NCBI RefSeq assembly: GCF_016758255.1
Contig: NZ_QYAD01000004.1
Location: 1-64,000, forward strand
Source: Leucobacter chromiireducens subsp. chromiireducens
Lineage (GTDB): Bacteria > Actinomycetota > Actinomycetes > Actinomycetales > Microbacteriaceae
Length of the DNA stretch: 64,000 nt
Reading direction: 5' to 3'
Shown: positions 1-64,000 of the stretch, one piece after another
Layout of the letters: every line of letters starts with the position of its first letter
How positions within the stretch are numbered: position 1 is the first letter of the stretch
Notes under the pieces: generated by a model
What the model was told of the DNA's origin: nothing
What the model saw: only the letters and a program-made list of their open reading frames with translations
Database searches by the model: none
Program-made: the position numbers and the translations under genes

Positions 1-32
1 CCTCGTCGAACGCCGCACAGATGGAGAACGAA

Positions 33-67
33 GTGAGGGTGCATCTTCTGCGAATACGCACCCTCAC
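33..67. other. Inverted repeat downstream of the VirB4-like gene
   Basis: A perfect 10-base stem (GTGAGGGTGC at 33-42 and GCACCCTCAC at 58-67) encloses a 15-base loop. It lies just past the stop of the minus-strand transfer operon gene at 99. It could be a transcription terminator or a processing hairpin, but there is no long T-run after it, so the role is inferred only from position. Confidence 0.45.
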
Positions 68-98
68 ACCCAGTCCAGCGCCCCGTCGACCCGCAACT

Positions 99-1619
99 TC
101 ACGCCGAATCGTCTTCAGGAATCCTGAACTTGCGGGTTTCTCCGGTCATGCGAGCGGTCGTGTCGAACACGTCGAGTTCTGCCGGGTGCATCTGGTGTTG
201 CACCACGAAGCTGCGTTCCTTAATCCGCCAGAGTCCTTGCCCCGTGCCGAGCCCTGGAAGGAGTTTTTGCTCCGTACCGGTCAGCCCGAGCGCGGCCGCG
301 GTGTTCCCGAGCTGGTCAGGTTCTTGCCGGTAGATGATTCGGGTTTCTGCGTTCGCAAGGAGAGAGTTTGCAAGGGCGCGCATTGCGGAGCCGGAATCCC
401 CAACGTTTTCGAGGTCGGAGAGCTTGTGGAAGATGAGCATGTTGGCGATGCCGTAATGCCGTGCCATCCGCCATTGGGCGTCCATCCGTTTCAGTAGTGC
501 TGGGTAGGCCATGAGTCGCCAGGCTTCGTCATAGATCACCCAGCGTTGCCCGCCTGTCGGGTCCAACAGTGCTGATTCCATCCAGGCTGAGGAGCATGTC
601 ATTAGCACTGAGATGAGGGTCGAGTTTTCGGCGACCCGCGACAAATCAAGACTCACCATCGGCAGTGACGGATCAAACCGCACCGTTGAGGGGCCGTCGA
701 AGAGTCCGGCAAGATCACCAGCCACGAGGCGGCGCAAGGCGTGGCCGACGAGCCGGCCATCTTCTGCCAGTCGCCCGTCGGTGTCTGTTGCGTGGTCGGG
801 TGCGAGGACGCGGTCAACCACCATCGGGAGAATCGGTACATCTGCGGAGCGCACCGCATCTTGGAGGGCAAGATCAATGGCGGTGTGTTCAAGCGGTGAC
901 AGTGTCCGGTCCAACACGGTTTCCGCGAGCGCGCCGATGAGTTCTCGCCGGCGCGACGCCACTTGGGATTCCCATTCAGCGTTGGAGAGCCCCGAGGGTC
1001 GGTGCCCTTCATCGAGAGGATTCAAACGGTTCCTCAACCCGTGCCCGAGCACGATGGCTTTCCCGCCGACGGCTTCGGCAACGGCAGTATGTTCCCCTTT
1101 CGGGTCACCCGGCACATATACGCGTCGCCCGAACGGGATCGACCGAGTGTAGAGGCTTTTCGCGAGCGAGGACTTCCCCGAACCGACAATGCCAGCTAGG
1201 ACGATGTTGGGGGCGGTGATGATTCCGCGTGCGTAAAGCGTCCAGGGGTCGTAGACGAATGAGCCGCCAGAGTAGAGATCTTGACCGACGAACACCCCGT
1301 CCGCTCCGAGTCCTCCTTCGGCAAGAAACGGATACGCCCCGGCTAACGTGGCTGAGGTGTCTTGGTGCCTGGGGAGCCGAAACTTTGCAGGGGTCCGTAG
1401 CGCGTCGGCCCGTGCTTCACCTGCCGCGGGTAAGAAGTTCGTGGCGCGACGTTCCGCGCGTTCCGCTTCATATTTGTCCCGTGCAGCGGCCTGTTCCACT
1501 TGGCGCGCATTTCGTTCGATCTGGGTCGCAGCTTTCTTACGAGCCTGTCGATGCTTGCGGCTCTCCCCAGCCGGTGCAATGAGTGCCGCTGTGTGCAGTC
1601 GGCTCGTCTCTTTTGTCAC
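99..1619 (-). CDS. VirB4/TraC-like conjugative transfer ATPase
   Basis: This is the energising ATPase of an actinobacterial type IV secretion system, expected on the cytoplasmic face of the membrane. The 506-residue product starts with a charged, coiled-coil-like segment of about 60 residues. It then has a Walker A motif (GIVGSGKSS, about residue 145), a Walker B/sensor stretch (VIYDEAW, about residue 365) and the C-terminal ATPase region typical of VirB4 proteins. It is shorter than classical VirB4 because the N-terminal part is supplied in this system type by the separate SCO6880-like protein. The GTG start overlaps the stop of the upstream gene by 4 bases (GTGA), so translation is probably coupled. 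It is the last gene of the operon visible here. Confidence 0.85.
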   Translation of the reverse strand: MTKETSRLHTAALIAPAGESRKHRQARKKAATQIERNARQVEQAAARDKYEAERAERRATNFLPAAGEARADALRTPAKFRLPRHQDTSATLAGAYPFLAEGGLGADGVFVGQDLYSGGSFVYDPWTLYARGIITAPNIVLAGIVGSGKSSLAKSLYTRSIPFGRRVYVPGDPKGEHTAVAEAVGGKAIVLGHGLRNRLNPLDEGHRPSGLSNAEWESQVASRRRELIGALAETVLDRTLSPLEHTAIDLALQDAVRSADVPILPMVVDRVLAPDHATDTDGRLAEDGRLVGHALRRLVAGDLAGLFDGPSTVRFDPSLPMVSLDLSRVAENSTLISVLMTCSSAWMESALLDPTGGQRWVIYDEAWRLMAYPALLKRMDAQWRMARHYGIANMLIFHKLSDLENVGDSGSAMRALANSLLANAETRIIYRQEPDQLGNTAAALGLTGTEQKLLPGLGTGQGLWRIKERSFVVQHQMHPAELDVFDTTARMTGETRKFRIPEDDSA

Positions 1620-2392
1620 AGCGACCGCCCCACTCTCGTGGACAGTGGCGCAGGCGCGGGGGCAAACCAGTCGTCCGCATCTTCAATGTCGCGAGCACGA
1701 GAGGCTCGTTGTACTGGTGGCTGCGGAGCCGCTACGCGTTCGGGTTCGGGTTCTGCGGGATGGTGGGCGCGGTGGAGTGAGACGTGGCCGAGGTCGTAGT
1801 TGTAAGTGAGGGTGTAGTCGTCTCGCGTCACGACCCGGTCCAATGCGCCGGTGGGGACTTCGTCGTAGATGTATCCGTTGACCAGTGCTGCTTGGGTGGT
1901 CTCCTCTCCGAAGTCGTATCCAGTAAGTTCCGTGATCACCGCGTCGCTCCCGTCACGGTCGAGAAGGTTGAGTAGCCGGTCGGCTTCATGCCCTTCGAAA
2001 AATACGATGTTCACCCATCGAGGTGCTGCCAGATGTTTCGGGGTTGCGGGTTGCCAGGCGATTCGGCCTGAATGTTGCGAGGCCGCATCGAGACAGGCTT
2101 CTGCCTGCCCGAGCAGGGCTGCAGCTGCCCGAAGTTCTACCGCAGCTAATTGCGCCGCTTGTAGTCCGTCCGCAGCATCACCACGATCAGTGCTTGCTTG
2201 CCCTTCGTGAACCGTGTGAGCGGTTGCGACGTGCCGCATGACTTGTTCGAGCGCACGAACGCCACCCAACAGTTCCCCGGTGACTGGGTATGTGTCGGCG
2301 GGGTTTTCAAACTGTGTGGTGCTGTGTGCCAGCGAGCGCAGTGCTTGATATGCCGTTGCGGCGTCGACAACCGGTGGGTCGGTGGGGGCCAT
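1616..2392 (-). CDS. Hypothetical protein of the conjugation operon
   Basis: I do not recognise a family with certainty. The product is soluble and rich in alanine and acidic residues. Its N-terminal half looks helical, and the second half has a compact motif region around WVNIVFFEGHEADRLLNLLDRDG. I prefer the ATG at 2392 because AAGGA lies 7 bases upstream; a longer frame would overlap the preceding gene. It is wedged between the SCO6880-like gene and the VirB4-like gene, with a 4-base overlap to the latter, so a role in conjugative transfer is likely but unproven. Confidence 0.7.
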   Translation of the reverse strand: MAPTDPPVVDAATAYQALRSLAHSTTQFENPADTYPVTGELLGGVRALEQVMRHVATAHTVHEGQASTDRGDAADGLQAAQLAAVELRAAAALLGQAEACLDAASQHSGRIAWQPATPKHLAAPRWVNIVFFEGHEADRLLNLLDRDGSDAVITELTGYDFGEETTQAALVNGYIYDEVPTGALDRVVTRDDYTLTYNYDLGHVSLHRAHHPAEPEPERVAAPQPPVQRASRARDIEDADDWFAPAPAPLSTRVGRSL

Positions 2393-2418
2393 AATCTTGT
2401 TCCTTCCGGATGGGTGGG

Positions 2419-3888
2419 TTAGACGGTGCGGCACAGTGGGAGTGCTGCAACGGTGAACGCTTGGGCTTGCTGACCAACCAAGCGACGGGTTTCACACGAG
2501 GCCTGGATTGCGGCTTGTTCGATCGCGGCGACGGCGGTGTCGAGCTCGTCCGGAGTGGGGGCGCTCACGGAGATGAGACCGGTGAAACGCAGGACCCCGT
2601 GGCCAGCGGTGAGGTCGGCTTCTTGTTGCAGCACGTCCCCGTATTCTGCGGTCTGTGCTGCGTCTTCGATCTGCCCCATTTTTTGCCGTTGTGCCGAATC
2701 TGAGATCAGCTCGGTCTTCTTTTTTCGGATATCGCGGGCTGCCGCATCCGAGCGGATGGGGGTGCACAGAATCGTGAACGAGCGTTGGATTCCCGTGGAC
2801 AACAGCACGGGTGAGAGGAATCCAGGAAAGACTTGAGATCTGGGCCACTCACTAATCCACAGCACCGCATGATGTGCGGAATCCGACCGCAATGTGTCCC
2901 ACGTTTCAGTCACCGCCACCGGCCCTGCCGTTGCGAGCGAACGACCAATATCGCCGTGCCGTTCAAGAATCGCAGCCGACGCGGGATCGTACGCGGAACG
3001 AAGAATCACTGCGACCTCGGATGGCGACAGCCAGCCGATAATGGCGAGGTCCGCGGCACGCAAGGCCGTGGTGAGGGTAGTCATTTCTTGACGGAGCACC
3101 GCTGCCGCGCCTTTGATGCCGCCCCCGTTAGTGCGAATCTGTTTTGCAGCGGCCCGCATATCGAGGGCGAGACTGATGGTGGTGGCGTGCCGTTCTCCAG
3201 CGGGCCCTGCCCGTTCGATGAGTTCCCGGTACACATTCGACGTCCATGACCCATCGTCGTGACCGCGACTGCGCCACCATTCCAGCAGTCCTGACCCTCC
3301 GTCTGGGAGAGTTCGTTCGAGTACTTGGAGCTGCGCAATCCGCCCCGACCGGCACATGGTCGCGAGCACGCGCGCCCACGTTGATACGCGGCGATCCTGT
3401 TCCCCCGGATCAAGCAGCACGAATGCAGGATGGCTGACTCCGACGATTGCGGTCAGTGTGTGCGCGTACGGATCATGGATCATCGCGGCACTTGATTCTG
3501 GATCGTGCCATTCACGCAACGCCGTTGCGTCTCCCGGGAGCGCGAGTGTGCCTGCCGGACGTGGCTTCACAATTTTGCGGCGATACGTCCGCTGTCTTGC
3601 GACGGTTCGTGCAAACCATCGGGTCGTGACTGGCACCCATTCCACCAGTTTTCTGCTTCCTACGGGTACCCAGGCGAGCGTCGCACTGAGTACCCAAATG
3701 GGGGCGGTCCATGCGAGCAGCATCCCGCCGCCCGCATACAGTGCGCCCACGATGGAGAACACGCCGATGGAGAGCACGATGAGTTGTGGGAGCGAGAGCC
3801 CGAGCATGATGCCGCGTCGGGTGAGGCGAGAAAACTGGACTGGTCGAAGTTCAAACTCTGCTGCTCGTGCGGCTTGGTGATTCGACAT
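2419..3888 (-). CDS. SCO6880-type conjugation protein
   Basis: The protein has 489 residues with two membrane segments near the N-terminus (about residues 25-75), followed by a large soluble domain. This matches the SCO6880 family, found beside VirB4-like ATPases in conjugative elements of Streptomyces and Micrococcales and thought to combine a VirB3/PrgI-like anchor with the N-terminal part of VirB4. No intact Walker A motif is visible, as expected for that family. It sits between the TrbL-like channel gene and a hypothetical gene in one minus-strand operon. Start is ATG at 3888. Confidence 0.8.
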   Translation of the reverse strand: MSNHQAARAAEFELRPVQFSRLTRRGIMLGLSLPQLIVLSIGVFSIVGALYAGGGMLLAWTAPIWVLSATLAWVPVGSRKLVEWVPVTTRWFARTVARQRTYRRKIVKPRPAGTLALPGDATALREWHDPESSAAMIHDPYAHTLTAIVGVSHPAFVLLDPGEQDRRVSTWARVLATMCRSGRIAQLQVLERTLPDGGSGLLEWWRSRGHDDGSWTSNVYRELIERAGPAGERHATTISLALDMRAAAKQIRTNGGGIKGAAAVLRQEMTTLTTALRAADLAIIGWLSPSEVAVILRSAYDPASAAILERHGDIGRSLATAGPVAVTETWDTLRSDSAHHAVLWISEWPRSQVFPGFLSPVLLSTGIQRSFTILCTPIRSDAAARDIRKKKTELISDSAQRQKMGQIEDAAQTAEYGDVLQQEADLTAGHGVLRFTGLISVSAPTPDELDTAVAAIEQAAIQASCETRRLVGQQAQAFTVAALPLCRTV

Positions 3889-3894
3889 GGACTA

Positions 3895-5250
3895 CTACTT
3901 TCCTGTGGCAGGTGGAGCGGACGGTGCCGGAGGAACCGGTGGGGCGGCAGGCGGGGGGCTTGATGGCGCTGGTGTGGGCGATGCGGTGGGGGTCGGAGTA
4001 GAAGGGGGTGTGGTCTGCTCTGCACCAGCGGCATGTCCTTCCGCGACTCCGCCAATTGCGCCACCCAGTTTTGGTCCCGCGGTCGCGGTTTCTTTGACTA
4101 CTTGTGCACCAATCACCGCGGCTGCCGCAGGTCCTGCCGCAGCCGCCCCAGCACTCGCACCGGCTCCTGCACCTGACCCGGCTCCGCCTGCCCCTGCACT
4201 TCCCGCCACAGCCGTACCCCCAGAAGAGCCTGAACCGCCAGCAGCAGATGAGCCACTCGCTGAGCCTCCGGATTTACCGCCGCCGTCGAGCACCTTCATA
4301 GCACTGTCGCTCTTGGGCGCAGAGGCCACCGGGACTGGCCGGTTCAGCGCAGATTTGGCTTCCTGTTCGGAACTCATCGCGTGGTACATGTCAAAGCCCA
4401 CAAACGCCAAGAACTTGTAGGTGAGATATGGGGCGAACGCGGCAATGAACATCAGCACCACTCCCGAGATTGGGTCACCGATGGACGCGAGATCCAGTTC
4501 AATCGGGGCGGCCACCTGTGTAAACGCGACGAGGAAGATCACCACGAGAACGAGTTTTGACAAGATCAACGCGATCACGAAGGTGGCCCACTTTCCAAAC
4601 CAGCCCTTGGTGACATCCCATGACGCTCCGGCGAGTGCGATGGGTGCAAACACGATGGCGACTAACAGCAAGGCTTTACGGATCAGGAGTGAGAACCAGA
4701 CGATTGCGGCAGCGCTGATGGCGAGGCCGGCGAGGAAAATGGTGATGATCGCCCCGACCCCTGGAGCGGCGATCTGGATGCCGGCGAACCCTGCGGCAAG
4801 CAGCGTGATGCGGTCACCAATGGACTCCATCGTGTTCCCGGTCGCCTGCACGATCCCGACCGCGAGTTGATCCGTGATCTCTAGGAGCAGCCCGGTGAGG
4901 GTGATCGCGAGAAAGGCACCCAGCACACTTTTTGCAGCCCCGAGCGCCGCACGAGTGAGCGCGGTGGGGTCTCGGTGTACGAGTCCGGTGATGAGTTGCA
5001 GGCAGAAGAAGATCAAGACGAAGAACACGGCCACTCCGAAGAGGATGTTGTACACGCTGATGTAGCCGGGGTCGGTGACGTCCACGAGCGTGGTGGAATC
5101 GAACACGGACCAGACGGCTTCAAAGAGCCAAGCAGCCGCGCCACCCATCGCTTGGGCGAGCCAATCAAATGGGGCAGCCACCAGGGTCGCAGCGCCTTGT
5201 CCGACGGTTTCGCAGACCTGGGCGATAACGGGTACGTCGCAGACACTCAC
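3895..5250 (-). CDS. TrbL/VirB6-like polytopic transfer protein
   Basis: This is the inner-membrane channel component of the transfer apparatus. The 451-residue protein has about five to six hydrophobic segments between residues 55 and 300. A long low-complexity tail rich in Ala, Gly, Ser and Pro runs from about residue 320 to the end, which is usual for actinobacterial TrbL-like proteins. The GTG start at 5250 is supported by GGAGAA 5 bases upstream. Its position between two pilin-like small proteins and the SCO6880-like gene fits a VirB6 role. Confidence 0.8.
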   Translation of the reverse strand: MSVCDVPVIAQVCETVGQGAATLVAAPFDWLAQAMGGAAAWLFEAVWSVFDSTTLVDVTDPGYISVYNILFGVAVFFVLIFFCLQLITGLVHRDPTALTRAALGAAKSVLGAFLAITLTGLLLEITDQLAVGIVQATGNTMESIGDRITLLAAGFAGIQIAAPGVGAIITIFLAGLAISAAAIVWFSLLIRKALLLVAIVFAPIALAGASWDVTKGWFGKWATFVIALILSKLVLVVIFLVAFTQVAAPIELDLASIGDPISGVVLMFIAAFAPYLTYKFLAFVGFDMYHAMSSEQEAKSALNRPVPVASAPKSDSAMKVLDGGGKSGGSASGSSAAGGSGSSGGTAVAGSAGAGGAGSGAGAGASAGAAAAGPAAAAVIGAQVVKETATAGPKLGGAIGGVAEGHAAGAEQTTPPSTPTPTASPTPAPSSPPPAAPPVPPAPSAPPATGK

Positions 5251-5283
5251 CGGGTTCTCCTTCCTCTTCGGTTTGATTGACGG

Positions 5284-5553
5284 TTAGACGGCTTGGCCGA
5301 CGCCCCAGAAGAAGTTGATGAGCGTGACTGATGCGCCACAGATCACCGCTGCACCGCAGGAAATGAGCACGCCGATCTTGCCGCGGCCCGCGAGATGCGG
5401 GTTTGAACTATTCGCCCCGAATCCCCACACGATTGCGGAGATGATGAGCGCGAGGACGGAGAGGATTAATCCCACAGTCATGACGGCACCGACGATGATG
5501 CGCAGCTGTTCGATGCCGGGAAGACCGGTTCCATTGGGGGCAATGTCGATCAC
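5284..5553 (-). CDS. Small two-helix membrane protein, pilin-like (DUF6112 type)
   Basis: An 89-residue protein with two hydrophobic helices (about residues 18-45 and 62-85) separated by a short polar loop. This layout is shared by VirB2/TrbC-type pilins and by the DUF6112 proteins of actinobacterial conjugative elements. The GTG start is preceded by GGAG at 7 bases. A second protein of the same design is encoded just upstream (5685-5951), suggesting a duplicated pair. Confidence 0.75.
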   Translation of the reverse strand: MIDIAPNGTGLPGIEQLRIIVGAVMTVGLILSVLALIISAIVWGFGANSSNPHLAGRGKIGVLISCGAAVICGASVTLINFFWGVGQAV

Positions 5554-5684
5554 GATGAGACTCCTTCACTTGAGCCCTCCGAGATAGCGGGCTTTCCAGC
5601 GAGGTGCACCACCCGCCACCACGGATACAAGCAAGGAACGCGCATCAACGCGGTTCTTTGCACCGCTCCGGAAAGTGGGGCAGG

Positions 5685-5951
5685 TTACAGCTGGTCGCCG
5701 ATACCGATGAGGAAGTTCACCCAAGCAACCCCGGCACCGGCTAAAGCTGCGGCACCGATCCCGACGAAAACTCCGATGCGGGCTTTGGTGGCGGCCTGAT
5801 AGTTACCGGTGCTTGCTGCGATGGCCCAGATGATGGCTGAGACGATCAGCATCAGCACGGCGGCGATGAGAACGAACATGAGGAGCGCACCAATGATGGC
5901 GCGAAGGTCATTCGCAGCGCCCACTCCGCCAAAGTCAGGAAACACGTTCAT
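5685..5951 (-). CDS. Small two-helix membrane protein, pilin-like (DUF6112 type)
   Basis: An 88-residue protein built like its downstream neighbour: a short polar N-terminus, a hydrophobic helix (about 18-45), a basic loop containing KARIG, and a second helix to the C-terminus. The ATG overlaps the stop of the cell-wall hydrolase gene by 4 bases (ATGA), indicating coupled translation. It is probably a subunit of the transfer channel or pilus; the two copies may be paralogues with different partners. Confidence 0.75.
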   Translation of the reverse strand: MNVFPDFGGVGAANDLRAIIGALLMFVLIAAVLMLIVSAIIWAIAASTGNYQAATKARIGVFVGIGAAALAGAGVAWVNFLIGIGDQL

Positions 5952-7126
5952 TTGCGTCCTCCCAAGGTGCAGCTTGCGCGACTTGTTTTACTCTCCGTGA
6001 GGCCTTCCGCCCCTTGGTCGGCGAGCCACTGCTCGGAATCAATCGCCGGTTGTCCTTGCCCGCCTGGCCGGATTTCCAGATGCAGATGCGCGCCGGTGGA
6101 TTTCCCTGATGACCCCACATCACCGATATGTTGACCGGCGGTGACAGTCATGCCTTCGGTGACATGGATGCCGTGTTCCCACATATGTGCGTAGTACGAC
6201 GCGACCCGTTCACCTTTGACCGTGTGCTCGATAATGATGAGTCCACCCCAGGTGCCGGTGTAGCCGGCGTGCACGATGACTCCGTCAGCGACCGAGAAAA
6301 TCTGGGTGCCGTCAGCGGCTCCATAGTCGGTGCCAAAGTGGTAGTCCGGTTCGAATGTGATCGGGTCGGTTCTGGAACCAAAACCACCAGTTTTCACCCA
6401 CGAACCATCTGGGAGCGGGAATACGACCCGGGTCGTTTCTGGCACGGACGAGTCTCCGCGACCTCCGGTGCCCGCAGGTTTCGTGAGGGCGGTCAGGATC
6501 GTTTCTGCGACGGGTTGAAAGTTTTGGTAGCGGTCCGGATAGGCGGACACCTCGACGGCTTGGGCGGCGGCTCCCGGGTCGAGTTGCTGCCAGCCCGAAA
6601 TGTCTAGGAGTCCGCGAGGCGATGGATAGTTCGGCCCCGAAGGCCCACCGTAAAATGCTTGAGCCTGATAGTTCGGGTTCATGAGATCGTGAACGGTGCC
6701 CCAACCGGCGGTGGGACGCATTTGGAAGAGGCCGAGGGAGTCATGATCTGATCCGTTGCCGTCATTGGGGTAATCGCCGGATTCTGGGTAGTTGCCCGTG
6801 TTCGCGAGCATCCGGAGATCCGATTCGGTGAGTGCCGCCATGAGTGCGATCACAACCCCTGGCCGCCCCACCCCAGTGGTCTGCCCGCCGACGGTGATGA
6901 TCGTGGCCGCATGAGTGAGTTGTTTCCGGTTCAGCGTGACCGTTTCGCCGTTCTTGGTAGTTGCGTTGAGAGACTCTGGGATCGGCCCAACCGTGAGCGA
7001 GCCCGGAGTGCAGGCGGTCGTCGCGGGGCCTGCGAGTGCCGCGACCGAGACGACGGTAATCGTCGGCCCAAAGAACAGACCGAGGAGTGCGAGCGCGACC
7101 AGTACGTTACGAAACACCGTCATCAC
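5948..7126 (-). CDS. Bifunctional cell-wall hydrolase: lysozyme-like plus M23 peptidase
   Basis: This enzyme probably opens the peptidoglycan for the conjugation channel. It has an N-terminal membrane/signal segment (residues 5-33) and a transglycosylase-like domain (about 75-200; ESDLRML and DSLGLFQMRP supply the usual Glu and GLFQ signature). A C-terminal LytM/M23 metallopeptidase domain (about 245-365) carries the zinc-site motifs HFGTDYG and HLHLE. The length, 392 residues, fits VirB1-like hydrolases of Gram-positive systems. Either the GTG at 7126 or the ATG at 7123 could start it; both overlap the preceding stop. Confidence 0.88.
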   Translation of the reverse strand: MMTVFRNVLVALALLGLFFGPTITVVSVAALAGPATTACTPGSLTVGPIPESLNATTKNGETVTLNRKQLTHAATIITVGGQTTGVGRPGVVIALMAALTESDLRMLANTGNYPESGDYPNDGNGSDHDSLGLFQMRPTAGWGTVHDLMNPNYQAQAFYGGPSGPNYPSPRGLLDISGWQQLDPGAAAQAVEVSAYPDRYQNFQPVAETILTALTKPAGTGGRGDSSVPETTRVVFPLPDGSWVKTGGFGSRTDPITFEPDYHFGTDYGAADGTQIFSVADGVIVHAGYTGTWGGLIIIEHTVKGERVASYYAHMWEHGIHVTEGMTVTAGQHIGDVGSSGKSTGAHLHLEIRPGGQGQPAIDSEQWLADQGAEGLTESKTSRASCTLGGRK

Positions 7127-7824
7127 CGCAATGGAGTATCAAGCTGTGAGAGCCGCAGCAGTTCACATGATCCGTCAGTGTCTTCGTCAGTTTCGTCGTC
7201 AGATCGGGATTCGCCGCACACCAGGAACACAGTGAAGGTGACTGGTCGTTCGGTTTCGATGGGTTCGGTGCTCCACGTTCCTGCACGATGCCGAGTGCCA
7301 GTAATGGTGTACGCCGTCATCCCGGGAAGGATCTGTCCGGGCGCAGCCTGCTGCACCGCCGTCTCCCACGCTGCTGGAACTTCGATGTCAGTAACGGTGA
7401 TCCACTGCTGGGTCTGATGGGTCCGAAGCTGTGTCCAAGCTGCCGGCGTGGGGAGGTAAGCGCGCACATCACTCGCCGCAGCATCCGCTTCCAAACCCGC
7501 GGTCGCATCGGCAAGGGGCTGTGCATAGTCAGCCGGGGTGTAGCCGCTCGTCGTGTCCCAAGTAAAGAGGGCTTCGATGATGGCGAGCGCCGTTGCTTGG
7601 GGATCACTACTCGTGGGCACCGATTGCGGTCCGTACTCCTGAACGGCACCTGGAGTGGGACCTGGTGTTGAGGTGTGCGGTTTCTGAGTGACCGGGGGCT
7701 CACCGGTGTTGTTTGGTCCGGTGAAGAGTCCGTAAAGGCCGATGCCGATGAGAGCAAGAAGGATCAGGCCACCCGAGATAGCGGCGATGAGGGCGGCGCG
7801 GTGGCGACGATCTGTGTGGTCCAT
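7123..7824 (-). CDS. VirB8/TcpC-like membrane-anchored transfer protein
   Basis: The protein has a short cytoplasmic N-terminus, one membrane helix (about residues 12-36), a Pro/Thr-rich linker and an extracytoplasmic alpha/beta domain of roughly 150 residues. That is the layout of VirB8/TcpC proteins, although sequence similarity alone does not prove it. The ATG at 7824 is chosen because AAGGA stands 9-10 bases upstream; an upstream in-frame start at 7869 lacks this. The acidic tail precedes a stop that overlaps the hydrolase start. Confidence 0.65.
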   Translation of the reverse strand: MDHTDRRHRAALIAAISGGLILLALIGIGLYGLFTGPNNTGEPPVTQKPHTSTPGPTPGAVQEYGPQSVPTSSDPQATALAIIEALFTWDTTSGYTPADYAQPLADATAGLEADAAASDVRAYLPTPAAWTQLRTHQTQQWITVTDIEVPAAWETAVQQAAPGQILPGMTAYTITGTRHRAGTWSTEPIETERPVTFTVFLVCGESRSDDETDEDTDGSCELLRLSQLDTPLR

Positions 7825-7894
7825 CCTGGGTGTCCTTCCATGCAAAATGTGGTCGCATGGAAGGTGCACATCTGAACCCTGGAATCTGGGCAGG

Positions 7895-8965
7895 CTAAGC
7901 GATTTCGCGGCGCTGGACGCGGGCGGCGCGAGCGGTGGCAGCGAATTCGTTGCTTACCGCCAGGGTCCGTTCGAACTGTTCCCACTGCTCTGTAGTGAGT
8001 TCTGAACCAATCACAATCGGGTCGTACCGATCAACCCAATTTGCAAGGTCGTTCCAGAGATAGACAAAGGACCGTGTGGGAAGGATCGTCTGGACGGACG
8101 GCGCAACCGGGCGCAAGACTTGTTCAATCCGTTTGTCTGAACGTCGCTTGGTAGTGCTCTTGGCACGTTCGAGTGCTTGCAGTGCTAACTGCTCAAGGTC
8201 AGCGGCACGAGCGGTGTGTTCAAGTTCCCGCACTCGTGCAGCACCGGAGGCGGCAGTTTCCCGAACTCCGCCAGGCTGCGCCGGGTCACTGGCAAGAGCA
8301 TCAAGTTGAGACAGAGATTGTGCCGCATGAATGCGCTGCTGAGCGCCGGTGATCGATCCACCTTCATCAATTCCATCAAGCTCTGCTCGCGCACGGGCGC
8401 GCACATCGTCGGGCTGTGCTTCGTCGTTCGCGCATGTTTGGAGTTCATTGATGCGTTCCAAGGACGTGTACGCGTTGCGGCCAGTTACCAGGAGCGCGGC
8501 CTGCTTTCGGGTATCGCCAGCAGACGGTGCCGCCACGGTGGCGGCACCGTCTGACCTGGGGTTTTCTTCCAACGAGGTGAACCGTGAGGCTTCCTGGCGG
8601 CGTGCGGCATCCTCCGCAATCACCACTTTTACCTCGGCGTAGAGAGTTGCTTCCTCGGTACGGGTGAGGGGCTTGTGCAACAGGTTGTCGTCTTGTTCGG
8701 CGAGGAGTTGCCCAAGTCTCGTAGAGAGCCCGGAGCGGACCCAGACGTTGACCGTCTTCCACCCGATCCGGCGTATCGCGGCGAGGCGGCGGGCACCGCA
8801 GATCAGCATCCCGTCTGGGGCGATCGTGATCGGTTGCAACAGGCCGTCACCTGCAATCGACTCTATGAGCGCATCCAGATCGCCCAGGTCTTGACGATGA
8901 CGGTTGCCTGTCCAGATCGACTCGACTGCACGTTCGAGTTCGATGTGCCCGGTCTTGGCGCTCAT
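7895..8965 (-). CDS. ParB-like partition/nuclease-fold protein
   Basis: The N-terminal 110 residues match the ParB/Spo0J/Srx fold: LDALIESIAGDGLLQPITI followed by LICGARRLAAIRRIGW, the box I and II-like motifs. The central part is helical and should contain the DNA-binding region. No parA is seen in this window, so this may act as a transcriptional or transfer regulator rather than a full partition system. The ATG overlaps the previous stop by 4 bases. A 15-base-arm palindrome lies inside the gene at 8521-8553. Confidence 0.8.
   Translation of the reverse strand: MSAKTGHIELERAVESIWTGNRHRQDLGDLDALIESIAGDGLLQPITIAPDGMLICGARRLAAIRRIGWKTVNVWVRSGLSTRLGQLLAEQDDNLLHKPLTRTEEATLYAEVKVVIAEDAARRQEASRFTSLEENPRSDGAATVAAPSAGDTRKQAALLVTGRNAYTSLERINELQTCANDEAQPDDVRARARAELDGIDEGGSITGAQQRIHAAQSLSQLDALASDPAQPGGVRETAASGAARVRELEHTARAADLEQLALQALERAKSTTKRRSDKRIEQVLRPVAPSVQTILPTRSFVYLWNDLANWVDRYDPIVIGSELTTEQWEQFERTLAVSNEFAATARAARVQRREIA
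8521..8553. repeat. Perfect 15-base inverted repeat inside the ParB-like gene
   Basis: The arms CAGACGGTGCCGCCA (8521-8535) and TGGCGGCACCGTCTG (8539-8553) are exactly complementary around a 3-base centre. It encodes an Ala/Asp/Gly-rich stretch between the nuclease-fold domain and the helical region. It differs from the bacterial parS consensus. It may be a protein-binding site or an RNA hairpin in the operon transcript. Confidence 0.6.
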
Positions 8966-9807
8966 AGCTGTTGCCTGTGCTGAGGGGCGGGAACTGCGCG
9001 AATAATTGCCTTCACGAGTTCGTTGTCGTGCAAGAGGTAACTGAGCGGTTCACCGATCAGTAGTCGCAGCAGAAGGCCACGTCCAGCATTGGTGCCTGCA
9101 AGGTGAGCATCAGGGGTACCAAGCAGGATGCGCAGCATCCTGAACCACGTGTCAGCGGGGAGATCGAGCAAGGCGCGTGCATGCCGGTCTCTCCGCAACG
9201 ACTCATATGCTCCTGCCCGAGACGAAGATTCCGCAAGTCGGGCGCACACGTACTCGACGGCCGCCCGTGCGACCCGAGGGTCCCAGCCCAGCAGGTTGAA
9301 CATCAAGATGGTGTCGCTAACGGCAGTTCCCACGCCGTGGGTGTCATCGTCAGGGTTTTCATCGTCTTCGAATGGTGATGTGGTTGCGTGAAATGCCGGG
9401 TGGTAGTCGGTGAGTTGGTTTTCTCGGTCTGAGAAGCGCTCTGCGTCATGAAACTGTGAGTAGCGGGGTCTGCGAGCTTGATGGACTGAACACAGCAGTC
9501 CGTGCGCGCGACCCTCCGCAATGCAGGTGATCTGGACGGCACGAGTTATGACGGCCCATGGGTCATCAGCTCGGCGCACCGACGCGGTCCGCATCGCTTC
9601 GAATGCGGCCGTCGCGGCTTCCCACGGGTCCAGGCCATGTTTTTTCGCCAACGCTGCATACTTCGTGGCCGCGTGCTGCATGAGTTGGGTGGCGTCTGGG
9701 TCGGTACGCCAGGCACCGGGTCCCGCCTGATCGAGACGGATCAATAGCCGTCGCAGACTCTCCGGGTGTTCGAACTCGGGTCTGGTTCCTGTCTGATTGC
9801 GTCGCAT
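8962..9807 (-). CDS. Hypothetical protein of the element backbone
   Basis: I do not recognise the family. The product is about 281 residues, soluble and mostly helical, with an acidic insertion (FEDDENPDDDTHG) near the middle. The ATG at 9807 is chosen because GGAGGTG lies 6 bases upstream, a strong ribosome-binding site; a longer frame to 9879 lacks one. The gene is coupled by ATGA overlap to the ParB-like gene and so probably belongs to the replication/maintenance part of the operon. Confidence 0.7.
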   Translation of the reverse strand: MRRNQTGTRPEFEHPESLRRLLIRLDQAGPGAWRTDPDATQLMQHAATKYAALAKKHGLDPWEAATAAFEAMRTASVRRADDPWAVITRAVQITCIAEGRAHGLLCSVHQARRPRYSQFHDAERFSDRENQLTDYHPAFHATTSPFEDDENPDDDTHGVGTAVSDTILMFNLLGWDPRVARAAVEYVCARLAESSSRAGAYESLRRDRHARALLDLPADTWFRMLRILLGTPDAHLAGTNAGRGLLLRLLIGEPLSYLLHDNELVKAIIRAVPAPQHRQQL

Positions 9808-9885
9808 TGCGGCACCTCCTACAAGAGAGGTGCACACGCGCTCCCCAGCACCAAGAGTGGGCGTCGGGAGCGGAGACATGTCAAC

Positions 9886-10308
9886 TCACCGGAACCCGAG
9901 CTCAGCGCTTCTGTTGCGAACAGCCTGGGGGCTTGTTATGGACGTGCTGAACACGTTGAACGAATCAAACACGGTCGTGTCTTGACCAGGCCGTGTGATC
10001 ATCCGACTCTGCTGTCGAGCAGCACGTGCCCGATGTGGAAGGTGTCGAGCCCGATAGGCGAGGTCGGCTTGGAAGTTCAATCCGCGACCCGCTAACTTTG
10101 CACTATTCGCGGCGATCAGATCGGAAGGTCTCACCCATTCCAGGCCGCGCCCGACCTTCGAAGTAGCGCTCTGGCGTATGAGCGATGGATCTTGGTGCAT
10201 CGCCAACGCTGACCGTTCAGCTTCCTGCACCGCACCAGCAGGAACAGTGGCAGCGACGAACGGTTCTTGATCCGGTACGCTCTCCGGCGGGAACGGGGTG
10301 TCATTCAT
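9886..10308 (-). CDS. Hypothetical protein of the element backbone
   Basis: A 140-residue, mostly polar protein with no family I can name. It has a basic patch near residues 85-105 (RARHLPHRARAARQQSR) that could contact nucleic acid. The ATG overlaps the stop of the upstream DUF2637 gene by 4 bases. Being locked into the operon by overlaps on both sides argues that it is a real gene. Confidence 0.65.
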   Translation of the reverse strand: MNDTPFPPESVPDQEPFVAATVPAGAVQEAERSALAMHQDPSLIRQSATSKVGRGLEWVRPSDLIAANSAKLAGRGLNFQADLAYRARHLPHRARAARQQSRMITRPGQDTTVFDSFNVFSTSITSPQAVRNRSAELGFR

Positions 10309-11039
10309 AATGTGCGCTCCAATGGGTCAGTCGATGAAGTCGTAACCGGGGTAAACCAGCGACCTACTGTCGATGGATGTACGCCCAGGTGGCGGGCGAT
10401 CTGTTTGTTTGACCAGCCCTCCGAATATCGCAACTGCGACGCAACCGCACGCCGCTCATGCACGGACGCCATCTCTACAAGATCGGCCAGCACAGATGAA
10501 GGCTCCATCCCATTTCCAGATGGCGAGGTCTCAACGGGAAGCGCCGGACTTTCTTGATCTTGTTCAGTGTGCTCGGGTCCCGGAGCGTCAACTGGCGCGA
10601 GACCAGTTCCCTCTACTGCTGTCAGCGGGATGGGTCTTGTGAGAATCACGGTGAGATGGGTGATCGCTAGCAACACGAGTGGTGGCACTGCGGCGACGCT
10701 GGCGGCGAGGAAGCTCGGCACGTCGGCGTCGGCCGCGATCACTGCATGAATCGCGTTCGCGGTGACGGACACAATCGCGCCGGCCGCAAGCAACGTCCAG
10801 GGGTACCAGGTGGGGCGACGTTGCCCAGCGAGTGCAACCACTGCGACAGTGGCGACGACAATAATTCCATCCACGATTAACGGCCATGCCCATGCCTGGC
10901 TGTTCGAGATCCCTGAACGGTGGGCAAGATCAGCCAGCGACGTGAATGATAACCAAAACGCGCCCGCAGCAATAAACACGGTGCCGGTTATCGCGGTCAC
11001 GACGGCCAACCGTCGAGCTGGACGAGCTTCTGTATTCAT
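10305..11039 (-). CDS. DUF2637 membrane protein with C-terminal helix-turn-helix
   Basis: Four hydrophobic helices (about residues 12-35, 48-70, 78-100 and 108-130) match the DUF2637 proteins common on actinobacterial plasmids and conjugative elements (Spd-like, associated with plasmid spread). The C-terminal 60 residues contain a helix-turn-helix (SEGWSNKQIARHLGVHPSTVGRWF), which suggests DNA contact from the membrane. It lies between the prim-pol gene and a hypothetical gene, with overlaps on both sides. Confidence 0.8.
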   Translation of the reverse strand: MNTEARPARRLAVVTAITGTVFIAAGAFWLSFTSLADLAHRSGISNSQAWAWPLIVDGIIVVATVAVVALAGQRRPTWYPWTLLAAGAIVSVTANAIHAVIAADADVPSFLAASVAAVPPLVLLAITHLTVILTRPIPLTAVEGTGLAPVDAPGPEHTEQDQESPALPVETSPSGNGMEPSSVLADLVEMASVHERRAVASQLRYSEGWSNKQIARHLGVHPSTVGRWFTPVTTSSTDPLERTL

Positions 11040-11944
11040 GCCATCCTCCGTCCACGAGATGGCTGAGCGATACTCGGCAGATCTGTGCTCGATTGATCTG
11101 AGTTCCTGGTAATCGAACCTTGACTGGCGCGGTAGGCAGAATGAATTGTGGCAATGATTTCCCGAGGCTGTAGTCCCGAATGCTCAGCCGCTGGCCCTAA
11201 CGCGTCTAGCGCTATTGACGGCGGGGTGCCAGCTTCAGCGAGTCGGCATGCCGCCCAAAACAGGCCCCTGTTGCGTTCACCTTCTGCCCGATCAGCGACC
11301 CATTCAGCGAGCACGCGCGGATTCGCACGTCGGGAACCCGCCGCAATTGGTACTCGCATTGGTAGAGCCGAGGGTGGGTCTAAGACGTTTCGGAGCCTAG
11401 CCGCATCAACCGTGACTCCTGGTGTTGCAGAGGCCACGATCAAACGGTATGGGGCACGTACTCCGTCCAGGCGATTGATTACAGATGGCGGGGCGATCAC
11501 ATAGCCGCCAGAGCCTCGGAAATCTATATGCGCCCGTGCGACTTGCCACGAAGGCTGCGTCTGTTCAGTGGCTGCCGGAAAGTAGGCGTGGAGTCCGCCG
11601 GATGGAGTACGAATCAGTGCTTCCCACCCGGTCGCGTACCCCTGCTCGTGCGCCACACGAAACGCTGGGTATCCGGTTCCGTGTGCGGCGACATCGACAT
11701 CGACCACGTCGATACCTGATGCAGGGCCAGTTGGGATGCCGATGTTCGCGGAAGGCCACTTCTTCCACCAGCCAGCTACGACTTCTGGGTCGATGGTGGC
11801 CTCATGGAAGCCGTGCTTCACCAACGGGCGTTTCTCGCCAGGCACGCAGGGAAACACCGGCATCCCTTCGGAAACGAACCGCGAAGCCGCATCCGGAAGT
11901 GATAAGCCAGCGACTTGTGAGAACACGTCGAACCGTGACATCAC
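11036..11944 (-). CDS. Bifunctional DNA primase/polymerase (prim-pol) domain protein
   Basis: The N-terminal 200 residues match the prim-pol domain: VFPCVPGEKRPLVKHGF, then WPSANIGIPTG, the metal-binding DVVDVDVA and RTPSGGLHAYF, and HIDFRGSGGYVIAPPS. The length of 302 residues suggests a stand-alone primase without helicase. It may prime replication of the transferred or excised element. A GTG at 11944 and an ATG at 11941 are both possible starts. Both overlap the ArdC-like gene stop. Confidence 0.85.
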   Translation of the reverse strand: MMSRFDVFSQVAGLSLPDAASRFVSEGMPVFPCVPGEKRPLVKHGFHEATIDPEVVAGWWKKWPSANIGIPTGPASGIDVVDVDVAAHGTGYPAFRVAHEQGYATGWEALIRTPSGGLHAYFPAATEQTQPSWQVARAHIDFRGSGGYVIAPPSVINRLDGVRAPYRLIVASATPGVTVDAARLRNVLDPPSALPMRVPIAAGSRRANPRVLAEWVADRAEGERNRGLFWAACRLAEAGTPPSIALDALGPAAEHSGLQPREIIATIHSAYRASQGSITRNSDQSSTDLPSIAQPSRGRRMA

Positions 11945-13029
11945 AGCCCCCTCACCGGCGCAATTGTTTGAGAGGGTGGCAGGGATGCAAGCGGATCATT
12001 ACTTGCGGATAGACCGTGCCGTTCTGGATCTCGCTTTTGCGTTGTTGTGTCACGGGTGAGCCCAGGTGGGTCGCCGTTACCGATCATGTCGGTATCAAGC
12101 TGGTCAAGAATGCCGGCTGCGGTCTTGCGCACCCGTTCCCCAGTTGCCTGCACTACCTCGACCGGTGACTTTCCATTGACGTTGCTTGCCCAGCCAGCAA
12201 CGTATGGGATTGTGTACGAGGACGTATCCATGTCATGTGCGGCACCGATCATCAACGCAATCGATTCTGCTTCCACTTCACCGATACCTCGATGCTGCAG
12301 GGCCTCTGGTTGATCGGGTCCGTGCAGGAGTACATGGGCAAGCTCGTGAGACAAGGTCTTCACTTGCGCAGCAGAGTCCATATTCTCTCGCACAGCAACG
12401 GTTCGTTCTCCGAAATCGGTGAGGCCATTTGCTCCGCGAATCATGCCTTCATGTGGCACTCCTATCACGGTAAACCCGGCGGATTCAATTTGTCTGGTGA
12501 GTCCTTCCCAGAGCCCGGTAGGTGCCTCGCCGGGTAGGAGGCGTGGTTGCGGTGGAGACGGAACTGGGTCGCCTGTGGTTTGGGAAACATCCCACACGTA
12601 GGCAGGCCGAACACCTACGAGTCGTGACCGAGTCGTTTCGCCAGGCACTGGTTTCTCGTACCGGGCCAGCTTTCGCCACGACTCCGCAATCGATGGTGTG
12701 CGTGACGCAAAACGTCCCATGACTGGCGCAAAAATCATGTAACCGGCTTGACCTTTCTCGACCTGCCGGCCAAGCGTCTGCCACTGCTTGAATCCCGCCA
12801 CGTGGGAAGGCGCTGGAGCGGCTACGTTGCCTCCCTCAAATGCAACCAGATGTTGTGTCCAGATGAGCAGCGTGTTGTTGAAGCTGCGAGCCCTGAACCG
12901 AGCAGCGAACTCCAGAGCTCTTTTCCAGTCTTCACCAGACACTATTTGTTCAACTGCGCTCGTGAGCTTTTCGTGGAGCGCATCTATTTTTTCGTCACGA
13001 ACGGCTCTACGTTCTTTTACCGTCGCCAT
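11941..13029 (-). CDS. ArdC-like antirestriction protein
   Basis: The N-terminal part (about 1-120) resembles the ArdC ssDNA-binding domain (FNNTLLIWTQ; GFKQWQTLGRQVEKGQAGYMI). A zincin metallopeptidase domain follows, with HELAHVLLHG as the HExxH site and GEVEAESIA as the downstream Glu ligand. Such proteins are thought to protect incoming single-stranded DNA from host restriction, so first position in the transfer operon makes sense. The ATG at 13029 has GGGGAGG 7 bases upstream. The operon promoter should lie in 13030-13250. Confidence 0.85.
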   Translation of the reverse strand: MATVKERRAVRDEKIDALHEKLTSAVEQIVSGEDWKRALEFAARFRARSFNNTLLIWTQHLVAFEGGNVAAPAPSHVAGFKQWQTLGRQVEKGQAGYMIFAPVMGRFASRTPSIAESWRKLARYEKPVPGETTRSRLVGVRPAYVWDVSQTTGDPVPSPPQPRLLPGEAPTGLWEGLTRQIESAGFTVIGVPHEGMIRGANGLTDFGERTVAVRENMDSAAQVKTLSHELAHVLLHGPDQPEALQHRGIGEVEAESIALMIGAAHDMDTSSYTIPYVAGWASNVNGKSPVEVVQATGERVRKTAAGILDQLDTDMIGNGDPPGLTRDTTTQKRDPERHGLSASNDPLASLPPSQTIAPVRGL

Positions 13030-13253
13030 TGCCAACCTCCCCTCGGCCAGTCACCCCCAACGGCGGGTGACCCTTGCGACCAGAAGGTGCGCTAGGTGAA
13101 ACAGCGAAGACAGCATTCGGACGGTGGACACGAAGTGAATGACCGCCAAGTGCATCGCTAACCCGACGTAGTCAGCCCACTTTTACCTCAGAACTGGGCC
13201 TCACGGTGATTCAAGCGTCCAATCAGGGCGTTTTCACCCGGTGCGACGCACGT
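13030..13253 (-). promoter_or_regulatory. Promoter region of the transfer operon (inferred)
   Basis: This gap separates the first gene of the transfer operon from the 3' end of the AraC-type regulator. All genes from 99 to 13029 overlap or nearly abut, so the main promoter is expected here. A short inverted repeat (GTCACCC and GGGTGAC, about 13051-13072) is visible. I could not identify convincing -35/-10 boxes. Confidence 0.4.
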
Positions 13254-14213
13254 TTACTCCGGGTATGACGAAAAACGAGCCTTGTCACTGATAAGTCGGT
13301 ACTCACTAGGTGAAACTCCGACACTGCGACGGAATTGACGCGCCGCAAAGTCAGAATCTCCCCACCCAACCTCCGATGCGATGCTTGCGATAGGAAAATC
13401 CGTAGTTCGTAAAAGTTCTATCATTTTCTCTACCCGCAACATGGTCAGATAAGCAATTGGTGACTTCCCGAATGCCTCGACGAAGATTCGGCGTAATTGC
13501 GATGTGGAAAGGTGTACAGAAGCAGCAATCTCAGAAATCGTCCACCGGGTACTCATCTGATTGCGGAGCATATCTGCAACTTCGCGCGCTTCAGTGCGCA
13601 ACGGCCGAAATCGACGGTGACGGGGAAGCACTGGCAGCGATGTGCTTCGTTGGGTCGAGCTGATCCGCTCACCAGTCATCGCTAGCATCGGCACGACGAT
13701 GTCCAAGATGGAGAACAGAAGTGCTTGCGCTCGATAAAATCTCTCAGGAGACACACCGTCAAGGCTCAACGCCGTTAGCTCGTCTAACCAAGGCATGAGC
13801 AGACCTGCACGCGCTTCACCGAGACGGACGACCTGAGCTGGCTCGGCATAGTTTGTTTCAAGAAAGGCGTTGGCATCGTGACGCGTGTTGAACTGTGCCG
13901 CATACTGCCAAAAAACTTGATCAATCAGGTACTCGCGATCAAGGTACAGAGTTGTAGTAGTGATCCCGCCCTCCGGCTCAGCACCGCATAATGTGTTCGC
14001 AGATAGGACGACAACGTCGCCAACATTGACGTGACGGCACCCGAACTCGCTGAAAAGTCGTGCGCCGCCGGCACGCACCACAATGAACGTTACGCAATCG
14101 AACGCGACTGGATCAATCGGAGCGTACAGCGATTGGGTGCGTGCTGTTAATGGTGAGTAATCCTTCCTATCGGTTGCGCGGGCAGCGTTCACCTTTTGAC
14201 TTCGAGGTCGCAT
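13254..14213 (-). CDS. AraC-family transcriptional regulator
   Basis: The last 100 residues form the AraC double helix-turn-helix (ISEIAASVHLSTSQLRRIFVEAFGKSPIAYLTMLRVEKMIELL and IASIASEVGWGDSDFAARQFRRSVGVSPSEYR). The first 180 residues are an AraC_binding-like sensor domain. I start it at the ATG at 14213, giving 319 residues, a normal length. A GTG at 14303 would overlap the end of the exporter gene. It is the third gene of the ABC-F/MFS operon and may regulate it. Confidence 0.82.
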   Translation of the reverse strand: MRPRSQKVNAARATDRKDYSPLTARTQSLYAPIDPVAFDCVTFIVVRAGGARLFSEFGCRHVNVGDVVVLSANTLCGAEPEGGITTTTLYLDREYLIDQVFWQYAAQFNTRHDANAFLETNYAEPAQVVRLGEARAGLLMPWLDELTALSLDGVSPERFYRAQALLFSILDIVVPMLAMTGERISSTQRSTSLPVLPRHRRFRPLRTEAREVADMLRNQMSTRWTISEIAASVHLSTSQLRRIFVEAFGKSPIAYLTMLRVEKMIELLRTTDFPIASIASEVGWGDSDFAARQFRRSVGVSPSEYRLISDKARFSSYPE

Positions 14214-14263
14214 TTGCTCGAAGCCAAAAGGTGGCGCGTTCTCGGAAGTCAAGGAACTGAGCC

Positions 14264-15532
14264 TCAGTGAGTATCTAGCGGATGCGTCCTTTCGACAGTG
14301 CACATGTGTCCTGCACGGAGGACGATTGCTGCCAAAACGGGTGGCACGATGCCAGCGATTGTGAATATCACCGGTATGGGCACGAGCAACGAGAGCGGAC
14401 CTGCGATGGCGATTGAGACTGGCATGAAAGCGATCGACACGAAGAAGTCGAGGCTCGCAACTCGGCCGATCATCTCTATCGGAACCAATCGCTGCAGCAA
14501 AGTTCCCCAGATGACGACGCCAGCTCCAGTCGCCGCGCCGACAACAAACAGCGCCGCGAGCATCACGATGAAGTTGTTAGCGACACCGATCACTACAAGC
14601 GGGAGGGTTCCTCCGCCCCAGCAAAGGATCATGAAAGTCAGATACCGGCGTGGGAGCTTCAGGGATGACACAGCTAGGGAACCGATGGCTCCACCGACAC
14701 CGTAAGCAGCGAGGAGCAATCCGAAGGTAACCTCAGCATCGTCGAAACGATCGCGGGTCAGGAAAGGTAGGAGAACTTCAATCGGTCCTTGGATAAGGAG
14801 TGCAATTGAAGAGCCGAATATGAGAGTCCACAAGAGCCAACGAGTTCGAACGACATATTTCACTCCCGCACGTAGGTCTCCCCACACGCTCGCCCGCTCC
14901 TCGGGCGGAGCGGATAGCAACGCTTCGTTCCGATGGCTCAGGAAGAGAGTGATGATAAACCCGATCGCGTAGGAGCTTGCCACGAGTGCCGCCCCGATTG
15001 CGGGGAAGAATAGGCCGACGACCAGCCCGCCGAGGGCGGGACCAAGTCCTTGTCCCATCGACGGGCGCAAGGCGCCTTCGAGCCCATTGGCCGCGAGCAA
15101 TTGATCGGAAGGGAGCACTTGCGGTAGATACGCGCTGTACGCGGGGTAAAAGAATGCGCTGCTTGCACCTATGACGAAGGATGCAGCACCGACATGCCAG
15201 AGTTCGATCATTCCTGTCATGGAGAGGGTCGCAACTCCGGTCATCATGACGGCAATGAGACCTTGCACCGTGATGATGATCTTTCGTTTGGAGAATCTGT
15301 CCGCGACCACGCCGCCTAGGATCGAGAAGAGGAACAGTCCTAAGCTCGTCCCTGTCGCCACGGCGGAGAGCGCAAGAGGGCTGTCATCAAGCGCCAGCAC
15401 TTGGAAAACCATGACAATCGTCCACATGCCTGTGCCAAACACCTGAATCCCCATTGCCGCAAACAGGAGGCGGTAGTCACGAGAGGATAACGGTCGTAGT
15501 GCGCGCAGCCGGTTGGGGGTCTGCTCAATCAT
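14264..15532 (-). CDS. MFS exporter (DHA3/Mef-like group)
   Basis: A 12-helix major facilitator of about 422 residues. The loop 2-3 motif is LGGVVADRFSKRKIIITVQG, and the domain order is that of DHA3 drug exporters, the group that includes Mef macrolide pumps. Substrate cannot be fixed from sequence. The ATG overlaps the ABC-F stop (ATGA) and GAGGTGG precedes it, so the two genes are translationally coupled. This resembles the mef-msr arrangement, but with the ABC-F gene first. Confidence 0.8.
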   Translation of the reverse strand: MIEQTPNRLRALRPLSSRDYRLLFAAMGIQVFGTGMWTIVMVFQVLALDDSPLALSAVATGTSLGLFLFSILGGVVADRFSKRKIIITVQGLIAVMMTGVATLSMTGMIELWHVGAASFVIGASSAFFYPAYSAYLPQVLPSDQLLAANGLEGALRPSMGQGLGPALGGLVVGLFFPAIGAALVASSYAIGFIITLFLSHRNEALLSAPPEERASVWGDLRAGVKYVVRTRWLLWTLIFGSSIALLIQGPIEVLLPFLTRDRFDDAEVTFGLLLAAYGVGGAIGSLAVSSLKLPRRYLTFMILCWGGGTLPLVVIGVANNFIVMLAALFVVGAATGAGVVIWGTLLQRLVPIEMIGRVASLDFFVSIAFMPVSIAIAGPLSLLVPIPVIFTIAGIVPPVLAAIVLRAGHMCTVERTHPLDTH

Positions 15533-17184
15533 GCTGCCACCTCGCTCGTGATCGTGGCGGAAAGTGAGAGCCGGGGCCATGCCTCTGTGTCTCGTAGGAG
15601 TTGTCGGTCATGGGTGGACAGGACGACCGCGGCTTGGGTAGTTCCCAAGGCATCGGTGAGCTCGTCGACCAGAGCGATCGACAGGTGATTTGTGGGTTCG
15701 TCGAGGAGAAGCACATGGGGCCGCGTCGCGAGTGTTAGCGCAAGGTCAAGACGACGTTGTTGCCCCATGGAAAGCTCGCCGACCCGCTTGGCTGTCTCAT
15801 GCGGTTTCAGAAGGCCCAGCTGAGACAACCCAACTACCTGCGATTCGGGCAGCGTTCCTGCGTTGACGAGCGACGCAATGTGATTTGCGTAAATTTCACT
15901 TACCCGGCGCCCAAGAGGTAAGTCAGTCTCTTGGCGAAGGAAGGCAATGCGGGTGTTCTCTGGACGGTGCACGGCGCCGGTGTCTGGCTGCAGTTCCCCG
16001 CTCAGCACGCCCAAGAGGGTCGATTTGCCAGCACCGTTGGGGCCGGTCACGACCAGACGATCACTGCGAGAGAGAGAAACAGTCACCAGTGGAGTGAGCC
16101 GTCCTGCAACGCTGATTCCATCCGCCCTTAGCAAGATGGTCCCGGTTCGAGCCTCGAGCTCTGGGAAGCGGAAGATATGCGGCGGCTGCGGAACCGAGAT
16201 GGCGTGCCCTTCCAGCGCTTCCTGTCGCCGACGCACGCTTTGAACCAGGCCCCCCGCGCGGGTCGCTCGCCCATGCTTGTTCGTCCCTTTCTCCGGGCGC
16301 CACCCTGAAATGAGTCGATTCTGGGCGGTGCTCAGGCTGGCCTGCAGCCTTGCGTGCTCGATTTGTTGGCGCTCGTACTCCAGCTCCCAGCGCTCCCGTT
16401 CGGCCGCGCGACCTTCCCGGTATCCGATGTAGCCGTTGCCATAGATACGCGGTCGACCATCGGGCGTAGGATCGAGATCGATGATCGTCTCGGCGATATC
16501 GATCAGCAGCGCACGATCGTGGCTGACCACGATAACCCCGCCGGCACGTGAGCGGAGCTGAGCGGTGAGGAAGTCGAGCCCCTCGCGGTCGAGGTGATTA
16601 GTTGGCTCGTCCAACAGAATAAAATCATGGTCTGCTCCGAGTAGACACGCCAGGCGCACTCGATACCGTTGCCCCACAGATAATGCTGAGAGATGCCGCG
16701 TCAGGTCGGTCTCAGCTCCGAGAGCCTCGAGAGCAATAAGCACACGACGCTCCGCGTCCCACGCGTCGAGTGCATCTGCCGTCTCCAGTGCGGTTGCGTA
16801 CCAGTCGTCCGCACCGTCCTTGTGTTGTGTGAGGGCAGATGATGCAGCATCAAGGTCAGACAGCGCTGCGAGCGGCGCGGCGATTGCCTCTGCAACGACC
16901 TGTCCCACAGTTCGGTTCTCGTCAGCGGTCATTTCTTGTTCGGCGAGACCGACTGTGCCGATCAAATGGACAGCTCCACTGTCAGGCGACAGTTCACTGG
17001 CAATCACGTGGAGAAGAGAGGTCTTGCCTCGGCCGTTCTCACCGACGATGGCCACACGAGAGGATGGCCTTACCACGAGGTTCACATCGTAGAGAACATG
17101 TGTTGTGCCGCGAGTTAGAGAGACGTTCGTTGCGATTAATTGTGCGCGATGGCGCGCCGGATGACGGTTGGTTGGGGTAAGCAT
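15529..17184 (-). CDS. ABC-F ATPase, antibiotic-resistance (ribosome protection) type
   Basis: The protein has two ABC domains and no membrane segment, 551 residues. Domain 1 carries Walker A GENGRGKTS (about residue 51), signature LSVGQRYR and Walker B ILLDEPTNHLD. Domain 2 carries GPNGAGKST (about 386), signature LSMGQQRR and LLLDEPTNHLS. The interdomain linker (about 255-330) is long, charged and rich in Arg/Gln, as in ABC-F factors that reach the peptidyl-transferase centre. The coupled exporter and upstream leader/attenuator support a resistance role, for example to macrolides, lincosamides, streptogramins or pleuromutilins. The ATG at 17184 has AAGGA 6 bases upstream. Confidence 0.88.
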   Translation of the reverse strand: MLTPTNRHPARHRAQLIATNVSLTRGTTHVLYDVNLVVRPSSRVAIVGENGRGKTSLLHVIASELSPDSGAVHLIGTVGLAEQEMTADENRTVGQVVAEAIAAPLAALSDLDAASSALTQHKDGADDWYATALETADALDAWDAERRVLIALEALGAETDLTRHLSALSVGQRYRVRLACLLGADHDFILLDEPTNHLDREGLDFLTAQLRSRAGGVIVVSHDRALLIDIAETIIDLDPTPDGRPRIYGNGYIGYREGRAAERERWELEYERQQIEHARLQASLSTAQNRLISGWRPEKGTNKHGRATRAGGLVQSVRRRQEALEGHAISVPQPPHIFRFPELEARTGTILLRADGISVAGRLTPLVTVSLSRSDRLVVTGPNGAGKSTLLGVLSGELQPDTGAVHRPENTRIAFLRQETDLPLGRRVSEIYANHIASLVNAGTLPESQVVGLSQLGLLKPHETAKRVGELSMGQQRRLDLALTLATRPHVLLLDEPTNHLSIALVDELTDALGTTQAAVVLSTHDRQLLRDTEAWPRLSLSATITSEVAA

Positions 17185-17261
17185 GTGAATCCTTCGAAAC
17201 AGCAGGCTGAGTGCACAGAGGCACTAAGCGCACAAGATGACGGCGACCCAGAAAATGGGTC

Positions 17262-17311
17262 AAAAAAGCGGCCTCCACGAACTCGGAGATACTCAACGAG
17301 CGTGGTGAGCC
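17262..17311 (-). terminator. Intrinsic terminator/attenuator ahead of the ABC-F gene
   Basis: Read on the minus strand, GCC-type outer pairs, CCACG/CGTGG and CTCG/CGAG form an interrupted stem (17270-17311) around an 11-base loop. GC and then six consecutive T residues (17267-17262) follow. It lies 10 bases past the stop of the leader ORF and about 75 bases before the ABC-F start. A ribosome stalled on the leader would cover the outer arm, so antibiotic-induced antitermination is the natural reading. Confidence 0.7.
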
Positions 17312-17321
17312 TGCTCAGCCG

Positions 17322-17342
17322 TTACAGAAAGTACAGATGCAT
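17322..17342 (-). CDS. Six-codon leader peptide MHLYFL
   Basis: ATG CAT CTG TAC TTT CTG TAA on the minus strand encodes MHLYFL. It sits just upstream of an intrinsic terminator and 138 bases before the ABC-F start. As I recall, the streptococcal msr(D) leader is MYLIFM, also six residues with the pattern M-aromatic/His-L-x-F-hydrophobic. The ribosome-binding site is weak (only AGAGTAG nearby). Interpretation as a drug-sensing leader is inferred from position and similarity. Confidence 0.6.
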   Translation of the reverse strand: MHLYFL

Positions 17343-17495
17343 GCCACTACTCTAGCGCATGAGTATCTGGAGTTGTGCTTGCCCGGGCTATGGGTGTATG
17401 TGCCTAAGAGTGCAGGGACGGACTCAAGTCGTCGGGACCGCTGAACGACCGGGTCCATGTCTGGTGTTGCAGTACTCGGGTCACGTCGACGGCAG
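17343..17495 (-). promoter_or_regulatory. Probable promoter region of the ABC-F operon
   Basis: This non-coding stretch between the IS481-type remnant and the leader ORF should hold the promoter for the ABC-F operon. A possible -10 (GATACT, about 17359-17364 on the minus strand) is seen but no convincing -35. It is also the flank of the insertion sequence, so transcription from the IS side is conceivable. Confidence 0.35.
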
Positions 17496-18484
17496 CTAAG
17501 TGTGATGCCCAGGGACGTCGTTGAGTCTGTCGAAGGGTGCGCCACCAATTGCAGAGTGGTGTCGATGGTGGTTGTAGAAATGGAGCCAGCCGGGCAGCGC
17601 CAGGCGTCGTTCGGCTTCTGAACCGTAAAACTTGGCATAGGCCCAGCCGTCCCCGAGCGTGCGGTGGAATCGCTCGATCTTCCCGTTCGTTTGCGGACGG
17701 TAGGGGCGTGTCCGCTTGTGTCGGATGCCGACCCGAGCGCAGAAGTCCCTCCATACGTGGGATCTATATGCCGACCGTTGTCGGATAGGACTCGCTCGAC
17801 GGTCACGCCTCGTTCGGCGAACCAGGCCACGGCGCGTTCGAGAACTCCCACCGCTGTGCTCACCTGCTCATCCGACCAGATTTCTGCGTATGCGACGCGG
17901 GAGTGGTCGTCGATGACTGTGTGAACGAACGCCGTCCCGGTGCGCGGCTTGTGATCTTTTCCTCGTGGTAATCCCGGAGTCGCGAGCTTGTTCCGTGCGC
18001 CTTGCTGCCGACCTACGTAACGATGTCCACCGCCGTCGGGGATGTTGCCGAACTTCGTGACATCGACATGAATCAACAATCCCGGATAAGGATGCTCATA
18101 TCGCCGCAATGGCTCGCCAGTGACACGATCGATATGCGAGAGGCGGTTCACGCGGCAACGGACGAGGACCGCGTGAACAGTCGACGTCGAGAGACCAAGT
18201 CGCGCAGCGATCGGGGCTGGCCCCAGTCGAAGCCGCCAGCGCAGGTTGATGATCTTCTTCTTGACATGCTCGGGCGTCCTGCCTGGGATCCGGTGCGGCT
18301 TGCTGGAGCGATCCTGCATCCCAAACTCACCCTCTTCCCGGTAGCGACCGGCCCATTTCCGGGCAGTGATCGGGGAGATCATGAACATTTTTGCGGCGAT
18401 CGTGGCCGGATAGCCGTCTTCGACAATCAGCCGGGCTAACCGGAGACGGGCACGAGGAGTGAGAAGAGCGTTCGGATGGGTCAT
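17496..18484 (-). pseudogene. IS481-family transposase, single frameshift
   Basis: The reading frame begins with an IS481-type N-terminus: a helix-turn-helix domain, then the DDE core with IHVDVTKFG, TVIDDHSRVAYAE and ERVLSDNG. At about 17773-17776 the frame breaks. The third frame then continues without a gap through the expected AYRSHVWRDFC, RPYRPQTNGKIERFH (the catalytic Glu) and WLHFYNHHRHHSAIGG to a stop at 17496. One missing base explains it, so the enzyme is probably inactive unless programmed frameshifting occurs. TGTGATGCCC directly after the stop looks like one IS end; no matching end is visible beyond the start codon, which overlaps the exporter stop. Confidence 0.85.
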
Positions 18485-19659
18485 CAATTGGCCTCCGCCG
18501 CGGTCTTCGTAAGCGCGCGCCCTGCGAGAAGCATGATGACGAGAGCGATCGCTGTCAGCACAGAAGCGACCCAAACCGGCGCGAGCAGCCCCAGCCCGGT
18601 CGCGAGCCCGAACGCACCAAGCGCGGGCCCCGCGGCAGCTCCGATATTCAATGCTGCGGTTGCGTACGAACCGCCCATCGTTGGCGCACCCGATGCTGCA
18701 TACAGCACACGCGTGATCAGAGTGCTGCCGACGCCGAACGACAGGAAGCCCTGAATGAGGACGAGGACGATAAGCGCAACGGGATGGGATGCGACCACTG
18801 CCAACACGATCCAGCCTGTCAGCAATAGCGGTCCGCCGGCTGCGAGCACGAGGCCAGGTCGTTGATCTGATAGTCGTCCTGCGATCGTGACGCCAAGGAA
18901 CGATCCGATGCCGAACATCACCAGCGCGACGGACACCCACGCTTCGGCCAAGCCCGCGGTCTCGGTCACGATGGGTGCCAGGAACGTGAATGCCGCAAAG
19001 GTCCCTCCGTTGATCAGCGCTCCGAGTGCCATGGCCAGGATGAGCCGTGGCGTCGCCAACTGGCTGAGCTCGACACGGAGCCTTGGTGAGGTCGCGCTAG
19101 TCGCGCTCCGACCAACATTGTTCGTGACGCCACGAATGACTCCAACTGCCGCGGGAATACAGAGGATGGCGATCGCCCAGAACGTCGTTCGCCAGCCCAG
19201 CGCTGTGCCGAGCAGTGCCCCGGCGGGGACGCCCACGACGGTTGCGATCGTCGTGCCGGAGAGCAGGATCGACAGTGCACGCCCCTTCTGGTTCGCTGGC
19301 ACGAGGGTTGTGGCCGTGCTCAGTGCTACGGCGAGGAATCCCGCGTTTGCGAGAGCGCTGAGCACCCGGGTGATGAGCAGGAGAGAGAACACTGGTGTCA
19401 TCGCTCCGATGACGTGGCTTCCCGCGAACACGAGAAGGCAGACGATCAATGTGAGCCGCGGTGGCCAACGGCGAGCGAATGCCGCCATCACTGGCGCGCC
19501 GACGACCATACCGACCGCGAATGCGGAGGTCAGCAGGCCCGCAGTGCCGACCGAGACGTCAAGTTCGGTCGCGATCGCGGGGAGCAATCCCGCGAGCATG
19601 AATTCTGAAGTGCCCATGACGAAGACCGCCAGGGCAAGCATGTAGAGAGCAAAAGGCAT
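18484..19659 (-). CDS. Cmx/CmrA-like chloramphenicol exporter (MFS)
   Basis: A 391-residue, 12-helix MFS protein. The N-terminal block (MGTSEFMLAGLLPAIATELDVS, then AGLLTSAFAVGMVVGAPVMA) and the motif ALANAGFLAVAL closely resemble the actinobacterial chloramphenicol exporters Cmx, Cml and CmrA. The ATG at 19659 has GGAG 6 bases upstream. Its stop overlaps the start codon of the IS481-type transposase, an association reminiscent of the corynebacterial Tn5564 (cmx with an IS481-type transposase). Substrate specificity is inferred. Confidence 0.8.
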   Translation of the reverse strand: MPFALYMLALAVFVMGTSEFMLAGLLPAIATELDVSVGTAGLLTSAFAVGMVVGAPVMAAFARRWPPRLTLIVCLLVFAGSHVIGAMTPVFSLLLITRVLSALANAGFLAVALSTATTLVPANQKGRALSILLSGTTIATVVGVPAGALLGTALGWRTTFWAIAILCIPAAVGVIRGVTNNVGRSATSATSPRLRVELSQLATPRLILAMALGALINGGTFAAFTFLAPIVTETAGLAEAWVSVALVMFGIGSFLGVTIAGRLSDQRPGLVLAAGGPLLLTGWIVLAVVASHPVALIVLVLIQGFLSFGVGSTLITRVLYAASGAPTMGGSYATAALNIGAAAGPALGAFGLATGLGLLAPVWVASVLTAIALVIMLLAGRALTKTAAEAN

Positions 19660-19936
19660 CGAGTACTCCGAGGTGTGAGATCAAGAGATGGTTCTTCTTG
19701 TCACCACGGCCAGCGCCCCGGGTACGCCAGACATACGCCCACACAGATCGTGGGCGTCGTAACTAGTGGTTCAAGGGGCTGGCGGTGTGACCGACAACCC
19801 CTGACCTGTCTGATTCGGGACTCGACATGCCCTAAACTCTACATGCCTTCAATGGCGAGCGGTCTGGATAGATACTTCTTGAATCGGCACGATGTCATGG
19901 CGCGCGGGGGCAGAACAACGTCCCTGGACATCACAG
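19660..19936 (-). promoter_or_regulatory. Upstream region of the Cmx-like exporter
   Basis: The region between the exporter start and the methyltransferase stop holds no gene I can support. A tiny minus-strand frame encoding MVTRRTIS with a TGA stop lies about 25 bases before the exporter and could be a chloramphenicol-type leader, but I see no clear attenuator hairpin with it. Confidence 0.3.
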
Positions 19937-21091
19937 CTAGGTCCCTCTGGGGCCAATGAAACGGTAGGGAGGCGGGGGTTCGACGTTCCAGTTCATAGCG
20001 GTACGGCTAACACGGAGGGCAACAATAGCCTGCTCGGGGAGAACGCCGTTGCCGAGAGCGGCAAGCTGCTGGCTCGCGGTGAGCCCAAAACGGGCATGAG
20101 TAACCCACCCAGCTTGTAATCCCATGAGCCATTCAACGAACTCTGGTGCAGGTCGGGGGCCAGCCGTATCGCTCAGAATCGCTGGTGCCGGTGCCCGACG
20201 GCCGGTGCGTTGCTCCCACAGGGTCACTGCCTCGGCGTACCGTCCCCATCGTTGAAGAGCTGCCCTATCAGGTTCCACAGGCTCTCGAGCTCGTCGGCTC
20301 GCGGGTATCCGTCCGGTCCGTGGAGGGCGAGGTCGATGATCTGATGGCTGAGCGCTATGGTCCCGCGTCTCGCCTTGACCTGCTGCAAACTCTCTCCGCC
20401 ACGGGACGCGTCTGACGCGAGCGGCGTTCGAAAAAGTGCGGTGGGCGAGGATGAAGACGCGATATCGGGGGTGGGGTGCACCGATGGCGGAAGCGGGTAG
20501 ACCGATCCATTGCGCGTCATACCTGAGGTCGGCCAGATCTCCGAGAACTGCTCCTGCCGCCCGAAGAGGTCGGCGTTCGGTTTCTCCCAAATGCCAAAGG
20601 TCTGGTTCCACATCGCAAGGGGGTGCTGTATCGAGATTTGCATGCCTGGAGTTTCGTTGCTCATTGTCGTTTCCTTCGAGATTGGCACGGATCGCGCGTG
20701 CGGAGAGTAGCCCGCGGACGTTTTCGATCACTACCCACTGGGGTTGCAGCGTTTCAATCGCATCTGCCATGTGCGTCCAGAGGCCAGAGCGGGTGCCTGG
20801 TACGAGGCCGGCCATCTTCCCGACGGTAGAAACATCTTGGCAAGGGAACCCGCCACAAAGGATGTCCACCGGCGGGACGGTGTTCCAGTCGATGGTGGTG
20901 ATGTCGCCGAGATTCGGAGCATCCGGCCAGTGGTGGGAGAATACGCGGGCGATGGGTTCGTTGATCTCGGAGAACCAGATCGTCCTCGCGTGGAAGACGT
21001 CCTCGACGGCGAGATCGAGCCCGCCGTACCCAGAGAAGAGCGACCCGACGCGCATCGGCGCGTGCGGATCGTTGAGTGGTTGGTCTGCCAC
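19937..21091 (-). CDS. Orphan C5 cytosine DNA methyltransferase
   Basis: A cytosine-5 methyltransferase with motif I (GSLFSGYGGLDLA), motif IV catalytic loop (GGFPCQDVS; Cys about 84), motif VI (ENVRGLL), motif VIII (GAPHPRYRVFILA) and C-terminal motif X (LAALGNGVLPEQA). No restriction endonuclease is adjacent, so it probably protects the element from host restriction. GTG at 21091 is the better start because AGGAGG stands 7 bases upstream; the ATG at 21097 is only 1 base from it. The region between motifs VIII and X (about 213-300) is Arg/Pro-rich, and another frame of the same strand there also looks methyltransferase-like (see 20224-20688). Confidence 0.85.
   Translation of the reverse strand: MADQPLNDPHAPMRVGSLFSGYGGLDLAVEDVFHARTIWFSEINEPIARVFSHHWPDAPNLGDITTIDWNTVPPVDILCGGFPCQDVSTVGKMAGLVPGTRSGLWTHMADAIETLQPQWVVIENVRGLLSARAIRANLEGNDNEQRNSRHANLDTAPPCDVEPDLWHLGETERRPLRAAGAVLGDLADLRYDAQWIGLPASAIGAPHPRYRVFILAHRTFSNAARVRRVPWRREFAAGQGETRDHSAQPSDHRPRPPRTGRIPASRRAREPVEPDRAALQRWGRYAEAVTLWEQRTGRRAPAPAILSDTAGPRPAPEFVEWLMGLQAGWVTHARFGLTASQQLAALGNGVLPEQAIVALRVSRTAMNWNVEPPPPYRFIGPRGT
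20224..20688 (-). other. Overlapping second frame inside the methyltransferase gene
   Basis: On the same strand but in another frame, 154 codons are open. They encode stretches typical of phage and element C5-methyltransferase variable regions: W-P-T-S-G-M-T-R-N-G, then Y-P-L-P, then R-T-P-L-A-S-D-A-S-R-G-G and a helical end (RRGTIALSHQIIDLAL). The first of these lies opposite motif VIII of the main frame, so both frames look biologically meaningful. Possible starts are ATGs at 20688 or 20664. It may be a true overlapping gene or the relic of two frameshifts. Confidence 0.4.
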
Positions 21092-21303
21092 GAGCATGCC
21101 TCCTAGTAGTGAGATCCTCAGAGCTCAACTGCTGCTTAGAGATGGTCACTCACCAGGTGCACGAACCACCCCGTCTGCCGATGCTCAGCAGATCCGACCC
21201 AGGTCAAGCTGGCCGCCGCCGGCACCCAGTGCTTTCGATTTCTCGCGGTTCGCTCGAACGCGCTGTCACGCCTCTTGCAAGCGAGGTCCGCCGCTGTTCG
21301 CGA

Positions 21304-21353
21304 GTCAACTCAAAGTTGACCGTTCCGACGGTTACTGACGCTCACCTCGTCAG
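21304..21353. other. Cluster of three inverted repeats, candidate oriT/operator
   Basis: Three small palindromes stand head to tail in 50 bases: GTCAACT/AGTTGAC (21304-21320, 3-base loop), ACCGT/ACGGT (21319-21332) and CTGACG/CGTCAG (21335-21353, 7-base loop). They sit directly upstream of the MobF relaxase and divergent from the methyltransferase. That is where MobF systems keep oriT, and also where operators for a divergent promoter would be. Confidence 0.5.
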
Positions 21354-21370
21354 CAAGACGAAGGCAGTGT

Positions 21371-24300
21371 GTGATGACGGTTTCGATGCGGGTGATGTCC
21401 GCCGGCGACGGTTACAAGTACCTCCTGCGCACCGTTGCTGCGGGTGACGGTGACCGGATGCTCTCGACACCTTTGACCCGTTACTACTCAGAAAAGGGCA
21501 GTCCTCCTGGTCGGTGGCTTGGCTCCGCGGTTACCGCCCTTGGAGGTGGTGCGATCGTCGTGGGTGATCAGGTCACTGAGGCTCAGCTTCAACTCCTGAT
21601 CGGTAGGGGTGTTGACCCTGTGACAGGTGATCCGCTCGGGAGTGCGTATCGGAACTATCCGACGGTGACCGAGCGCATCCAACAACGCACCACCGCACTT
21701 GATCCCGAACTCGCGCTGACGGAGCGCGCGGAGGCGGTCGCCGCAATCGAGAGGGAAGAGACCATGAAGGGGTCGCGGAAGGCCGTTGCGGGGTTCGACT
21801 TCACGTTCTCAATTCCGAAGTCCGCGTCGGTGCTGTGGGCGGTGTCGGATGCGGGCATGCAATCGCTGATTGCGGACGCGCACCACGCAGCGGTTGCGGA
21901 GATGGTTGCGTTCATCGAACGCGAAGTTGCAGCAACCCGCGTCGGCGCGGCAGGGCGCAACGGGGCGGTTGCGCAAGCAGATGTGACGGGGGTGATCGCA
22001 ACCGCGTTCGACCATTACGATTCCCGCGCGGGCGACCCGCATCTGCACACGCATGTAGTGATCTCAAACAAGGTGCAGACCGCGCATGACGGAAAGTGGC
22101 GATCCCTCGACGGCCGCCCCCTGCACGCCGCAACGGTCGCGTTATCGGAATTGCATGAGGCTGTGTTTGCTGACCACCTCACTCGCGCCTTTGGTGTCGA
22201 GTGGGAGTCACGAGACAAGGGACACGATCGGAACCCGGCGTGGGCAATTAGTACGGTGCCGGAGGAGCTTGTGGCTGAGTTCTCCACTCGTGCGCGCCAT
22301 ATCGACTTAGAAACTGATCGCCTGATCGAGCAGTACGTCGCTACTCATGGGCGTCGGCCGACGCTGGCGGTAATCGTGCGGTTACGCGCACAGGCCACGC
22401 TCGCCACCCGACCTGAGAAGCAGGTTCGTTCGCTCGCAGATCTCACTTCTGTGTGGCGTGCACGCGCGACACACCTCCTTAGTAGAGACGCCACCACTTG
22501 GGCGCGCGCGGTTGCTGCGAATAATGCGCCGCAGTTACTACGTGCGGATGATATGCCGCTCGATGTCGTCGCGGCCCTCGGGCACAGCGTGGTCGAAGCG
22601 GTTGGAGAGAAACGATCGACATGGCGCAGATGGAATCTCACCGCCGAAGCCGCACGTCAAACCATGCAATTCAGGTTCGTCACGACCAGAGACCGCGAAG
22701 CGATCGTCGGAATGGTAGTGGACGCCGCCGAACAGTCATCCCTCCGGTTAACTCCGCCCGAGCTGGCATCGAGCCCTGCTGTGTATCGTCGGCAAGACGG
22801 CACGAGCACGTTCCGCCCGAAGTCCTCGACCGTGTACTCCTCAGAAGAGCTCCTCGCTGCGGAAGACCGACTCCTCAAACGCGCCAAGACCACCACCGCA
22901 CCAACGCTGCACGTCGAAGTCGTGGAGAAAGTCACCTCCCGGCCCGACAGTGAAGGGCGAATACTTGGCGAGGATCAGGCCACCGCGCTTGCGGCGGTCG
23001 CCGTGTCAGGCCGGGTGGTGGACGTACTGGTTGGCCCCGCAGGTGCCGGGAAGACGACGGCCATGCGTGCGCTCCGCACGGCCTGGGAGGGTGAGCATGG
23101 ACTCGACAGCGTGGTTGGGCTCGCGCCGTCGGCGGTCGCGGCGCAGGTCCTCGCCGATGACCTCGGTATCCAAACCGAGAACACCGCGAAATGGTGGGAC
23201 ATCCACCAGCGAACCAGCGCACCGTTTCGCAAAGATCAGCTGGTCATCATCGATGAAGCATCCCTCGCCGGAACCTTCTCCCTCGACCGCATCACCTCTC
23301 TTGCTCAACAGTCTGGGGCGAAGGTGCTGCTGGTGGGCGACTGGGCACAGCTCCAATCCGTCACCGCCGGTGGCGCATTCGCCCTCCTCGTTCACGACCG
23401 CGACGACGCCCCCGAGCTGGTCGACGTGCACCGCTTCGTCAACGCCTGGGAGAAGATCGCATCCCTCGACCTCCGCCACGGCCGTACCGAAGCGATCGAT
23501 GCCTACTCAGACCGCGGACGCATCCTCGGTGGCGATACTGAGACGATGATCGATGCCGCCTACACCGCCTGGCGTACCGACACCCTCGCCGGGGTCGCGT
23601 CTGTGCTGATCGCCGATTCTAATGAGTCAGTCCACGCCTTGAACCAGCGTGCCCGCGCCGACCTGATCCTCGATGGCACCGTGAACGCCCTCCGCGAAGT
23701 CGAACTCCCCAACGACTCCCGAGCAGCCGTTGGGGATTTGATCATCACCCGTCGCAATGACAGACGACTCCGCGCCGGGCGCGGATGGGTACGCAACGGA
23801 GACCGGTGGGCTGTCACCGATGTTCGTGATGACGGATCGCTCACCGTCCGCCGCGCCGGCTCCCGCGGGGTCGTAATGTTGCCTGCCGGATATGTTGCCG
23901 AACATGTTGAGCTCGGGTACGCGGTGACCGCGCACCGAGCCCAAGGCATCACCACAGACACAGCCCACCTCCTCGCTGACCCCAGCACCACGAGGGAGAA
24001 CCTGTATGTCGCGATGACTCGCGGCCGGGACATGAATCGGATGTACGTTGCCACCGACCGGCCCGACGACGCCCACGATGGCCCGCACCCCACCGACAAC
24101 CCTGATGCAACAGCACGAAGCGTGCTCTACGGAGTTCTCCAGCACGTCGGCGCGGAACTGTCAGCGCACGAGATGATCATCGCCGAACAAGAACAATGGG
24201 GATCGGTGGCGCAACTCGCAGCAGAGTACGAAACCATCGCCCAAGCCGCCCAACACGACCGTTGGGCAACCCTCATCCGCGACTCCGGTCTCACTCCAGA

Positions 24301-24922
24301 GGAAGCAGAAGACACTATCCAATCCGACACATTCGGTGCGCTCACCGCAGAGCTCCGCCGTGCGGAAGCGAACCATCACAACGTAGCCGCACTCATGCCG
24401 CGCCTCGTCGCGGCCCGAGGCTTCAGCGACGCCGACGATATTGCCTCTGTGCTCCATCACCGTCTCTCGCGCGCTGTCGCCCGGCCCGCTGGACCTGGCC
24501 GCACCCGCAAACCAGCACGCTTGATAGCCGGACTCATCCCCGAAGCGACCGGTTCGATGAGCAACGACATGCGGAAGGCCCTTACCGAACGACGAGACCT
24601 GATCCGGTACCGGGCCGATGCAATCCTCGAGCAAGCAATCGCAGAAGGGCAGAGCTGGGTCATCGCGCTCGGAGAAACACCCGTTGGCGCTAGTTCCGCG
24701 GCAACCTGGCGGGAGCACGCCCGAACGGTGGCTTCGTATCGCGACCGCTATGGCATCACTACGAAGACCCCGCTCGGCGCAGCAGCGGACAGTGACGCTC
24801 AGAAGATCGATGCCGCACGAGCCAAAGCAGCGGTATTACGACTTCAGGAACTCACAATCACGGATTCCAGTGATGGTCGGTCACGAGCGGTACAACGCGA
24901 GAGTTCCAGTCGGGCATTGTGA
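21371..24922 (+). CDS. MobF-family relaxase-helicase (TraA/TrwC-like)
   Basis: This protein should nick oriT, stay linked to the transferred strand and unwind it. The N-terminal TrwC relaxase domain (about 1-330) has the candidate catalytic pair TRYYSEKG and the metal-binding triad DPHLHTHVVI. The RecD-like helicase half has Walker A GPAGAGKTT (about 555), Walker B LVIIDEASLAG and the late motifs VTAHRAQGIT and NLYVAMTRGRD. A helical C-terminal region of about 280 residues may bind the coupling protein. Length, 1183 residues, fits actinobacterial MobF proteins. GTG at 21371 or ATG at 21374 may start it, with GAAGG upstream. Confidence 0.93.
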   Translation: MMTVSMRVMSAGDGYKYLLRTVAAGDGDRMLSTPLTRYYSEKGSPPGRWLGSAVTALGGGAIVVGDQVTEAQLQLLIGRGVDPVTGDPLGSAYRNYPTVTERIQQRTTALDPELALTERAEAVAAIEREETMKGSRKAVAGFDFTFSIPKSASVLWAVSDAGMQSLIADAHHAAVAEMVAFIEREVAATRVGAAGRNGAVAQADVTGVIATAFDHYDSRAGDPHLHTHVVISNKVQTAHDGKWRSLDGRPLHAATVALSELHEAVFADHLTRAFGVEWESRDKGHDRNPAWAISTVPEELVAEFSTRARHIDLETDRLIEQYVATHGRRPTLAVIVRLRAQATLATRPEKQVRSLADLTSVWRARATHLLSRDATTWARAVAANNAPQLLRADDMPLDVVAALGHSVVEAVGEKRSTWRRWNLTAEAARQTMQFRFVTTRDREAIVGMVVDAAEQSSLRLTPPELASSPAVYRRQDGTSTFRPKSSTVYSSEELLAAEDRLLKRAKTTTAPTLHVEVVEKVTSRPDSEGRILGEDQATALAAVAVSGRVVDVLVGPAGAGKTTAMRALRTAWEGEHGLDSVVGLAPSAVAAQVLADDLGIQTENTAKWWDIHQRTSAPFRKDQLVIIDEASLAGTFSLDRITSLAQQSGAKVLLVGDWAQLQSVTAGGAFALLVHDRDDAPELVDVHRFVNAWEKIASLDLRHGRTEAIDAYSDRGRILGGDTETMIDAAYTAWRTDTLAGVASVLIADSNESVHALNQRARADLILDGTVNALREVELPNDSRAAVGDLIITRRNDRRLRAGRGWVRNGDRWAVTDVRDDGSLTVRRAGSRGVVMLPAGYVAEHVELGYAVTAHRAQGITTDTAHLLADPSTTRENLYVAMTRGRDMNRMYVATDRPDDAHDGPHPTDNPDATARSVLYGVLQHVGAELSAHEMIIAEQEQWGSVAQLAAEYETIAQAAQHDRWATLIRDSGLTPEEAEDTIQSDTFGALTAELRRAEANHHNVAALMPRLVAARGFSDADDIASVLHHRLSRAVARPAGPGRTRKPARLIAGLIPEATGSMSNDMRKALTERRDLIRYRADAILEQAIAEGQSWVIALGETPVGASSAATWREHARTVASYRDRYGITTKTPLGAAADSDAQKIDAARAKAAVLRLQELTITDSSDGRSRAVQRESSSRAL

Positions 24923-25079
24923 ATGCTCCTCCACAGCACCTCTTCCGAATGTCGTTGGCGCGTCGTACCCTTGAAGGGAGGCGGCTTCCTCCTTGATATG
25001 ACGCTCCTAGAGCAGGCTACGGCCACTCACACACGCACCGCTTCCGTTAATCCGTCGTGCATGTGAGAGGAATCCCGTC

Positions 25080-25451
25080 ATGATCCGCCAACTCTGGACT
25101 CTCAGCGTCCACACCCGCACATTCCTGCGCCGCTACATGCCCACCAACCTCCTCCTCGACATCATCCGCACCAGACGAGGCTTGAAATGGGGCATCCCCA
25201 CTATGTTCCTCTCCGTGCCCTACCTCCTGGCCGCGGGCACGCTTACAACAGTCATCGCAGAGGGCGGCCCTGGATGGCTCAACCTCCTTGTGTTCATTTG
25301 CTTCTGGAATGCAATAAAGCTCATCATTATGGGACCAGTCAGCCTGGTCCTGCTGATTCGCGCACGCATCCGTGCAGCCTTCACAAGCTCAACTGGACAG
25401 CCAGAGTCCAACGGGTTGATCGCGCACTCGCCCAGATCATTGCCCAAATAG
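25080..25451 (+). CDS. Small membrane protein downstream of the relaxase
   Basis: A 123-residue protein with a basic N-terminus (MIRQLW...RTFLRRYMPTN), two hydrophobic segments (about 38-60 and 66-90) and a polar tail. Similar short membrane proteins often follow MobF genes in micrococcal elements, sometimes labelled as permeases without evidence. GAGAGG lies 8 bases before the ATG. Function unknown. Confidence 0.65.
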   Translation: MIRQLWTLSVHTRTFLRRYMPTNLLLDIIRTRRGLKWGIPTMFLSVPYLLAAGTLTTVIAEGGPGWLNLLVFICFWNAIKLIIMGPVSLVLLIRARIRAAFTSSTGQPESNGLIAHSPRSLPK

Positions 25452-25566
25452 CCGCCTTCGTAACTGTCGAGCCATACATTCTAATAGCGCGAAGAGCTTG
25501 GCCGATAGAGTTCTCTTAAATGGGGCACTGCTGTGAAGTCCACGCGCCCTTGCAATTTGGAGGGCG

Positions 25567-29088
<3,522 letters not shown>

Positions 29089-29193
29089 GCGCTGCGTCAA
29101 AGTATCGACTTCGGGTCAGGCAAGAGGCATCCACGAGTACGGATGACGCCTTCATCCTCGACAGTTGCCTAGCAACCTAAGGTCAGGAAGCCA

Positions 29194-29436
29194 CTACCTA
29201 CTGCTCTCAAATGGATCAATGACGCTGTGAATCCCACACTGCGCGCAGATGAAAGCAATGCGAATCCCGTTGCCAGTTGTGAAGGGATCAGGCTCGCAGT
29301 CGCTACCGCATTGAGAGCAAGTGCGGTAGGCCTCGTCGACGGAATCCTGCACGTATTCGAGGGTACTGTGTTTTGTCCTCTGCTGAGTTATTTCCACCGG
29401 ATACACCCGTTGGCAACCGAACTTCAGTTCTCCCAC
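29194..29436 (-). CDS. Small zinc-ribbon protein, possibly 5'-truncated
   Basis: The 80-residue frame ends in a clear zinc ribbon: CSQCGSDC, then ICAQCGIHSVIDPFE. The frame continues upstream of the GTG at 29436 for about 24 more codons of protein-like sequence (SGWVSTASSEAKFG) to a TAG, without a better start codon. That suggests a gene that has lost its beginning. It is opposite in strand to both flanking defence genes. Function unknown. Confidence 0.5.
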   Translation of the reverse strand: MGELKFGCQRVYPVEITQQRTKHSTLEYVQDSVDEAYRTCSQCGSDCEPDPFTTGNGIRIAFICAQCGIHSVIDPFESSR

Positions 29437-29515
29437 GAGAGATTTGGTACCAAATTTTGCCTCACTGGATGCCGTCGATACCCATCCTGAGACAGACCAG
29501 CCATAGATCGTCTAG

Positions 29516-29536
29516 GGATATTCGGTAGGAATATCC
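29516..29536. other. Inverted repeat between the defence genes
   Basis: GGATATTC (29516-29523) and GAATATCC (29529-29536) form a perfect 8-base pair of arms with a 5-base centre. It could be an operator or a terminator of the small minus-strand gene. No regulator with a matching site is visible. Confidence 0.45.
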
Positions 29537-29988
29537 ATTGCGAAGCTGCCCCCTAAACACGGAGGACCAGATAGTTCGGCACTGAAGGCTGGACTGGATA
29601 GCATCAGTTCAATGGCCACCACTAGGTTTGTGAAGCGGCTGGCCCTGCTGGGAAGGAATAAGAGATCAAATTAGGCGAAACAGGCATCAATCTACGAGTG
29701 CGACTTCACTTACTCACATCACTGTGAGACGTGCCACTGCCGCGAGAGGCATCAGCGGAAGAAAATCGACTACTTGAACAAGGGCACTGCCCTTGTTGGC
29801 GGTGACCGGCGCCTTGCGAGCACTGGTGTTTTACCAAGCTCTTCTGGAATCTTTAATGCGCCCCTTTTCAGAGGTAAGCAAGGTGAACTCAACTAGCTGA
29901 GGCACTCAATAGGATGCGGTCAGTAAGCAGATACAAAACTAGATATCGTGAGATACGACGTTTCACGGCACAGCATGGAGAAACTATC
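29537..29988 (+). other. Intergenic region before the SIR2 gene
   Basis: No convincing gene is seen. A hairpin with 9-base arms (AACAAGGGC and GCCCTTGTT, 29777-29797) stands inside a 70-odd-codon open plus-strand stretch that has clustered Cys and His residues but no start codon, probably a gene remnant. The SIR2-HerA promoter should lie in the last 100 bases. Confidence 0.4.
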
Positions 29989-31365
29989 ATGAGCGAGGCA
30001 TTTGAGGTCGATGGCGACCGGGGACTATTTGTTGTCGGTGGGAAGGTCAAGTCGTTGATTTCCGAGCACGATCGGTACATTATGACTGATTACTTCGCTT
30101 CTCTTCTACAAGTACATAACCTAGTGATCTTGATCGGTTCCGGAGCTTCGTTCCATCTGGACTCACCTCAGACTCGCAACCTCAAGAACGAGGCAGTGGT
30201 CGCACTCATTGAAGCTGCAGGGCAAACCGTCGAGGGCCCTGATCGGGAGCTACTTTCTTTCTTGAACCCAAATGATAACGGGGATTTGGAGAAGCTTCTG
30301 AACGGGCTTCAACTTGCTGCTTCACTCGCTGAGCAAGCCGCACTTGCGAAGGTGACTTTTGGTGAGGGCTCTTCAGCCAAGAGCTTTACACGGGATCAGA
30401 TTGACAGGCTCAAAGGGAAGATCAACGTCGCTTTTGCGAAAGCCTGCGAGTTGCCGAGGAAAGACTCATCGCTTTCCGATCCGCTTGCTGCCCACCGACA
30501 ATTCTTCTCTCGAATTGTCCGAAGCAGGCGTTCCAATTTGCCGAGGACAAAGGTCTTCACAACAAACTATGACCTGGTAATTGAACGAGCGTTGGATCAG
30601 CTTGGATACCCATATATCGATGGTTTCAGCGGCACCGTGGACCGCAGACTCAATCTCGCCTACTACGGACTGGATTTCCATAGGGTCGAGACTGCCTCGC
30701 AACAAGTTGTCGCCCGTGCAGACAGTGCACTGTACTTGCACAAAATTCACGGCAGCCTAAATTGGAAAGCAATCGTTGATGGTTCGGCTGGAGTGACAAC
30801 GCTCGAAGTGATCCAAGTAGCCGAAGGAAGTGCGTCGATTGATGAGCCGGTGTTGATTTACCCGACAACAGCGAAGGAGGGTGATTCTCTCTCTTACCCT
30901 TACTCAGATTTGATGAGGCTTTTGAGTGATGCTGTTCAGCAGAATGACACGGCTGTCATCACCATTGGGTATGGATACAGCGATCCACATATAAATCGTA
31001 TTCTTCTGCGAAGCTTGGCGATCAACCCTGCCCTCAATATTCTTGCGATTGATCCATTTGCGGTACTGGGGAGTGGCCGTGAACTCGGCATAGCAATGTT
31101 GGATGACGAGTTGGTAGGACAAACCCTGGCTCACCGCGACCACGAAGTGCTCGATACCCCAATCGGAGCACTAGCCGCAGCTGATGACTCCCGAATCGCA
31201 GTATTGACTGGGTCAGCGGGAAAATTCGAGAAGATGGTGGATCTGCTGCCCGAGTCTGGGCTTGATATGAACATAAATCCTCCTGCCGCAGTAATGACTC
31301 TTATCGAATCGCTCGAACGGTTCACGGCGGCCGAAACATCGCGTGGAGAGAAACATAATGAGTGA
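29989..31365 (+). CDS. SIR2-domain NADase of a SIR2-HerA defence pair
   Basis: A 458-residue protein with the SIR2 fold signature set: NLVILIGSGASFH (about 44-56), VFTTNYDLVIERAL, LHKIHGSLNW with the expected His, and ITIGYGYSDPHINRIL near the C-terminal part of the domain. In anti-phage systems such proteins degrade NAD+ when activated. The ATG at 29989 is preceded by GGAGA at 8 bases. A longer frame to 29914 lacks a site. The stop overlaps the herA start by 8 bases, so the two are coupled. Confidence 0.88.
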   Translation: MSEAFEVDGDRGLFVVGGKVKSLISEHDRYIMTDYFASLLQVHNLVILIGSGASFHLDSPQTRNLKNEAVVALIEAAGQTVEGPDRELLSFLNPNDNGDLEKLLNGLQLAASLAEQAALAKVTFGEGSSAKSFTRDQIDRLKGKINVAFAKACELPRKDSSLSDPLAAHRQFFSRIVRSRRSNLPRTKVFTTNYDLVIERALDQLGYPYIDGFSGTVDRRLNLAYYGLDFHRVETASQQVVARADSALYLHKIHGSLNWKAIVDGSAGVTTLEVIQVAEGSASIDEPVLIYPTTAKEGDSLSYPYSDLMRLLSDAVQQNDTAVITIGYGYSDPHINRILLRSLAINPALNILAIDPFAVLGSGRELGIAMLDDELVGQTLAHRDHEVLDTPIGALAAADDSRIAVLTGSAGKFEKMVDLLPESGLDMNINPPAAVMTLIESLERFTAAETSRGEKHNE

Positions 31366-33427
31366 TGTAGGCGTAATTGGACGAGTTTCGTCGGTGCAGA
31401 GCACCGTGATCCGAGTCTCGCTCGAAATGGGCTCGAAGGGGTTCACCAAGGTAGGTCCCGACGGACTCCAAACCGTGGGTGTCGTCAACTCTTACATCAC
31501 GGCACCGGCAGGGGCACATCGAGTTGTTGCGATAGTTACTGGTGTCTCGATTGTAAGAGGTCACGACCGACAGGCCGGACGCGACTTACTAAGCGAAGAT
31601 GACCAGGCTGAATATGAGCTTGAGGCCGCCGTCGTTGGTCGGTTTGAAGGCGAGAAGTTTAAGTCAGGTTTGACTGCGTACCCGTCGCTACACGCTCCCG
31701 TGAGAACTGCGACACCCCCTGAAGTCAAGAACATCTTTTTACCCAAAGACGTTTCCTCGCTGCGTCTTGGATCATCTGTGGTCGCAGCGGAGCAAGACGT
31801 CTACCTTGACGCCAATCTGCTCCTTGGACATCACTGCGCTGTTGTGGGATCGACCGGCTCCGGCAAGTCTTGTACTGTTACAGCGATAATCGACAGCCTT
31901 CTCGATCACGACATTCCAAGTGGGCACATTGTCATATTCGACATCAATGGCGAATATGCTCAGTCCTTCGCAAAGGACACTCCTCGTGGAAAGAAGTGCC
32001 GGCCCCTGATTCTCGGCCCCGAACCAGGAGCAGAATCTGGACTCTTCTTGCCGCATTGGTTCATGAACAACGAGGAGCATCTATCCCTATTCCGCGCAAG
32101 CGAAGGTGTGCAAGCTCCCGTGGTTCAGCGAGCTGTAGCAGATGCGAGGATCGCAGGCGCATACTCGCAAGCAGAAGCTGACAGCCTTGAAAACGTCCGC
32201 AGTACGCTAGCGATTATCCAGTCCTACTTTTCAAACGCTATGGACGGCGAATCGCCAGCCTTTCGCCAATTGGAGTCCCTCAAAGGGCTGACGAAATGGC
32301 AGGCCTCCCAAGGGACGCAAATCCAATCTCGCTGGCAGAACATGGAATCTCTCGTTTCACAGGTGATGACTTCATCCGCTCTCCGAGACGGAGAACGATA
32401 CACGCCGCTCACAGCTTTGCATCGTCATCGTTTGAGCCAGTTCATTTCGTCCATGAATGTGGAAATTGTGGGCGCACTCGGTGCACTCGGAATTGGCAGT
32501 GCCTCCACCGGTGCGGACTTTGATGCTCCCGTTTACTACGAACTCCAACAGCTGTGCGACTTTTTCCTCCCAAATCGCATTCAGAGGGAACAGGCGAACG
32601 ACAATCGAATTGGTAGCTATGTAGCAACGTTGCAGATGCGCTTAAGCCGGCTTCTGGCTGACGGGCGATATGACTTTATGACCCGTATCGAGCGACATGA
32701 CGATCCGCTCGGATCATATCTTCGTTTACTCATGGGTGAAGATCCGACAAAAGGTAATTCAGGTTCAGACTGGCCAGCCTCAGCAACATACGACACTCAA
32801 AGCCAAAACCATGGAACGGGTCCATCTGTGGTTATCTTTGACCTCAGCTTGGTCGCGAGTGACGTGCTTGAAAGTGTCACCTCTCTACTTGGTCGAATTC
32901 TCTTCGATTTTTCAGTTCGCAGCAACCCAAGGGCAGAACACCCGCTACTTTTGGTTCTCGAAGAGGCTCATCGGTTCGTTCCAGCTCGTCTGGAGGCTAG
33001 TGGTACCGGGATGAGGTCGACCGCAGTTTTTGAACGGATAGCGAAGGAAGGACGAAAATTTGGTTTATCCTTGCTGCTTGCGAGCCAGCGTCCGAGTGAA
33101 CTCAGTGAGACGGTTGTGGCGCAGTGCGGCACTGTGATCGCGCATCGGCTCACCCACGAGGCTGATCAAGCGTTGCTGAGGCACGCGACAGCACTGAGCT
33201 CCAGGGCGTTACTAGATCAACTTCCCGGGCTTGCTCAGCAACATGCCCTCGTCACCGGTGTAAGCACGGGCGTACCTGTGGCCGTACGGGTAAGGGACGT
33301 ATCAGACCCGCCGAAGAGTAACGACCCTGACTTCATCGCGAGCTGGACTGACCCTGAACGCCGAAAGGGGCTACCTGCCCATATCGACAGGGTCGTAAGC
33401 GCCTGGCAAGGTCCAAAAACACCCTAG
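31358..33427 (+). CDS. HerA-type hexameric ATPase of the SIR2-HerA pair
   Basis: The 689-residue protein has an N-terminal HAS-barrel-like region (about 1-130). A HerA/FtsK-like ATPase core follows, with Walker A GSTGSGKS (164-171), Walker B LLLVLEEAHRF and the downstream LLLASQRPSEL and AHRLTHEADQALLRH motifs typical of HerA. The family forms hexamers; with SIR2 partners it makes a large complex that senses infection and controls NAD+ depletion. GGAGAG lies 7 bases before the ATG at 31358. A GTG at 31343 is a weaker alternative. Confidence 0.88.
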   Translation: MSDVGVIGRVSSVQSTVIRVSLEMGSKGFTKVGPDGLQTVGVVNSYITAPAGAHRVVAIVTGVSIVRGHDRQAGRDLLSEDDQAEYELEAAVVGRFEGEKFKSGLTAYPSLHAPVRTATPPEVKNIFLPKDVSSLRLGSSVVAAEQDVYLDANLLLGHHCAVVGSTGSGKSCTVTAIIDSLLDHDIPSGHIVIFDINGEYAQSFAKDTPRGKKCRPLILGPEPGAESGLFLPHWFMNNEEHLSLFRASEGVQAPVVQRAVADARIAGAYSQAEADSLENVRSTLAIIQSYFSNAMDGESPAFRQLESLKGLTKWQASQGTQIQSRWQNMESLVSQVMTSSALRDGERYTPLTALHRHRLSQFISSMNVEIVGALGALGIGSASTGADFDAPVYYELQQLCDFFLPNRIQREQANDNRIGSYVATLQMRLSRLLADGRYDFMTRIERHDDPLGSYLRLLMGEDPTKGNSGSDWPASATYDTQSQNHGTGPSVVIFDLSLVASDVLESVTSLLGRILFDFSVRSNPRAEHPLLLVLEEAHRFVPARLEASGTGMRSTAVFERIAKEGRKFGLSLLLASQRPSELSETVVAQCGTVIAHRLTHEADQALLRHATALSSRALLDQLPGLAQQHALVTGVSTGVPVAVRVRDVSDPPKSNDPDFIASWTDPERRKGLPAHIDRVVSAWQGPKTP

Positions 33428-33729
33428 TCGTGGCAATTCTGGGCGGGAGCCGTGCGGGAAACTGAACCCATCAGATATTTCTGTACTTATCGGAACAGCC
33501 TCGCCACTCACCAATACGCCGACAGTCATCGTTGACCTAGCCGGAAATATCCGATCATCATGAGTCAACCGTACTGTTGGATCTCATGATCATCGGGATT
33601 GAAGTTTCATGGAACTGCTGCATTCTCGAAAAGCGCCAAGGTAAATCGCCTCGTAACCGTTTGCTGCTGGGCCACACTTTCCTCAACTTTGCGTTTTCGG
33701 GTGATGGTTCCCCAGCTGTCCGGGGCGAC
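33428..33729. other. Gene-free boundary region of the mobile element
   Basis: No gene is supported here. It follows the HerA stop and contains the strong inverted repeat at 33551-33596. Its base composition sits between the AT-richer defence genes and the GC-rich chromosome. Confidence 0.45.
33551..33596. repeat. Imperfect 14-base inverted repeat at the element boundary
   Basis: The arms CCGATCATCATGAG (33551-33564) and CTCATGATCATCGG (33583-33596) pair at 13 of 14 positions around an 18-base spacer. There is no T-run, so an intrinsic terminator is less likely than a protein-binding or recombination site. Confidence 0.6.
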
Positions 33730-34206
33730 CTATCGGGAATCGCCGCCGCCGCGACGCCCACGTGGTCGGATCTGCCCTCCATGTTCGAGCACCGCTCGTC
33801 GAACTACCTCGTCTCCAATCCTCAACTTTCGGGCAACCTGAACGAGAGTCAACCCACTCGAATAGAGATCTGAGGCGAGTGCGCTAGCTTCTGCGTCGAG
33901 CCCAGCCCCCCGGATTTCACCGCCCGCGCGACGGACAATCGTCGAGATGGTCCCACGATGAAGCCCATACTTGTCGGCGATTGTTCGAACTGGAACGCCC
34001 AACTCATAGTCAGTGACCAGTTTTGCTTGCTGCACAGGCGTCAATCGTGTTTGAGGCTTTAGGGAATTTTTCGCGACTGGACCTCGCAAATCGTGTCGCG
34101 GCGAGTGGCCGACTTTTGTTCCACGCCCCTCCGTGCCCTTTAGAACACGGGAAATCAGCGTTTTCTGGGCCGGACTAATGTTTGAGAATCGCCTGGGAAG
34201 GTCCAC
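33730..34206 (-). pseudogene. Recombinase-like helix-turn-helix protein, probable remnant
   Basis: The frame encodes two consecutive helix-turn-helix units (LVTDYELGVPVRTIADKYGLHRGTISTIVRRAG and LYSSGLTLVQVARKLRIGDEVVRRAVLEHG). They resemble the C-terminal part of serine recombinases or small HTH proteins found next to them. No catalytic resolvase domain precedes it. The GTG at 34206 is the only reasonable start, and it directly follows a terminator hairpin. It may be the leftover of the integrase-type gene that marked this end of the element, or a stand-alone HTH regulator. Confidence 0.5.
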
Positions 34207-34210
34207 CAGA

Positions 34211-34243
34211 AACGCCCCATCCGCCCACGGCCGATGGGGCGTT
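34211..34243. terminator. Bidirectional terminator between element remnant and tetR
   Basis: Perfect 10-base arms AACGCCCCAT and ATGGGGCGTT enclose a 13-base loop, with a short T-run (CTTTT) shortly after on the plus strand. It lies 8 bases downstream of the minus-strand TetR gene stop, whose transcript it should end. Confidence 0.75.
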
Positions 34244-34250
34244 GTGCTTT

Positions 34251-34868
34251 TCACGGTGAGGCGGTGTGAGAACTCGGCGTCTCCGCGCGCGGCGCCTGGG
34301 TCGCTTCCGCAAGGAGGATCGCCTGCGCGACGATTTCCGCGCGCCGCGCCGACACCGTGACGGCGGGCGCAATCATCTCCGCAATGCGACCAAGCGCCCA
34401 CCAGCTCGCGCAGAGGGACACCACAGACAAGAGCAACTGCGGTGCCGCGTTGACGGAGAGGCCCGGAAGTGCGGCGCTGAGCGCACGCGCCTGCACAGCA
34501 CAGTTGGCAGCGCGATCATTCGCGTCAGCCGCGTCCTCCAGCTCCAAGCTCTCCCACGCGAGGAGTCGCGCAAGTTCTGGGTGCTCCGCAAAGCGGTCAA
34601 AGAGGGCGCCAGCGTACTCACCAACACCTCGGGGGCCGGAGCCAGGAGCTGGGCTTCCTGCGGCGCCGAGCAGATCGCCGAGTCGGTCTGCCAGCACGGC
34701 ATCGAACAGTCCGCGCTTGTTCCCAAAGTACTGATAGACGCGCTCTTTATTGACGCCCGCGTCGACCCCAATTGCATCCATGCGCGCACCGGCGAAGCCG
34801 TGACGCGAGAACTGACGCACCCCCGCTTCGAGGAGTGCGTGCCGCGTTGCTGCCGTGTCCCATGCCAT
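34251..34868 (-). CDS. TetR-family repressor
   Basis: A 205-residue protein with an N-terminal TetR DNA-binding domain (ALLEAGVRQFSRHGFAGARMDAIGVDAGVNKERVYQYFGNKRGLFDAVL) and a helical ligand domain. The ATG at 34868 gives the usual short lead before the HTH. It is divergent from a small membrane protein and an NAD(P)-binding protein. Two matched operators in the 90-base gap make autoregulation and control of the divergent pair very likely. Confidence 0.9.
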   Translation of the reverse strand: MAWDTAATRHALLEAGVRQFSRHGFAGARMDAIGVDAGVNKERVYQYFGNKRGLFDAVLADRLGDLLGAAGSPAPGSGPRGVGEYAGALFDRFAEHPELARLLAWESLELEDAADANDRAANCAVQARALSAALPGLSVNAAPQLLLSVVSLCASWWALGRIAEMIAPAVTVSARRAEIVAQAILLAEATQAPRAETPSSHTASP

Positions 34869-34880
34869 GGGGACAGCGTA

Positions 34881-34912
34881 GCCCATTTCCAAACGTATGT
34901 TTGCAAATGGGC
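34881..34912. promoter_or_regulatory. TetR operator 1 within a 32-base palindrome
   Basis: The core CAAACGTATGTTTG (34890-34903) is nested inside flanking complementary arms GCCCATTT and AAATGGGC, so the whole 32 bases are nearly palindromic. It sits 13 bases upstream of the tetR start codon. Confidence 0.75.
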
Positions 34913-34934
34913 ACCACGGGACATATGCTCACTT

Positions 34935-34950
34935 CCAAACATACGTTTGG
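34935..34950. promoter_or_regulatory. TetR operator 2
   Basis: CCAAACATACGTTTGG has the same core as operator 1 read on the other strand, giving the consensus CAAACRTAYGTTTG. It lies 7 bases before the start codon of the divergent gene and overlaps its ribosome-binding site, well placed to block expression. Confidence 0.75.
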
Positions 34951-34956
34951 AGAAAC

Positions 34957-35205
34957 ATGTCACCGCTTCCCGCGCACCTGCGCGTGCTGGCCACCTGGGC
35001 CGCAATCCTCCCTCTCGCGCTCGCAACGCGCGCCCTCATCGCGCCCCTCGCGGCAGGCTGGCCCGAACCGCTCGCCCTCGCCCTCACCATCAGCATCGTG
35101 GTTCCCGTCGCGGTGCTGTGGGCGGTGCCGCTCGCGCTGCGTGGCATCGCCACAATTCGCGCTCGGCGACTCCGCACGCGTCCCTCCACGGGAGCGCAAG
35201 CGTGA
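34957..35205 (+). CDS. Small two-helix membrane protein under TetR control
   Basis: An 82-residue protein with two hydrophobic segments (about 8-28 and 38-60) and a basic C-terminal tail (RARRLRTRP). The ATG at 34957 has GGAGA 5-6 bases upstream. It overlaps the next gene by 4 bases (GTGA), so the two are co-translated. I do not recognise the family. Confidence 0.75.
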   Translation: MSPLPAHLRVLATWAAILPLALATRALIAPLAAGWPEPLALALTISIVVPVAVLWAVPLALRGIATIRARRLRTRPSTGAQA

Positions 35206-36119
35206 GGGCGCTCGTGCTCGGCGGCAGCGGGGCGGTGGGCCAAGTCATCGCCGCAGAGCTTGAACGAGCGGGCCACACGACGACCGTTGCCGGACGGCGG
35301 AGCGCTGCCGCCCGCATCGACCTGTCCACGCCTGCCGGGATCGGGCAGCTCATGGCACATGCGAGCACGCACGATGTCGTGATCAACGCTTCGGGCGTTG
35401 AGAACCCGGCGCTCGCGGCGGCGTCATTCCCAGCCGCGTTCGTCGATATCTCGGCCACCGGGAGGTACCTTGAACGCGTCGCTGCTGAGGCCGCCCCGGG
35501 GCAGTCGGTGCTGCTCGGGGCGGGCCTCGCCCCTGGGCTCAGCACGCTGCTGGTCCACGCGCTTCCGACGCAGCCGGACGATGAGATCGATCTCGGTATC
35601 GCGCTCGGGACGGGCGAGGCACACGGGCCTGCGGCGGTCGCCTGGACGGCGGGGCTCGCTGGCGCGCCGATCCACGAGCCCCCCGAGCGACGCGCGATCA
35701 TCAATCTGCGAGAGCTCCGTCGTCTCCCCTCGCCGACGGGCACGCGGAGCTACCTCCGCGCTGACTTCCCCGATCACCTACTACTTGGCTCTGCTCAGAA
35801 GGTGACGGTGCGTAGCTACCTGGTAACGGGGAACCGCCCGACGACAGCGGCGCTCAGACTCGTTGGCCGGGCACCCAAACTCTCGCCGCTGCTCGCCAAG
35901 GTGCCGCACTGGGGGAGCGCGGAGTGGTCACTCGTAGCTGTCAATCGACGCACCGGGACGCTGCTCTCGGCTCGCGGTCTCGGCCAGTCTCGCGCGACCG
36001 GGGTGCTGACGGCACTCGGCGCTGCGGCCCTGCACGCTGCGTCGCCTGGACGCGCCGTGAATACCGCGGATGTGCTCACCCTTCACGAGGTGCCGGATCT
36101 GCGCGAGGAGGTTTCCTAG
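35202..36119 (+). CDS. Saccharopine dehydrogenase-like NAD(P)-binding protein
   Basis: The GTG start gives a 305-residue protein opening with a Rossmann fold (VLGGSGAVGQVIAAEL, then AGRR as the NADP-type second strand). DVVINASGVENP and FVDISATG follow, as in saccharopine dehydrogenase-like reductases. The substrate is unknown. GGAG lies 8 bases upstream, and the gene is coupled to the small membrane protein, both probably repressed by the adjacent TetR protein. Confidence 0.8.
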   Translation: MRALVLGGSGAVGQVIAAELERAGHTTTVAGRRSAAARIDLSTPAGIGQLMAHASTHDVVINASGVENPALAAASFPAAFVDISATGRYLERVAAEAAPGQSVLLGAGLAPGLSTLLVHALPTQPDDEIDLGIALGTGEAHGPAAVAWTAGLAGAPIHEPPERRAIINLRELRRLPSPTGTRSYLRADFPDHLLLGSAQKVTVRSYLVTGNRPTTAALRLVGRAPKLSPLLAKVPHWGSAEWSLVAVNRRTGTLLSARGLGQSRATGVLTALGAAALHAASPGRAVNTADVLTLHEVPDLREEVS

Positions 36120-36142
36120 CCGCGCAGAGATCGAGCGCTCCG

Positions 36143-36415
36143 CTACGCCGCTCGGCGATCCCGCGCCCGCACGCGGAGGCCCGAGGCGATGAGCCTGCGC
36201 ACAAGCTCGTTGCCGCTCACCGTCACCGCGCCAGCGCTGACGAGACGCGCGTGCATCTCCTCGGGCACATCGTAGTGATCCCAATCGAAGCCACGCTCAG
36301 GGATCCCGTTCGCTGCTGCAAACGCATGCAGCTCGCCGAGCGATGAGTCGCTCACGAGATGCGACCACAACCGGTTGTGCGCCGGCCAGGCGGGAGGATC
36401 AATGAGAACGGTCAT
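36143..36415 (-). CDS. DUF4031 protein
   Basis: A 90-residue protein beginning MTVLIDPPAWPAHNRLWSHLVSD, with FDWDHYDVPEEMHARLVSAGA in the middle. This is the characteristic pattern of DUF4031, a small conserved actinobacterial family of unknown function. The ATG at 36415 is set by the family start. It is convergent with the dehydrogenase-like gene. Confidence 0.85.
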   Translation of the reverse strand: MTVLIDPPAWPAHNRLWSHLVSDSSLGELHAFAAANGIPERGFDWDHYDVPEEMHARLVSAGAVTVSGNELVRRLIASGLRVRARDRRAA

Positions 36416-36449
36416 CCGAAGAGGATACGCCCCCGCGCCACGGATTCGG

Positions 36450-36938
36450 TTATGCGGCGGGAAGCGCCGCCTCGATTGCCGCGATGATCGACGGATCATC
36501 CGGCTCCGTCTTCGGGCGGAACCGAGAGACCCGGCCATCAGGAGCAATGAGGAACTTCTCAAAGTTCCACTGCACCCGCCCGGCGCGGCCGCCCGCATCG
36601 GGAACTGAGCGAAGCTCGCGGTAGAGCGCGTGGGAGCGGCGCCCATTCACGAGTGTCTTCTCCAGTAGGGGGAAGGTGACCCCGTAGCTCGCCGAGCAGA
36701 ACGTCGCAATCTCATCTGCCGTACCCGGCTCCTGCCCCAGAAACTGGTTGCACGGTACGCCAAGCACGGTGAAGCCGCGCGAACCATACTCCCGCTGCAG
36801 CGCCTCGAGCTTCGCATACTGCGGCGTGAGCCCACACTTCGATGCGACGTTCACGACCAGAATCGCTTGCTCTCCGAACTCTGCGAGCGAGGTGCGTGTC
36901 CCGGTGATCGTGGTGAGGGGAATATCTCGAAGCTGCAT
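36450..36938 (-). CDS. Glutathione peroxidase-family thiol peroxidase
   Basis: A 162-residue protein with the family motifs NVASKCGLTPQY (catalytic Cys about 35), LGVPCNQFLGQEPG and WNFEKFLIAPDGRV. The catalytic residue is Cys, not selenocysteine. In actinobacteria such enzymes use thioredoxin or mycothiol-linked reductants to reduce peroxides. Start is the ATG at 36938; the ribosome-binding site (GAGGG) is close to it. Confidence 0.92.
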   Translation of the reverse strand: MQLRDIPLTTITGTRTSLAEFGEQAILVVNVASKCGLTPQYAKLEALQREYGSRGFTVLGVPCNQFLGQEPGTADEIATFCSASYGVTFPLLEKTLVNGRRSHALYRELRSVPDAGGRAGRVQWNFEKFLIAPDGRVSRFRPKTEPDDPSIIAAIEAALPAA

Positions 36939-37071
36939 ACCCTCAGGGTACGCTCGAAACGGCGCGATCGCCCTTCGGGAATGCTGTGCGTCGCGCAGAC
37001 GTTGCAGTTCACGGCACGGGCGCACCGGAGTGCTGCGTTCCGCTACGCACTGGAGACACAGGAGGACTCAC

Positions 37072-37602
37072 GTGACTGATCAGGATCCGGGCTTGCGGCG
37101 CTACGATGCCGATCTGAATGAGGGCGTCGATGCATTGAAGCTCGCGTTCAGGCACCACCCCATGGGTGTCGCCGTGATCACGGCGCTGACCGAGGAAGGC
37201 CCCGTCGGACTCACCGCGTCGAGCGTCTCTTCGGTTGGGATCGATCCGCCCACGCTCTCATTTTCCGTGACACGGGCGACGGGCAGCGCCGGTGGTGTTC
37301 TGGGTGCAGACAGCTACCTCGTACACCTGCTTGATGCGCGGCACGCAGAGGTGGCGCGCTCCTTCGCTGTCTCCGGCGCGGAGCGCTTTACCCCGGAGCA
37401 GGGATGGGCGGAGCTCGTTACCGGCGAACCGTACCTCCCGAACACGCGTGTCGCGCTCCGCTGCCGTACGCTGCATTCGCTCGGCGTTGGCTCGTCGGTG
37501 ATCGTCGTGGCGGAAGTTGTGGGCGCCGTATTTGGTGAGGTCGGGCCGGCCATGAGCTACATCGACCGCGAGTTCCACGAGCTGGGCGAAACGATCGATT
37601 AG
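37072..37602 (+). CDS. Flavin reductase-like domain protein
   Basis: A 176-residue protein of the flavin reductase/FMN-binding split-barrel type: FRHHPMGVAVIT, GLTASSVSSVGIDPPTLSFSV and SYLVHLLDARHAEVARSFA are the usual FMN-site motifs. It probably reduces FMN for an unlinked monooxygenase. The GTG at 37072 has AGGAGG 6 bases upstream. Its last codon overlaps the convergent MFS gene. Confidence 0.88.
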   Translation: MTDQDPGLRRYDADLNEGVDALKLAFRHHPMGVAVITALTEEGPVGLTASSVSSVGIDPPTLSFSVTRATGSAGGVLGADSYLVHLLDARHAEVARSFAVSGAERFTPEQGWAELVTGEPYLPNTRVALRCRTLHSLGVGSSVIVVAEVVGAVFGEVGPAMSYIDREFHELGETID

Positions 37603-38873
37603 TCCAGCTTCGGGTCGCCAACGACGCGAATGCCCACGGTGTCGCGGCCTCGCAGCTTGTCACGGCGCTCCACCGCGAAGCTCACCCCTGCGAGCGCCAG
37701 GCCCACCGCGGCAAGCGTTGCGCCGACCCAGCCCGGCGCGAGATAGCCCAAGCCTGCCGCAATCACGAGACCGCCGAGCCACGCACCGAGGCTGTTACCG
37801 ATATTGAAGGCTGCGTGGTTCACCGCAGCGCCCAGCAGTTCCGCCTCGTGGGCAATGCGAATGAGTCGCGCCTGAATTGACGGCACCAGCACCGACGAGG
37901 TGAGCCCCACGAGAACTGCGAGCACGATGAGTGACACCGCAGTGTCCGCCCACAGGGCGTAGGCGATCAACGCCACGATCAGGCTGCTGAACCCCCACAC
38001 AATCGTTCTGCTCAGGTGACGGTCGCTCGCCCACCCGCCGAGGAGGTTTCCGAGCGTCATGCCAACGCCCACACACGCGAGCACCCACGGCACCGCGCCG
38101 GCTGGCAGCCCGGCCACCCGCGTTGCCACCTCTGCGATGTACGAGTAGACGGCGAAGAAACCGCCAAAACCGATCGCCCCAACCCCGATCATGAGCCAGA
38201 TGCGAGGATTCGTAAAGGCCACGAGCTCGCGCGCGGGCGTACGCGACGGATTTCCTGGAACCCGTGGGAGAAAAGCGAGCGTCAGCACAAGGGTGATCGC
38301 AAAGATCGCCGCGACGAAGATGTACGCGGCCCGCCACCCGGCGAGCTGCCCCAACCAGGTTGCGAGCGGAACGCCCACGACATTTGCGATCGTCAGCCCC
38401 GACAGCGCGAGCGCGATGCCCTGCCCCTGCTTGCCCGGTCCCATGAGCCGCGCAGCGAGCAGCGAGGCGACACCAAAGTACGCGCCGTGGGGGAGCGCCG
38501 CAATGAACCGAGCGAGGGCAAGTGTTCCGAAGCTCGGCATCAGCGCAGAGGCGAGCGAGCCCAGCACAAAGACGCCGAGCAGCCAGAAGGTGAGGCTCGA
38601 CTGCGACATGCGGGAGGCCGCGATCGCGACGGTCGGTGCCCCCACCACAACGCCGAGAGCGTATGCCGTGATCAGGATCCCCGCACGCGCGATTTCCGCC
38701 TCCGGCGCCGCTGCGAATCCGGGCAGCAGATCCTGGGCAATGTTGGGCAGCAAGCCCATCGTGGCGAACTCGGTCACCCCGATCCCGAAACCGCCGAGGG
38801 CGAGCGCGAAGAGCGCAATGACGCGACGGTTGCGGGACAGGGCAGTGGCGGCGGGAGAAGCGGGGGAGAACAC
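37599..38873 (-). CDS. MFS exporter, AraJ-like (DHA1)
   Basis: A 424-residue 12-helix transporter. The opening (GGFGIGVTEFATMGLLPNIAQDL) and FIAALPHGAYFGVASLLAARL match the AraJ/YdhP-type sugar or drug efflux group. No substrate can be assigned. It overlaps the flavin reductase gene tail to tail by 4 bases, leaving no room for a terminator between them. Confidence 0.85.
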   Translation of the reverse strand: MFSPASPAATALSRNRRVIALFALALGGFGIGVTEFATMGLLPNIAQDLLPGFAAAPEAEIARAGILITAYALGVVVGAPTVAIAASRMSQSSLTFWLLGVFVLGSLASALMPSFGTLALARFIAALPHGAYFGVASLLAARLMGPGKQGQGIALALSGLTIANVVGVPLATWLGQLAGWRAAYIFVAAIFAITLVLTLAFLPRVPGNPSRTPARELVAFTNPRIWLMIGVGAIGFGGFFAVYSYIAEVATRVAGLPAGAVPWVLACVGVGMTLGNLLGGWASDRHLSRTIVWGFSSLIVALIAYALWADTAVSLIVLAVLVGLTSSVLVPSIQARLIRIAHEAELLGAAVNHAAFNIGNSLGAWLGGLVIAAGLGYLAPGWVGATLAAVGLALAGVSFAVERRDKLRGRDTVGIRVVGDPKLD

Positions 38874-38907
38874 CCCGGAATCTTACCCGCCGCGAGCGAC
38901 CGTGAGG

Positions 38908-39555
38908 TTACGGGCGCTGCGAGAGCCAAGCTTCGAGCGCGGGCTGCTCGATCCCAATCGTCGTGTGGTCACCGTGTCCGGGCTGCACCGTAAGCTCCGT
39001 TGGCAGCGTGAAGAGCTGCGTTCGGATGGACTCGACGATGCCCGGAAAGCTCGAGTACTCCCAGCGAGTTGCACCGGGACCACCCTGGAAGAGTGTGTCC
39101 CCGGAGAACACGGTGTCGAGCGCGGGGGCGACGAAGCAGACGGAGCCCGGGGTGTGGCCCGGGGTGTGACGGGTTGCGAGTTCAATGTCGCCCACCTGGA
39201 ATGTCGCACCGTGTGCCAGCTCGAAGTCCGGGAGCGCCTCGCCGTGGGTCTCGTGCCAGAGGAACAGGTCGGCAGGGTGCAGGTAGATGTGCGTGTCGAG
39301 CGCCTGAGCCACCTGCACCGCGGCGTTGACATGGTCTTCGTGCCCGTGGGTGAGGAGCAGTCCGAGGACCTCCCGGTCGCCGACAGCCGCGACAATAGCG
39401 TCAGCATCGTGCGCTGCGTCGATAATGAGTACGCGCTCCTCGTCGCCCACCAACCAGACGTTGTTCTCGAGGGCAATGCCCCCGGCCGGGAAGCCAGGTC
39501 GCCCCGCGCCGATGAAGCCGCTGGTGATGATGCGTTCGATTGACACGGCAGCCAT
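38908..39555 (-). CDS. Metallo-beta-lactamase-fold hydrolase (glyoxalase II-like)
   Basis: About 215 residues with the binuclear zinc motif THGHEDHVNA, then HTPGHTPGSVCF, FSGDTLF and the final PGHGDHTTIG histidine. This is the layout of small glyoxalase II-like hydrolases of actinobacteria. I prefer the ATG at 39555 with AGAAGG 7 bases upstream; an ATG at 39579 would add eight residues. Confidence 0.88.
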   Translation of the reverse strand: MAAVSIERIITSGFIGAGRPGFPAGGIALENNVWLVGDEERVLIIDAAHDADAIVAAVGDREVLGLLLTHGHEDHVNAAVQVAQALDTHIYLHPADLFLWHETHGEALPDFELAHGATFQVGDIELATRHTPGHTPGSVCFVAPALDTVFSGDTLFQGGPGATRWEYSSFPGIVESIRTQLFTLPTELTVQPGHGDHTTIGIEQPALEAWLSQRP

Positions 39556-39646
39556 GGCGATGCCTTCTTTCTGATTCATTGAGATACATCCCGGGCATTC
39601 CAGACTGACACTCGGCGGCGGCGGCCGGGCCCGGGCCGAGACAAAG

Positions 39647-39698
39647 GGGGAGGGGCGCCCCCGGAGCGGATTGAATCCGACCGAGCGCGCCCCTCCCC
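39647..39698. terminator. Strong hairpin between the stress-protein and hydrolase genes
   Basis: Twelve-base complementary arms (GGGGAGGGGCGC at 39647-39658, GCGCCCCTCCCC at 39687-39698) enclose a second small stem (CGGATT/AATCCG). It ends the minus-strand universal stress protein transcript before the hydrolase gene. There is no T-run, as is common in actinobacteria. Confidence 0.65.
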
Positions 39699-39725
39699 GG
39701 CACTGTACGTGCCGTAGTGTGCGGG

Positions 39726-40574
39726 CTAGTCCGCGCGCGTAACAATCACGGGGCAGGGCAGCGCCTGCAGTACGCCGTGGCTGACGGATCCGAGCAGCAG
39801 GCGGGAGATCCCACCGCGGCCGCGGCTTCCGACGACGAGCAGTTCTGCACCCTGCGCCACCTGCACCAGCGCGGCAACCGGAGGCGACTGCACGATCTCG
39901 CGGCGCACCTCGAGATCAGGGTAGCGCTCCGCAAGACCGGCCACACCAATGGCGATTGCTTCCTCCGCGGCACTCCGCTGGGACTCGACGAGTTCCTCAC
40001 TCCAGAGGTACTCGAGCCCCGGCGTGAGGGGCGGCATCCACGCGTAGACCGCGATGAGGGGCACGCCGCGGAACGACGCTTCCTCTGCGGCGTAGGCGAT
40101 GGCACGCTGCGAGGCCTCAGAACCGTCGATGCCGACGACCACGCCGGCGTTGGGCTGCACCTCGCTGTTCGGGATCACCGCTACGGGGCAGTGCGCCGTC
40201 GCTGCGACCTTCACCGCGCGCGTGCCGAAGAAGGAGCCCGAGAAGCGACTGCCGGCGTGCTGGCCCAGGACCAGCAGATCGGCCTGCTTCGAGGCTTCCT
40301 CGACCTCGGCGATCGGGTGTCCCACAACCGCCGTGCCGCTGATTTCGCCAACGAATCCGAGGCTGCGCGCGTGCGCGATTTCTGCCTCGAGCATCTGTTC
40401 TGAGGCCTTCTGAGCCTCGGAGAGGAATGCGACACTCTCCGAAAGGAACGAGTCATCCGCAACGTGCAGCAAGCGAACGCTTGCCCCACGCTCCGTGGCG
40501 CGCGCAAGGCCCCACGCGAGCGCCACGCGGCTCTGCTCCGATCCGTCTACTCCGATGAGGTACTTCTCCGACAT
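39726..40574 (-). CDS. Universal stress protein with two UspA domains
   Basis: A 282-residue tandem UspA protein. Domain 1 (1-137) begins YLIGVDGSEQS; domain 2 (about 145-280) begins VVVGIDGSEAS and carries the ATP-type loop GSRGRGGISRLLLGSVS. The corresponding loop in domain 1 (GQHAGSRFSGSFFGTRA) is a variant, so domain 1 may bind nucleotide differently. It lies beside the GapB-type dehydrogenase gene in the same direction. Confidence 0.92.
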   Translation of the reverse strand: MSEKYLIGVDGSEQSRVALAWGLARATERGASVRLLHVADDSFLSESVAFLSEAQKASEQMLEAEIAHARSLGFVGEISGTAVVGHPIAEVEEASKQADLLVLGQHAGSRFSGSFFGTRAVKVAATAHCPVAVIPNSEVQPNAGVVVGIDGSEASQRAIAYAAEEASFRGVPLIAVYAWMPPLTPGLEYLWSEELVESQRSAAEEAIAIGVAGLAERYPDLEVRREIVQSPPVAALVQVAQGAELLVVGSRGRGGISRLLLGSVSHGVLQALPCPVIVTRAD

Positions 40575-40632
40575 GTTCGGTCCTTTCTCTCGGGATGTTT
40601 CGTGAGCGTAGCCGCGCGGCGCGGCGACGCGG

Positions 40633-42072
40633 TTACGCCGTCAGCGCGGGCAGCTGAGCCGGGTGGCTCCCTGCGAGCTGCTCGATGACGCGCACGACCT
40701 GGCAGCTGTATCCGTACTCGTTGTCATACCAGACGTAGAGCACCGCGGAATCGCCAGTGACGATCGTTGCGAGGCCATCGACGATGCCCGCGCGGTTCGC
40801 GCCAACGAAGTCGGTCGAGACGATCTCGGGCGACTCGACATAGTCGATCTGCGTGCGCAGTGCACCCGTGAGCGACACCTGCTCGAGGAAGGAGTTGATC
40901 TCCTCGACGGTGGTCTCGCGCTCGAGCTGCAGGTTCAGCACAGCCATCGACACGTCCGGGGTGGGAACGCGAATAGCGTTGCCCGTCAGCTTGCCCTCGA
41001 ACTCGGGCAGCGCCTTCGACACGGCCTTCGCCGCACCGGTCTCGGTGAGCACCATGTTGAGTGCTGCCGAGCGGCCACGACGATCGCCCTTGTGGAAGTT
41101 GTCGATGAGGTTCTGATCGTTCGTGTACGCGTGCACGGTCTCAACGTGCCCACGCTTCACTCCGAACTGATCGTTCATCACCTTGAGCACCGGGGTGATC
41201 GCGTTCGTGGTGCACGATGCGGCCGACACGATCGTGTCTGCGTCGGTGATCTTGTCGTTGTTGACGCCGTAGACGACGTTCAGCATGTCGCCCTTACCGG
41301 GAGCGGTGAGCAGCACGCGGGCAATGCCCTGGTTCTTCAGGTGCTGACCGAGGCCCTCGGCGTCGCGCCAGCGGCCCGTGTTGTCAACGAGGATCGCGTC
41401 CTCGATGCCGTACTGCGTGTAGTCAACGCTTGCGGGATCGTTCGAGTAGATGACCTGGATCCGCACGCCGTTTGCAAGGATCGCGTCCTCGTCCTCGAGT
41501 ACGGTGATGGTGCCGTTGAAGGGGCCGTGCACCGAGTCGCGGCGCAGGAGGTTTGCGCGCTTCTGCAGGTCATTCTCGGAGCCCTTCCGCACCACGATGG
41601 CGCGCAGGTTCAGCCCGTTGCCCGAGCCCGAGTGGTCGATGATGATGCGAGCGAGGAGGCGCCCGATTCGACCGAAGCCGTACAGCACCACGTCGGTGCC
41701 GGTACCGGGCTTCGCCTCGAACGCGGGAGCGAGCACCTCGCGGAGGTACGCCGCAAGGTCGGAGCTGCCCGACGCGCGGAAGCCGTTGGCGAGGAGCGCC
41801 AGGTCCACGGATACCGGGCCGGGCTGCAGCTGCGCGAGCGTCTCGACGATCGCCGAGGTCTCAGCGAGGGGGAGCTCAACGTCGTCAATCTTGCGCGCCG
41901 AGCGGTGGGCGCGGATGATGTCGACGGAGGAACGGCCGATGAGGCTGCGGCCGTGCACCGACATCACCACATCGTGGTCGCGGTACAGCTGACCGATCAG
42001 CGGAATCATCCGCTCTGCGAGTTCCTGCTTCGCCTTCCAAGCTTCGAGGTGAGCATCAGCACGCTGGTTCAT
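40633..42072 (-). CDS. Glyceraldehyde-3-phosphate dehydrogenase, long GapB type
   Basis: A 479-residue dehydrogenase. An N-terminal helical extension of about 125 residues precedes the GFGRIGR NAD(P)-binding motif. The catalytic loop is SAASCTTNAITP. This length and extension match the actinobacterial second GapDH (GapB/GapX), believed to act mainly in gluconeogenesis. AAGGA lies upstream of the ATG. The gene is divergent from metQ. Confidence 0.9.
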   Translation of the reverse strand: MNQRADAHLEAWKAKQELAERMIPLIGQLYRDHDVVMSVHGRSLIGRSSVDIIRAHRSARKIDDVELPLAETSAIVETLAQLQPGPVSVDLALLANGFRASGSSDLAAYLREVLAPAFEAKPGTGTDVVLYGFGRIGRLLARIIIDHSGSGNGLNLRAIVVRKGSENDLQKRANLLRRDSVHGPFNGTITVLEDEDAILANGVRIQVIYSNDPASVDYTQYGIEDAILVDNTGRWRDAEGLGQHLKNQGIARVLLTAPGKGDMLNVVYGVNNDKITDADTIVSAASCTTNAITPVLKVMNDQFGVKRGHVETVHAYTNDQNLIDNFHKGDRRGRSAALNMVLTETGAAKAVSKALPEFEGKLTGNAIRVPTPDVSMAVLNLQLERETTVEEINSFLEQVSLTGALRTQIDYVESPEIVSTDFVGANRAGIVDGLATIVTGDSAVLYVWYDNEYGYSCQVVRVIEQLAGSHPAQLPALTA

Positions 42073-42285
42073 GTGAACGGAGGGTTCCTTCCAAACGGTA
42101 TGAAGAGGGATCGGCCTGCCCGCCGGTACGCTGTCGCGTCACCTCCAGTATCCCACGCGCATGACGCTGTGTGACACCGCGATTACCGCGTGGCGGCGGA
42201 CATGCCTGAGGCTTGAGGTGTTCGGCTCGAGCCCAGCCTCGCAGCCACCACCGACATTTCATCGCACCGAGCCAAGGGGATCCCC

Positions 42286-43179
42286 ATGACTTTCACGAAG
42301 CGCCGCACCATCGCCGCCTCATTCACCGCCCTCGCCCTCGCCGGCGCAGCTGCCCTCGCGGGCTGCGCGCCCGCAGCGGACAGCGAGAGCGAGACTGTGA
42401 AGATCGGCGTCGTGCCCGGCGGTCAGCCCTACTGGGACACCTTTGTTGCAGCGGCAGCTGACGAGGGAATCACCGTCGAGATCGTTGACTTCGCCGAGTA
42501 CCCGCAGCCGAACCCGCTGCTGGCCGAGGGCGAGCTCGACCTCAACCAGTTCCAGCACATCGCTTACCTCGCCGAGTACAACGAGGAGGCCAGCGACGAC
42601 CTGGTGGCCCTCGGCTCCACCGTGATCTACCCAATGAACCTGTTCTCGGCAAAGTACGACAAGATCGAGGACATCCCGAAGGGTGGCACCGTGGCGGTGC
42701 CGAACGATCCCTCGAACCGCGCACGCGCGCTGCTCGTGCTCCAGAAGCTCGGCCTCATTGAGCTGAAGGACGGCGGCAACTCGGGCTCCACGCTCGAGGA
42801 CGTCCTCGCCGATTCGTCGAAGGTGAAGGTCACCGAGCTCGACGCGGCCGGCATCCCGGGCGTGCTGCCCGACGTTGATGGCGGCGTCGTGAACAACGAC
42901 TTTGTGGAGCCGGCGGGCCTGAAGTTCTCCGACTCGCTCGGTTCCGACAGCGCCGAGGATCCCGCGGCCGCACCGTACACGAACATCTTCGCTGCGCGTG
43001 CGGAGGACAAGAACAATAAGACCTACCTGAAGCTCGTGGACATCTACCAGAACAATCCCGAGGTTCAGAAGGCAGTGAAGGACTACGTCGGTGAGGGCGC
43101 GGTGCCGCTCAACACGCCGGCTGCTGAGCTTGCCGACATTCTCGCCCAGGCGCAGAAGGACTACGCAGCTACGAAGTAG
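42286..43179 (+). CDS. metQ: MetQ/NlpA methionine-binding lipoprotein
   Basis: A 297-residue substrate-binding lipoprotein. The signal peptide ends in the lipobox LAGC (Cys about 27). The mature part has the NlpA pattern: VKIGVVPGG, LDLNQFQHIAYL, VAVPNDPSNRARALLVLQKLGLI and GVVNNDF. It delivers methionine to the MetN-MetI transporter encoded just downstream. I saw no SAM riboswitch in the 200 bases upstream. Confidence 0.93.
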   Translation: MTFTKRRTIAASFTALALAGAAALAGCAPAADSESETVKIGVVPGGQPYWDTFVAAAADEGITVEIVDFAEYPQPNPLLAEGELDLNQFQHIAYLAEYNEEASDDLVALGSTVIYPMNLFSAKYDKIEDIPKGGTVAVPNDPSNRARALLVLQKLGLIELKDGGNSGSTLEDVLADSSKVKVTELDAAGIPGVLPDVDGGVVNNDFVEPAGLKFSDSLGSDSAEDPAAAPYTNIFAARAEDKNNKTYLKLVDIYQNNPEVQKAVKDYVGEGAVPLNTPAAELADILAQAQKDYAATK

Positions 43180-43219
43180 TCGCGCGAGCACTCAGCGCAG
43201 GCCTTGGCCCGCGTCCCGC

Positions 43220-43251
43220 ATCGGGGCGGTGAGAATTCTCACCGCCCCGAT
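43220..43251. terminator. Perfect 32-base palindrome between metQ and metN
   Basis: The arms ATCGGGGCGGTGAGAA and TTCTCACCGCCCCGAT are exact complements with GAATTC at the centre. As RNA it forms a strong hairpin about 40 bases after the metQ stop. A partial terminator that makes MetQ more abundant than the ATPase is the likely role. Confidence 0.75.
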
Positions 43252-43330
43252 TGTGGTCTTCGGGCACGCGCCCGTCACAATAGATTCCGGCCGCGCGAGG
43301 CGGCCACAGCCGAGCGAGAGGACCCACAGG

Positions 43331-44359
43331 GTGACACGCGTGCAACTGAGCGGGGTGGGAAAACGGTATCCCGGCCGTGGCAAGAACGATCCTGAGATTG
43401 TTGCGGTCGACGATGTCTCCATCGAGGTTGCGTCGGGCGAGATCCACGCCATCATCGGGTACTCCGGTGCGGGCAAGAGCACGCTTCTCCGCCTGATCAA
43501 CGGGCTGGAGCGCGCCACGAGCGGCACGATCTCCGTTGGCGCCAACGAGCTGACCGCACTCAGCGAGCGTCAGCTGCGGCCGGTGCGCTCACAGATCGGC
43601 ATGATCTTCCAGCAGTTCAACCTCTTCCAGTCGAAGACGATTGCGAAGAACGTGGAGTACCCGCTCGTGGTGGCGGGCGTCGCTCCCGACGAGCGCGCTG
43701 CCCGCGTCGCCGAGCTGCTCAGCTTCGTAGGGCTCCAGGATCGCGCGGGGGCCTATCCGGATGAGCTTTCCGGAGGCCAGAAGCAGCGTGTGGGCATCGC
43801 TCGCGCGCTTGCGACGAACCCTGGCGTGCTGCTCGCTGACGAGGCGACGAGCGCGCTCGATCCCGAGACCTCCCGTGAGGTACTCGGCCTGTTGAAGCGC
43901 GTCAACGACGAGCTCGGCATCACGATCATTTTGATCACGCACGAGATGGACGTGGTGCGAGAGATTGCCCACCGAGTCACCGTGATGGACAGCGGTCGCG
44001 CAGTCGAGCAGGGCGACGTGTTCGAGGTCTTTTCGGCGCCCACGAGCGAGACAACGCGCAAGTTCGTTGCCACCGCGCTGCCGAGCGAGCCGGGATCCGA
44101 GCATCTTGAGCAACTCCGCCGGCGTCATCGCGGCCGGCTCGTCAGCCTGACTTTCCGCGACGGTGATGTCGATCAGCCCGTCGTGTTCCGCACCCTGGCG
44201 GAACGCGGTGTGGGCGTCAGTATCATTCACGGCGGGATCACCGACGTGGGCGGACGCAGCTTTGGCAAGCTCACGCTGGAGCTCATCGGCGACGAGCTGC
44301 GCGTCGAGCACGCGGTTGCGGCGCTCGCGCAGGAGACCGAGCTGGAGGTGCTCGCATAA
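43331..44359 (+). CDS. metN: MetN, ATPase of the methionine ABC importer
   Basis: A 342-residue ABC ATPase: Walker A GYSGAGKST (about 46), signature LSGGQKQRVGIARAL, Walker B VLLADEATSALD. A C-terminal NIL regulatory domain (about 260-340) senses methionine in this family. The GTG at 43331 has GAGAGGA upstream; longer frames start inside metQ. It overlaps metI by one base. Confidence 0.93.
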   Translation: MTRVQLSGVGKRYPGRGKNDPEIVAVDDVSIEVASGEIHAIIGYSGAGKSTLLRLINGLERATSGTISVGANELTALSERQLRPVRSQIGMIFQQFNLFQSKTIAKNVEYPLVVAGVAPDERAARVAELLSFVGLQDRAGAYPDELSGGQKQRVGIARALATNPGVLLADEATSALDPETSREVLGLLKRVNDELGITIILITHEMDVVREIAHRVTVMDSGRAVEQGDVFEVFSAPTSETTRKFVATALPSEPGSEHLEQLRRRHRGRLVSLTFRDGDVDQPVVFRTLAERGVGVSIIHGGITDVGGRSFGKLTLELIGDELRVEHAVAALAQETELEVLA

Positions 44360-45024
44360 TGGATCGCTTGCTTGAACTCCTTGCGAACGGCAAATTCCTC
44401 GAGGCAACCCTCGAGACGATCTTCTACGCCGTCTTCACGCTCGGCGTCGGTGGCGCGCTCGGCCTCATCGTGGGCGTTGCGCTCACTGTGACTCGGCAGG
44501 GCGGGCTCCTCGAGAATCGTCCGGTCTTCTGGACCCTGAACTTCCTCGTGAATTTCTTCCGCCCCATTCCTTTCGTGGTGTTGATTGGCGCGCTTACCCC
44601 GCTCGCTCGTCTCGTCGTAGGCACGGGTATGGGCGCACGCGCGCTGCTATTCGTGCTGACATTCGCGGCGATGTTTGGCATCGCACGCCTCGTTGAGCAA
44701 AACTTGCTCACGGTATCGCCCGGTGTCATCGAGGCCGCGCGCGCCATGGGTGCGGGACCGGTCCGCACGATCTTCACGGTACTCATCCCGGAGGGGCTCG
44801 GGCCGCTGGTACTCGGCTACACCTTCGCGTTCATTGCGGTGGTCGACATGACCGCGATGGCCGGAGTCGTGGGCGGCGGCGGGCTCGGCAACCTCGCGCT
44901 ACAGTACGGGTATCGGCAGTTCAACCCGTGGGTCACCTGGTCTGCCGTGCTCGTCATCATCGTGATCGTGCAGCTCGTGCAGCTGCTCGGCAACGTCATC
45001 GCCCGCAAGCTGCTCCGGAGGTAA
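44359..45024 (+). CDS. metI: MetI, permease of the methionine ABC importer
   Basis: A 221-residue inner-membrane permease with about five helices and the EAA-type cytoplasmic loop EAARAMGAGPVRTIFTVLIPEGLGPL that docks on MetN. Start ATG shares its A with the metN stop (TAATG). Length is standard for MetI. Confidence 0.93.
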   Translation: MDRLLELLANGKFLEATLETIFYAVFTLGVGGALGLIVGVALTVTRQGGLLENRPVFWTLNFLVNFFRPIPFVVLIGALTPLARLVVGTGMGARALLFVLTFAAMFGIARLVEQNLLTVSPGVIEAARAMGAGPVRTIFTVLIPEGLGPLVLGYTFAFIAVVDMTAMAGVVGGGGLGNLALQYGYRQFNPWVTWSAVLVIIVIVQLVQLLGNVIARKLLRR

Positions 45025-45026
45025 GC

Positions 45027-45929
45027 GTGTCCGATCGCTCAGAGTTCACCACACCCGAGGCGTCCGCCACCGAGCCGGACACCCGGCTTGCAGACTTCCT
45101 CGAGGTGGCAGACGAACTCTGGCCGCTCGCCACGGCGGAGAGCTGGGACCGCGTGGGCCTCACCTCTGGTGACCCGCGGGCCGCCCTGACGCGCGCACTC
45201 CTTGCGGTCGACGTGACTGAGGCGACGGTGACCGAGGCGCTCGAGACGGGAGCGGATCTCCTCTTCACTCACCACCCGCTGTTGCTCCGCGGCGTGCACA
45301 CCCTCGCCGAAGACACGGCGAAGGGGGCGCTCATTGCTCGGCTCATTCGAGGTGGCTGCGCGCTCTACTCGGCGCACACGAACGCCGATGCGCCGGCAGA
45401 CGGGGTGTCCGATGTGTTCGCGCGCCGTCTGGGGCTTGTGCACGCGCAGCCCATTGTCCCGAGCCAGCACCCCGCCGCGCACCCTGGCGCAGGAATCGGC
45501 CGAGTGGGCACGCTGCCGCACCCGACGTCGCTCCGCGAACTCGCTGAGCGTCTCGCAGAGATCCTCCCGCAGACTGTGAGCGGAGTACGGGTCGGAGGGG
45601 ATCCCAATCGAGAGGTATCTCGCGTCGCGCTTCTCGGCGGTGCGGGAGACAGCTTGCTCGACCATCCGCTCGTGCGCGCAGCGGATGTCTACGTGACGTC
45701 TGATCTGCGGCATCACCCCGCTCAGGAGTCACTGGAGCTCGGCGCAGCGGCGGGTGGCCCCGCGCTCATCGACGTCGCGCACTGGGCGAGCGAGTCGTTG
45801 TGGCTCGCGGGCGCCGCCGAGACGCTCGGCGCGAGGCTCCCCGGCGTGGCATTCAGCGTGAGCAGCGCGCGCACTGACCCGTGGGCCTTTGCGGTGGGCG
45901 CTCTCGCTGAACCGGGTGCCGCCGCGTAA
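45027..45929 (+). CDS. Nif3-like dinuclear metal hexameric protein
   Basis: A 300-residue Nif3/YbgI/DUF34 family protein: ESWDRVGLTSGD, LLFTHHPLLLRG with the metal-binding His pair, LYSAHTNADAP and the late DVAHWASE motif. The biochemical role of the family is still debated (GTP cyclohydrolase-like fold). The GTG at 45027 is 2 bases after the metI stop, with GGAGG upstream, so it is co-transcribed with met genes. Confidence 0.9.
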   Translation: MSDRSEFTTPEASATEPDTRLADFLEVADELWPLATAESWDRVGLTSGDPRAALTRALLAVDVTEATVTEALETGADLLFTHHPLLLRGVHTLAEDTAKGALIARLIRGGCALYSAHTNADAPADGVSDVFARRLGLVHAQPIVPSQHPAAHPGAGIGRVGTLPHPTSLRELAERLAEILPQTVSGVRVGGDPNREVSRVALLGGAGDSLLDHPLVRAADVYVTSDLRHHPAQESLELGAAAGGPALIDVAHWASESLWLAGAAETLGARLPGVAFSVSSARTDPWAFAVGALAEPGAAA

Positions 45930-45963
45930 CCCAGTGGCCGGTGCGCGACGGTAGGCTAGCCCT

Positions 45964-46707
45964 ATGAAGGCTAGCCCCCGGCAGCAGCAACTGCTGCTCG
46001 ATCTCCACGACCTCGACACGACGATTGCGCGCCTGCGCCGCAAGCGTACAACGCTGCCGGAGCGCGCTGAACTTGACGGCCTCGCCGACGAGATCGCGGC
46101 CTCACGCGAGCAGTTCATGGCCGCGCAGCGTGAGCTCGACACGCTCACCGCGGAGATTGAGCGCATCGAGGCGGACGTCGCGATGGTGCGCCAGCGCCGC
46201 ACCCGCGACGAGGAACTCATGGCGGTCAGCACCTCCCCGAAGGAGGCACAGGCACTGCAGAGCGAACTCGACACGCTGGCGCGCCGCATGGGCGAGCTTG
46301 AGGAACGCGAGCTCGAGCTCATGGAGCAGCAGGAGACCGCACAGGCAGCCTTCACCGAAGCAGAGCGCGTGCTTGGTGGCGTAGATGCCCGGCGCGCGAA
46401 GATTCAGGAGTCGATTGACAGCGCGGAGGCGCAGATCGACCGCGAGCTTGCGTCGAACACCGAGGAGCGTGGCGGGCTTGCAGCCGAGATCCAGCGTGAT
46501 CTGCTCGGTGTGTACGAGGAGCTGCGCGGCCGGATCGGGATCGGGGCTGCGCGTCTGCGCGGTGCCGTGTCTGAGGCCAGCAACATGGCACTCACCCCGG
46601 CCGAGCTCAGTGATTTCAACGCCGCCGCACCCGACGAGCTGCTGTTCTGCCCCGGCACTGGCGCGATCTTGGTGCGCGTCGCGGAGGACACGACCCCCGA
46701 GGTGTAG
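45964..46707 (+). CDS. Coiled-coil CdsZ-like protein with degenerate zinc ribbon
   Basis: A 247-residue protein: a long coiled-coil hairpin (about 15-190) followed by the C-terminal C4 zinc-ribbon fold of the CdsZ/CT398-like family. Normally two CxxC pairs are present; here the last segment reads FCPGTGAILVR with only one cysteine, so zinc binding is probably lost. Members are conserved next to nif3-like and rnpB in this order in Microbacteriaceae. Confidence 0.85.
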   Translation: MKASPRQQQLLLDLHDLDTTIARLRRKRTTLPERAELDGLADEIAASREQFMAAQRELDTLTAEIERIEADVAMVRQRRTRDEELMAVSTSPKEAQALQSELDTLARRMGELEERELELMEQQETAQAAFTEAERVLGGVDARRAKIQESIDSAEAQIDRELASNTEERGGLAAEIQRDLLGVYEELRGRIGIGAARLRGAVSEASNMALTPAELSDFNAAAPDELLFCPGTGAILVRVAEDTTPEV

Positions 46708-46717
46708 AATCGACGTT

Positions 46718-47098
46718 GGAATGGGCTGGTGAGACGGTCGCGTCGCGGCACGAAAGTGCACGCGCCGAGGAACGTCCGGGCTCCGCAGGGGAGAACGGTG
46801 GGTAACGCCCACCCGGGGTAACCCGCGAGAAAGTGCAACAGAGAGTAGACCGCCGCGCCCAGCATGCTGAGCGCGGTAAGGCTGAAAGGGTGGTGTAAGA
46901 GACCACCGGCGCTCGTGGTGACACGGGCGGCCAGGTAAACCTCGTTCGGAGCAAGGCCAGACAGAGGATGATGACGCGCCCCGCCGAGTCCTCGGGTAGG
47001 CCGCTAGAGGGTACTGGCAACAGTGCCCCGAGAGAGATGACCGTCACCCCGGCTGCGGTCGGGGAGACAGAACCCGGCGTATGATCCGGCCCATTCCA
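46718..47098 (+). ncRNA. rnpB: RNase P RNA, bacterial class A
   Basis: The ends pair as helix P1 (GGAATGGGC at 46718-46726 with GCCCATTCC at 47090-47098). Inside are the conserved blocks GAGGAACGTCCGGGCT (about 46767), ACAGAGAGTAGACCGCC, GGTAAGGCTGAAAGGGTG and, near the 3' end, AGACAGAACCCGG. The length of about 381 nt fits the class. It is the ribozyme that matures tRNA 5' ends. Confidence 0.95.
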
Positions 47099-47170
47099 CC
47101 CTTCGCGTGCACAGCTCCTCGGCCTACTTGGCCGCTCGGGCCGCCCCAGTGACTGACCTATGCTGATCCT

Positions 47171-47722
47171 ATGAGCGAGTTTCTCGAGGCGTCGCGCCCG
47201 GATCGGTACGCGCGCAGTTCAGTGCGCTCCGCACGCTTCCCGATGGACTTCACCTTCGACGAGCTGGTTCCCGGCGTGATCGTCGCATTCGTGCTCTACC
47301 AGGCGCTACTGATCGGCACGCTGATCCTCGCACAGATGGTCACCGCCCTCGCTACGTGGCTGGCTGGCACGGCAACATTTGCCCCGCCCACCCTCGAAGA
47401 CGCCATGTACCTGCTGCCAGTTTTCATGTTCTCGCTGATGGCGTCCGCGTTCGCGTGCGTCACGTACGGGCCGGCTCTCGCTTGGCTGCTCGGCAAGCTC
47501 CTGCGATCCCAGTCGAACAAGTGGGTGCATCGGGTTGCCTTTACTGGCTTGGGCGCAGCCGTGGGGGTGCTCACCGAGCTCGGTCTCATCGCCTCGTCCG
47601 CCGGAGGAATCTCCGCCGTCAACCTGGGGGACCCCATCTTCCTGCTCATGGCTGCCCCCGCTGCGCTCGCTGTGCCACTGGGTTGGGAGTACGCGAGCTC
47701 ACGCGCACTTCGCTCGCGATGA
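47171..47722 (+). CDS. Hypothetical four-helix membrane protein
   Basis: A 183-residue protein with four predicted membrane helices (about 33-62, 78-105, 118-140 and 150-170) and a polar N-terminus. I do not recognise the family. Start could be ATG at 47171 or the ATG at 47243 (MDFTFDELVPG), the latter giving a more typical membrane protein start. Confidence 0.7.
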   Translation: MSEFLEASRPDRYARSSVRSARFPMDFTFDELVPGVIVAFVLYQALLIGTLILAQMVTALATWLAGTATFAPPTLEDAMYLLPVFMFSLMASAFACVTYGPALAWLLGKLLRSQSNKWVHRVAFTGLGAAVGVLTELGLIASSAGGISAVNLGDPIFLLMAAPAALAVPLGWEYASSRALRSR

Positions 47723-47940
47723 CGGGTGACCGCAATGCGCGCCACTATGTAAATCTCGGCCGTGACCTTTTGTCTTTCTGAGAGAACCCCACATCCGTGT
47801 TAGTGTGCTGGTCGGGCCAGAATGGGAATGCGTGGCGATCACCGCCTCGCCCAGCCCGCCCGTGCACATTGAGACGGGTCACTCATGGTCTCGAACTTGA
47901 GACCTCGGGCGCATGCGCGCGAGAAGGTAAGGGAACGGTA

Positions 47941-49014
47941 TTGAAGAACAAGAAGATCCTCGCTGCCGGAGCAATCGCGACCCTCGGAGTCGGCGTCGCG
48001 ACAGGAATCACTTTGGGACCGGGGAACACCGAACCTGCGCAGGCAGCGGCTGGTGACATTGTGTGCGACATCTTCCACGGCGGCATCCGAAACCTCCAGG
48101 TTGTGCAATCCGGCGACCGGACCTTCGAGGTGACCTACGTTGACCAGAACACGCTCGCCGGTCAGGACACCGCACCCGGCGTGGATGACCGCTATGCGCC
48201 GCTTCCCGCAGAGTTCCGTGATGCAACAAACAGGATCACCCTCGGGGATGCGGTTGCCGCAAGTGCGTTGCGTGTGAGCCAGAGTGTGGTGACAGGGCCT
48301 GCGAGTGACCCCTCACAATCCGACTGGCAGGTCGATCAAGTGATCGGCAACGAGGCCGCACCCTGGGAAAGCGCCGCGCTTGCACACCAGGAAATCACCT
48401 GGGTACACGACGTCGACGCCCGCACCGTCGTCACAAATGGTGTCGTCGGGGAGCAAGTGCGACCGAGCGATTTTCCGCTTCCGTGGCTCCTGAGTGAAGA
48501 CTCGACCAGCGTGCTTCAGTTCACGCTCACGGTTCCCGATGATGCGACTGGCACCGTCCCATTGATCACGTCACTTGCCGGCTCCTTCGTCACTACGGCT
48601 TGGAGTCAGGCCACGTGGACCTGGAGCAAGGACCAAGACGTAGAGTTCAGCACGCCCGTCACCTGCTCGGTAGAGTTCGAGGACAAGTCGACCGACCCCG
48701 GGCCCACCGACCCTGGAACGACGGATCCGGGCGCCACCGACCCCGGGACGACGGATCCTGGCACCACCGAGCCCGGAACGACCGACCCCGGGACCACCGA
48801 GCCCGGAACGACCGACCCCGGGACCACCGAGCCCGGAACGACCGACGCAGGCACCACCGACTCCGGTACGACGTCTCCGAACTCCGGAAAGGGCACTGCT
48901 ACCGAACTCGCTCGAACCGGCAGCCCCATGAGCCCCAGCACCCTGGGGTTCGCAGCGGGAGCGTTGCTGCTCGTCGGTGCCGGCCTCCTCACGATCCGCC
49001 GTATCGTTCGCTAA
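47941..49014 (+). CDS. Secreted, sortase-anchored surface protein (LAxTG)
   Basis: A 357-residue wall protein. The signal region (LKNKKILAAGAIATLGVGVATGITLG) resembles the alternate/SipW-like signal type seen in actinobacteria. A globular domain of about 210 residues follows, then a Pro/Gly/Thr spacer (repeat 48691-48870), the sorting signal LARTG, a hydrophobic helix and a basic tail (RRIVR). LAxTG is the motif used by class E sortases. The likely start is TTG at 47941 with GGGA 6 bases upstream. Confidence 0.82.
   Translation: MKNKKILAAGAIATLGVGVATGITLGPGNTEPAQAAAGDIVCDIFHGGIRNLQVVQSGDRTFEVTYVDQNTLAGQDTAPGVDDRYAPLPAEFRDATNRITLGDAVAASALRVSQSVVTGPASDPSQSDWQVDQVIGNEAAPWESAALAHQEITWVHDVDARTVVTNGVVGEQVRPSDFPLPWLLSEDSTSVLQFTLTVPDDATGTVPLITSLAGSFVTTAWSQATWTWSKDQDVEFSTPVTCSVEFEDKSTDPGPTDPGTTDPGATDPGTTDPGTTEPGTTDPGTTEPGTTDPGTTEPGTTDAGTTDSGTTSPNSGKGTATELARTGSPMSPSTLGFAAGALLLVGAGLLTIRRIVR
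48691..48870 (+). repeat. Twelve-unit 15-base tandem repeat encoding the wall spacer
   Basis: Twelve units of 15 bases encode five-residue blocks of the form T-D/E-P-G-T. In the later units D and E alternate, giving a 30-base higher-order period. It spans the stretch between the folded domain and the sorting signal. Such repeats commonly vary in copy number between strains. Confidence 0.9.
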
Positions 49015-49022
49015 GCCGGTGC

Positions 49023-49056
49023 GAAGCTCCGATCCAGAATTCTGGACCGGAGCTTC
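49023..49056. terminator. Convergent-gene terminator hairpin
   Basis: GAAGCTCCG and CGGAGCTTC arms continue after one mismatch into TCCAGA/TCTGGA-type pairs, giving a long stem just past the surface protein stop. It serves the plus-strand gene and probably the convergent map gene too. Confidence 0.75.
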
Positions 49057-49097
49057 GGGCTGAGCACCTACCGGGTGTGAGCTATCGTGGCAGGCCG

Positions 49098-49967
49098 CTA
49101 GTCCGAGACCGTGAGCAGCTCGAAGCCATCCTCGCGAATCACGACGGTGTGCTCAAACTGCGCGGTGATGCTCTTGTCGCGCGTCGTGACCGTCCAGCCG
49201 TCGTCCCACTGATCCCACTCATGTCCGCCGAGCGTGAGCATCGGCTCGACCGTGAACACCATGCCCGGAACGATGATGTCGCCGTAGCTCGGCGCCGAGT
49301 CGTAGTGTGGAATGATGAGCCCGGAGTGGAATGAAGAGCCGACGCCGTGTCCGGTAAAGTCACGCACCACCCCATAGCCGAAGCGCTTCGCATACGTTTC
49401 GATGACACGACCGATCACGTTGACAGCGCGGCCCGGCTTCGCGGCTTTGATGCCGCGCATCATCGCCTCGTGCGTGCGCTCGATGAGCAGGTCAACCTCT
49501 TCGGCTACCTCACCCACGCGATAGGTGCGGTTCGTGTCGCCATGGAAGCCATCCAGATACGCGGTCACGTCGACGTTCACAAGGTCACCCTCGCGCAGCA
49601 CAGTGTCATCGGGGATGCCGTGACAGATCACCTCGTTCACCGAGGTGCACGATGACGCGGGGTAACCGCGGTAGCCGAGAGTCGAGGGGTACGCGCCGGC
49701 GGCGACGACCACCTCGTGCGCTACGCGATCCAACTCTGCGGTCGTGACGCCGGGGCGAACCGCCTCGCCCACCGCGTCGAGCGCGCGGGAAGCAATCCGT
49801 CCGGCCGCGCGAATCTTCGCGACCTCTTCCGCCGTGTACGTGTTGTCGCCCTCGTACGGCGGCGGCGTCACGAGGCCAACGTAGGGCGGCCGCGCAATGC
49901 TTGCGGGAACCTGCCGCTGCGCGGGGCGAATACCGGGAGTCAAATGTCCGTGTGCGTCGAAGGGCAT
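49098..49967 (-). CDS. map: Methionine aminopeptidase, type I with N-terminal extension
   Basis: A 289-residue M24 peptidase that removes the initiator methionine. Metal ligands are visible in [19 protein letters not shown] (two Asp), [12 protein letters not shown] (His), VFTVEPML (Glu) and AQFEHTVVI (Glu). The first 40 residues are the Pro-rich extension of actinobacterial MetAP (the SH3-ligand-like segment in MetAP1c). It is convergent with the surface protein gene. Confidence 0.94.
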
Positions 49968-50033
49968 GGCTCTAGTCTATGAAGTGCACGCAGTGCTTGC
50001 TGCGGGCACCGCCGAAGCGGAAGGACTCGGATC

Positions 50034-50243
50034 ATGAGTAAGCGGGACTGGGGGATCGAGGATCCCGAGGAGACCTACTGGTTCAACACGCGCACGGGTG
50101 AGGTCGAGGAGGGGCCGCAGTCGCTGTCCGTCGATCGCGTGGGACCGTTCTCGACACGGGAGGAAGCGGCGCACGCCAACCAGATTCTCGAGGAGCGCGC
50201 ACGTGCGTGGCGCGAGGAAGAAGAGTCGACCGAGGACTACTAG
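50034..50243 (+). CDS. Small SPOR-like acidic protein
   Basis: A 69-residue protein: MSKRDWGIEDPEETYWFNTRTGEVEEG, then RVGPFSTREEAAHANQILEERARAW. The pattern YWFNxxTGxVE...GPFxTxxEAxxA is that of short SPOR-like or hypothetical proteins that stand before glnA in many actinobacteria. GAAGGA lies about 7 bases before the ATG. Confidence 0.8.
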   Translation: MSKRDWGIEDPEETYWFNTRTGEVEEGPQSLSVDRVGPFSTREEAAHANQILEERARAWREEEESTEDY

Positions 50244-50388
50244 ACCGCTACTCGGCGCACTCTCCGGTCGCCGTAACACGCTCGACACGCGTGCGCGGTA
50301 GTCTGAACGCGAGCGCACCGCGGAGCACGCGGCGCGCGAGACACCCACGCGTGGCGCGAGCCGCCGCGCGGCAACGAACGGAGCCGGT

Positions 50389-51726
50389 GTGAGCAAGCAG
50401 CGCGATTTCGTCCTTCGCACGATCGAGGAGCGGGGCGTCAAGTTCGTGCGCCTCTGGTTCAGCGATGTTTCCGGGACTTTGAAATCGGTTGCGCTCGCGC
50501 CGGCCGAGGTCGAGGGTGCCTTCAGCGAAGGCATCGGCTTCGACGGCTCCGCGATTGAGGGCCTCACCCGGGCGTATGAGTCAGACCTGCTCGCGATCCC
50601 CGACCCCGCAACGTTCCAACTGCTGCCCTGGCGCAGTCAGGACGCGCCGACCGCGCGCATGTTCTGCGACATCCGCACCCCGAACGGGGAGCCCGCGGTT
50701 GCGGATCCGCGCAACGTGTTGAAGCGCACACTCGCGCACGCCGCCGACCGTGGGTTCACCTTCTACACGCACCCGGAAATCGAGTTCTACCTCCTGAAGT
50801 CCAAGGAGTTTGGAGCTGAGGGCCCGACCCCGGTCGACCGCGCGGGCTACTTCGACAACGTGCCGGGCGGCACCGCACATGACTTCCGGCGCGAGAGCGT
50901 CGCGATGCTTGAGGATCTCGGAATCTCGGTCGAGTTCAGCCACCACGAGGCCGGCCCCGGGCAGAACGAGATCGACCTGCGGTACGCCGACGCACTGACC
51001 ACGGCCGACAACCTCATGACCTTCCGCACGGTCGTGAAAGAGGTGGCGATCACCCAGGGCGTGCACGCAACCTTCATGCCGAAACCGCTCGCCGGGCACC
51101 CCGGCTCCGGCATGCACACCCATCTCTCGCTATTCGAGGGCGACACGAACGCGTTCTACGACCCGGGTGCGAAGTACCAGCTTTCGCAGACTGGCCGGCG
51201 TTTCGTCGCGGGCCTGCTTCGCCACGCTCCGGAGATCACCGCGGTCACCAACCAGTACATCAACTCCTATAAGCGCCTGTGGGGCGGCGACGAGGCCCCC
51301 TCATTCGTGAGCTGGGGGCACAACAACCGCTCTGCGCTTGTACGCGTCCCGATGTACAAGCCGGGCAAGGGTGGCGCGGCCCGCGTGGAGTACCGCGCAC
51401 TCGACAGCGCCGTGAACCCCTATCTTGGGTTCTCCGTGCTCCTCGCGGCCGGCCTCAAGGGCATCGAGGAAGAGTACGAGCTGCCGCCCGAGGCCGAGAA
51501 CAACGTGTGGGCGCTCTCGGACGGCGAGCGCCGCGCAATGGGCTTCGACGCACTTCCCACGAGCCTCGACCACGCGCTTGCGGTGATGGAACGCTCCGAG
51601 CTGGTTGCAGAGACTCTCGGTGAGCAGGTGTTCGCCTACTTCCTGCGTGACAAGCGGCGCGAGGTAGCCGAGTACCGGAGCCAGGTCACGCCGTACGAGC
51701 TGTCATCCATGCTCGACACGGTCTAG
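50389..51726 (+). CDS. Glutamine synthetase, GlnA2-type without adenylylation site
   Basis: A 445-residue GS-fold enzyme: ATP/metal motifs HPEIEFYLL, HHEAGPGQNEIDLRY and PLAGHPGSGMHTHLSL, and substrate loop RVEYRALDSAVNPYLGF. In place of the adenylylation tyrosine of the main enzyme it has ENNVWALSDGER, so GlnE should not modify it. Actinobacterial GlnA2 has this form. The GTG start has GGAG 5 bases upstream; glnE follows 18 bases later in the same direction. Confidence 0.9.
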   Translation: MSKQRDFVLRTIEERGVKFVRLWFSDVSGTLKSVALAPAEVEGAFSEGIGFDGSAIEGLTRAYESDLLAIPDPATFQLLPWRSQDAPTARMFCDIRTPNGEPAVADPRNVLKRTLAHAADRGFTFYTHPEIEFYLLKSKEFGAEGPTPVDRAGYFDNVPGGTAHDFRRESVAMLEDLGISVEFSHHEAGPGQNEIDLRYADALTTADNLMTFRTVVKEVAITQGVHATFMPKPLAGHPGSGMHTHLSLFEGDTNAFYDPGAKYQLSQTGRRFVAGLLRHAPEITAVTNQYINSYKRLWGGDEAPSFVSWGHNNRSALVRVPMYKPGKGGAARVEYRALDSAVNPYLGFSVLLAAGLKGIEEEYELPPEAENNVWALSDGERRAMGFDALPTSLDHALAVMERSELVAETLGEQVFAYFLRDKRREVAEYRSQVTPYELSSMLDTV

Positions 51727-51744
51727 GCGAGGATTCTCCCCGCA

Positions 51745-54700
51745 ATGGCGGATCCACGCCCCGAATTGAAGCTCGCCGAGCTCGCGCGCGCCGGTTTCCA
51801 GGAGCTCACCGCCTCACGCACGGCACTCCAGGAGCTGCTGCCCTGCGTGAGCGTGACGCAGAGTGAGCTGCTCGCGGCATTCGCTGCCGCAGCTGACCCC
51901 GATGCGGCGCTCGTGCGCATTCGAGCGCTCGCTGAGGGGGAGACGGAGCTTGTCGCGTCGCTGGATGCCGAGCAGCTCGTTCGCCTGTGCCGTCTCGTCG
52001 GCGCGTCTCCCGCGCTTGGCGACTTCTTCGTGCGCCGACCCGAAGGGCTCGCGGAGCTCCTTGCACGCGGGGGAGCCCTCGTGCCCGCGGAGCAGGCGCT
52101 CGCGGTGCTCCTCTCTTCGGTGCACGACACAGCAACGGGCGTTGCGCTCGCGGGTCCTGCCGGCTGGGCCGAGTTGCGTGTGGCGTATCGCTCACTTCTC
52201 GCGAGCGTCATGCTCTTCGATCTCGAGCGCACGGCCGAGGGACTCGCGCTCGAGTCGTTTGAGCACGTCGCTTCGAGCCTCTCCGCGCTTGCGGGCGCCG
52301 CGGTGGAAGCCTCGCTCGCCGTCGCCCGCGCCAGCCTTGCTGCTGGAGTGAGCGGACCGGCGGTGCGGCGCGAGCGCATTGACGCCACGCAGCTCGCGGT
52401 GATTGCCATGGGCAAGTGCGGCGCCGAAGAGCTGAACGTCGTCTCGGACGTTGACGTCGTGTTCATCGCGCGCAGCGCCACGCAGCCGGGCACCGACGAA
52501 GATGCTGGCGCAGATCTCCTCAACACAGACACGCTGATCAGGATCGCCACCCGCCTCGCGAGCGAGACGATGCGCGGAATCCACGACCCGTGCATCGAAC
52601 CGCCCCTGTGGGAACTCGACGCGAACTTGCGTCCCGAGGGACGCCACGGTGCGCTCGTGCGCACACTCGGTTCGATACTCACGTACTACGAGCGCTGGGC
52701 GAAGGGGTGGGAGTTCCAGGCGCTGCTCAAAGCTCGGCCGCTTGCCGGCGACCTCGAGCTTGGCGACGAGTTTGTCGCTGGCACGCGGGACGCGGTGTGG
52801 GCGTCGTCCAATCGTGAGGACTTCGTCGGTTCGGTGCAGCGCATGCGCGAGCGAGTCACGGAGCACATCGACACGGATGACCTTGAAGTCCAGTTGAAGC
52901 TTGGCCCAGGTGGGCTGCGCGACATCGAGTTCAGTGTGCAGCTTCTGCAGCTTGTCCATGGCCAGTACGACGACCGCTTGCACCTCCGCGGGACCTTACC
53001 GGCACTCCAGGCGCTCGTAGACGGTGGCTACATTGCGCGCAGCGACGGTGAGCGACTCGCGACCGACTATCGGTTCCTCCGTGTTCTGGAGCATCGGCTT
53101 CAGCTGCGCGAGCTTCGTCGAACGGCGATCATGCCGCTCGACGAGGAGGGCCTCCGAGTACTTGCCCGTGCGAGCGGACTCGCACCGACGGGTGTTGCCC
53201 TGCTGCGCGAGTGGGAGAGCGTCAAGCGCGAGGTGCGCGAGCTGCACCTCAAGATCTTCTACGCTCCGCTCCTCAGTGCCGTCGCGGCGCTCCCCGAGGA
53301 GGAGTTCGCCCTCGGCAGCGCCGAGGCGCGCGCCCGACTCGCGAGCATCGGTTTCCGCGACCCCGAGGGCGCCATTCGACACCTCGCTGAACTCACGCGC
53401 GGCACATCGCGTCGCGCGCGCATTCACCGGAATCTCCTCCCGGTTCTGCTGCAATGGCTTGCAGACGGCACGGACCCAGACTTCGGGCTCCTCGCATTCC
53501 GTCGGGTCAGCGAGGCGAACCGTGAATCACCCTGGTACCTGCGCCTCCTCCGCGACGGAGCTGAGGCTGCCGAGCGGCTCACGCGCGTGCTCTCCTCCTC
53601 TCGCTTCGCGGCGGAGCTCTTGGAGACGATTCCTGAGGCAGTCGCCTGGCTCGAAAGCGATGCGGCCCTCCTCCCGCGAGCGCTCGATACGCTGCGCGAC
53701 GAGATGCGCTCACTCGCATCACGGCGCGCCACTGTGGATGAGGCCGGAGCAGCGCTCCGCGGCGTGCACCGGCGAGAGGTGCTCCGGCTCGCGATGGGGC
53801 GCATCACGGGCGTGATTGATGAGCCCGAGGTCGCGCAGGGTCTCGACGCGGCGCACACAGCACTCCTCGACGCCCTGCTCATCATGCTGGACCGGGCTGC
53901 GGTCGCGGCGGAACAACCGCACGAATTTGATCTCGCGCTCATCGGCATGGGTCGCTACGGGGGTGGCGAGCTCGGGTTTGCCTCGGACATCGATCTGATC
54001 GCCGTGTTCCAACCCGCACCGAGCATCGCGGTTGACCAGGCCGCCCGCGCCGCGATCAAGCGCGTCACCGAGCTTCGTCGGCTGGTGTCGGATCCTCGTT
54101 TTCCGGTCGACCTCGATTTCGATCTCCGACCCGAGGGGAAGAACGGTCCCATCGCACGCAGCCTCGAGGCCTCACGTGTCTACTACGAGCGCTGGTCCGT
54201 CACCTGGGAAGCACAGGCGCTGCTCCGGGCTCGCCCCGTCGCGGGTGACAGCACGCTCGGCGCCGCGTTCGTAGCGCTCGCCGACCAGATCCGTTATCCG
54301 GCAACGTTCACCGACGAGCAGGTGCGCGAGGTGCGCCGCATGAAGGCCCGGGTCGAGGCGGAGCGCTTGCCGCGCGGTGCGGATCCCAAGCGGCATCTCA
54401 AGCTCGGTCCCGGCGGGCTCACCGACGTCGAATGGCTGGTACAGCTGCTGCAGCTCAGAAATGGTGCCGAGATCCCGGCGCTTCGCACGGTGTCGACGCT
54501 GTCGGCGCTCGATGCGGCTGTTGACCATGAGCTCATCGGCGCGGAGGACGCGGCCCACCTTGCCGACTCGTGGCGATACGCGAGCAGTGTGCGTTCCGCC
54601 CTGAAGCTTTGGAATGGGCGCGCGAGCGACTCGCTTCCCACCGATCGCGTGGAGCTCGAGGGGATCGCGAGCGTGCTCGGCCTGCCTGAGCGACGCACAT

Positions 54701-54804
54701 CCGAACTCGAGGAGCGTTGGTTCTCGGTGTCTCGTCGTGCCCGCGGCGTGGTCGAGCGGGAGTTCTTCGGGTATGACGAGCTCGAGTTTCCCGAACGCCT
54801 CTAG
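51745..54804 (+). CDS. glnE: Glutamine synthetase adenylyltransferase/deadenylase
   Basis: A 1019-residue two-headed enzyme. The N-terminal deadenylase-type nucleotidyltransferase has IAMGKCGAEELNVVSDVDVVFIA (about 212-236). The C-terminal adenylyltransferase has LIGMGRYGGGELGFASDIDLIAVF (about 732-756). Both carry the GxG..E(L)...SD(I/V)D signature. It tunes the activity of the adenylylatable glutamine synthetase encoded at 57972-59396. Start ATG at 51745; it is in an operon with glnA2. Confidence 0.95.
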   Translation: MADPRPELKLAELARAGFQELTASRTALQELLPCVSVTQSELLAAFAAAADPDAALVRIRALAEGETELVASLDAEQLVRLCRLVGASPALGDFFVRRPEGLAELLARGGALVPAEQALAVLLSSVHDTATGVALAGPAGWAELRVAYRSLLASVMLFDLERTAEGLALESFEHVASSLSALAGAAVEASLAVARASLAAGVSGPAVRRERIDATQLAVIAMGKCGAEELNVVSDVDVVFIARSATQPGTDEDAGADLLNTDTLIRIATRLASETMRGIHDPCIEPPLWELDANLRPEGRHGALVRTLGSILTYYERWAKGWEFQALLKARPLAGDLELGDEFVAGTRDAVWASSNREDFVGSVQRMRERVTEHIDTDDLEVQLKLGPGGLRDIEFSVQLLQLVHGQYDDRLHLRGTLPALQALVDGGYIARSDGERLATDYRFLRVLEHRLQLRELRRTAIMPLDEEGLRVLARASGLAPTGVALLREWESVKREVRELHLKIFYAPLLSAVAALPEEEFALGSAEARARLASIGFRDPEGAIRHLAELTRGTSRRARIHRNLLPVLLQWLADGTDPDFGLLAFRRVSEANRESPWYLRLLRDGAEAAERLTRVLSSSRFAAELLETIPEAVAWLESDAALLPRALDTLRDEMRSLASRRATVDEAGAALRGVHRREVLRLAMGRITGVIDEPEVAQGLDAAHTALLDALLIMLDRAAVAAEQPHEFDLALIGMGRYGGGELGFASDIDLIAVFQPAPSIAVDQAARAAIKRVTELRRLVSDPRFPVDLDFDLRPEGKNGPIARSLEASRVYYERWSVTWEAQALLRARPVAGDSTLGAAFVALADQIRYPATFTDEQVREVRRMKARVEAERLPRGADPKRHLKLGPGGLTDVEWLVQLLQLRNGAEIPALRTVSTLSALDAAVDHELIGAEDAAHLADSWRYASSVRSALKLWNGRASDSLPTDRVELEGIASVLGLPERRTSELEERWFSVSRRARGVVEREFFGYDELEFPERL

Positions 54805-54905
54805 CGTCGCTGACCCGGGGGAGTCACGCGTTCCTTACGAAGTGTTTCCCCTGTGTTTACCCAAAGGGCTTCCCAAGGACGTTATCGAAGCGTAACCTGA
54901 TCGTT

Positions 54906-54983
54906 ATGCATTACTTACAGTCACTTCTTGAGGCTATCCTCGCCGAGGATGGCTCCGAGTTCGACGACGAACTCGAGTCCTAG
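54906..54983 (+). CDS. Possible 25-residue peptide
   Basis: ATG to TAG encodes a 25-residue amphipathic, very acidic peptide: hydrophobic start MHYLQSLLEAIL, tail rich in Asp and Glu. No clear ribosome-binding site is present. A strong terminator lies 64 bases on, so a short transcript carrying only this frame is possible. It could equally be chance or part of a small RNA. Confidence 0.35.
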   Translation: MHYLQSLLEAILAEDGSEFDDELES

Positions 54984-55046
54984 CGCCACCGCGCTACTCA
55001 GCGCCGCAACAGCGACGTTGCATCGGGAGGGTTTCCCGCCCGCACC

Positions 55047-55084
55047 AACAGGCCCGCGACCAGGCAACTGGTCGCGGGCCTGTT
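55047..55084 (+). terminator. Strong terminator hairpin
   Basis: Perfect 17-base arms AACAGGCCCGCGACCAG and CTGGTCGCGGGCCTGTT close a GCAA tetraloop. It ends the glnA2-glnE transcript or a short transcript starting after glnE. Confidence 0.9.
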
Positions 55085-55263
55085 CGCGTCTCCATACGCG
55101 GTGCAGGGCGCGGGGGAGCAGCAGGGCTTCGCATGCGCCCAGCATCGCGCAAAGAAAACCGTGACATGGACCCGTGAAGGGTTTACATTGTGCACAGAGA
55201 GTGACGGTGATCGCGGTGCGAGCCGTGGTCGACGCCACCCACGCCATTGAAGGTGGGGGAGTG

Positions 55264-56295
55264 ATGGAGCTCGATGTCGCGCATGTTGACCAGCAGGTAG
55301 CCACGGGGCGACTTCCAGAGCGCCACCGCATTGACGAGCTTGTCGAAGCTGCCTACCGGCACGCTGGTCGTCATGCCGAAGGCGGGCTCGCCAGCTATAT
55401 CCCGGCCCTCGCCCTCGCCGACCCAGAAGCCTTCGGGGTCAGCGTTGTTGATGTTCATGGTGAAGCACATGAGGAAGGAAACACGCGAGACGAGTTCTCG
55501 ATCCAGTCGATTTCCAAAGTGTTTGTGTACGCGCTTGTCTGCGAGCACCTTGGGCACGACGCCGCCTTTTCGACGGTCGGCGTGAACAACACCGGGCTCG
55601 CGTTCAACTCCATCATCGCGCTTGAGCTGCACGACGGGCACCCGCGGAATCCAATGGTGAATGCGGGTGCACTGACGACCACCGGGCTTGTTCCGGGCGC
55701 GAGTACCGCCGAACGCTGGGAGTTCATTCACGACGGGCTATCGCGGTTCGCTGGACGCGCACTGCAGGTGGATGAGCGGGTGTATCGATCAGAGCTTGAG
55801 ACCCGTCACCGAAACACGGCAATCGCCCAGTTGCTCGTGAGCTACGGACGCATTCGGCAGGACCCCGACGAACTCGTTGATGTGTACACCCGCCAGTGCG
55901 CACTGAGCGTCGATGCTCACGATCTCGCGGTGATGGCCGCCACGCTTGCAGACGGCGGAGTCAATCCCGTCACTGGTGAGCGAGTCGTCTCCGCGCACGT
56001 GGCACGCGACACACTTGCCGTCATGGCGTCCTCCGGCCTCTACGAGAACTCGGGAGAATGGCTGCTCGAAGTCGGCCTCCCCGGAAAGTCAGGCGTTTCA
56101 GGGGGCCTCATCGCTGTCGCCCCGGGGAAGGCCGGCATCGGAACGTTTGCGCCTCCGCTCGACTTGGCAGGAAACAGCGTACGCGGGCAGATCGCCGCCG
56201 CGTATCTCTCGCGGGCGCTGGGACTCAACGTCTTCGCTTCAGCTTCACACTTTGCCCAGGATGGAGAGCCTCATGTCACTCGCAGCACGTCCTGA
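55264..56295 (+). CDS. glsA: Glutaminase (beta-lactamase-like fold)
   Basis: A 343-residue glutaminase converting glutamine to glutamate and ammonia. Catalytic SxxK is in FSIQSISKVF, with the further family motifs PMVNAGAL, ETRHRNTAIA and GLPGKSGVSGGL. The ATG at 55264 is preceded by GGGGGAG. The reading frame overlaps the next MFS gene by 23 bases, so the two are co-translated. Confidence 0.93.
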   Translation: MELDVAHVDQQVATGRLPERHRIDELVEAAYRHAGRHAEGGLASYIPALALADPEAFGVSVVDVHGEAHEEGNTRDEFSIQSISKVFVYALVCEHLGHDAAFSTVGVNNTGLAFNSIIALELHDGHPRNPMVNAGALTTTGLVPGASTAERWEFIHDGLSRFAGRALQVDERVYRSELETRHRNTAIAQLLVSYGRIRQDPDELVDVYTRQCALSVDAHDLAVMAATLADGGVNPVTGERVVSAHVARDTLAVMASSGLYENSGEWLLEVGLPGKSGVSGGLIAVAPGKAGIGTFAPPLDLAGNSVRGQIAAAYLSRALGLNVFASASHFAQDGEPHVTRSTS

Positions 56296-57913
56296 CGTAT
56301 CTGACGTCATGCCCCGAAGATCCTGGGTGCCGATGATCGGGCTGTTCCTCGCGCAGATCTTGATGTCGTACAACGTCGCGGCCCTTCCGGTCACGCTCGG
56401 GGGTATGGTCGCGGAGTTCAATGTCCCCGCCACGGACGTCAGCACAGCGATCGTCACCTACGGACTCGTCGTCGCCGCACTCGTGATGGTGGGCGCAAAA
56501 CTCGGTCAACGAATCGGCTGGGTCATCATGTTTCGGAGCGTGATCGCTGTGTTCGCGCTCTCCGCGTTGACTATGGTGCTCGCGCCCAGCGTGGGCTGGG
56601 TGGTGCTCGCTCAGGCGCTCGCGGGCGCATCCGCGGCAATCATCGTTCCGAGTCTCGTCGCGTTGATCGCGGAGAACTACCGGGGCGCGCAGCAGGCGAC
56701 AGCGATCGGTTCGCTGGGCTCCGCACGCGCACTTGCCGGAGTCACCGCGTTCCTGCTGGGGGGCACGCTCGCAACATTTGTCGGCTGGCGACCCGTGTTT
56801 CTCGTGGTGCTCGTGATCGCGGTCGCAGTGTTTGTACTCAGTTTTCGGCTTCGAGCCGATCGCGGGGACGGCAGGGTTCAGATCGATGTTGGTGGCGCTA
56901 CGCTCATCGGCGCCGGTATCGTCGCGCTAACCCTCGGCGTGAACAATCTCAACCGGTGGGGAGTGCTGAGTTCGACGGACGAAGCCCCGTTCTCCGTGGT
57001 GGGCCTGTCCCCGGCCCCGCTTCTCGTTGTGCTCGGCATCGTTCTCGTCCAGGCATTCTTCGTCTGGACGAGACGCCGGACTCGCCGTGGAGAAGAACCA
57101 CTCGTCAGCCTCCGCGTGTTTGGCTCAGGCCCTGAACGCGCTGCAATCTATGCGATGTTTATTGTCGTTGGGCTTGAAGCAGCGCTGAACTTCACTGTTC
57201 CGCTGTACATTCAGATTGTTCAGGGCAGAACCCCGTTTGATACGTCGCTGGCGATGCTGCCGTTCAACCTCACCGTATTCATCACGGCGACGCTCGTGGT
57301 TCGCTTCTACCGGCGGTTTACCCCGCGAGCAATTGGCGTGTTTTCTTTCACGCTCACTACTGTTGCGCTTGTCTGGCTCGCGCTCGTCGTCACCAACAAT
57401 TGGGAGACGCTCCCGACCATCCTCGGGCTGTTCGTGTTCGGGGTGGGTCAGGGCGCCTTAGTCACGCTGGTCTTCAACGTGCTGGTGACCTCGGCCCCCA
57501 AGGAACTTGCTGGTGACGTGGGTTCTGTGCGTGGGACTACGCAGAACCTCGCAAGCGCTGTCGGCACTGCAGTTGCCGGTGCGCTCCTCGTGGGGCTCTT
57601 GAGCGCAAACATCGCGGCATCCCTCGCGAGCCATGTCGATGTCTCACCGGAATTGATTGCTCAGGCCGATATCGACGCATCGAGCTTTGTTTCCAACGAC
57701 CAGCTTGCCGAAGCCCTCGATGAAACTGATGCGAGCCCCGCGCAAGTCGCGGCCTTCATCGAGGTGAACGAGAGCGCCCGCTTGGCGGCACTCAAGCTCG
57801 GGCTATTGATCCTCGCTGGCGTCAGCGCCGTCGCGATCCTTCCCGCGAGCCGCCTGCCCAACGCACAGCATCATGAGATCCCCGACCCAACGGCGGAGGC
57901 GGGGGGAAGGTAG
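56273..57913 (+). CDS. MFS transporter, 14-helix DHA2-like
   Basis: A 546-residue transporter with about 14 helices and an extended C-terminal loop (about 455-500) before the last helix. The ATG at 56273 uses GGAGAG inside the glutaminase gene as ribosome-binding site. The overlap with glsA hints at transport of glutamate, glutamine or a related amine, though sequence resembles drug exporters such as EmrB-type proteins. Substrate unknown. Confidence 0.82.
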   Translation: MSLAARPDVSDVMPRRSWVPMIGLFLAQILMSYNVAALPVTLGGMVAEFNVPATDVSTAIVTYGLVVAALVMVGAKLGQRIGWVIMFRSVIAVFALSALTMVLAPSVGWVVLAQALAGASAAIIVPSLVALIAENYRGAQQATAIGSLGSARALAGVTAFLLGGTLATFVGWRPVFLVVLVIAVAVFVLSFRLRADRGDGRVQIDVGGATLIGAGIVALTLGVNNLNRWGVLSSTDEAPFSVVGLSPAPLLVVLGIVLVQAFFVWTRRRTRRGEEPLVSLRVFGSGPERAAIYAMFIVVGLEAALNFTVPLYIQIVQGRTPFDTSLAMLPFNLTVFITATLVVRFYRRFTPRAIGVFSFTLTTVALVWLALVVTNNWETLPTILGLFVFGVGQGALVTLVFNVLVTSAPKELAGDVGSVRGTTQNLASAVGTAVAGALLVGLLSANIAASLASHVDVSPELIAQADIDASSFVSNDQLAEALDETDASPAQVAAFIEVNESARLAALKLGLLILAGVSAVAILPASRLPNAQHHEIPDPTAEAGGR

Positions 57914-57923
57914 CAGAAACGCA

Positions 57924-57962
57924 CGCGCGGGTTGGCACCGAAACCGGTCGCCAACCCGCGCG
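57924..57962. terminator. Bidirectional terminator between MFS and glnA
   Basis: Arms GCGCGGGTTGGC and GCCAACCCGCGC (12 bases, extended by a further C-G pair) form a stem between two convergent genes, 11 bases after the MFS stop and 10 before the glnA stop. Confidence 0.85.
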
Positions 57963-57971
57963 CTGTGTGAG

Positions 57972-59396
57972 TTACACGCCGTAGTAGAGCTCGAACTCGA
58001 ACGGGTGCGGGCGGAGCGCCATCGGGGCAATCTCGAGCTCGTGCTTGAGATCGATCCAGGTCTGAATCAGCTCCTCGGTGAACACGCCACCCTCGAGCAG
58101 GAAGTCGTGGTCAGCCTCGAGCGCCGCAAGAGCTTCCTCGAGCGAACCCGGCACCTGCGGGATGTTCTTTGCCTCCTCCGGCGGGAGCTCGTAGAGATCC
58201 TTGTCGATCGGCTCCATCGGCTCGATGCGGTTGCGGATGCCGTCCAGGCCCGCCATCAGCTGCGCCGCGAACGCGAGGTACGGGTTGCCCGATGCATCGG
58301 GAGCGCGGAATTCGATGCGCTTTGCCTTCGGGTTCGAACCGGTGAGCGGGATCCGCACGGCGGCGGAGCGGTTTCCTGCCGAGTACGCGAGGTTCACCGG
58401 GGCCTCGTAGCCCTTCACCAGGCGGCGGTAGCTGTTGATCGTGGGGTTCGTGAACGCGAGCAGCGCAGGCGCGTGGTGGAGGATGCCCCCGATGTACCAG
58501 CGCGCGGTGTCCGAGAGGCCTGCGTAGCCGTTCTCATCGTAGAAGAGGGGATCCCCACCCTTCCAGAGCGACATGTGGGTGTGCATGCCCGAGCCATTGT
58601 CGCCGAAGACAGGCTTCGGCATGAACGTGGCCGTCTTGCCCCACAGCTCTGCCGTGTTCTTCACGATGTACTTGAACTTCAGCACATCGTCAGCCGCGTT
58701 CACCATGGTGTCGAAGCGGTAATTGATCTCCGCCTGGCCGGGCGCGCCCACCTCGTGGTGCGCGCGCTCGAGGTGCAGGCCGGCCTCGACGAGGCGCAGC
58801 GAGATGTCGTCGCGCAGATCGGCTTGCTTATCGACGGGGGAGACGGGGAAGTAGCCGCCCTTCGCGGGCGTCGTGTTTCCAAGATTGCCGCCCTCGACCT
58901 TGCGGCCCGAGTTCCAGTGCGCTTCTTCGGAGTCGATCTCGTAGAAGGTGCGCTGCGGGGTGTTCTCATACCGAACGGAGTCGAGGATGTAGAACTCGGC
59001 CTCGGGCGCGAAGAACGCGGTGTCCGCGATGCCGGTCGAGATGAGGTACTGCTCCGCCTTCTTGGCGACCTGGCGGGGATCCTTCGAGTAGATCTCGCCG
59101 GTGCGCGGGTTGAAGATGTCGCACACCACGATGAGGGTGCGCTCGAGGCGGAACTGGTCGACGTAGCACGTGGTCACATCGGGGATCAGCTGCAGATCCG
59201 ACTCAGCAATGCCGGAGAACCCGCGAATGGAGGAACCGTCGAACATCTGGCCGACCTCGAAGAAATCGTCCTCGACTGTTGCTGCGGGGATGTTGAAGTG
59301 CTGCTGCACCCCGGGGAGATCGGTGAACCGGATATCAACAAACTTGACGTCGGTTTCCTTGATGAAGTCGATGACTTCCTGGGGGGTGGTGAACAT
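57972..59396 (-). CDS. glnA: Glutamine synthetase type I
   Basis: The main ammonia-assimilating enzyme, 474 residues, expected as a dodecamer. Motifs: [53 protein letters not shown] and [15 protein letters not shown]. The adenylylation tyrosine is present in [11 protein letters not shown], so the nearby GlnE can modify it. The ATG at 59396 has GAGGAG just upstream; a longer frame to 59441 is unlikely. Confidence 0.96.
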
Positions 59397-59522
59397 GCTG
59401 CTCCTCATTGCCAGTGTGCCCTTCGGCACCGTTCGCTTCACTCCAGCTTATGCGCCCACCGTTTCGGAACCGTGATTCTCATGTTTCGCGAGTGTTACAC
59501 GACGCAGAAAAGTGATCCGAAT

Positions 59523-59951
59523 TCATCCCCTGACGAGAACGGTTCCCGCGATCTTGTCGTGGAATGCGCGCTGATCCGAATCCCACACGAGGAGGGGGAT
59601 GACGAGGCAGAGGAGCAGGGTGCGCACGAACGGCCGCCAGACGCCGACCCATCCGCCGGCAATCGGCACGACGCGGAGCCCCACCAGTCGGTGACCGATC
59701 GAACCGCCAATAGTCGGGATAAAAATGATCTGCATCAACGCGAAGAACAGGAAGTTCCACAGGCTCGCATTGGGGCCACCCACAAGAAAGTAGGCCGGGA
59801 GCGCTGCGAGGCCCCAGTCGATCAGGATCGCGACGATGCGCCGACCGATTCTGCCAACCGAGCGCGGCCCAGACTCAGGGAGTCCGAGCCGTTCGCCGGG
59901 CCACTTGCTGGGCTCGAGGTCGCCGAAGCGCTGGGGAGTCGAAGCGGGCAT
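59523..59951 (-). CDS. RDD-family membrane protein
   Basis: A 142-residue protein with three membrane helices. The RDD signature is visible as GRIGRRIVAILIDWGLA and SIGHRLVGLRVV, with DSDQRAFHDKIAGTVLV at the end. It commonly stands between glnA and a DUF4191 gene in this family of bacteria. Function in this context is unknown. Confidence 0.9.
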   Translation of the reverse strand: MPASTPQRFGDLEPSKWPGERLGLPESGPRSVGRIGRRIVAILIDWGLAALPAYFLVGGPNASLWNFLFFALMQIIFIPTIGGSIGHRLVGLRVVPIAGGWVGVWRPFVRTLLLCLVIPLLVWDSDQRAFHDKIAGTVLVRG

Positions 59952-59956
59952 CGTGC

Positions 59957-60646
59957 TTAGCGCGGGCGCTGCGAACGGATGCGGTTCGGGTCCATGCCCT
60001 TCGGGATACCGACGGGAGCCGCCTGTAGGGAGCTCAGTCGGTTGTAGACCGCTGCAACCTCGTTGCGCGAGAGCTTCGGCTTCAGCTTCACCAGCGTCTT
60101 CGAAAGCTTGGCGAGGGGGATTCCGTCACCGTCCGGGCCGACGTAGAGGTGCACAACCTCGACATTGCGAAGCGCTCGCTTGACCTTCCGCTCTTCATCA
60201 GCTGCCATGCGCTCGGTACGGCTGCGCGAGCCCTCCGAGATCAGCACGACACCACCGCGGCCCACGACGCGGTACACAGCATCCTGGTTGCGGTTGATTG
60301 CAATCGGAACCTCTGAACCGCGCCACGAACGGCGAAGCGCGCCCTGCACGACGGCGCCCACAGCGCCCGCGCGGCCCTCAATCTGCTGGTACGCCATCTT
60401 CTCGGCGCGCCGTCCAAGCACAATCATGACCAGGAGCAGGCCCACAAGGATGCCCGAGATCGGCCAGATGACCCAGCCGAACCAACCGCCGGGGAGCAGC
60501 CATGCAAGCAGCACGGCCACGAGGATCGGGGCGATAAAGACCGCGAGCAACACCCAAGGGAGATTCCGATCATGGACCTTCGTGGTCCGATAGATCTCGA
60601 TCATCTGCTTGATGCGACCGTCGCGCTTCGCCTTCTCTGCTGCCAT
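59957..60646 (-). CDS. DUF4191 membrane protein
   Basis: A 229-residue protein: two membrane helices (about 30-75) and a soluble domain with the DUF4191 patterns AYQQIEGRAGAVGAVVQGALRRSW and NQDAVYRVVGRGGVVLISEG. The ATG at 60646, close after AAGGGG, fits the family start (MAAEK). It is upstream of the RDD gene with 5 bases between them, so they share a transcript. Confidence 0.9.
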   Translation of the reverse strand: MAAEKAKRDGRIKQMIEIYRTTKVHDRNLPWVLLAVFIAPILVAVLLAWLLPGGWFGWVIWPISGILVGLLLVMIVLGRRAEKMAYQQIEGRAGAVGAVVQGALRRSWRGSEVPIAINRNQDAVYRVVGRGGVVLISEGSRSRTERMAADEERKVKRALRNVEVVHLYVGPDGDGIPLAKLSKTLVKLKPKLSRNEVAAVYNRLSSLQAAPVGIPKGMDPNRIRSQRPR

Positions 60647-60796
60647 ACCCCTTAGGATATCGGTTCTCGCGCCCTTCCCCGAACACGGGGAGTCGCCCAT
60701 CGCTGTGCCGTGAGCGAAAGCCGCTCACACCCCGCGGTCAACGCGAGCCTCAGTCGAACTCTGTGGAGTGCATCACAGAACTCGTTCGCACGCTGA

Positions 60797-61309
60797 ATGA
60801 TCAGTCAGGCTTGCCGCATGAAACGATACTGTGTGAATACTCCGGACGCCCGCCCCGGAGCCACGCGCGCAGCGGCTGCTCACCCTGAAGCTTCACACCC
60901 GGGATCAGCCGCGCGAGCCGCAGCACGACTCGAAGCCTTGTGCGAACGGGGGATCGCCGCGCGAACAATCGGCCGGTGCCTGGGCGAGGCGATGGGAGGC
61001 GCACACGCACGCGTGGGGCACGATGTCGGCTGCGAGGTGCTCGGCGTGCCCCTGGAACAGCTCCATCGCTGCATTCGGGTGCGGCAAACCGGGCGGCGGG
61101 AGATGAGCGGCGCAGCACTCCTCATGGAGGCGCTTGCAGAGTGCCTCGCAGAGCTCAGCGCACTCGGCAAAACGTGGCACCCGGTTCGCGCACGTGAGGC
61201 GGTGCAGGCAGCCGTCCGGAGTCGCATCACCCCGGCGGAGGCCACACAGGACGCGGGCGTTGAGGCTGCGAAGCAGAGACGAAGGCGCACAGCCCACAGA
61301 CGCACGTAG
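60797..61309 (+). CDS. Uncertain hypothetical protein
   Basis: An open frame of 170 codons in the 750-base gap between the DUF4191 and sucB genes. The product is Ala/Arg-rich with a possible helical core (ARAAARLEALCERGIAARTIGRCLGEAMGG) that vaguely recalls an HTH. Minus-strand frames cover the same stretch, and I see no strong ribosome-binding site. In many relatives lipA/lipB lie here; they are absent. It may be non-coding. Confidence 0.35.
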   Translation: MISQACRMKRYCVNTPDARPGATRAAAAHPEASHPGSAARAAARLEALCERGIAARTIGRCLGEAMGGAHARVGHDVGCEVLGVPLEQLHRCIRVRQTGRREMSGAALLMEALAECLAELSALGKTWHPVRAREAVQAAVRSRITPAEATQDAGVEAAKQRRRRTAHRRT

Positions 61310-61341
61310 GGCCGCAGCGCTCTGTGAGTGCTGCGGCCCTA
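61307..61341. terminator. Terminator downstream of sucB
   Basis: Arms TAGGGCCGCAGC (61307-61318) and GCTGCGGCCCTA (61330-61341) form a 12-base perfect stem about 55 bases past the minus-strand sucB stop. The TAG of the uncertain hypothetical gene lies in its first arm. Confidence 0.8.
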
Positions 61342-61394
61342 CATGGGTTCATCCGCGCGGTGGCCGACCGAGCCGAACACCGCGGGATGTGTGT

Positions 61395-63083
61395 TTAGAT
61401 TCCGAGATTCGCCGCGAAGTCGCCTGCCTCAAGACGCAGGCGGACCTGCGTCAGGAAGCGCGCTGCGTCTGCACCGTCGACGATTCGGTGATCATAGGAG
61501 AGCGCCAGGTAGACCGTGGAGCGCACGGCGATCGCATCGCCCTCGGGCCCCGAGACCACCACGGGCTTCTTCACGACCGCACCGGTACCGAGGATGGCGA
61601 CCTGCGGGAGGAAGACCAGCGGCGTGTCGAAGAGCGCGCCGCGTGATCCGGTGTTGGTCAGCGTGAAGGTTCCGCCGCTCAGCTCATCCGGGGTCAGCTT
61701 GTTGTCGCGCGTACGCGCGGCAAGGTCCGCGATCTCGCCCGAAATCTCTGCGAGGTTCTTCTCACCGGCAGCGCGGAGCACCGGGGTCAGCAGCCCGCGC
61801 TCGGTGTCCACCGCGATGCTGATGTTCTCAGTATCGGGGTAGACGATCGAGTCGCCCTCAACGGTGGCGTTGATGATCGGGTAAGTCCGTAGCGCCTCGG
61901 CGGCAGCGAGTGCAAAGAACGGCAGGAAGGAGAGCTTCGACCCGGTCTTCGCGAGGAACTCGTCCTTCTTTGCCTGGCGCAGCTGGGCAACCTTGGTCAC
62001 ATCGACCTCGACCACGGTAGTCAGCTGTGCGGTCTCCTGCAGCGATGCGACCGCGCGCTCCGCGATGACCTTGCGAAGGCGGCTCATCTTCTGCGTGGTG
62101 CCACGCAGCTCCGAAACCTCGACCACGGGGGCAGCAGCGGTTGCAGGTGCGGGAGCCGCGGCCTGCGCAGCGGGAGCCGCGGCGAGCACGTCCTCCTTGC
62201 GGATGCGACCGCCCACACCGGTGCCGGTCACCGTGCTCAGATCAACGCCACGTTCGTTCGCGAGCTTGCGCACGATCGGGGTGACGTAGTTCGCAGCAGC
62301 GGCGGGAGCTGCCGCGGGGGCTGCCGGTGCAGCTGCGGGTGCGGGTGCAGGGGCAGCAGCAGGTGCCGGAGCAGCAGCAGGTGCCGGAGCAGCAGCAGGT
62401 GCCGGGGCGGCGGCAGGGGCAGGAGTTGCGGGGGCCGGAGCCGCCGCGGGAGCCTCTGCGACCGGGGCCGGATCTGCCTGCACTGCGCCCGAGCCGATAC
62501 GAGCGAGCGCTGCACCGACCTCGACGGTCTCGTCTTCCTGCACCAGGATCTCCTGAAGCACACCGGCGATCGGCGAGGGCACCTCGGTGTCAACCTTGTC
62601 AGTCGACACCTCAAGCAGCGGCTCGTCGACCTCGACCGCATCACCAACATTCTTGAGCCAGCGCGTCACGGTACCCTCGGTGATGCTCTCGCCAAGCGAG
62701 GGCAGCACAACCTCTTCACCGCCGGCCGGAGCCGCGGGCGCAGCAGGAGCCGCGGGCGCAGCGGCCGCGGGGGCCTCTGCCACGGGTGCGGCCGGAGCTG
62801 CGGGCGCCTCTGCTGCCGGAGCGGCAGGTGCCGCGGGAGCGGCCGATCCGTCGCCCACGACCGCGAGAATCGCGCCAACCTCAGCGGTCTCATCCTCCTG
62901 CACCAGGATCTCCTGGAGCACGCCCGCCACGGGCGAGGGGATCTCAGTGTCGACCTTGTCGGTCGAGACCTCAAGCAGGGGCTCATCGATCTCGACGGTG
63001 TCCCCGATGTTCTTCAGCCAGCGGGTCACCGTGCCCTCGGTCACGCTCTCACCCAGTGCGGGGAGGACCACCGATTCACTCAT
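61395..63083 (-). CDS. sucB: Dihydrolipoyl acyltransferase E2 with two lipoyl domains
   Basis: A 562-residue E2 component of a 2-oxo-acid dehydrogenase complex. Two lipoyl domains (about 3-76 and 125-198) each carry the lipoylated Lys in [10 protein letters not shown]. Ala/Pro-rich linkers join them to the E3-binding domain ([16 protein letters not shown]...[12 protein letters not shown]) and the catalytic domain ending in [16 protein letters not shown], where His and Asp are catalytic. Actinobacteria use such a protein for pyruvate and/or 2-oxoglutarate dehydrogenase. It follows lpdA in the same direction. Confidence 0.92.
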
Positions 63084-63124
63084 CGTGTATTTCTCCGTTC
63101 GTATCAGTCTGTCTATCGCCGCGC

Positions 63125-64000
63125 TTAGATTGCGTGCAGCGGCTTGCCGGCGAGCTTCAGCATCGTCTCGCCGATGGTCTCGTTCTGCGTGGGGTGGCCG
63201 TGCACAAACGGTGCAACGTCCTCCGGGTACGCCTCCCAGTTCACGATGAGCTGTGCCTCGCCCACCAGCTCGCCCACGCGGGCGCCGATCATGTGGACAC
63301 CGACGACGGGGCCATCAACCACACGAACGGCCTTCACCGAACCCGCGGTGCCGAGGATCGAGCTCTTCGCGTTCCCTGCCAGGTTGTACTCGTAGCTGGT
63401 CACGTTCTCAGCGCCGTACTTCTCCTTGGCCTTGGCCTCGGTCAGACCGACGGAGGCAATCTCCGGGTCGCAGTAGGTCACCTTGGGGATGTTCACGTCT
63501 TCAACGATGACCGGGTTCAGGCCAGCAATCTCCTCGGCAACGAAGATGCCCTGCTGGTAGCCACGGTGCGCGAGCTGCAGGCCGGGAACGATATCGCCAA
63601 CGGCGTATACGCCGGGCACGTTCGTAGCGAGCCGCTCGTTCGTCAGCACAAAGCCACGATCCATCTGGATGCCGACCTCTTCGTAGCCGAGCCCCTGCGT
63701 CGAGGGGCCACGGCCCACTGCAACGAGGAGGTAGTCAGCGGTGAGCACCGTGCCGTCTTCGAGGTTGACGGTGACGCTCGATGCGTCCTGCGTGACCGAC
63801 TGGAAACGAACTCCGAGCTTGAAGTCGATCTTGCGCTTGCGGAAGGCACGCTCGAGCTGCTTCGAGACGGACTCCTCCTCGTTCGGCACGAGATGGGGGA
63901 GACCCTCAACGATGGTCACTTCAGCCCCGAAGGAGCGCCAAACGCTTGCAAACTCGACGCCAATCACACCGCCGCCGAGGATGATGACCCGAGCGGGCAC
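63125..64000 (-). CDS. lpdA: Dihydrolipoamide dehydrogenase E3 (C-terminal part)
   Basis: The window edge cuts the gene; the last 291 residues are present. They begin with the NAD-binding Rossmann motif [21 protein letters not shown] and include [11 protein letters not shown] (FAD motif) and the dimer interface domain with the active-site [12 protein letters not shown] (catalytic His-Glu pair). The missing N-terminal third should hold the redox-active disulphide. It reoxidises the lipoyl groups of the E2 encoded next to it. Confidence 0.93.

Follow-up and report, generated by a model that had tools for sequence, protein, structure and literature searches.

A C5-cytosine methyltransferase gene with a second gene nested in its +1 frame: two overlapping frames that probably encode two subunits of one enzyme

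In the C5-cytosine methyltransferase M.EcoHK31I the gene of the small polypeptide sits in an alternative frame of the gene of the large one. M.EcoHK31I and M.AquI are known two-polypeptide C5-methyltransferases, a kind of enzyme that the available portion of one account describes as exceptions (PMC3404938). According to the same portion, the large polypeptide of M.EcoHK31I (YGGCCR) carries motifs I-VIII and X, the small one carries motif IX, and the predicted TRD is assigned to the large polypeptide; in M.AquI (CYCGRG) one subunit comprises motifs I-VIII and part of the variable region, and the other comprises the rest of that region and motifs IX-X (PMC3404938). An out-of-frame HNH insertion has been described in the ShiLan-type phage methylase (PMC11855218, of which only a part was accessible).

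We analysed a stretch of 64,000 nucleotides from Leucobacter chromiireducens subsp. chromiireducens (the window), in which a methyltransferase ORF, here called alpha, overlaps a second ORF of the same strand, here called beta. As in the two-polypeptide enzymes, two conserved and selected frames jointly hold the motifs, all of them in alpha and a module with the pattern LLPTPxASDGxxGG (PTP module) in beta, and in relatives the motifs are split between the frames. A small subunit with motif IX is not found in the window, where motif IX is in alpha, but it is found in the related layouts B and C. As far as the consulted part of the description of M.EcoHK31I goes, the class C layout of phages splits motifs VIII, IX and X likewise, whereas the window keeps IX and X in the large frame and its small protein consists only of a WPxSGM domain and a PTP module. 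On the same partial evidence, the phage layout B (Jamun, ArV1) resembles the split of M.AquI, and that of the window is another one. Since motifs IX and X in alpha, with an N-domain and one recognition-like module in beta, match neither enzyme, we regard the window as a new variant beside them, without homology having been established. The ShiLan-type gene, so far as its description was accessible, is similar in having an out-of-frame gene inside a phage DNA methylase, and the relative in phage Ailee (L007) also has an HNH gene inside, but the second frame of the ShiLan type is an inserted homing endonuclease with no methyltransferase part. Several phage "DNA methylase" pairs (ArV1 067a/067b, Phanphagia 65/66, Catdawg 5/6, Heather 35/36) belong to the same family and have the same overlap with both genes annotated; annotation is case by case, and other records annotate just one of the two genes. 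In the open-licence literature searched, we found no description of a family-wide overlap.

Two overlapping frames in the window

The features of the two frames, all on the minus strand, are as follows.

19937..21097, minus strand: alpha, C5-cytosine methyltransferase ORF of 386 aa, with motifs I-VIII, a IX-like motif and motif X in a single frame
20837..20845, minus strand: catalytic PCQ of alpha, which we take to be motif IV
20444..20482, minus strand: motif VIII of alpha, GAPHPRYRVFILA
20288..20407, minus strand: alpha residues 231-270, predicted to be disordered, at the expected site of the target-recognition domain
20099..20140, minus strand: FVEWLMGLQAGWVT of alpha, presumably a motif IX-like stretch, which lies in the frame of beta in many relatives
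20027..20056, minus strand: LGNGVLPEQA of alpha, assumed here to be motif X
20672..20676, minus strand: Shine-Dalgarno AAGGA, 7 bases 5' of the ATG of beta
20224..20664, minus strand: beta, a nested gene of 146 aa in the +1 frame of alpha, with probable start ATG 20664 and stop at 20224
20488..20610, minus strand: N-terminal domain of beta, W-N...W-E...WPTSGMTRNG...YPLP; the synonymous codons of alpha are strongly biased over these bases
20332..20433, minus strand: TRD-like PTP module of beta, FRTPLASDASRGGESL...SHQIID, with strong constraint on beta and hardly any on the alpha frame

Alpha matches PF00145, the Pfam model of the catalytic core, at E 6e-34 (118 bits, cut-off 22) and phrog_363 at E 3e-68. 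Its predicted structure has a pLDDT of 71.8 with a well-modelled core and an M.HhaI-like fold, M.HhaI being the top Foldseek match in the PDB (E 1e-12). Residues 129-175 and 231-270 fall below pLDDT 50; the former underlie the start of beta and the latter overlap most of its PTP module. We take alpha to be without an ordered target-recognition region, given that what follows motif VIII is under hardly any constraint and is predicted to be disordered; what this means for DNA recognition is inferred. Since motifs I-X are all in the frame of alpha in the window, alpha alone could in principle be active, which counts against a two-subunit enzyme.

The open frame around beta (20224-20688, minus strand) has 154 codons counted from a GTG, contains WPTSGMTRNG, YPLP and TPLASDASRGG, and matches phrog_1008, "DNA methyltransferase", at E 1e-11. 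The GC3 peak in the overlap tracks the frame of beta (0.748) and not that of alpha (0.503), GC by codon position being 0.58/0.50/0.75 in the beta frame and 0.76/0.58/0.50 in the alpha frame. Modelled alone, beta gives a poor structure (pLDDT 56.7, pTM 0.30, the N-terminal strands best), which also counts against the two-subunit reading; nothing convincing was found in the PDB with this poor model, the best match having E 2.6, and searches with beta or phage betas against Pfam, NCBIfam, PADLOC and PDB sequences gave no informative match. The first-pass annotation of this DNA had placed motif VIII and later methyltransferase motifs in the main frame and the three peptides named above in the second, and both sets are present as described, in 19937-21097 and 20224-20688. 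It had also recognised the second-frame peptides as parts of phage-type variable regions; for WPTSGM this has to be abandoned, because it belongs to a separate beta domain lying over the stretch that leads into motif VIII.

We consider it probable that one C5-cytosine methyltransferase is made from the overlapping frames, with alpha and beta as its two subunits, although there are no translation, complex or methylation data. Alpha, with catalytic motifs I-VIII and, in the window, IX and X, would be translated from its own start and beta from the internal Shine-Dalgarno and ATG 20664 in the +1 frame; that the two are translated simultaneously is inferred. The small beta-strand domain of beta (WPxSGM) would dock on alpha, its PTP module may serve as the recognition domain that alpha lacks, and the two would assemble into an active enzyme as M.AquI and M.EcoHK31I do. 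Both the formation of a complex and the role of beta as target-recognition subunit, bringing recognition to alpha, are inferences. That beta is translated and selected we regard as close to certain, its translation being itself inferred in the absence of expression data.

The overlap, its layouts and the start of beta across the family

Beta peptide patterns, used to scan genome contigs, yielded 174 relatives, of which 80 were kept; 30 of 398 genomes of the host's family contain a relative, and phage relatives carry the same overlap as the window. The layout table of close relatives lists 118 loci together with the window (119 rows), which come down to 90 once identical beta ORFs are removed. 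Alpha is open from the N-domain to motifs IX/X with beta inside in 97 of these rows and motifs IX/X are in the beta ORF in 6, the others being unclassed (8), "A-interrupted" (3) or of "other" arrangement (5). Rows that are broken or oddly arranged (8/119) were counted against the two-subunit reading. Sequencing error or a pseudogene, considered as a source of the double frame, is contradicted by the conservation, though some relatives are indeed broken or oddly arranged. Another alpha/beta pair of the same layout is present in the window's own genome (L119, G000:C6:97500-101000), its beta being 59% identical over the matched stretch.

Motif VIII stood in one fixed frame relative to beta in 203 of 205 loci found through beta, the remaining two having no motif VIII match, and in 95/95 of a further set found in the same way; one locus (L122) had no beta profile match. 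Identical or near-identical loci and the window's own copy were kept in the 119-row table and in the 205-locus count. Because these sets had been fetched by beta, methyltransferases were then fetched by N-terminal motifs only, taking the best 80 of at least 591 and the best 80 of at least 590 relatives, so that the nearest relatives were sampled. Motif VIII was found in 77 loci of the first set, the actinobacterial type; 75 of the 77 matched the beta profile in the same frame, none had a stop in the beta frame across the motif VIII block, and the two without a match were counted against our main reading. The second set, class C (the proteobacterial and cyanophage kind), had motif VIII in 79 loci and beta in 79/79. 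The GC content of the surveyed loci ranges from 0.37 to 0.73, and a Leptospira plasmid copy with GC 0.44 has the same two frames. Three reservations apply to these sets: the class C search patterns (GGFPCQD, RSGLW...) may fall inside an earlier beta start, though not inside the tested motif VIII block; six class C test contigs (L389, L429, L432, L445, L450, L451) had served as seeds of the class C beta profile as well; and among the contigs of the actinobacterial type at least six (L301, L304, L305, L319, L349, L357) had also been fetched through beta. E. coli genomes searched with part of a class C phage gene gave just four short matches, covering 11% of the query.

The layouts were counted with regular expressions for the motifs in loci with both ORFs complete, using the sets fetched by N-terminal motifs. 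Motifs IX and X are both in alpha in the window, as they are in 27 of 76 loci of the actinobacterial type; in 38 both are in beta, and 11 have another arrangement or none found. Class C has IX in beta and X in alpha in 50 of 75 loci, X in alpha with IX not found in 18, and other arrangements in 7. For the motif IX region the test was confined to those class C loci, 35 of 73, in which alpha has a C-terminal pattern, typically EPxVGRVAxGVPxR. In 35/35 of these the +1 frame reads NPxWVEWLMGF, and the WVEWLMGFP of this frame presumably corresponds to motif IX, which it resembles; the alpha codons GGT, GTG, GCT, GGG and CCC are each fixed at one column (35/35) and relax directly after, at motif X. 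PTP modules occur in either frame between motifs VIII and IX: at least one lies in beta in 66 of 77 loci of the actinobacterial type and in alpha in 13, the class C figures being 52 and 1 of 79, and several occur in phage alphas such as those of prophi104-2 and Ailee. On a tree of 244 loci (145 with one of the two layouts in which IX and X share a frame), at least 14 layout changes are needed for three layouts and at least 12 for these two; the tree was built with FastTree from the N-domain and motif VIII block, a short alignment, and is rough. In one class C viral locus (L449) alpha ends five residues past the motif VIII block and beta continues to motif IX; motif X was not found in either frame there.

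These layouts bear on whether beta might be a separate protein, such as a regulator, an anti-restriction protein or another factor, and no subunit of the methyltransferase at all. Such a protein would fit with a start signal of its own and no recognisable fold, and with the presence of both IX and X in the window's alpha; but in many relatives beta holds methyltransferase motif IX, or IX and X, and PTP modules are found in either frame between motifs VIII and IX, and we therefore think it unlikely.

The start assigned to beta bears on another alternative, in which programmed frameshifting, instead of internal initiation, fuses the frames into one polypeptide. GTG 20688 is no more than the mechanical start of the ORF, a conserved AAGGAG-type site and ATG pointing to 20664 as the probable start of beta; GAAGGAGACGACn-ATG occurs at the equivalent place in many relatives. 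Among 77 non-redundant loci having motifs I-X in one alpha ORF, 53 have an ATG with AAGGAG, and 68 have some Shine-Dalgarno-like match before the chosen start, a count that is biased upward since start selection favoured such a match; eight have none and one lacks the start. Three loci, L001, L084 and L098, have a beta-frame stop at the Shine-Dalgarno or immediately 5' of it, so that no read-through into beta from upstream is possible in them. The two frames do overlap on one strand, and methyltransferases are named, in the accessible part of one source, among genes known to contain a frameshift (PMC10885494). Against this stand the conserved Shine-Dalgarno and start codon inside alpha, and the fact that in the layout of the window beta stops short of motif IX, so that a shifted product would lack IX and X; frameshifting is thus a decidedly improbable explanation of the overlap.

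Selection and codon choice in the two frames

In 27 close relatives, variability at the third codon position of alpha is 0.13 inside the overlap against 0.33 upstream and 0.59 downstream, and at its first position, the third of beta, 0.25 inside, 0.11 upstream and 0.25 downstream. In these relatives dNN/dSN is 0.55 for alpha (bootstrap 0.39-0.74) and dNN/dNS is 0.21 for beta (0.15-0.29), and in a second set of 39 loci the same ratios are 0.53 and 0.38. Purifying selection thus acts on both frames, and its load is divided between them along the overlap: the quarter with motif VIII is closely constrained in alpha (0.16) and less so in beta (0.53), this weaker constraint having been counted against our main reading, and in the next quarter, with the PTP module, alpha is unconstrained (1.33) and beta is under very strong constraint (0.04). 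The corresponding values in the second set are 0.29 and 0.37 for motif VIII and 1.26 and 0.13 for the PTP module.

The codon choice of alpha is bent to keep beta. Alpha synonymous codons in 122 clustered loci, every one of them fetched through beta, diverge from background by 0.12 bits in 68 upstream columns and by 0.90 in 38 overlap columns (p 4e-9). One alpha glycine is GGA in 113/114 (background 169/1340), which keeps a Glu of beta; one alanine is GCC in 117/117, which keeps the Pro of the beta WP; another glycine is GGG in 79/79; and one valine is GTT or GTA in 115/120, which keeps a Phe or Tyr of beta. The bias in the sets fetched by N-terminal motifs matters more than that in this beta-fetched set, and there the upstream and overlap values are 0.11 and 0.65 bits for the actinobacterial type (72 loci) and 0.13 and 0.69 for class C (73 loci). 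Along the gene of the actinobacterial type, +1-frame stops reach a frequency of about 0.08 per codon upstream and drop to 0.000 where beta starts, and the codon bias rises at the same place. In class C they disappear earlier, before motif IV, and since an MSSAEGSPART-like peptide also recurs there, beta probably starts earlier in this class. The codon-bias, randomisation, along-gene and tree analyses excluded near-identical loci and any locus whose N-domain is in another ORF, and most of them excluded long inserts as well.

The +1 frame might look conserved merely because the alpha motif GDLADLGYDAQW, coded by GC-rich codons, reads TWPTSG.TR.G in that frame. When alpha was randomised synonymously, the +1 frames still averaged 15.6 bits (actinobacterial type) and 20.4 bits (class C) against the beta profiles and were stop-free about one third of the time, and distant methyltransferases (L482-L484) show WPTSGM at a weak 2e-4 to 5e-4. 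The real genes, however, score 58.5 and 61.8 bits on average, and in 66/72 and 67/73 loci they score above every one of the 200 randomisations, the six failures in each set being counted against our main reading. Furthermore, the bias persists in loci of the actinobacterial type with GC below 0.50 (0.22 against 0.73 bits, 25 loci) and of class C with GC below 0.52 (0.18 against 0.89 bits, 29 loci), and the codons chosen in low-GC loci are ones seldom used in the background of those loci, such as GGG for one Gly in 24/25 against 34/295. Among controls, ordinary methyltransferases of the host's family, beta was found in 0/16 and the frame was stop-free in 4/16, against 19/19 and 18/19 in family members, L482-L484 matching only weakly; 30 of 46 control and 5 of 24 family loci without the motif VIII pattern had been left out, and L531 was in neither group. 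The low-GC subsets, the randomisation and the controls together contradict a shadow of GC content as the explanation of the family, and we give it hardly any credence. L482-L484 themselves, of the LADIGYGVAW type, have WPTSGM or WPSSGM in the +1 frame, at scores so low that it could be either a remnant or a shadow. That the constraint serves an RNA or DNA element and not a protein we consider most unlikely: synonymous-site constraint alone cannot separate the two, but here it follows the codon phase of beta, allows conservative changes in beta such as Phe/Tyr, and accompanies a stop-free beta frame.

The proposal of the first-pass annotation that both frames are real is therefore borne out, since both are open in nearly all relatives examined, both are selected, and the codon bias and synonymous randomisation tests reject chance. 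It had named interruption of the second frame by stops in most relatives as grounds for giving the proposal up; this was looked for in homologues and did not occur, and the synonymous-site constraint that it suggested looking for is present, with purifying selection on both frames. Its two alternatives each hold in part, a conserved overlapping gene because both frames are open in nearly all relatives and selected, and a frame exchange because motifs IX/X and the PTP modules lie in the frame of alpha or of beta depending on the relative.

On balance we favour, with some reserve, the view that dual coding is ancient and defines a very large family of C5-methyltransferases from phages and mobile elements, with members in Actinomycetota, Pseudomonadota, cyanophages and Spirochaetota, in which a conserved and as yet unnamed beta domain (WPxSGM) always lies in the +1 frame over the stretch into motif VIII and recognition modules, IX and X move repeatedly between the frames. 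The overlap is present in nearly every locus sampled from this family, with both frames selected over about 50 codons or more, and if this view is true few known pairs of genes that overlap on the same strand would be as widespread. With enzyme modules that move between two frames, overprinting and the splitting of genes could be tested directly in bacteria. Some annotated phage methylases are without their partner gene, and its absence from annotation could explain failures of expression from the annotated ORF alone, although this is an inference.

Genomic surroundings

One further feature lies beside the pair.

21371..24922, plus strand: divergent neighbour, a MobF/TrwC conjugative relaxase

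Of 110 loci, a redundant set that includes identical or near-identical loci and the window's own copy, 82 have a relative of this relaxase inside the stretch that was fetched. The Pfam scan, which covered seven proteins of the window, showed no endonuclease, and the nearest scanned ORFs are the relaxase, an MFS transporter and an IS481-type transposase. From an apparently orphan methyltransferase beside a relaxase we infer that the likely role of the enzyme is protection, in that it would mask the conjugative element from host restriction.

Three other observations concern the surroundings. The IS481-type transposase (17315-18940, minus strand), with an integrase core, is an unusually long ORF that adjoins the MFS transporter (18484-19659). 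On the plus strand, a 1173-aa NACHT-domain protein (25567-29088) lies between the relaxase and a SIR2 gene and gives a weak match to a candidate defence model. Beyond it, neighbouring genes for a SIR2-domain protein and a HerA-like ATPase (29914-33427, plus strand) match the PADLOC SIR2 and HerA models at E 2e-59 and 1e-180, and judging from these matches they form a probable SIR2-HerA anti-phage system.
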